A stretch of DNA of 29,327 nucleotides from positions 1 to 29,327 of IMG/VR virus record IMGVR_UViG_3300031365_000011. One strand, written 5' to 3'. The notes below the pieces were generated by a model. That model was not told the DNA's origin. It saw only the letters and a list, made by a program, of their open reading frames with translations, and searched no databases. Positions 1 to 29,327 of the stretch are shown here, piece after piece (the first letter of the stretch is position 1; every line of letters begins with the position of its first letter). This stretch comes from a virus. Both the position numbers and the translations under genes were made by a program.

Positions 1-1976
1 TTACTTCGTATAAGATCAATCTTTTCATTTTCTAAATCAATAAGGTTATCTAACATTCGTTGTGCTAAGTAAGCATACCTCTCAAGTAATTTGAAGTTAA
101 ATTTTGCTTTCTTAGTAAAAGGATGATCTACAAAAGCGTATATATTTAGTGAAGCCAAACGACAACTATCATATCTGCTCAATGGTAGTTCCGAACAATT
201 TGATATATTATGTCCTCCAGACCAATATGTATGAGTATCATTATCTACTGTGATATCATATACATCTGTATGTTCTATAAAACTAGTACTAATTAGTTTT
301 TTTGTTCTTTCTTCTAGAGTATAAGATTTTTTCTCTAAAAGAATTCTTAATTTATCATTTTTATACTTTTGTAAAAATCCAATCTTTTCATAAAATATAG
401 ATTTATCTCTAGTTATATTTAAATCATAAGATTCTTTACATTCATACTTTCCATTACTAAAAGAAACAAGATGTTTTTTATTTATAGTAATATAAGAAGC
501 TATTCCAATAGAGTTTAACATTTGTTGTACTTGTTCTACTAATATCTTAGAACTAGTTTTTAATGTTATTCTATGAGATATAATTGAGCCATTAGCACTA
601 TATAAACCTTTAAGAAAATTACAAACAGTAGTAGAATTAGCTTGAAAATATTTTTTAGGAACTTTTCTTAAAAAAGTTTTAGGAAGATCCTTGACTTCAA
701 GAGAAGTATTTATTTCATATGCAATATTTTTACCTAATCCTGGGCGATATTTAGTAATATTATCTTTTATTACTGAAGAAAAATAATCTTGGTCATTTTT
801 TCCAATAAATAAATAAATTAAGTTATTACTTGCTTTATGTACACTACCATCTCCTAAGACTAGACCATCCATAATTTCTATTTTATAATTTGTCTTAGTA
901 TGTAGTGTAGGTTCACCTCTTAAAATATTTATTCCTTTTGCATCTTTAGCTTTAACTTTTTTATCATTTTCTACTATTTGATGCTCTTTGGTACAGTAAA
1001 CACTTCCAAAAGAAGTGGAATACTTATAAACGTCTTTTCTTCCAGAGTAAGATTTATTTATAACTTTCGTCCAACCCTTTTCTGACCAAATTATGTCACC
1101 AACATTAGTCTCTCCAATAGTAGAAATACCAAAAGGAGTTAATACAGTTGCATAACTTGGTTGACAAGGATTAGTAGAAACAGTCTTAAATTCCTTATAA
1201 CAATCAGCAGGAGACTCTTTTAAGATCATATCCCAGAAGAGTACTCCAGGCTCAGCAGATTTCCATGCCTGATGAACTAAAGAAGTCCAAACTTTTCTTT
1301 TACGATCAGTATCAAGCTTCATAAAGTCATCTGAGAGACGTACTGAGATATTTGCCCCAGTAACCTTAGTAAGATCATCCTTAGCAGTGATAAAATCTAT
1401 CACATCTTCATGATCATCTCCAATAGTAAGAATCAATGCTCCTCTTCGTCCTTCCTGTGCTACCTCTCTGGTAGTATTAGAATACCTATCCATGAAAGGG
1501 ACAATACCTGTTGAGGTAGAAGCAGCATTAGAGACCTTACTTCCTTTAGAACGTATATGATTGAGATCAAGTCCTACTCCTCCCCTACGCTTCATCAGCT
1601 GTACAAGATCCTCATCTGCAGCTATGATACCTCCATAAGAATCTTCATCATTTCCCGCAACGAAACAATTCCCCAAACTGCTGATTTCCTGATTGTTACC
1701 TAACCCAAACATAGGACTACCTCCTAAAATAAAATAGTTATATCCCTTTAAGAGGTGATAAATATCTTCTCTGGAGATAGGATTAGGATAAGATTGCTCT
1801 ATCCTATAAAGTTCATCTGTGTATCTATTTATGGACTCATCTGGTGTCTTTTCAATAAATTCACCATTGAGCTTTAAAGCATATTTCTCCATCCACACAT
1901 TAGCCGCAAGAATATCTGAACTAAAATAAGATAAAGCAGCTTTCTTTACTTCTTCTTTTGAATATATTGTCATCAT
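1..1976 (-). CDS. nrdJ: Class II (adenosylcobalamin-dependent) ribonucleotide reductase, intein-containing, 3' part outside window
   Basis: Reduces ribonucleotides to deoxyribonucleotides for phage DNA synthesis. The visible 658 codons carry the class II signature: an N-terminal segment with LAANVWMEKYAL, then SLGNCFVAGNDEDSYGG, RRGGVGLDLNHIRSKGS, TREVAQEGRRGA and, once the intein is removed, STNP-CSELPLSRYDSCRL. From memory this is very like the B12-dependent enzyme of Bacteroides, which suits an anaerobic gut host. The frame is interrupted by an in-frame intein (codons 271-593). The C-extein starts with the Cys that corresponds to the thiyl-radical Cys of the active site. The ATG at 1976 overlaps the stop of the upstream small gene as ATGA; a second ATG follows directly. 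The C-terminus lies beyond position 1. Class II rather than class I is judged from motifs only. Confidence 0.88.
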   Translation of the reverse strand, partial: MMTIYSKEEVKKAALSYFSSDILAANVWMEKYALKLNGEFIEKTPDESINRYTDELYRIEQSYPNPISREDIYHLLKGYNYFILGGSPMFGLGNNQEISSLGNCFVAGNDEDSYGGIIAADEDLVQLMKRRGGVGLDLNHIRSKGSKVSNAASTSTGIVPFMDRYSNTTREVAQEGRRGALILTIGDDHEDVIDFITAKDDLTKVTGANISVRLSDDFMKLDTDRKRKVWTSLVHQAWKSAEPGVLFWDMILKESPADCYKEFKTVSTNPCQPSYATVLTPFGISTIGETNVGDIIWSEKGWTKVINKSYSGRKDVYKYSTSFGSVYCTKEHQIVENDKKVKAKDAKGINILRGEPTLHTKTNYKIEIMDGLVLGDGSVHKASNNLIYLFIGKNDQDYFSSVIKDNITKYRPGLGKNIAYEINTSLEVKDLPKTFLRKVPKKYFQANSTTVCNFLKGLYSANGSIISHRITLKTSSKILVEQVQQMLNSIGIASYITINKKHLVSFSNGKYECKESYDLNITRDKSIFYEKIGFLQKYKNDKLRILLEKKSYTLEERTKKLISTSFIEHTDVYDITVDNDTHTYWSGGHNISNCSELPLSRYDSCRLASLNIYAFVDHPFTKKAKFNFKLLERYAYLAQRMLDNLIDLENEKIDLIRS
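198..1166 (-). other. Intein with degenerate LAGLIDADG endonuclease, inserted at the RNR active-site Cys
   Basis: This in-frame insert of 323 codons starts with Cys1 (block A CQPSYATVLTPFG, then GETNVGDII). It has a block B-like GSVYCTKEHQIV with the usual His, and endonuclease motifs MDGLVLGDGSV and FLKGLYSANGS. It ends VYDITVDNDTHTYWSGGHNISN followed by Cys+1. The terminal Asn is present, but the penultimate residue is Ser instead of the usual His. The second LAGLIDADG-type motif has Asn where the catalytic Asp is expected (SANG versus SADG), so splicing is probably intact while homing activity may be lost. RNR genes are a known intein hot spot. Removing the insert restores an STNPCSELPL reading frame, which fixes both boundaries. 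Confidence 0.92.
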
Positions 1977-2155
1977 TTAAATTTATCCTCTAAATCATAT
2001 AAAAAATTTCTAATCTCTCTCCCAAACTCATAATCATTTGGGGAATTTTTAGAGTGCCTCATTAACTCTCCTACTATATATCTTGCTGTAAAATAAGAAG
2101 ATGAGTTATCCGTTAGCAACTTTATGTTTTTCTTCAAGTCTTCTAAAATTTTCAT
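1973..2155 (-). CDS. Small hypothetical protein upstream of RNR
   Basis: Protein of 60 residues, Lys-rich and helical-looking (starts MKILEDLKKNIKLL, ends RNFLYDLEDKFK). I do not recognise it. Its stop overlaps the RNR start as ATGA, so the two are probably translated together. The ATG at 2155 follows an AT-rich leader; an ATG at 2188 would extend it by 11 residues but would overlap the preceding gene by 83 nt. Even the shorter form overlaps that gene by 50 nt, which is unusually long for this phage. Confidence 0.6.
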   Translation of the reverse strand: MKILEDLKKNIKLLTDNSSSYFTARYIVGELMRHSKNSPNDYEFGREIRNFLYDLEDKFK

Positions 2156-2663
2156 ATTTATAACTTTGAAAAGTTTCTTCTTTCTCATCCATCTTATTTC
2201 CTAATTCCTGTTCCTCTCCTAGAGTCATGTTTAATGTTTTCTCATAGTATCGTTTAAGCATAGGATCTCTCATAAAGACAGACCTTACTTGATCAAGAAG
2301 CTTATAGGATTTAGGACTCACATGATCATGTAAATAATCAAGTATCTTGACCTTAGCTTCTTCTGTAAACCAACTATAATGACCTCTCTTAAAGCATAGA
2401 TATTCAAAATGATGATCCGGACTAATAGTAATAGTAATTAAATAAGTTTCTCCAATGACAAAACAGTCCATGATTTGTGCATTTATTCTTAACTTATTTA
2501 ATTCCTCTACAGTAATTGTATTGGGTTTCATTATTACATATAGTATAGGCTCCAGACATTCAAAATCAGAAAAGATATATGTGTTTTCTATATTCTCCAG
2601 AGGAATTTCTTCTATATCTTTAAGCACTAAGGGTGCTAGATATGTTTTAGATCTGTTTAACAT
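2106..2663 (-). CDS. Hypothetical phage protein
   Basis: Protein of 185 residues with no recognised motif. The N-terminal 120 residues look like a mixed alpha/beta domain; the last 60 are charged and helical with many Glu and Lys (GEEQELGNKMDEKEETFQ). It sits 2 nt after the PD-(D/E)XK nuclease gene and before a small gene and the RNR, so it is part of the nucleotide/nuclease end of the operon. No signal peptide or membrane segment is seen. Confidence 0.75.
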   Translation of the reverse strand: MLNRSKTYLAPLVLKDIEEIPLENIENTYIFSDFECLEPILYVIMKPNTITVEELNKLRINAQIMDCFVIGETYLITITISPDHHFEYLCFKRGHYSWFTEEAKVKILDYLHDHVSPKSYKLLDQVRSVFMRDPMLKRYYEKTLNMTLGEEQELGNKMDEKEETFQSYKYENFRRLEEKHKVANG

Positions 2664-2665
2664 GA

Positions 2666-3673
2666 TTATATATCTAAAGTTAATATTGGGCCTTCCTGTA
2701 CCAGTCTACGTGGTGTATTTGGATTTTCACAGTAGAAAAGATACTCTTGTAACAATTCATCTACTCCCTTCATCTCTGTACCTCTTTTGGTGGTATATCC
2801 TTCGAAGATAGTTAGATCTTCAGGTACTTTATATATGGTAGGAATATTTGGTTCAATCTTAGAGATATAGATGAACTGCAAAGGAGTTACTTCATAATTC
2901 TTATATCCTAGTATGTTTTTTATAGCTTCTATTCCTTTTGTATAAATATAATGTTGTATATCATATCTATACTTAAGAAAGCTGATCTCAAATTTATCAA
3001 CAGGTTCCATACCTGTCTTAAGATCATAAAGATATATTCGTTTAAGACTATGACTAATAGTAAGGATATCTACCATAAATTTGATAGGTATAGTATTTCC
3101 TGTGGAATCTTCTAATTCAAAGATTCCCTGTGTCTGAAAAAAGATCTCATCTAATCCATAATCCTCATGATTAAAGATAAAGTTTGTTATCTCATTACTT
3201 TTCAATCCGGCTTCACATTTAATAGCCAGATCAAGATCTTCAGAAGTATATTTCTCCTTATCCTTACTATCTATTGCTTTTTTTAGATAGTTGATGTACT
3301 CCTCTGTAAATTTTAACTCTACAACCTTTTGTGAGTTCTTTATCCATAGACCAAGCACCTCACTAAGCTCATATAAGTTATCAGGAACAGACTCATAGTT
3401 CTCTATCACATAATCTGCTAACACCTTCAAGGAGGCTGTTGGTTCCTGCTGTATAGCAACAAACCTCTTACTAAGCTCCTGTGGTGTTAGAAGATAACAG
3501 TCTATAAAACTACCTAGGTTAAGAGCTTTGCTTTCAATCTTCTGTTCCTGTAATGCTCTATAACCACTCTTACTAATCTTAGATAAAGTACTATACGAAC
3601 AGTAGTTCATATCATGATACTCATCCTCTTCAACATTTACCACTCCGGGTATCTCTCTCTCATTCCAATCCAT
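2666..3673 (-). CDS. PD-(D/E)XK nuclease, RecB/Cas4-like (DUF3799-type)
   Basis: Probable DNA exonuclease acting in phage replication or recombination. Of 335 residues, an LGSFID segment (about 53-58), VDIL (Asp202), YDLKTG (Asp217-x-Lys219) and YDIQHYIY (Gln240...Tyr244) give the order expected for RecB-family nucleases: an acidic residue, the D-x-K pair and the QxxxY motif. This resembles the phage PDDEXK family annotated DUF3799 and RecE-like exonucleases. It would pair logically with the Sak4-like ATPase at 17967-18680. ATG at 3673 is chosen over an in-frame TTG at 3679; the overlap with the upstream stop is 14 nt. Confidence 0.82.
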   Translation of the reverse strand: MDWNEREIPGVVNVEEDEYHDMNYCSYSTLSKISKSGYRALQEQKIESKALNLGSFIDCYLLTPQELSKRFVAIQQEPTASLKVLADYVIENYESVPDNLYELSEVLGLWIKNSQKVVELKFTEEYINYLKKAIDSKDKEKYTSEDLDLAIKCEAGLKSNEITNFIFNHEDYGLDEIFFQTQGIFELEDSTGNTIPIKFMVDILTISHSLKRIYLYDLKTGMEPVDKFEISFLKYRYDIQHYIYTKGIEAIKNILGYKNYEVTPLQFIYISKIEPNIPTIYKVPEDLTIFEGYTTKRGTEMKGVDELLQEYLFYCENPNTPRRLVQEGPILTLDI

Positions 3674-4001
3674 CTTCAATTAGTTTAATAAAATCTTCTA
3701 AATTAAGTATTGCATATTTTCCCAAAGGTACAAAATTTTTTCCAGATTTCCTAGTAAATTTATGAAAAATTACATTTATTTGTCCTTTTTCTTCTGGCAT
3801 CTCTTTTAGTATCCTATCATACTTAATTCTAGCATTGGTAAGTTTACATTGTATGTTAAACTTCCCTGTATAACAAATATCTACTTTTTCTGCATCTCTT
3901 ATTCGTGATTCGGCTCTCGATGAGACTGCTTTTGGAAATAAGTGTTTAATCGCCTTTATACTATCCAACTCCCACTTTATCCCTCTTCTGCGATTATTCA
4001 T
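3660..4001 (-). CDS. Holliday-junction-resolvase-like PD-(D/E)XK endonuclease
   Basis: A 113-residue protein with the layout of small resolvase-type endonucleases: RRRGIKWELDSIKAIKHLFP (Glu11), a Ser/Arg-rich strand SSRAESR, VDI (Asp41) and FNIQCK (Gln51-x-Lys53). These are the E, D and (E/Q)-x-K positions of the archaeal Hjc/phage resolvase class. It may cut branched recombination or replication intermediates before packaging. It overlaps the next nuclease gene by 14 nt, so two nucleases are encoded in tandem. Fold is inferred from motifs only. Confidence 0.72.
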   Translation of the reverse strand: MNNRRRGIKWELDSIKAIKHLFPKAVSSRAESRIRDAEKVDICYTGKFNIQCKLTNARIKYDRILKEMPEEKGQINVIFHKFTRKSGKNFVPLGKYAILNLEDFIKLIEDGLE

Positions 4002-4014
4002 AATTCTCTATTTT

Positions 4015-4206
4015 TTAAAATTCGTCAATAAATTCTGGAAGTACTACAAATATATTTCTTTCTTCAAGATAATCATCTAATCTTTCAATTCTCCTCTTAT
4101 GATAAAAGTCAGTAACTAACATTTGAACATCTTCTTGGGATTCTTCTGAAACATACATTCCAGTAAGATTACCATCATTGTCTAAAAATTGATATAAATG
4201 TGTCAT
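4015..4206 (-). CDS. Small acidic hypothetical protein
   Basis: 63 residues, starting MTHLYQFLDNDGNLTGMYVSEESQ. It looks like a compact alpha/beta protein with an acidic C-terminus (VLPEFIDEF). It is not recognised. It is separated by 3 nt from the upstream gene and 13 nt from the resolvase-like gene, so it is very likely co-transcribed. Confidence 0.62.
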   Translation of the reverse strand: MTHLYQFLDNDGNLTGMYVSEESQEDVQMLVTDFYHKRRIERLDDYLEERNIFVVLPEFIDEF

Positions 4207-4209
4207 AAT

Positions 4210-4548
4210 TTAAATCTCCTCTAATATTCGTAATTTATCATTATTATATAACTCTATAAATTCTATTACAGCTGCATAGACAGATTCTATCTTAGTGTCT
4301 TTCATTTGAGATATAAAAGTAGCATTATGATATCCCGTAGTAGCTATTTCACATTCATTGTTGATGATACAGATTTCATATTCTAAGTCTTCAATCTTCT
4401 CCACAACCAACATCAACCAATCCCAAGAGTCATGATAAGGTGTATCAATTAATTTGTTTCTATCAGAATCCTTTCTCCTAAAATGTTTAGGAACTATGTG
4501 TGGACCCATAAACTCAGAAATTAATTTATTACTTTCTTCAGTCTTCAT
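4210..4548 (-). CDS. Hypothetical protein
   Basis: 112 residues, with no recognised family. Features are a basic patch near residues 20-30 (HFRRKDSDRNK), the segment YHDSWDWLMLVVEKIEDLEYE and a C-terminal helix. The segment order (WDWLM...VYAAVIEFIELYN) is of a kind common in Bacteroidota phage hypotheticals. The start overlaps the preceding zinc-ribbon gene by 11 nt. Confidence 0.68.
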   Translation of the reverse strand: MKTEESNKLISEFMGPHIVPKHFRRKDSDRNKLIDTPYHDSWDWLMLVVEKIEDLEYEICIINNECEIATTGYHNATFISQMKDTKIESVYAAVIEFIELYNNDKLRILEEI

Positions 4549-4666
4549 CTCTATCTCTTATATATGCAGGACATCTGGTTGTATAACACTTATAACAACG
4601 AACTTTATTGTAATCCCAGTATCCACATTGTTTACAAATCTTTTTTAAAACAATTTTCTTTACCAT
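4538..4666 (-). CDS. Tiny zinc-ribbon-like protein (42 aa)
   Basis: An ORF of 42 codons with two CxxC knuckles (Cys11-KQ-Cys14 and Cys24-YK-Cys27) plus Cys32, and a charged tail RDRDED. The pattern suggests a single zinc ribbon. The ATG at 4666 overlaps the last 7 nt of the uracil-DNA glycosylase gene, and the stop overlaps the start of the next gene by 11 nt. These overlaps match the style of this operon and are the main reason to accept so short a gene. Confidence 0.7.
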   Translation of the reverse strand: MVKKIVLKKICKQCGYWDYNKVRCYKCYTTRCPAYIRDRDED

Positions 4667-5316
4667 TTTATAGGTTCTTTAAGTATTGAATTAATCTTTT
4701 TAAAATGATCACATTCCCACTTAGCTTTTCTATAAACAGCATGAGCAGGATGGTAACTAGTTAAGACAGTATGCTTACTTCCATCTACTAAGTAGGAAAA
4801 GCTCTGTGCCTGAGATCCCCAGAAACAGAATATTAGATTATCAAAATTCTTTGATATGGTATGTAACAGTTCTGCAGTGAAATCCCTCCAGATATTAATA
4901 TGACTTCCTGGTCTACCTCTTTCAACAGTAAAAGCACTATTAATAGCCAAGACACCCTGTATAGCCCAGTGCTGTAACGTGATATCAAAATCTAAGTAGA
5001 GATCATCCCCACTTATACAATCAATAACCTTCTTTAAGGAAGGACTAATCCTAATAGTATTTACCGGATTGGCAAAGGCATAACCAGTATGGTGAGTGCC
5101 ATCATGATAAGGGTCCATACCAATAATAATCACCCTTGTATCTTCAGGATCAACCATACGAAAAGCTCTAAACACATTTTTTCTTTCAGGATAGAACTTT
5201 ATACCTTTGGAATGTAAAGTATTTAAAGCTGTTAAAGCTCTTAATAAATTGGGACCTCTCCCAAGCTCTGAGAGAGGTTGATCCCAATTCTTAAATAGTT
5301 TATGCATATCAAGCAT
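4660..5316 (-). CDS. ung: Uracil-DNA glycosylase, family 1
   Basis: Removes uracil from DNA as the first step of base excision. In 218 residues it has the catalytic water-activating loop GMDPYH (66-71; Asp68, Tyr70, His71), the uracil-binding INSAFTV (125-131), CFWGSQAQ, and the intercalation loop region SYHPAHAVYR with the second catalytic His189. Gln of the canonical GQDPYH is Met here and the HPSPLS loop is changed, so it is a divergent member. ATG at 5316 overlaps the amidoligase stop by 8 nt; the upstream TTG at 5322 is less likely. No dUTPase is seen in this window. Confidence 0.93.
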   Translation of the reverse strand: MLDMHKLFKNWDQPLSELGRGPNLLRALTALNTLHSKGIKFYPERKNVFRAFRMVDPEDTRVIIIGMDPYHDGTHHTGYAFANPVNTIRISPSLKKVIDCISGDDLYLDFDITLQHWAIQGVLAINSAFTVERGRPGSHINIWRDFTAELLHTISKNFDNLIFCFWGSQAQSFSYLVDGSKHTVLTSYHPAHAVYRKAKWECDHFKKINSILKEPIKW

Positions 5317-6766
5317 CAACAAGCGTATTTTTTCCTTCGAAAGGAAAAGTAAATTTCAAATCTTTCTGCATCTCAATCGTTCCAATAAAATCTCCTAGCT
5401 GTTCAGCTTTTTTGACTGAGTCTTTTCTAAGCTGGATATACTTATTCAGATAAGTGGAGATACTCTTACTTGGGTAAGAAGATTCCATGATATCAAATAA
5501 GGATATACGTGTAGGTAAATCAGATGGTCCTGAGAACTTTTTCGCAAAGTTAACAATTCCTGCACAAATAAACAACCAATTAATCAATTTTGTTTCATTC
5601 GTTGTAGCAGTGTGAAGACGGAACTCTACAGTTCCTCTAGTACCAAAAACGAAGGGAACAAAGTTAACCCAATAGTAACGGGAATTTATTGCCCATTTAC
5701 GATTATTCTCCCTGTCTGCAGGATGGTTCTGTGTTCCTAATCCTCTATACTTAGCATCATAGTATCCATCTATTCCTGCTAACCAATCAATGATACGACT
5801 TATCTCCCAACCAAAAGGAGGAAGAGCACTACAATAATCTCTATCCTTATAAACGGAAGTTGTTCTTATGGAAGTAGGAAACAATGAATACATCTCTCCT
5901 TCAATCTTCCTACAGATATTATATAATACCATTAGATAATTTTCTGTTTTAGGCAGATTACCAATATGAAGATGTAATGAACAAGAAGTATTCTTAGTAG
6001 TATACTTACTTAAAACTCTTGCTGCCTCTTTTAAGACATGTAATCCATTACTTCCTCTAAGAGGACAAGTAGCAAACTCAAACCCATTTATACTACCATC
6101 TCGTAGCGGAATCAATCCAGTCTTTACCAGATGTCTTGGATGGATAAATCCATCAGTAGTCTCAAACTCCCAACCAAAAGAAACGTCTCTTAACAAGAAT
6201 CCATGTTTGACATTTGGAGAAAGAGTTTTTAGATATTCTTTGAAGAACCCCTTTATCCCATCTCCAGAATGCTCAAAGCTGTAATCAACATTAAAATGAT
6301 ATGTATTGTTAATTGCAATCTTACTTGATGCTCTGGATGAAGACGTAAAGTTACCTGTTGAAATATCTTCTACTAATCCTAACTTATGTGCTACATTAAT
6401 ATTAGAAGCATATACCTCATAAGGATTAGCAGCTTGTGACTGCTTTTTGAACTTCTCTGGCAAAGAGTGATAATCAATACAGATATTATTAAAGACATTC
6501 TCTTTAAAATGTCCTAGCACAATCTTTCCTTCTTTATTTATAGCAATACCATATATCAAGTTTTGATCTGCCTTGAGAAGCCACTCTCCCGTCTCAACAT
6601 CTTGTATAAGATATCCACTATTTATTCGATACCACTTACCATAAAACTTGAAAACTTCTTCATTAACCTTATAGAACTCCTCTCGTATATAACGACAGTC
6701 TCTTCGGGGAACAGTCTTACCAAATTTTGTAGTAACTAATCTATCTCTATCAACCTTAGTGTTCAT
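5309..6766 (-). CDS. Amidoligase (PF12224-type, glutamine-synthetase fold)
   Basis: Predicted ATP-dependent ligase that joins a carboxyl group to an amine. The catalytic domain occupies about residues 190-485. It has VSFGWEFET (Glu200, Glu202), LRDGSI, GFEFATCPL (Glu230), CSLHLHIG (His265-x-His267-x-Gly269) and VEFRLHTATTNE (Glu381, Arg383), which are the metal/ATP ligands typical of the family. The first 160 residues form an extra, probably beta-rich, domain. It is the last gene of the amide-chemistry operon and overlaps both the GATase II gene before it (11 nt) and the glycosylase gene after it. The substrate is unknown; the family is linked to peptide or cell-wall-type amide bonds by comparative genomics. 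Confidence 0.87.
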   Translation of the reverse strand: MNTKVDRDRLVTTKFGKTVPRRDCRYIREEFYKVNEEVFKFYGKWYRINSGYLIQDVETGEWLLKADQNLIYGIAINKEGKIVLGHFKENVFNNICIDYHSLPEKFKKQSQAANPYEVYASNINVAHKLGLVEDISTGNFTSSSRASSKIAINNTYHFNVDYSFEHSGDGIKGFFKEYLKTLSPNVKHGFLLRDVSFGWEFETTDGFIHPRHLVKTGLIPLRDGSINGFEFATCPLRGSNGLHVLKEAARVLSKYTTKNTSCSLHLHIGNLPKTENYLMVLYNICRKIEGEMYSLFPTSIRTTSVYKDRDYCSALPPFGWEISRIIDWLAGIDGYYDAKYRGLGTQNHPADRENNRKWAINSRYYWVNFVPFVFGTRGTVEFRLHTATTNETKLINWLFICAGIVNFAKKFSGPSDLPTRISLFDIMESSYPSKSISTYLNKYIQLRKDSVKKAEQLGDFIGTIEMQKDLKFTFPFEGKNTLVDA

Positions 6767-8237
6767 TAGGCCAGTATTTTAAAAGCTTTATATTTTGATA
6801 TTCTAATATCTTTCTTTTTCCTAAATCAGAATAACTGGAAACAAGACCATCTTTTATAGTATAAGTTCTGTTTGTAAAAACAGGATCTAGCTTACCAGAG
6901 AAAAACATGTTATGATGAGTAACAGGATCAATAGTATATAACTTAGGCTCACCTCCATGATAATGTGCTACTGGATAAGGAGTGTTCTTAAGAATAACAG
7001 TAGAAAGAGGACTTATATACTTAGATTTATTTTGTTCTCTCTCAGCAAGTGCTTCTTCATAAGCATCCCTATTATTCATTAGGACACCCAAGATAAAGTA
7101 TAAGGTGAACTTACTCTCTGTCTTTTTCTTCTTAGGAACAACTAATCCATAATCATTAACAATATATTTTCCTTCAGCAAGCTCATCATTAATATGAAAA
7201 CGACCCTTATAATAAGAAAAGATATCTAATCCCAGATCCTGCTTATTATCCTTTATAATAGTCTCTGAAGGGTAATTATACTTTGTTCTTACTTTATCAC
7301 TAGTATTCTTAGGAAGAACAATAGCACCTCTTTCATAAAAAGGTTTATCATCAATATCATCATCATAATAATCCTTATAAGGATACGAATATCCAGCTGT
7401 GTTCCAACCTTGATAATAAGTTGATTTTTCTGATTGATAACAATTTTTCCTATCGAACTCCATCACTTCCGTTAAGACACCCCTCTTGATCTTATATAGC
7501 ATGTTCCCTTTTAATTTCCTAACAGCATCCTGACTATGAGCAATCAGCTTCAAGGGTCCTGCCTCAGATGAGTAATAAAGACTATTAGGAGATTCCTGAT
7601 AGATATGTAATGGACGTTCCTCAACAGGCAGCTTATAAGATTTATACATCGGCGATTCTCCTCTGAAAAGATATACACTATCATCATTAGTCCAGTTAAA
7701 AGCTAATGCAGCAGCTCCAATATATTCTTCTAAGATATTTAAACCAACCTCAGTACTGCTTATCAATGCTGCTAATACCTGTGAATCTGTTTCTAGATTT
7801 GTTATGTCAATATTATACTTCTTTGCTAGTTCCTTATGATTCTCTAATGTACCATTATGTGTTAATACAAATTTTAGATGCTCATCATCATTTAGAAGAG
7901 TAATAGGTTGTGCATTATCTACTCCTACTACCCCAACAGAAGCTTTTCGTGTATGTCCAATTACTAATCCTGTCTTAGTAGAAGCGATTGGTTGAACCAT
8001 CTGTATATAGTTCTTAAATAGACTATTAATCCCAACGCCATAAAGAGTTCCTTTACGATCATAGACCCCACAGGAATCTTTTCCTCGTTCCTGATTAGCT
8101 AATCCTAATAGAGTAAATGCTTGTCTATTAAAATATCTATTATTCTTCCCTGACCATCCAAAGAGTCCACAAGCAAGGACATTGGATTTTTTATAAGTAA
8201 GAATATGTATAAGTAATAAGATTATTATGATATTCAT
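6756..8237 (-). CDS. Class II glutamine amidotransferase (Ntn hydrolase) with a 22-residue leader
   Basis: Releases ammonia from glutamine, or acts on a related amide, using an N-terminal Cys nucleophile. Seen are ACGLFGWSGK (Cys23), ERGKDSCGVY, VIGHTRKAS (Arg97), LTHNGTLENH (Asn128, Gly129) and LETDSQVL (Asp151), the standard order of the GATase II domain. This is followed by about 260 residues with no recognised domain. The catalytic Cys is not at position 2 but after a hydrophobic leader, so cleavage before Cys23 is required for activity. ATG at 8237 forms an ATGA overlap with the ligase gene upstream and no usable start codon lies nearer to the Cys. In this operon it could supply ammonia to, or edit products of, the two amidoligases. 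Confidence 0.92.
   Translation of the reverse strand: MNIIIILLLIHILTYKKSNVLACGLFGWSGKNNRYFNRQAFTLLGLANQERGKDSCGVYDRKGTLYGVGINSLFKNYIQMVQPIASTKTGLVIGHTRKASVGVVGVDNAQPITLLNDDEHLKFVLTHNGTLENHKELAKKYNIDITNLETDSQVLAALISSTEVGLNILEEYIGAAALAFNWTNDDSVYLFRGESPMYKSYKLPVEERPLHIYQESPNSLYYSSEAGPLKLIAHSQDAVRKLKGNMLYKIKRGVLTEVMEFDRKNCYQSEKSTYYQGWNTAGYSYPYKDYYDDDIDDKPFYERGAIVLPKNTSDKVRTKYNYPSETIIKDNKQDLGLDIFSYYKGRFHINDELAEGKYIVNDYGLVVPKKKKTESKFTLYFILGVLMNNRDAYEEALAEREQNKSKYISPLSTVILKNTPYPVAHYHGGEPKLYTIDPVTHHNMFFSGKLDPVFTNRTYTIKDGLVSSYSDLGKRKILEYQNIKLLKYWPNEH
8172..8237 (-). other. Hydrophobic leader/propeptide preceding the GATase II catalytic Cys
   Basis: Residues 1-22 have a run of Ile and Leu (3-14), then YKKSN and VLA just before Cys23. 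VLAC resembles a lipobox, but the Lys pair lies after instead of before the hydrophobic run, which is atypical of a signal peptide. It may be an autocatalytically removed propeptide, as known for some Ntn hydrolases, or a lipoprotein-type signal. Confidence 0.55.
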
Positions 8238-9049
8238 ATGGTTGTAAATTTTTCTATGGCACTAAGTACCACCTCAGATTTAACCTTTTGTTGCATCATC
8301 TCTATCCCTAATTTCTCTTTTGCATTTTGTATAGATATATCAGTGATCTCCAGATCAAGCAGATTACGAACATTCCCTCCTTGAATAACAAAATCCATAG
8401 TTTTGATTGTCTGTTCATAAACCCATTTGAGATAATTATCTCTTAGAAAGAATCCTCCTAAGCTACGTAGCTCGATACCATAGGGCTTATGACGAAACTT
8501 ACCAAAACCTCCATAATTATCTTTTCTTAAAGAGTATTTATCTACAAAAGTAGATGGATAGACAACAAAAAAGTCAAAAGCTCTTGCAATAGCAAAATTG
8601 ACAAGCTCATTTGGATAATCCGTTGTGTTCTCATAACCTATATGGAGGTGAAATCCTGCTACCCGGAAGTTCTCAGTTATCTCTGGAGAGACTTCTTCTT
8701 GGAATGTCCAAGAGTTGTAGAAGGGACTACAACCAAATTCTTTTGCTCTTTTATCATCAAGATCTAAAAAGAATAATCTCTCTGAGCTGGATTCTACTAT
8801 TCGAGAACTCCATACATTAAGATACTTATTCATTTTTATTTTTAACTTTCTGATATTAGTAACAAATTCTTCAAGAGTCTCTGCAGGGGGCATGTTTCCT
8901 TCTAAGGTCACATTATCATAAAACATGGAAAATCCTTCTCCAAGATCCATAGGCTTTTTCTTGCTTCTGGATACGATCTCAAACGAAGGAACTATTCTTG
9001 TATTCTTCTTCTCTACGAAGAATTCAGGGTCAGATCCTATTGTGTACAT
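8234..9049 (-). CDS. Phage COOH-NH2 ligase (PF14395-type amidoligase)
   Basis: A second glutamine-synthetase-fold amidoligase, from a different family than the gene at 5309-6766. In 271 residues: IGSDPEFFV at the N-terminus (Asp7, Glu9), DNVTLEGNMPP (Glu50), FHLHIGYE (His134, His136, Gly138) and GIELRSLGG (Glu193, Arg195). These match the metal- and ATP-binding positions of the phage ligase family, which has been predicted to form amide bonds in peptides or cell-wall material. It overlaps the GATase II gene as ATGA and the unknown gene upstream by 13 nt. Substrate unknown. Confidence 0.86.
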   Translation of the reverse strand: MYTIGSDPEFFVEKKNTRIVPSFEIVSRSKKKPMDLGEGFSMFYDNVTLEGNMPPAETLEEFVTNIRKLKIKMNKYLNVWSSRIVESSSERLFFLDLDDKRAKEFGCSPFYNSWTFQEEVSPEITENFRVAGFHLHIGYENTTDYPNELVNFAIARAFDFFVVYPSTFVDKYSLRKDNYGGFGKFRHKPYGIELRSLGGFFLRDNYLKWVYEQTIKTMDFVIQGGNVRNLLDLEITDISIQNAKEKLGIEMMQQKVKSEVVLSAIEKFTTI

Positions 9050-9957
9050 AATTTTTGTAGTATTTGTTTTAACTCTAATAATACAGTTTTACTTTGCTTT
9101 TCTGTAAGCCTACCTCTTGTGTTATCTACATATCTTACCTTAGTTGTAAGACCCGAAATTTCCCCAAAGTTGCTATAAAAAAGATCATAAAAAGTACAAT
9201 AACCTGGATACAATTTTAAGATTTTTTCATATGTTATTACTTCTTCAGGTATACGCTCACAGAAAATATGATAATTATTTATAAACCGATCTGCATATAT
9301 TAATGCATTATACCAACTGCTCTTATACTTATGAACAAGTTCATCTATCTCATCCTCATTGTCAATAAGGAAGTTACATACTACCTGCTCTTCGGCGTAT
9401 AAACGAACAAAGAACCATCGAAAATAAACCATCATAGATTCATCATGAGGAAATCTTACATCCATAAAAGGAATGGTATATCTCTTAAGATTCTCTTTTT
9501 GATAAAGTTCATCTCCATCATCTCTGTTTATAAGAAACAAAAGCCATCCAAGATAAGTACCCATATATAATACTCCTTCCTCTTCTCCAAATTGAGTTTG
9601 TTTTGCTCTTACATGCACTCCTTGATGGGTAGATAAGTTTCTATATGTCGTTCTTATATTTGGATCTGTATGATAGTTATCAAGTATAGGATCTACTATA
9701 CTTTTAAAATCATCAAACGTTGCCCAGCCATATACATCTCTTTCAAATAGTTCATACTCAAGTTCAATATTTAACTTATTCTTAAGAATCTCTAACCATT
9801 TAATATATTGGTTAGTAATATCTCTATGATTAAGAAAATACTTCATTGGAACAATACCATTATAGGAAATTTCATCGTCATTAAGCTCCTCACAGCAATT
9901 AAAAACTGAAGAATTATCTCTATGACTTTTATATAATATACTATCTGTTATTGGCAT
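9037..9957 (-). CDS. Unknown protein of the amidoligase operon (306 aa)
   Basis: Not recognised. A 306-residue soluble-looking protein, rich in aromatic residues. It has a Cys pair at the N-terminus (NCCEELNDDE), the segment STHQGVHVRAKQTQFGEEEGVLYMGTYLG near the middle with a HxGxHxR-like cluster, and a helical C-terminus with many Lys. It overlaps the ATP-grasp gene (17 nt) and the ligase gene (13 nt), so it is an obligate member of the operon and probably acts on the same product. No metal-binding or nucleotide-binding motif can be named with confidence. Confidence 0.82.
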   Translation of the reverse strand: MPITDSILYKSHRDNSSVFNCCEELNDDEISYNGIVPMKYFLNHRDITNQYIKWLEILKNKLNIELEYELFERDVYGWATFDDFKSIVDPILDNYHTDPNIRTTYRNLSTHQGVHVRAKQTQFGEEEGVLYMGTYLGWLLFLINRDDGDELYQKENLKRYTIPFMDVRFPHDESMMVYFRWFFVRLYAEEQVVCNFLIDNEDEIDELVHKYKSSWYNALIYADRFINNYHIFCERIPEEVITYEKILKLYPGYCTFYDLFYSNFGEISGLTTKVRYVDNTRGRLTEKQSKTVLLELKQILQKLCTQ

Positions 9958-10750
9958 TTGCTTTTTGCATTATAAGTTTTGGTATAATCTCTGTCACCTC
10001 TCCAAAAGATGGAGCAGAATTAATCTCTATCAAAACAAAACCTGGATTATCTACCTCAGAAGATTGTACACGAACATCAAAAGCTCCAAAATCTAATCCA
10101 ACCTCTTTAAGAGCTTTTACACAATGTTCCTCAATAGCTTTCCAAGTAGTAGGCTTATTAAAATCTGGATTCTCTTCTAAGATCCAGACACAATTAGAAT
10201 CATTTCTATACCAACGGTTCTTTGCATCTCTTTTAAGCATTTTCCGACATGTATAAAAGCAACCATCAGCTGTACAGTGAAGTCTATATTCCCTACTCAT
10301 ATTAACATAATGTTCTAAGTAATAGGTATGAACATCGTTCTCAGTACAGAACTGCTCTAACTCCTTTTTCGTGTTAAGCAGCTGCATCCCTCTTGCCTTC
10401 GAGCCATAGAAACGTTTTGCTACAATAGGATAAGGAAGCTTATCAAAACTTAGTTCTACTTTTTCAGATTCTAAAACTGTTCCTTTATTAGAGAAAACAT
10501 ACCAAGCAGGATGAGATACTTCTGCAGCATCAAAAGCCCTTTTCATTAAGAGCTTAGAGGAGCTTGTTCGTACTGCATCCACACTATTTATCTCTACTAT
10601 AGAAGCAGGAGATAATTTAGGAAATACTACATTAGTAGGCGTAACAGATCCAAATCGTATAATACTTCTAACAGGTAATGCAGGAAGAGCTTTTCTCCTT
10701 ATACCATTCAAAGAGTAATTCTTTGATCTTATTCTAGGAAAGTAGTTCAT
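9941..10750 (-). CDS. ATP-grasp ligase (RimK-like)
   Basis: Predicted to activate a carboxylate as acyl phosphate and join it to an amine. In 269 residues: YPIVAKRFYGSKARGMQL (ATP-binding Lys112 and a Gly loop), YYLEHYVN (hinge Glu146), SREYRLHC, GAFDVRVQ (Asp225) and FVLIEINSAPSFG (Glu242, Asn244 as Mg ligands). This is the RimK/glutathione-synthetase arrangement. The N-terminal 60 residues are a short pre-ATP-grasp portion. It shares one base (10750) with the stop of the cyclotransferase gene upstream. It gives the operon a third independent amide-forming enzyme. Confidence 0.88.
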   Translation of the reverse strand: MNYFPRIRSKNYSLNGIRRKALPALPVRSIIRFGSVTPTNVVFPKLSPASIVEINSVDAVRTSSSKLLMKRAFDAAEVSHPAWYVFSNKGTVLESEKVELSFDKLPYPIVAKRFYGSKARGMQLLNTKKELEQFCTENDVHTYYLEHYVNMSREYRLHCTADGCFYTCRKMLKRDAKNRWYRNDSNCVWILEENPDFNKPTTWKAIEEHCVKALKEVGLDFGAFDVRVQSSEVDNPGFVLIEINSAPSFGEVTEIIPKLIMQKANANNR

Positions 10751-11109
10751 TAGTCTATATATTCTGACCAGTTTCCTGATTCAATACATTCCAAAGAATT
10801 ATATTCAGATTCTTCAAGGAAATATATCCAAGCTTCTCCAAAAGAGGTATCTACTTTTCTCCTATTATAAAAATTAGGATAGGATTCAAGATAATCAATA
10901 CCACGAAAAGCTTCATCATCAATATCAAATATCTCTACAACAATTGGATTAACTGCTTCAGTAGGTACTAAACCAGGAAATCCACCGAGAGAAACCATTT
11001 TATAAGGAAGATAAAGAACTTCTAATCCAAGAAATTCCTGATCACTTAAAAAATAATTATAATTACCGAAACCTCTTCTTAAGGTTCCATAAACAGCTAT
11101 CTTTGTCAT
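10750..11109 (-). CDS. Gamma-glutamylcyclotransferase-like (AIG2/GGCT fold) protein
   Basis: Members of this fold cleave gamma-glutamyl-amines by cyclising the glutamyl group to 5-oxoproline. In 119 residues the start MTKIAVYGTLRRG gives the YGSL-type substrate loop (7-10), and IDYLESYPNFYNRRKV supplies the conserved acid (Glu75), followed by GEAWIYF. Length is normal for the family. ATG at 11109 overlaps the previous stop as ATGA; an in-frame upstream ATG at 11163 would add 18 Asn-rich residues and is rejected. In this operon it could remove a gamma-glutamyl protecting group, as BtrG does in butirosin synthesis. Confidence 0.85.
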   Translation of the reverse strand: MTKIAVYGTLRRGFGNYNYFLSDQEFLGLEVLYLPYKMVSLGGFPGLVPTEAVNPIVVEIFDIDDEAFRGIDYLESYPNFYNRRKVDTSFGEAWIYFLEESEYNSLECIESGNWSEYID

Positions 11110-11867
11110 GAATTTGTTGTAGTTGTTGTTGGATAATGTATTGTTGTGTCTGCTATATACCAATTACTACCAAGAGGACCTACAAAGTATTCTGCATCTG
11201 GTTGCTTAGGTATAAATTCTTCTTCTTCAGCTTGCTTCATATCCTCTTTCTTTATATTCATCAATATAGTGATCCATTCTTTGACAACTTCTTGAATAGG
11301 ATCATCCATACTCATGAACTCAGGATGGAACTGCACAGAAAGCATTCCTTTGTTGAACAACACTGCTTCTGGTTCAACTGGAGGAGCAGGAAGAGAATCA
11401 TCATACCCATCAAGATAAACAGTACTTAGATTATGCTCAGGATGAGCAAGAATCTTATAACTGTCTTTATTCAGTAAGAATGGATTCATCATTTGATGAT
11501 GAGTCGATGTTACCTGATAAGACTTATCTCCTATCTTGATGTCATGAGTACCAAATAAAGCATGATTGGTCACATGCTGAATCACCTTTCCTCCTACTAA
11601 AGCACATAGGAACTGTGATCCTTTACATATTCCTAACATTTTCTTCTTATTAAAGTATCTTGCTCCTATATTCTCCCAGGTATTATCATGTCTATTATAA
11701 GAAGTATGTTGTCCTGCAGGTTCATTATACATATTTGGATTAACATCATCTCCTCCAGGAAAAACAATCAGCTCTGCTCTTTCTGGATCTCTTGTAATGA
11801 TTGCATCAAGTAGTTTCTCTAACCAAACTGATACCTGTTTATTATCTGTATGCACATAAATTTTCAT
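11106..11867 (-). CDS. Class I glutamine amidotransferase-like / gamma-glutamyl hydrolase (C26), copy 1
   Basis: Predicted hydrolase of glutamine or gamma-glutamyl amides. LIVFPGGDDVNP (34-45) is the oxyanion strand, MLGICKGSQFL contains the nucleophile Cys81, STHHQM is PuuD-like, and LSVQFHPEFM has the catalytic His181 and Glu183. The N-terminus is short and the last 50 residues are a low-complexity tail ending in Thr repeats and Asn-Ser. It starts with an overlap of 4 nt on the unknown gene upstream. The second copy in the same operon is at 12600-13373; the two are far from identical, so distinct substrates are likely. Confidence 0.86.
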   Translation of the reverse strand: MKIYVHTDNKQVSVWLEKLLDAIITRDPERAELIVFPGGDDVNPNMYNEPAGQHTSYNRHDNTWENIGARYFNKKKMLGICKGSQFLCALVGGKVIQHVTNHALFGTHDIKIGDKSYQVTSTHHQMMNPFLLNKDSYKILAHPEHNLSTVYLDGYDDSLPAPPVEPEAVLFNKGMLSVQFHPEFMSMDDPIQEVVKEWITILMNIKKEDMKQAEEEEFIPKQPDAEYFVGPLGSNWYIADTTIHYPTTTTTNS

Positions 11868-12646
11868 AATAAAATTTGTTTATGATTTTTTACTAAGTTA
11901 TCGTATTTTTTAAGAACATCTAAATCACTAATATCAAAAGAAACTATTTTAGTTTTTAATAATGTAGAACCTGAATTTAAATTAATATTAGTATATTTCC
12001 TGCTATCAGCAGCCATCTCTACCAGCTTATCAAAATCTTGATAAGCATTCTGTTTATTTCCATAAAATCTAGGATTATATACACCATGTACTCCTCCACC
12101 ACGATAGATAAAGACTATTAATAAATAATATATCTGATCTAAGATTAGCGTTGGAAAATCCTCTTTAAGAAACATAGATCCTAATGCAGCCCATAAGTAA
12201 GAAGGTTCAAAAAGAGTCCTTAGCTTTGTAACCAGGAGAAGCATCTGTAGATAATTATACTTTCTTCTTGGTATAAAACAAATTATATCCTCTTGTAAAC
12301 TAATATCAACATACTTGCTTAGCTCTTCAAAAAGATGACTCTTATAAGCTTCAAAAACATCATCTATCTCTGGAACTTCTTTTCTTAACTTATCTATACA
12401 AGAAGTTGCTCCACAACCATTTAGTGTCTTAGGAAGATCAACAAAAAGAGGATGATATTCTTTTTCCTCTTCTTTTCCTGAATACTTATCTAGATATGCA
12501 GCAAAACAAACATCATGTTTAAAAGCTTTCTTATCTGGTATAGATACCTCTTTAGGATTAAAAGATTCTCCATAAGCTAACCAAAGATCATAATTACCAC
12601 TATACTGAGATGTCAGTGTCAAGAACTCTTTCTTCTTTTTTTGCAT
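11864..12646 (-). CDS. Unknown protein between the two C26-like hydrolases
   Basis: Not recognised; 260 residues. It has a Lys-run start (MQKKKKEFLTL), a Cys-containing stretch NGCGATSCIDKL (about 77-88), a hydrophobic helical middle (DQIYYLLIVFIY) followed by the Gly-rich segment RGGGVHGVYNPRFYGN, and a Lys-rich C-terminus. The hydrophobic part is too polar at its edges to call a sure membrane span. It overlaps the upstream hydrolase gene by 47 nt, long for this genome, and the next hydrolase by 4 nt. The fixed place in the operon suggests a role with the hydrolases. Confidence 0.8.
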   Translation of the reverse strand: MQKKKKEFLTLTSQYSGNYDLWLAYGESFNPKEVSIPDKKAFKHDVCFAAYLDKYSGKEEEKEYHPLFVDLPKTLNGCGATSCIDKLRKEVPEIDDVFEAYKSHLFEELSKYVDISLQEDIICFIPRRKYNYLQMLLLVTKLRTLFEPSYLWAALGSMFLKEDFPTLILDQIYYLLIVFIYRGGGVHGVYNPRFYGNKQNAYQDFDKLVEMAADSRKYTNINLNSGSTLLKTKIVSFDISDLDVLKKYDNLVKNHKQILL

Positions 12647-13373
12647 CCTTTTCCTTCTTTTGGGTTAGTAAATATCTTACACAGCTCATAGACAAATCAT
12701 CCCATATCTCTTCAGGATGATACTGAAAAGTAAAGATATTATAATCGGGATAATATAACGCTTCTATCGTATCATCATCACTACTACTCTTATTGTAATA
12801 AGAAGCAAGAAGAACAGCCTCTTCAGGTACTCCCTTTACTGCTTGATGATGCATGCTATTTACCTCTTGTGACCTTCTTATTGCATGTCCTTTATTCTTC
12901 TTTGAAGCACTTAAGTTCTTTATCATCTCCTCTTTAAGTCCTTCAGGCAATATCTCTGTATGCACTTCAATATCATGAACCAGCTTACTTCTTTCCTTAC
13001 TTGGATTCGTCTCATGATACATTGATTGTATGATTGTTTGACGGAAAAAGATTGCTACTGCTTGATGTCCACGACAAATTCCCAGAATGGGCACTCCATG
13101 ATCAATCGCTTGTGGAAGCAGATACCTATCATAGTATTCCCTAATAGGATCAGATGCTCCTGTAAACATACTCGGTATATATCCATAAGTTGCTGGATTA
13201 ATGTCTGGACCTCCAGGTATTACCAAAAGATCATACTGAGAAAAATCAACATACTTTATCGGAGAGATAATATGTACATCTCCGAAGTTCTGTAGATAGG
13301 CATAGTAAGGAAGTGTTACTCCAAAAGAGTTATCTCCTGTTTTCCAACCTAAAATTGCAATTTTGTTATCCAT
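12600..13373 (-). CDS. Class I glutamine amidotransferase-like / gamma-glutamyl hydrolase (C26), copy 2
   Basis: First gene of the amide operon in the direction of transcription. LLVIPGGPDINP (49-60), ILGICRGHQAVA (nucleophile Cys100), VNSMHHQAVK (171-180) and FTFQYHPEEIW (His219, Glu221) are all in place and match the PuuD-type gamma-glutamyl-GABA hydrolase layout better than synthetase-bound GATases. The C-terminus is a charged Lys/Glu tail. Only 12 nt separate it from the upstream accessory gene and no promoter is visible in them. Confidence 0.86.
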   Translation of the reverse strand: MDNKIAILGWKTGDNSFGVTLPYYAYLQNFGDVHIISPIKYVDFSQYDLLVIPGGPDINPATYGYIPSMFTGASDPIREYYDRYLLPQAIDHGVPILGICRGHQAVAIFFRQTIIQSMYHETNPSKERSKLVHDIEVHTEILPEGLKEEMIKNLSASKKNKGHAIRRSQEVNSMHHQAVKGVPEEAVLLASYYNKSSSDDDTIEALYYPDYNIFTFQYHPEEIWDDLSMSCVRYLLTQKKEKDAKKEERVLDTDISV

Positions 13374-13385
13374 ATTTATTTGTTT

Positions 13386-13700
13386 TTATTTGTTATTTTC
13401 TTCTCCTATTCTAAGATGAATACGATGTCTTAAATCGTGACCACAAATCTTACAGGAGTCATCCACTCCATTATTACAATGAATATGTTTAGCATATTTA
13501 ATCATATCTTTTTCATCTTGTGTTTCCTGCTCATATAACTCCTCGATGGCGATGGTATATTTTTCAAGAAATCCTTGTTCCTTTTCATCTTTCTCTTTCT
13601 GCAAATGAGCGGATCTTTGTATCGTCTCTGTCATAAAAGTGATTGGTTCATCTCGCAATTTTCGCAATATCTCCACTATCTTATCGTGCTTTGTATTCAT
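13386..13700 (-). CDS. Small protein with Cys/His cluster
   Basis: 104 residues. The first 70 are charged and helical (likely coiled coil). The C-terminal part carries HIHCNNGVDDSCKICGHDLRHRIH, a cluster of three Cys and several His able to bind a zinc ion. Function not recognised. It is the last gene of the accessory block that lies between the primase region and the amide operon. Its first codons contain a 14-nt segment that recurs in the spacer at 13934-13947. Confidence 0.66.
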   Translation of the reverse strand: MNTKHDKIVEILRKLRDEPITFMTETIQRSAHLQKEKDEKEQGFLEKYTIAIEELYEQETQDEKDMIKYAKHIHCNNGVDDSCKICGHDLRHRIHLRIGEENNK

Positions 13701-13702
13701 GT

Positions 13703-13930
13703 CTATTGTTTTTCTGTTAGTCCTGATGCTATCATGAGTCTATCAAAATATAGACACTCCGGCATCTCAATCCATTTCGCCCCCTTTTTATAATCCCCTA
13801 TGTACATCTTGTGTTTTATTGCCTTCTCATACCTCTTCTTCGCTTCCTGTTCCAAAGCATTTAGCTTATTTCTTAGACGCTCACATTCATCGCTAAGTAA
13901 TTTCTCTCTTTCAGTAGGTAATTGTGTCAT
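13703..13930 (-). CDS. Small coiled-coil hypothetical protein
   Basis: 75 residues; an N-terminal heptad-like helix (EREKLLSDECERLRNKLNALEQEAKKR) followed by a short beta segment with KGAKWIEMPECLYFDRL. Not recognised. It lies 2 nt before the next gene start, in an accessory block of short genes. Confidence 0.62.
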   Translation of the reverse strand: MTQLPTEREKLLSDECERLRNKLNALEQEAKKRYEKAIKHKMYIGDYKKGAKWIEMPECLYFDRLMIASGLTEKQ

Positions 13931-13977
13931 GGTTTATCGTGCTTTGTTTTTATATCATTTCTGTTTAAGTTCAACTG

Positions 13978-14250
13978 CTAACTTTTTATTGCTATTTTTG
14001 AATGCCATGACTTATTAAAATCCAACACAGCCAAATACGGTGTCTCTCCAAATCCTTGAATACCATCCATCGGGTTCTCTCCAATCATTACACACCACAT
14101 ATTCCCATCCATGAATATTTTGGCATTTAACATTTTGAATAGATGATATTCCTGTTCTTCAACAATAAGATGCATTCTATTCATGTGTTCCTTATCAGCC
14201 TCATCCGAAAGCTGATGTTTTAAGTTAGCTGAATCGTTATCGTTTAACAT
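13978..14250 (-). CDS. Small hypothetical protein, phage accessory type
   Basis: 90 residues starting MLNDNDSANLKHQLSDEAD. The central part MFKMLNAKI...GNMWCVMIGENPMDGIQGFGETPYLAVLDFNKSW resembles, in general character, small Bacteroidota phage proteins with an aromatic beta-sheet and a final helix. ATG at 14250 is used; a TTG at 14271 is in frame but less likely. It ends in TAG and is followed by a 47-nt spacer containing copies of sequence found at neighbouring junctions. Confidence 0.65.
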   Translation of the reverse strand: MLNDNDSANLKHQLSDEADKEHMNRMHLIVEEQEYHLFKMLNAKIFMDGNMWCVMIGENPMDGIQGFGETPYLAVLDFNKSWHSKIAIKS

Positions 14251-14776
14251 GATTTTTATTTTTAAGTTCAACTGCTTTGTTCATATACCCCCGCAATCTA
14301 CGCACGAATTCCTTACGTGGATAGTTAAGAGTAAATAAGTAATAGAGTATTAGGTATTTAGCTTTACCCGTGATAAGATACTTTCGCCAGAACATGAAGG
14401 ACGGTATTCTTAACTTCACCTGTGGTTTGAATGCTTTGATTAAATATATCTTATTCAGTTTAACAGCAAGAGTGTAACATAGAATCCATGGATCACGGGT
14501 GGCTGATGACTGTTTACGATATGGTATTGCACCTTCCGGTTGAACAGGCGTCATACGGTCAGGCCATCTCTTACCCGCATTAAGCAAATAAAGGCTTTGA
14601 TTCAGCAAGGATTCAGCTTCTTTATTAGTCATCTCAATATTACCATCAAGGTATTCGGCGATGTTATTAAAAATAAGATCACCGGCACTCGCGACGTTTG
14701 CCCCATATAAATCCATCTCCCATTGCGGGGAGTCCTTGCGATACCACATGCCGTCAAGATACCAATAATCACCCAT
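14237..14776 (-). CDS. Hypothetical protein with Shine-Dalgarno-like start
   Basis: 179 residues, starting MGDYWYLDGMWYRKDSPQW; no recognised domain. The N-terminal half is mixed and the C-terminal half basic, helical and aromatic (SFMFWRKYLITGKAKYLILYYLF), possibly membrane-associated. A perfect AGGAGG (14781-14786 on the complement) lies 4 nt before the ATG at 14776, inside the end of the upstream gene. This is unusual among leaderless-looking neighbours and points to a foreign origin. An ATG at 14803 is an alternative. Base composition looks richer in G and C than the flanks. Confidence 0.68.
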   Translation of the reverse strand: MGDYWYLDGMWYRKDSPQWEMDLYGANVASAGDLIFNNIAEYLDGNIEMTNKEAESLLNQSLYLLNAGKRWPDRMTPVQPEGAIPYRKQSSATRDPWILCYTLAVKLNKIYLIKAFKPQVKLRIPSFMFWRKYLITGKAKYLILYYLFTLNYPRKEFVRRLRGYMNKAVELKNKNHVKR

Positions 14777-14984
14777 ACATCCTCCTCGGCTTATTATCTT
14801 CATTACGAAAAGCCAATAGTCCCAATCCTACAAGCACAAGATCAAAGATAGAGGTTACCCACAATGGGGCGGTGATTGTCCACCATGACCAGCCTATTAA
14901 GCCAGTCAGCTTCAGGATAAGCAACACCAAGAACATAGCCAATGCTACATATAATCCTCCGTAATTTAAGATTGATGTTTTCAT
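14769..14984 (-). CDS. Small membrane protein, two transmembrane segments
   Basis: 71 residues with two hydrophobic spans, roughly 9-27 (LYVALAMFLVLLILKLTGL) and 36-58 (TAPLWVTSIFDLVLVGLGLLAF), and a charged tail RNEDNKPRR. An inner-membrane hypothetical protein; function unknown. Preceded by an A-rich leader shared almost exactly with the gene at 14994-15323. Confidence 0.66.
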   Translation of the reverse strand: MKTSILNYGGLYVALAMFLVLLILKLTGLIGWSWWTITAPLWVTSIFDLVLVGLGLLAFRNEDNKPRRMYG

Positions 14985-14985
14985 A

Positions 14986-15347
14986 GTTTCTCTTTATTGG
15001 TTAGTGATTAAATAATGATCACAAACACAATCAAGGCGTGTATGAAAATCCGGGATTGGTTCTGGCCCTGGTTGTATCTGATAATATGCTTCTGTAATTA
15101 TCTCCATAAAATCATTTGTTGTAACACCTTCGTCACAATCATCAAACATATTTAGTTCTAATGCGATATCCTGACATCGTAAATGAGCCTTCCATGTATA
15201 AATATCACCATCATAAACATTAGTTTGGCAATTGTATTTTTCACCAATTTGTATAATTCCGTTGCAATAATTACATCGGTGTTCTTTTCTGGCTATTCGA
15301 TTTATATCTCTTAAAATGTTCATATCTGTTTCTCTTTATTGGTTAGT
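14986..15347. repeat. Pair of identical 20-nt gene-leader repeats
   Basis: Positions 14986-15005 and 15328-15347 are identical. Each lies just upstream of an ATG on the minus strand and includes the end of the previous gene, read in two different frames (ending TNQ in one, TNKEKQI in the other). It provides the A-rich start region for both genes and could recombine. Confidence 0.75.
14994..15323 (-). CDS. Small zinc-binding hypothetical protein
   Basis: 109 residues. RCNYCNGIIQIGEKYNCQ with a later HLRC forms a C-x2-C...C...H-x2-C zinc site of the kind common in phage proteins that begin 'K-x-H-x-C-x2-C-x3-I-x2-G-x2-Y'. Two more Cys follow near the C-terminus (DCVCDHYL). The role is unknown. 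The start overlaps the upstream stop as ATGA. Confidence 0.7.
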   Translation of the reverse strand: MNILRDINRIARKEHRCNYCNGIIQIGEKYNCQTNVYDGDIYTWKAHLRCQDIALELNMFDDCDEGVTTNDFMEIITEAYYQIQPGPEPIPDFHTRLDCVCDHYLITNQ

Positions 15348-16033
15348 AGTTCCTTGATTCTAATAGCTAATCTATCATACATATCGAAAATTTCTTTTTG
15401 AGTTAATTCCTCGTTAAATATTCTACCTGATGAAGTATATAAACTTGATATTTTAGTAATGATAATATCCAATATATATTCCTTCGTCACTATCCACTGT
15501 TGGGGGGTGTAGGGTTTGAGCCATCCCTTAAATGTTCCGTTTGAATCATTTGGATAACATTGTATCAAATGCAATTCAGTTTCTTCTTCACACTCCACAA
15601 ACAACCTCTGCCCCTTATGCTCCTTTAGTGCCCCTTCCTGCTGGTGGGGCTTATCATAAATAGTTCTTACCTTACTCCAATATTCATCATGCAATCTCTT
15701 TGCTTCACTCTTCTCCTGCTGTTTGACAGGAAGAGAGCAGATGAAATCATAAATATCTTTTGTAGCACGAGCTATCCCGTGAATTACAACTCCAGTATCT
15801 TTATTTGTTGTATAATGTATAGGGCCTCTTATCCTTCTGTAAATATCCTCTATTTCTACATCTATCACCTTCTCCCGAACAAGAGTGTGCTGTTGGGCGT
15901 ATTCTTTAATTAATTTATCAAGTAGTTTTTCAGTAGTGACCACATCATTATCATTTGGCATACATCCTTCAATCATACCTATAAGATATTCATAAGTAGT
16001 TGGATTTGGCTCTTTTTTTTCTTCTATTTTCAT
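15320..16033 (-). CDS. Hypothetical accessory protein
   Basis: 237 residues, mostly helical and charged. The segment LIEKYAQQH-like region (about 45-55), IEDIYRRIRGP, and a later strand LFVECEEETELHLIQCYPNDSNGTFKGWLKP are the notable parts. I do not recognise it; proteins of this look occur among accessory genes of Bacteroides phages and integrative elements. It opens the accessory block, 14 nt downstream of the small gene that follows the primase. Confidence 0.7.
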   Translation of the reverse strand: MKIEEKKEPNPTTYEYLIGMIEGCMPNDNDVVTTEKLLDKLIKEYAQQHTLVREKVIDVEIEDIYRRIRGPIHYTTNKDTGVVIHGIARATKDIYDFICSLPVKQQEKSEAKRLHDEYWSKVRTIYDKPHQQEGALKEHKGQRLFVECEEETELHLIQCYPNDSNGTFKGWLKPYTPQQWIVTKEYILDIIITKISSLYTSSGRIFNEELTQKEIFDMYDRLAIRIKELLTNKEKQI

Positions 16034-16047
16034 GTCTGTTAGTTTAA

Positions 16048-16227
16048 TTATATAAGAGGTAAATTTCTTAAAAGATTGTTTAAGTCATTTCTATTTACTA
16101 CAAGGCTAATTCTTATACCATTTATATAAGTATATAAATGCAAAGTATTTTCATCAACTATGTATAATGCGATATTCTCGTGAGGAATCTCTATATGAGC
16201 ATCAACATTATCTAATGTGTATTTCAT
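16048..16227 (-). CDS. Small hypothetical protein after the primase
   Basis: 59 residues, MKYTLDNVDAHIEIPHENIALYIVDENT..., predicted mostly beta strands. Starts one base after the primase stop, so co-translation is likely. An upstream in-frame extension into the primase gene is not supported. Confidence 0.62.
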   Translation of the reverse strand: MKYTLDNVDAHIEIPHENIALYIVDENTLHLYTYINGIRISLVVNRNDLNNLLRNLPLI

Positions 16228-16228
16228 A

Positions 16229-17290
16229 TCAAAAAGGTAAGTCGTCAATAGTAAATTTAAATATAGAAGCAAGAAGTTCAGAATCTAAAAACTCTTTTGC
16301 TCTTTTAATATCATATTTCTCAATAATATCAGAGAAATCAGTGCAGTCAACAAACTCATCAGGAATCTCTATAGCAGGGATAAGATACTCACTCTGATAT
16401 CTCTTAGACATCTGTATGCCAGTAGGATCTTTATCAAAGAAAACTACAACCTGTGAAAAACGTTTCTTATACTCTTCAATGACACTAAGCTTGATCATGA
16501 CAGTCTCAGATAAGACACCAATAGCAGCTACTCCTGTATTCTCTACTATAGACATCATATCTTTTTGTGACTTAGTAATGATTAAATACTCACCTGTCCT
16601 GGGTAGTTGAGTATATCCAGCATGAATAGTAGAGTTCATATTGGTGAAGAATTTAATCTTCTTACTATAAGGCTGATAGACCTTGTATGTTGTCTCTTTA
16701 TCTTTCCTCTCAATGTAAGCAAAAGCTAGCTTATCAGCTTTGAACACCTTTCTACCATACATGAAGTGAGAGATAGGAACAACAGAATATTTTTTTAATG
16801 TTGGGCGTGAGATACCAAACTGATTCCAGTAACGATAATCAGCTGTCGTGTATCTACGAGCTTTGATCCTTAAATCGAATTTCATTTTTGGGACAATAGG
16901 ATCAAGAACTTTTTCTCCATACTCCTTCTTTGTAGTTGAGAACCCTTTTCTCGGTAAGATAAACCTATCAGAGATATTAAAATCAATGACTACCTGTGCA
17001 AGTGCTTCTGGATAAGTAAAGGTAGGATGTACAAAAGTGTAGACAAGAACAAAGCAATCACCTGATACATCTCTGGCAAGATCATTAAAAAGTAAACAGT
17101 TATACATCTGAGAGTAAAAGATTCCAAAAGAAGGATCATTATCCTTACGAAAGGGACTCTTCATGATACCATTTACCTGAAAATCTCCTATATAATACCT
17201 AAAGATAGAATATTCATCTATATATTTTAAAACATTTTCTTTCGTTAGGAACTCTTTTTCTGAATACTCTACTGAGTTTAAGTTTATCAT
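16229..17290 (-). CDS. DNA primase with Toprim domain
   Basis: Makes RNA primers at the phage fork. 353 residues: an N-terminal domain with SPFRKDNDPSFGIF (45-58), as in DnaG-type phage primases but without a zinc-binding N-terminus; and a Toprim core with EYLIITKSQKDMMS (234-247), GVLSET, and VVVFFDKDPTG (281-291; the DxD pair Asp286, Asp288). The invariant Toprim Glu is replaced by Ser in TKSQKD, a variant I recall in other Bacteroidota phage primases. The ATG lies only 2 nt after the U-tract of a strong terminator-like hairpin, so its expression depends on read-through or an internal promoter. Confidence 0.85.
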   Translation of the reverse strand: MINLNSVEYSEKEFLTKENVLKYIDEYSIFRYYIGDFQVNGIMKSPFRKDNDPSFGIFYSQMYNCLLFNDLARDVSGDCFVLVYTFVHPTFTYPEALAQVVIDFNISDRFILPRKGFSTTKKEYGEKVLDPIVPKMKFDLRIKARRYTTADYRYWNQFGISRPTLKKYSVVPISHFMYGRKVFKADKLAFAYIERKDKETTYKVYQPYSKKIKFFTNMNSTIHAGYTQLPRTGEYLIITKSQKDMMSIVENTGVAAIGVLSETVMIKLSVIEEYKKRFSQVVVFFDKDPTGIQMSKRYQSEYLIPAIEIPDEFVDCTDFSDIIEKYDIKRAKEFLDSELLASIFKFTIDDLPF

Positions 17291-17292
17291 AG

Positions 17293-17328
17293 TAAAAAAT
17301 AAAAAGAGGGGGAAAATGCTCCCCCTCT
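17293..17328 (-). terminator. Intrinsic terminator after the ssDNA-binding protein gene
   Basis: On the minus strand an 8-bp stem AGAGGGGG/CCCCCTCT with an 8-nt loop is followed at once by TTTTTATTTTTT. It lies 15 nt after the stop of the 17344-17946 gene and ends the unit begun by the promoter near 19765. Because it directly abuts the primase start, it may serve as an attenuator. Confidence 0.87.
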
Positions 17329-17343
17329 ATAGTTATTAATAAA

Positions 17344-17946
17344 TCAACTCCATGCAGCACCTGCATCTGCAGTAGGCTGATCTTCTGTATGCACATCTGC
17401 ATAATCAGCTTCCTTCTTATCAGGTACAAAAGGTGTCATACGTGCATTCTTTCTCAGTACCAGACGAGACTCAAGACTGGAAACAGTCATAGACTCAAGA
17501 TACGGAGGAAATGTCTGCACTCTAAGATATGCTTGTGGATAATCATTAGTTCCATAATCTACAACAGTTCGGTAAAGCTTATCTGCATTTTCCTCAATCG
17601 CTTGGTGGAAAGCAATAAAAGCCTTATCCAACATGTCTTTCTGATCCTTGAACTCAGGAATCTTCTCCTCTCCAACAATAGCACCCCAGAGATGCTTGAT
17701 CTCTGTTCCTTGTCTCTTCAGACGATCAGCAAATTTCTCATCTCCATCCTGAAGATAATAAAAAGCCTTATCAATAGTTGATCCATCCTTGGCAAAAAAC
17801 TTAAGCCTGTAGTCAGGAGCTTTTTCATTATCCTCTGGAGTTTTCTTTGCTACTCCAATCTTTAAATTTTCAACAACACCAGCAACTCCAGAATTAAAAA
17901 TCAGAGTGCCATCAAATTCATTCGAATTTAAATCAATTTTACTCAT
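17344..17946 (-). CDS. Probable phage single-stranded DNA-binding protein
   Basis: 200 residues with a beta-rich first half (GTLIFNSGVAGVVENLKIGVAKK, then APDYRLKFFAKDG) and a Gln/Asp/Ala-rich acidic tail (DVHTEDQPTADAGAAWS). The position between a Sak4-like ATPase and a primase, and the strong terminator after it, fit an abundant ssDNA-binding protein as found in the replication module of crAss-like phages. No sequence motif proves this; the assignment rests on context, size and the acidic tail. Confidence 0.6.
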   Translation of the reverse strand: MSKIDLNSNEFDGTLIFNSGVAGVVENLKIGVAKKTPEDNEKAPDYRLKFFAKDGSTIDKAFYYLQDGDEKFADRLKRQGTEIKHLWGAIVGEEKIPEFKDQKDMLDKAFIAFHQAIEENADKLYRTVVDYGTNDYPQAYLRVQTFPPYLESMTVSSLESRLVLRKNARMTPFVPDKKEADYADVHTEDQPTADAGAAWS

Positions 17947-17966
17947 ATCAACTTCACTTTTTTATG

Positions 17967-18680
17967 TTATACATAAATTCTATCCCAAAATGTGGTTACA
18001 TTCCCATCATCATCTGATTCAGAAATCACTACTTCCTTATTAGCCAGACGCTTGATCCTCGTTCCACAAATAACTTGATCCGATGGTTTAAAATTAATAA
18101 TATTCTGATTCTCCTTACGATACATGTAAGCAAGAGCATCAGCTCTCGCGGACAATAAGCTACTTATTTTGCCAGTCAGATCAATCTCTGATGCAGCTAG
18201 TTCCTCACCAGTTTTATTTATTAATTTATCTTTTAAATGGCCAATAAGAATTATATTATCCGCTAAGGAAGTTATATCCTCAATCACATTGAAGAAAGCA
18301 GCTCTTAACCACTGATAACCAGCCCCTTGCGGCAACTCCAGAACATTCTTTCCTTGCCAGTTCTTTCCCTGTACAGTTTCTCTATATAGTGCTCCTGCAT
18401 AGGGAATAACCATACTTTCTAATGCAGTTACTGTATCTACTGCAATATACTTATAAGGTTTATTAGCTTTTATAATCTCATTTTTAATGTTTTTTAATGT
18501 ACTGAGATCAGGTACATCAATACTCATTGCCTCAAGGAAATGAGTTCCTTTCTCTAAATCCAACATAAGACATCCTTCTAATCCTGCTACGCAGCTGCTT
18601 TTCCCAATCTTGGGCTTTCCGTACAGAAGCAATATCTTCGGATTTTGTTCTCTAACTTTGCTTTTTTCTTTTGGTAACAT
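17967..18680 (-). CDS. Sak4-like RecA-family ATPase (single-strand annealing/recombination)
   Basis: 237 residues from the ATG at 18680; an in-frame GTG at 18683 is less likely. The Walker A is LLLYGKPKIGKSS (17-29), the Walker B is YIAVDTVTALE with the conserved Asp, and there is a later IILIGHLKDK strand. This is the AAA_24/Sak4 pattern, a RecA-core ATPase used by many phages for recombination with an SSB and an exonuclease, both of which appear encoded nearby. Lies 2 nt after the helicase stop. Confidence 0.85.
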   Translation of the reverse strand: MLPKEKSKVREQNPKILLLYGKPKIGKSSCVAGLEGCLMLDLEKGTHFLEAMSIDVPDLSTLKNIKNEIIKANKPYKYIAVDTVTALESMVIPYAGALYRETVQGKNWQGKNVLELPQGAGYQWLRAAFFNVIEDITSLADNIILIGHLKDKLINKTGEELAASEIDLTGKISSLLSARADALAYMYRKENQNIINFKPSDQVICGTRIKRLANKEVVISESDDDGNVTTFWDRIYV

Positions 18681-18682
18681 CA

Positions 18683-19741
18683 CTAAATCATCTTTCTTTC
18701 TACATATTCATATACCTTATTTAAAGCATCTTGTTCATCAGGCCTTGGTAACTCAATAAATCGTCCAGTCTTACCTTCTAATATAACTGATACAGATACA
18801 TCTGCTATCCCATTCCTATTGGCTAATACATGTATACTTCGGTATCCTTTTCCTAATGCATTCAGATCATATCCTAAATGCCTTTCTAAGTGTCTATACT
18901 TTGTAGGGTTGAATAAACCAATAGTTAATGTGGAGTCTTCAGATGGCCCACCAGTGTCCTTGAAGTCTTCTAACGTAGGAGTAAGCTGTTCACCACTGAA
19001 CCGTAATCGATCAATCTTACCTAAATCCCTATTAAACTGACTTACAAGTACTGGACTGAAGTTGCAGATATTTCTAAACCATACCATACGTGAGGATAGC
19101 TCATCTATCGCCTGTTTCTTAGTATATCCACTTGGTGTAGGAACAAGTCCTATATGGTCTACTATGATAACAGTATATAAGGAAGGATCATTCTCTTTAT
19201 AACCAATGATCTTAGTAAATTTCTGATCGTCCTTAAACCAGGCTTCACGTAGAAACTTACCATTCTCTTCGGCATGTTCGAAAATAATTTTCCTCATTCC
19301 TTCAGGATGAATTCTATCCTCAATAAACTGAATTTTGTTCTCAAATAAATCTTTTAGCTCATTATGAGCTATTTCATCAACAAGCTTCTTGTGCTCGGGA
19401 GAGAGGTGATTATCACCTTTACTTAAGATATAGTTGGAATCACAATATATACCATACTTATAATCCATAAGATATGCGGTATACTTTGCCATTTTCTCTA
19501 CTAGATCTACTTCTGGTGAGAAATAGATCCACTTGACATTGACATCTCTGTTCTGTAAATATGGTCCTAACACGAAGAATTCATCTACTAATGCTGTCTT
19601 ACCTGACTTAGGACTTGCTCCTATTAAAACATATGATTTCTTCTGTACGCCATTCACAAAACGAGAAAGCCTTTCCATGTTTGTAGAGAGACCTTTATAT
19701 CTTCCCTTCATTCCCTCTTCTACCTCTCCAATGAATTTCAT
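18683..19741 (-). CDS. DnaB-like replicative helicase
   Basis: 352 residues covering the RecA-like motor domain: Walker A VLIGASPKSGKTAL (38-51), IYFSPEVDLVEKM with the catalytic Glu77, Walker B TVIIVDHIGLV (Asp195), VLVSQFNRDLGK, and LANRNGI near the C-terminus. It lacks the N-terminal DnaG-interaction domain of bacterial DnaB, so is shorter than the host enzyme, as in several phages. It is the first gene after the promoter at 19762-19792 and starts the helicase, Sak4, SSB unit. Stop codon is TAG. Confidence 0.88.
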   Translation of the reverse strand: MKFIGEVEEGMKGRYKGLSTNMERLSRFVNGVQKKSYVLIGASPKSGKTALVDEFFVLGPYLQNRDVNVKWIYFSPEVDLVEKMAKYTAYLMDYKYGIYCDSNYILSKGDNHLSPEHKKLVDEIAHNELKDLFENKIQFIEDRIHPEGMRKIIFEHAEENGKFLREAWFKDDQKFTKIIGYKENDPSLYTVIIVDHIGLVPTPSGYTKKQAIDELSSRMVWFRNICNFSPVLVSQFNRDLGKIDRLRFSGEQLTPTLEDFKDTGGPSEDSTLTIGLFNPTKYRHLERHLGYDLNALGKGYRSIHVLANRNGIADVSVSVILEGKTGRFIELPRPDEQDALNKVYEYVERKMI

Positions 19742-19761
19742 CTAATCATCTTTATCTCATA

Positions 19762-19792
19762 CAAAGATACGAAATTAATTTGGTTTTACAAA
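19762..19792 (-). promoter_or_regulatory. Bacteroides-type housekeeping promoter driving the helicase gene
   Basis: On the minus strand a TTTG (-33 box; plus 19789-19792) is followed after exactly 19 nt by TATCTTTG (-7 box, consensus TAnnTTTG; plus 19762-19769). This is the consensus and spacing of Bacteroides primary-sigma promoters. It lies in one of the few real gaps (44 nt) between genes, 20 nt before the helicase ATG; a start site near 19755 would leave a short leader. Confidence 0.82.
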
Positions 19793-20361
19793 ATTTTATC
19801 CTCTCTTTTTTTAGTATTTTTTTCTTCTTCAATCATATCTTGATACCTTTCCCATGTACCATTATTGAGCCATGTTTCCATGTTCTGCATGTAAGCTAAG
19901 GCCCCCGTTTGTTCTCTGTGTTTAAGCTCATACCGTAAACTTTCTATAATCGTTTTTTGTAAAGTAGCGTTACCCTTTGTAATAAGGTTCCATTTTCTTC
20001 TCATCTTATTTCCCATAATGGTGTCTGATGCCTTAGTGCCTAAGACACGAAAACCACCAGCATTATTAGGGACTCGATGAGGAAATAAAGAGAAAAATTC
20101 TTCAAAGAGATCACCTCCTTGCTCAAAAATTCCTCTTCCAGTATCTGTTAGAAGAACATTATTCTCTGTACGAGCAATATAACCTTGCTCTTCTAAAAAC
20201 TCTAGTTCATCTTCGTATATCCTGATGGGAAGGATTTTTAGCTCCTTCTCGTAGAGATATAACTTCATCAATGCCAGGTATTGGTTTACCGACATCCTCT
20301 TCTCCTGTACGTAATCCAGGTCTATCTGGATCAATCTTGTACTCAATCCGCCTCGACTCAT
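19786..20361 (-). CDS. Replisome-organizer/helicase-loader-like protein
   Basis: 191 residues from the ATG at 20361. The first half reads like a winged-helix domain (QYLALMKLYLYEKE...EFLEEQGYIARTENNVLLTDTGRG). The C-terminus has METWLNNGTWERYQDMIEEE, similar to the TWLNxxxWED motif seen in phage replisome organizers and DnaD-like loaders. Position directly before the DnaB-like helicase agrees. The motif-based call is moderate. Confidence 0.62.
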   Translation of the reverse strand: MSRGGLSTRLIQIDLDYVQEKRMSVNQYLALMKLYLYEKELKILPIRIYEDELEFLEEQGYIARTENNVLLTDTGRGIFEQGGDLFEEFFSLFPHRVPNNAGGFRVLGTKASDTIMGNKMRRKWNLITKGNATLQKTIIESLRYELKHREQTGALAYMQNMETWLNNGTWERYQDMIEEEKNTKKREDKIL

Positions 20362-20363
20362 AT

Positions 20364-21095
20364 TCAAAATCCTCTGTATAACCCATTTTCTAAGTATTTC
20401 TTTTTTGAAAGTTTTACAACAATTTTATCACCATTTTCTTCTACTACTTCATCTACTACCTCCTCTTCTTGGTTATTTTCTTCCTCTTGTTCTTCTCCAT
20501 CTACTATCTCATTGTGCATCTGTAGCACACCAGGATCAATTTCATCATCATCGTCATCATCCTCAAAGAAAATATTTTCTTTGTAATAATCATCAATACT
20601 CTCGATAAGAGTCTCCATATAGACTTTTTGTGTATCTGGATAATCTCCTTTTCTCTTCTTATAGTCCTTAGAACAGATAAAAAGCTTATATACATACTCT
20701 ACATTGATAGTACCATCATCCTGAAAAGAATCTGTAGTCAGATCAGCAGACCAGTTATCAAGTGATTCTACGATAGTAAGAAAATCTAACTTTTTTAACA
20801 GATCAGCTTCATCCATCTCTTTACTATATGTCCCTTCTATCTCAGTATACAACACATTGATTAGTGATGGAATCTCAAAGAGCACAAACTCGAACCAAGG
20901 AAATATGGTTGATTCATTATCATGAGTGAGATGTACATAGAAATTATCATGTTGCTTATGCTCTATCAGACGTACCTCATTAATCCCATAATAGATCTGG
21001 TATATCTTGACTAATAATAATAATATCTTACTATCATCTTCAGTTAACATAACTGGATAGGAAGGTAATGCTTGTGAATCATCTATATTACTCAT
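20364..21095 (-). CDS. Acidic hypothetical protein
   Basis: 243 residues. The first 170 form a mixed domain (SKILLLLVKIYQIYYGINEVRLIEHK); this is followed by a run of seven acidic residues (FFEDDDDDDE), a second Glu-rich tract, and a basic C-terminus KLSKKKYLENGLYRGF. The acidic linker suggests a disordered, protein-interacting or DNA-mimicking segment. Not recognised. It lies in the replication region just upstream of the loader-like gene (2-nt gap). Confidence 0.75.
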   Translation of the reverse strand: MSNIDDSQALPSYPVMLTEDDSKILLLLVKIYQIYYGINEVRLIEHKQHDNFYVHLTHDNESTIFPWFEFVLFEIPSLINVLYTEIEGTYSKEMDEADLLKKLDFLTIVESLDNWSADLTTDSFQDDGTINVEYVYKLFICSKDYKKRKGDYPDTQKVYMETLIESIDDYYKENIFFEDDDDDDEIDPGVLQMHNEIVDGEEQEEENNQEEEVVDEVVEENGDKIVVKLSKKKYLENGLYRGF

Positions 21096-21643
21096 AATTT
21101 TCCTTCTTTATACTTTTCTTCAATACCCTCTTTCAGACGCTCTATGAGATCTGCTTTTTTCTTATTAACCTCTTCTAACTCCCTTTGTTGTCTCTCATTA
21201 AGAAGAAATTGTCCAACTCCTTGTGCCTTACGAGGAGGAATTTTTTGAGCTACTTGACGAGGAGCGATATACTCTTCATCAATATCTTCTTCTCCATCCA
21301 TAGGATAATCATAAACAGGTGCAGCATTATCATAATATACACCACCTTTCCTCTTATTTTTTGCTGGTGGAGAATAAGATCTTCTTCCTGAGTTCATTGA
21401 AGATAAAGGAAAAGAGAAAACTTCACTACTCTTACTTCCTCTTGCCTTATAGTTTGAGCAGCAATAATCCACTCCAACATAAGGAACACCTTCACCAATA
21501 ATAACCAACGCATGAGTATTTAACTCTTTTAGCTCTTTCTTGTCTTCACAGTACTGAAAGAACTCATCATTATTACATTCACCGAAGCTATAACCTCTTA
21601 GCTTCTTAAATGAAATACAACTTGCACATTGCGGTCTTTTCAT
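21092..21643 (-). CDS. Cys-rich N-terminus protein with C-terminal coiled coil
   Basis: 183 residues from the ATG that overlaps the previous stop as ATGA; an ATG at 21655 would add 4 residues. MKRPQCASCISFKK...GECNNDEFFQYC and DYCCSNY give at least five Cys, likely a zinc site. The centre is rich in Arg, Ser and Pro; the end is a charged coiled coil (RQQRELEEVNKKKADLIERLK). No family recognised. Confidence 0.7.
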   Translation of the reverse strand: MKRPQCASCISFKKLRGYSFGECNNDEFFQYCEDKKELKELNTHALVIIGEGVPYVGVDYCCSNYKARGSKSSEVFSFPLSSMNSGRRSYSPPAKNKRKGGVYYDNAAPVYDYPMDGEEDIDEEYIAPRQVAQKIPPRKAQGVGQFLLNERQQRELEEVNKKKADLIERLKEGIEEKYKEGKL

Positions 21644-21948
21644 ACTAACTCCCATTTAAAATTTTCTAATTTCCCTCCGAAATCTATTCCCATATAATCT
21701 GCTACATACTGCTTAATATGCAGATGAAGCTTCATATTGTCTGTTAGGGAATAGTATTTCCTCTTACTATCTCCTTTTCTCAACACCTTAAGTGTATAAG
21801 CTGGATTAGGATCATGTAATGCTCTTGATATAAAGTCTGGTCCTAATGTAACCTTCTTTATACAGTGATGTTGCAGTCCTTCAACATGTGTGTCAAAACC
21901 TCCTTGCATATCTATGCTCAAGAGGATTTTTGATTCATCTATGTTCAT
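21640..21948 (-). CDS. Hypothetical protein
   Basis: 102 residues, MNIDESKILLSIDMQGGFDTHVEGLQHHC...; alpha/beta, no recognised motif. Overlaps both neighbours by 4 nt, which supports it as a real member of the early replication operon. Confidence 0.7.
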   Translation of the reverse strand: MNIDESKILLSIDMQGGFDTHVEGLQHHCIKKVTLGPDFISRALHDPNPAYTLKVLRKGDSKRKYYSLTDNMKLHLHIKQYVADYMGIDFGGKLENFKWELV

Positions 21949-22238
21949 AATACTGCAATATAGAATTTAGTTCCTTCAACAAAATGGTCTTTAATAACAT
22001 CAATAACAGCTTGATCAAAATCTGATCTTTCAAGAGTGTCAAAATCTTCTTTTGGATTATAATTAGTTTTAGATATACAATCTTCTAAACTTGAGTATTC
22101 ATATCTTTCTCCCTCTTCAGAATCAAACTCAAGAACTCTACCATCGGGCATGATACATATTAATATATGCCCCTGAAGTGCATCTAACATAGTAGTTTCA
22201 ATAACTACATTCTTATCAAATAGTTTCATAGCTACCAT
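21945..22238 (-). CDS. Hypothetical protein
   Basis: 97 residues, acidic, mixed alpha/beta (HILICIMPDGRVLEFDSEEGERYEYSSLEDC). Unrecognised. ATG at 22238 overlaps the previous stop by 7 nt; an ATG at 22229 is equally possible and would shorten it by 3 residues. Confidence 0.68.
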   Translation of the reverse strand: MVAMKLFDKNVVIETTMLDALQGHILICIMPDGRVLEFDSEEGERYEYSSLEDCISKTNYNPKEDFDTLERSDFDQAVIDVIKDHFVEGTKFYIAVL

Positions 22239-22483
22239 CTTGGAGTGTTAGTCATGTTACGATAGTCCTCCCACACATTCTTTCTCTGTCTCTTAGTGAG
22301 ATCAGAAGATTGAAGAGCTTTGGACAGGGATACCTTACGTCCTGTATCTCTACAGAAGGAATCCTCTTTGCTACAACGAGCAATACCCGTGTGTACCTTG
22401 TTTTTTACCACCAAGGTACAAGTGGTCGCCTTAGCAACATCTCTTAGATGCTGGAAAGACACGTTTGCGCTACCTAGTTTCAT
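22232..22483 (-). CDS. Small basic hypothetical phage protein
   Basis: 83 residues with a pattern I know from many phages: a strand carrying a Lys/Cys, then SKEDSFCRDTGRKVSLSKALQ, then a basic helix LTKRQRKNVWEDYRN. Function is unknown, though proteins of this look are common early genes. Ends in TAG, showing that TAG is a normal stop here. Confidence 0.7.
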   Translation of the reverse strand: MKLGSANVSFQHLRDVAKATTCTLVVKNKVHTGIARCSKEDSFCRDTGRKVSLSKALQSSDLTKRQRKNVWEDYRNMTNTPRW

Positions 22484-22734
22484 TTTGTTTTGGTTTTACT
22501 ACGATTTTTATAAAACTTATCAAGATCATTAATTATGTTTTGCATATATTGCATAAAGCAGGTCCCACAGCAGAAATGTACATTACTTTTTGCTACAATT
22601 TCTACCGAATTAACATTTTCAACTCTTCTATAACAAATAGGGTTAGTAAGAGTAGTTATATCATACCAACCTTGTCTTTTATATCTTGGGGCAGCTTTGC
22701 CACAAATATTACATACCGTATATTCTTGTACCAT
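22480..22734 (-). CDS. Small zinc-ribbon protein
   Basis: 84 residues with CNICGK (8-13), a further Cys in NPICYRR, and CCGTC (about 54-58): two CxxC knuckles likely binding zinc. The C-terminus is Lys-rich (YKNRSKTKTK), consistent with nucleic-acid contact. It begins the run of overlapping early replication genes that follows the GC-rich hairpin region. Confidence 0.72.
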   Translation of the reverse strand: MVQEYTVCNICGKAAPRYKRQGWYDITTLTNPICYRRVENVNSVEIVAKSNVHFCCGTCFMQYMQNIINDLDKFYKNRSKTKTK

Positions 22735-22748
22735 CGTTTTAAGAATTA

Positions 22749-22813
22749 AAGGGAGGGGGGAACATAGAAAACCCAGTCTACTTATAGAGGGGCTTATGCT
22801 CCCCCAGAGTCCC
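22749..22813 (-). other. G/C-rich hairpin-forming spacer without a clear U-tract
   Basis: On the minus strand this 65-nt spacer contains GGGGGAGC-ATAA-GCCCC, a stable hairpin (22789-22805), and a farther C-run (22755-22760) that could pair with the same G-run instead. It resembles the terminator at 17293-17328 in sharing TTAATAACTA then GGGGGAGCAT, but lacks the T-run after the stem. It may be a terminator remnant, a processing site or an alternative-fold switch. Confidence 0.5.
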
Positions 22814-22963
22814 TTAGTTATTAATTAGGTTAAATTTTCTCTGCGCACGAGCAACCTTAGCTGCTTTGCGCCTTTTCTTTCTTCGCTTCTGGTTAAGCAT
22901 TGTTGTGTTCTTCTGTGAGCTACCACCATAACGATGTGAAAAGATTTGATCGGGTGTCTTCAT
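22814..22963 (-). CDS. Small highly basic protein (49 aa)
   Basis: 49 residues. After MKTPDQIFSHRYGGSSQ comes a strongly basic helix NQKRRKKRRKAAKVARAQRKF. Almost surely binds RNA or DNA; it could act with the RNA-related gene two positions upstream. ATG overlaps the previous stop as ATGA. Confidence 0.72.
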   Translation of the reverse strand: MKTPDQIFSHRYGGSSQKNTTMLNQKRRKKRRKAAKVARAQRKFNLINN

Positions 22964-23220
22964 TTCGTGTGGATTAGAATGTAATAATCATGTTCACTAA
23001 AGTATAGTAATGCTCGTAATACCTCTGGTTGAATATCTGTTGTAGTGGTATACATCAGAGTCTTACCATCGTTTACAAGCGTACCTGAATGAATAAGAGT
23101 ATTTGTGAAATTCTTTTCAATTTCTTTGTTATCACTTTTCATCACTCTTGGAAGAACAATAGCACAGGCCACTGCTACAATACCCATAAGTGCTAGCCTT
23201 ATCATTTCTATTCTTCTCAT
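22960..23220 (-). CDS. Small membrane-anchored protein
   Basis: 86 residues: MRRIEMIR, then a hydrophobic span LALMGIVAVACAIVLP (9-24), then a soluble domain of 60 residues with beta strands (SGTLVNDGKTLMYTTTT). The positive N-terminus and single span suggest a type II membrane protein facing outward. The start overlaps the TROVE-like gene stop as ATGA. Confidence 0.7.
   Translation of the reverse strand: MRRIEMIRLALMGIVAVACAIVLPRVMKSDNKEIEKNFTNTLIHSGTLVNDGKTLMYTTTTDIQPEVLRALLYFSEHDYYILIHTK

Positions 23221-29327: not shown

Follow-up and report, generated by a model that had tools for sequence, protein, structure and literature searches.

Nine minus-strand ORFs, here P1 to P9, fill positions 5309-13373 of the window, by which we mean the entire 29,327 nt stretch of viral DNA that was analysed. 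Neighbouring ORFs overlap, each with the next, by 1-58 bases; the ORF of P4 extends to 11163 with a TTG start, but the ATG at 11109 is preferred and shrinks its overlap to 4 bases. The initial annotation had described a nine-gene operon, and although the nine overlapping ORFs are indeed there, they do not form a closed unit: the ORF of a uracil-DNA glycosylase (UDG; 4660-5322, minus strand; PF03167, 1.7e-15) overlaps P9 by 14 bases, and upstream of P1 another ORF ends 12 bases away. UDG is present in 46 of the 103 loci with the crAss order and is probably not a member of the cassette pathway. Promoter-like sites were fewer than in shuffled sequences (43 versus 58.4) and terminator-like sites more numerous (12 versus 4.0).

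The locus had been assigned to a phage, rightly, and this phage is crAss-like: the window shows the Crassvirales gene order DnaB, Sak4, primase, cassette, UDG, RusA and exonuclease, as in Cellulophaga phi14:2 and cr108_1. No portal, capsid or terminase markers were found among the ORFs scanned of this record, which is a 29 kb fragment. The cassette lies among replication genes, and this position between the primase and the UDG and exonuclease genes would suit the synthesis of a hypermodified DNA base, for which the amino-acid-bearing DNA bases of other phages provide a precedent. We nevertheless consider such a product very improbable. Phage tf has the cassette, and its virion DNA was cut by RsaI, HpaI, EcoRV, SmaI and HaeIII (PMC3517423), which disfavours DNA as one of the targets first suggested; moreover, genes for base modification were not recognised in the window.

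Hydrolases and ligases of the cassette

Profile searches supported the families initially named for seven of the nine ORFs, and the catalytic residues are conserved. P1 (12600-13373, minus strand) is a C26-type gamma-glutamyl hydrolase or class I glutamine amidotransferase-like protein (PF07722, Peptidase_C26, 3.5e-26) and P3 (11106-11867, minus strand) is a second C26-type hydrolase (PF07722, 2.9e-12; phrog_7218, 2.4e-29); they reached 92.8 and 47.2 bits, respectively, against a cut-off of 20.5, with the Cys-His-Glu triad present. The triad of P1, accompanied by an S-x-HHQ motif, is formed by C100, H219 and E221, which are conserved in 84, 77 and 78 of 88 sequences, respectively. P4 (10750-11109, minus strand) has a gamma-glutamyl cyclotransferase (GGCT) fold (PF06094, GGACT, 5e-22; 79.1 bits versus a cut-off of 22.8), and its catalytic Glu column, E93, is conserved in 66/71. 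A free small molecule would suit the C26 and GGCT enzymes just as well, which counts against an envelope substrate.

The three ligases comprise an ATP-grasp protein and two amidoligases. For P5 (9941-10750, minus strand), nearest to the RimK/LysX-type glutamate ligases, the ATP-grasp fold is supported by the match to phrog_2599 (1.8e-25), with a score narrowly under the cut-off of Pfam CPSase_L_D2 (19.7 versus 19.8 bits); D225 and E242 (both 76/76) and N244 (71/76) are conserved. P7 (8234-9049, minus strand) is a phiEco32-like COOH-NH2 ligase type 2 (CNL2; PF14395, 3e-7; phrog_3815, 1.4e-49), scoring 30.4 bits, or 25.3 in another search, against the COOH-NH2_lig cut-off of 25, with conserved D7, E9, D45, E50, C107, R129, H134, H136, R175, R186, E193 and R195. 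P9 (5309-6766, minus strand) belongs to the Amidoligase_2 (AMD2) family (PF12224, 6.4e-11; 43.0 bits versus a cut-off of 22); its ExE, HxH and ExR motifs are conserved, as are E200, E202, D223, E230, H265, H267, E381 and R383. A single-protein scan of IMG/VR gave no close relatives of P9. The initial proposal of three unrelated amide-forming enzymes is not secured: an HxH motif is common to the two amidoligase families (profile comparison E 0.0011, probability 20%, 26 columns), both of which have been placed in one GS-like superfamily. No PDB chain matched either of their profiles at E < 0.3.

The LysX and RimK glutamate ligases are the nearest NCBIfam models of P5 (TIGR02144, 39.2 bits; TIGR00768, 38.7 bits; both under cut-off), which would agree with a RimK-like tagging, in which glutamate or glutamine residues are added to a protein of the host or the phage and the tag is then trimmed. 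Such tagging would also be in line with the expression of the PaP3 cassette genes ahead of the late genes; ORF32-48, a range that includes the enzyme genes ORF42-48, reach their maximum at 10-30 min (PMC4707531), suggesting that the cassette acts before the late stage. We regard a protein tag as unlikely, however, because P5 lies far below the RimK cut-off of 143.4 bits and because three ligases together with two kinds of gamma-glutamyl-removing enzymes exceed the needs of one tag. Even less probable is a role in nitrogen supply, with glutamine, glutathione and gamma-glutamyl amides salvaged for nucleotide synthesis: three hydrolytic activities, the setting among replication genes and an RNR gene in the window would fit it, but salvage gives little reason for three ligases that consume ATP and have kept their active sites conserved.

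The class II glutaminase carries a predicted membrane helix

P8 (6756-8237, minus strand) is a probable class II (Ntn) glutamine amidotransferase (GAT2; PF13522, GATase_6, 3.3e-13), in which the catalytic Cys is conserved in 92/96 and R97, N128, G129 and D151 in 96/96 sequences. An extension of 22 N-terminal residues with a hydrophobic stretch directly precedes this Cys, which is residue 23 when counted from the one ATG that is the sole ATG, GTG or TTG before it. Class II glutaminases require a free N-terminal Cys, so with the Cys behind a helix, either the helix must be cleaved or P8 works otherwise. At the position before the Cys, N, S and Y are the commonest residues, which we take to fit neither signal peptidase motif well.

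A hydrophobic N-terminal helix was found in 41 of 187 GAT2 ORFs, the other 146 remaining under the hydrophobicity threshold, and it is nearly absent from the other cassette proteins (ATP-grasp 0/147, CF 0/58, C26 0/170, CNL2 1/175, AMD2 0/203, GGCT 0/136), suggesting a tie to the inner membrane. The net charge rises from about 0 ahead of the helix to +1.8 behind it, and by the positive-inside rule the enzyme would be located in the cytoplasm. In part of the lineage the glutaminase thus carries a predicted membrane tether, a feature that is new here and that mildly favours the cell wall, the other target named by the initial annotation. A membrane site is not general, as most GAT2 proteins lack the anchor and so do nearly all loci of podoviral order (present in 1/40).

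A cassette-specific family with a near-invariant cysteine

The two remaining proteins had been listed as unknown, and neither P2 (11864-12646, minus strand) nor P6 (9037-9957, minus strand) has a significant match in Pfam, PHROG or NCBIfam, but P2 could now be placed by iterative HMM searches. These define CF as a new cassette-specific family of 58 predicted members, to which P2 belongs: before inclusion it scored E 1.1e-4 among 534 sequences, with the best reversed decoy at 1.0, and E 0.002 from an independent HMM start. The near-invariant residues of the family correspond to C47 (56/57) and R143 (57/58) of P2. Relatives of P2 or P6 were not found by phmmer among 7,097 ORFs, nor close relatives by single-protein scans of IMG/VR, for which alignment queries were substituted, and pairwise hhalign placed neither protein.

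A structural model of CF found nothing significant in the PDB with Foldseek (best E 0.12; Z ≤ 4.0 in a second look), which does not in itself show a novel fold. Papain-like or BtrH-like chemistry, considered from the Cys-His-Asn spacing, received no support from the structure search. A podoviral protein group of first 23 and then 13 members was not joined to CF by HMM or hhalign (E 0.15), although BFVD contains one protein, from an Aeromonas phage, that the CF model matches marginally (E 0.017, probability 0.90). Searches of phages by tblastn with one CF member and one member of this group gave no hits.

P6 is characterised by its slot only, which in other cassettes is occupied by a CF protein (11/11). 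Against the CF HMM it scored E 530, and tblastn in 50,697 phage records gave no relatives. An aligned motif looked good by eye but was not better than chance, being equalled by 3/70 and 8/70 controls, and the AF2 model was poor (pLDDT 54) and partly circular, as CF sequences were in its alignment.

Relation to known systems

A podoviral peptidoglycan modification cassette is said to have been treated earlier by Hardies 2013 and Iyer 2009. The gene set is published for RIO-1/LUZ24/phiEco32-like podoviruses under the name "peptidoglycan modification cassette", with peptidoglycan as the proposed target (PMC5498523), a precedent that the initial annotation did not mention. The interpretation is therefore only partly new. 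The literature searched contained no experiment on the cassette and no changed peptidoglycan in infected cells, and no product, substrate or mutant was reported. As in the podoviral cassette, GGCT, ATP-grasp, CNL2, Amidoligase_2 and class II glutaminase genes are clustered in the window beside replication genes, and the same cassette occurs in phi14:2, cr108_1, PaP3, ECBP2, tf and RIO-1. The gene set of the window is almost certainly the known phage amidoligase cassette in its crAss-like form. It differs in the order CNL2-GAT2-AMD2 (AMD2-GAT2 in podoviruses), in having two C26 hydrolases, the CF-family protein P2 and the hydrophobic extension on GAT2, and in lacking the u221 gene (phrog_4877/phrog_11055) located between CNL2 and AMD2 in the podoviral cassette. 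Cellulophaga phi14:2 has GGCT, ATP-grasp, CNL2, GAT2 with the hydrophobic extension, AMD2 and UDG in the order of the window, but neither C26 nor CF, whereas cr108_1 has ATP-grasp, two CF proteins, GAT-I, CNL2, GAT2, AMD2 and UDG, but no GGCT, and its GAT2 starts with MCG. The ligases and GAT2 of the window share only 29-34% identity with those of these two phages.

The synteny recurs at other loci. Of 205 dereplicated loci (including the window and four named phages), 169 carried four or more of six cassette families, and the 73 dereplicated loci fetched with the glutaminase query contained CNL2 in 71, AMD2 in 71, ATP-grasp in 64, C26 in 62 and GGCT in 46 cases, which excludes a chance assembly. 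The type-2 COOH-NH2 ligase of the cassette was found in 316 phage records, and P7 had no plasmid match. A pattern-limited scan of one genome per species (84,980 species) returned three loci, all with cassette genes and phage-type primase/helicase genes; the cassette seems confined to phages.

In the butirosin (BtrJ/BtrG) and putrescine (PuuA/PuuD) systems, a ligase adds a gamma-glutamyl group that a GGCT or C26 enzyme removes. The window shares with them the ligases and the GGCT- and C26-type gamma-glutamyl removers, that is, the toolkit expected if ATP-grasp and amidoligases built a soluble small molecule or peptide under butirosin-like gamma-glutamyl protection and C26/GGCT enzymes deprotected it. 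The depositors' label of tf_25 of phage tf as BtrG-like and the scarcity of the anchor among GAT2 proteins point the same way. A product of this kind is possible but rather doubtful: unlike in those systems, no carrier protein was found in the window and the matches of cassette proteins to single-function NCBIfam models were all under cut-off, the window ORFs scanned yielded neither an acyl carrier protein nor an exporter, and the anchor seen in a fifth of glutaminases would be left unexplained.

A possible pathway at the inner membrane

The general idea of building and trimming amide and gamma-glutamyl bonds is borne out by the profiles, the catalytic residues and the synteny. Our preferred reading, tentative and held at somewhat under even confidence, is that the cassette encodes a pathway, located at the inner membrane, which ligates amides, trims gamma-glutamyl groups and probably acts on an envelope precursor. 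P8 would release ammonia from glutamine near the inner-membrane face, and P5, P7 and P9 would form amide bonds, in some cases gamma-glutamyl ones, that link amino acids or ammonia with one shared acceptor, most likely a host cell-envelope precursor. P1, P3 and P4 would take gamma-glutamyl groups off again, whether for deprotection or to recycle by-products, and P2 may be a new cysteine protein for a cassette-specific step, such as the transfer or binding of an intermediate. The infected cell might in this way obtain a changed wall, for instance one that guards against superinfection or premature lysis. No peptidoglycan genes were recognised in the window. A more elaborate version, in which CF proteins form a new class of cysteine enzymes or carriers that pass the ligase product via the invariant Cys to the envelope acceptor, and the glutaminase is a membrane-held proenzyme activated by anchor cleavage next to its Cys, appears unlikely.

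The core genes are shared with the tractable phages PaP3, LUZ24, tf, ECBP2 and phi14:2, and the predicted anchored glutaminase and the CF family provide two testable handles on what this common phage cassette makes.

Gene content and conserved residues of the cassette

The initial annotation had proposed an operon of nine overlapping ORFs for amide and gamma-glutamyl chemistry at 5309-13373, and all nine are real, lie on the minus strand throughout and each overlap their neighbours. Seven were assigned to families there, and Pfam and PHROG profile matches back every assignment: the C26-type hydrolases P1 (12600-13373) and P3 (11106-11867), the cyclotransferase P4 (GGCT, 10750-11109), the ATP-grasp protein P5 (9941-10750), the type-2 COOH-NH2 ligase P7 (CNL2, 8234-9049), the class II glutaminase P8 (GAT2, 6756-8237) and the Amidoligase_2 protein P9 (AMD2, 5309-6766). 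P5 scored 0.1 bit under the Pfam ATP-grasp cut-off, and its call is carried by phrog_2599. None of the nine proteins reached the cut-off of an NCBIfam equivalog, and the substrates therefore cannot be read from that source.

Catalytic residues, the loss of which in homologs had been named as a refuting observation, are kept nearly everywhere in the family alignments (window protein as reference; about every second sequence aligned in families of more than 110 members). The conserved columns, which we take to be the catalytic residues of these families, are C100 (84/88), H219 (77/88) and E221 (78/88) in C26; C23 (92/96) and R97, N128, G129 and D151 (96/96 each) in GAT2; D225 and E242 (76/76) in ATP-grasp; D7, E9, D45, E50, R129 and R175 (90/90) in CNL2; E200 and E202 (102/104), H265 and H267 (103/104) and R383 (100/104) in AMD2; and E93 (66/71) in GGCT.

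The cassette is surrounded by genes for a DnaB-like helicase, a Sak4-like ATPase, a primase, a uracil-DNA glycosylase, a RusA-like resolvase and a PD-(D/E)XK exonuclease. Cellulophaga phage phi14:2 and cr108_1 (both Crassvirales, Steigviridae) have these genes in the same order, and the assignment to the crAss-like phages rests on this order because the ORFs scanned in the 29,327-base IMG/VR fragment yielded no capsid, portal or terminase gene. Elsewhere, a ribonucleotide reductase large subunit (PF02867; 3-1976, minus strand, continuing past the window edge) is split by a LAGLIDADG homing-endonuclease domain (PF14528), probably an intein. A 482 aa protein (23217-24665, minus strand) matches PF25043/PF11443 and phrog_850 'RNA-binding protein', and genes for tRNA-Met (24772-24847) and tRNA-Val (25221-25294) lie on the minus strand, the latter overlapping a predicted 113-aa ORF (24914-25255).

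Distribution of the cassette in IMG/VR

IMG/VR was scanned with alignments of AMD2, CNL2 (in two scans) and GAT2 as queries, retaining the best 80 loci per scan, and 290 loci were obtained; with the window and five named loci (L002-L006), and excluding L001, a piece of the window, these made 296, which collapsed on shared identical ORFs into 205 groups. The synteny survey suggested in the initial annotation bore out the association, as four or more of six families (CNL2, GAT2, AMD2, C26, ATP-grasp and GGCT) are present in 169/205 groups. Since the loci were fetched by these families themselves, only the non-query genes give fair co-occurrence counts. The 73 dereplicated GAT2-query loci contain CNL2 in 71, AMD2 in 71, ATP-grasp in 64, C26 in 62 and GGCT in 46. 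For CNL2, the first scan (n = 70) gave GAT2 68, AMD2 66, ATP-grasp 60, GGCT 47 and C26 39, and the second (n = 76) GAT2 73, AMD2 73, C26 66, ATP-grasp 61 and GGCT 29. Among the 46 AMD2-query loci, CNL2 was present in only 12, GAT2 in 20 and GGCT in 31, hence many AMD2 genes are not part of a full cassette and often have only GGCT beside them; missing families are partly technical, owing to the restriction to the best 80 loci per scan and to early contig ends. Many loci in the range L024-L060 (e.g. L031, L043) carry AMD2 with one or two GGCT genes and without CNL2, GAT2 or ATP-grasp, possibly a minimal two-enzyme form.

Two main gene orders occur among the 205 groups, the CNL2...GAT2-AMD2 order of the window (103) and AMD2-GAT2 (40); unlike the window, the podoviruses PaP3 and ECBP2 have the latter. 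Podoviral-order cassettes also contain, between CNL2 and AMD2, a further family of 183-329 aa (L005:6279-6902, L006:7735-8361 and 48 others), in which R92 and R96 are conserved; sampled members matched phrog_4877/phrog_11055.

The cassette holds up as real, and for the most part it is of a kind already described. According to PMC5498523, RIO-1-like podoviruses carry a seven-gene 'peptidoglycan modification cassette', shared by phiEco32, 7-11, PA11, tf, MR299-2, LUZ24, PaP3 and CW02; the paper restates the hypothesis of a change to the host surface directed against superinfection. The cassette genes are listed for UFV-P2 in PMC3890496, and PMC6209634, PMC10580990 and PMC11318856 mention them or restate the surface hypothesis. 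The literature searched, with subscription papers mostly outside its coverage, contained no experiment on the cassette product and, for a few crAss-worded queries, no paper on the cassette in crAss-like phages.

A protein family of crAss-like cassettes

Single-sequence searches with P2 (11864-12646) and P6 (9037-9957) returned zero relatives. A group of 31 ORFs from the same region of other cassettes founded a family, termed CF, that grew to 58 members by iterative HMM search, and P2 joined it at E 1.1e-4 (534 sequences, half of them reversed decoys; best decoy 1.0) and at 0.002 with a model built from an independent seed. A Cys (56/57) and an Arg (57/58) are near-fixed, and a Tyr (45/56) and a His (37/57) are frequent. 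No credible Pfam or PHROG match was obtained, the best single-member values being 0.0023 and 0.0013, each for 1/49 members. The predicted structure of a central member other than P2 (pLDDT 89.9, pTM 0.90) had just four strong matches, all to crAss-like phage proteins (two in cr108_1, two in ctelJ1; E 1e-9 to 4e-8), and nothing in the PDB below E 0.12. CF is present in 52/169 cassettes, with two copies in 6 of the 52, and is thus frequent and not universal at the sensitivity reached. The crAss-like variant of the cassette adds CF as a new protein family.

P6 lies between ATP-grasp and CNL2, where the sole large ORF (>280 aa) is a CF member in 11/11 other loci, a count that leaves out L268, with five ORFs in this slot, and five loci with slot ORFs all <240 aa. 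Sequence and structure comparison did not confirm P6 as a member: the CF HMM gave E 530, the aligned-motif test was also passed by 3/70 unrelated and 8/70 shuffled sequences, and the predicted P6 structure is poor (pLDDT 54).

A hydrophobic N-terminus of the glutaminase

In P8, a hydrophobic stretch followed by positive charges precedes the catalytic Cys at residue 23, with a single start codon ahead of it and no alternative start in between; the phi14:2 glutaminase has the same arrangement. A hydrophobicity threshold applied to the first 40 residues of each ORF was passed by 41/187 GAT2 ORFs versus 1/889 over the other cassette families combined (CNL2 1/175; ATP-grasp 0/147, CF 0/58, C26 0/170, AMD2 0/203, GGCT 0/136). 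The hydrophobic stretch occurred at 38/103 loci with the window's gene order and at 1/40 with the podoviral order. Before the helix the net charge is about 0, after it +1.8, the after-side being more positive in 38/41, and Leu occupies the second residue before the Cys in 34/41. From these features we infer a membrane-held glutaminase facing the cytoplasm. Class II glutamine amidotransferases are active with a free N-terminal Cys, and the anchored form may therefore perhaps be a proenzyme.

Target of the cassette

Cell wall, protein and DNA had all been considered as targets. For DNA, phage tf is informative: it carries the cassette, and the enzymes used in its cloning (RsaI, HpaI, EcoRV and SmaI) as well as HaeIII, used for primer extension, cut its DNA (PMC3517423), which makes a bulky modification at these cut sites unlikely in tf. 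Single-strand nicks are mapped all along the tf record (L297, features sci2-sci10), and several fall within the cassette. In PaP3, expression of ORF32-48, a range that includes the enzyme genes ORF42-48, is highest at 10-30 min, and ORF49 and ORF50 are early by clustering and middle by inhibitors (PMC4707531); this timing fits a cassette acting on the cell, not on finished virions. For the crAss-like lineage, the glutaminase anchor speaks in favour of an acceptor linked to the envelope. An envelope target is the best of several readings, though not an established one.

Beyond the known cassette, the crAss-like variant brings a new protein family and what appears to be a membrane-held glutaminase, and the long-standing question of the cassette product becomes more testable.
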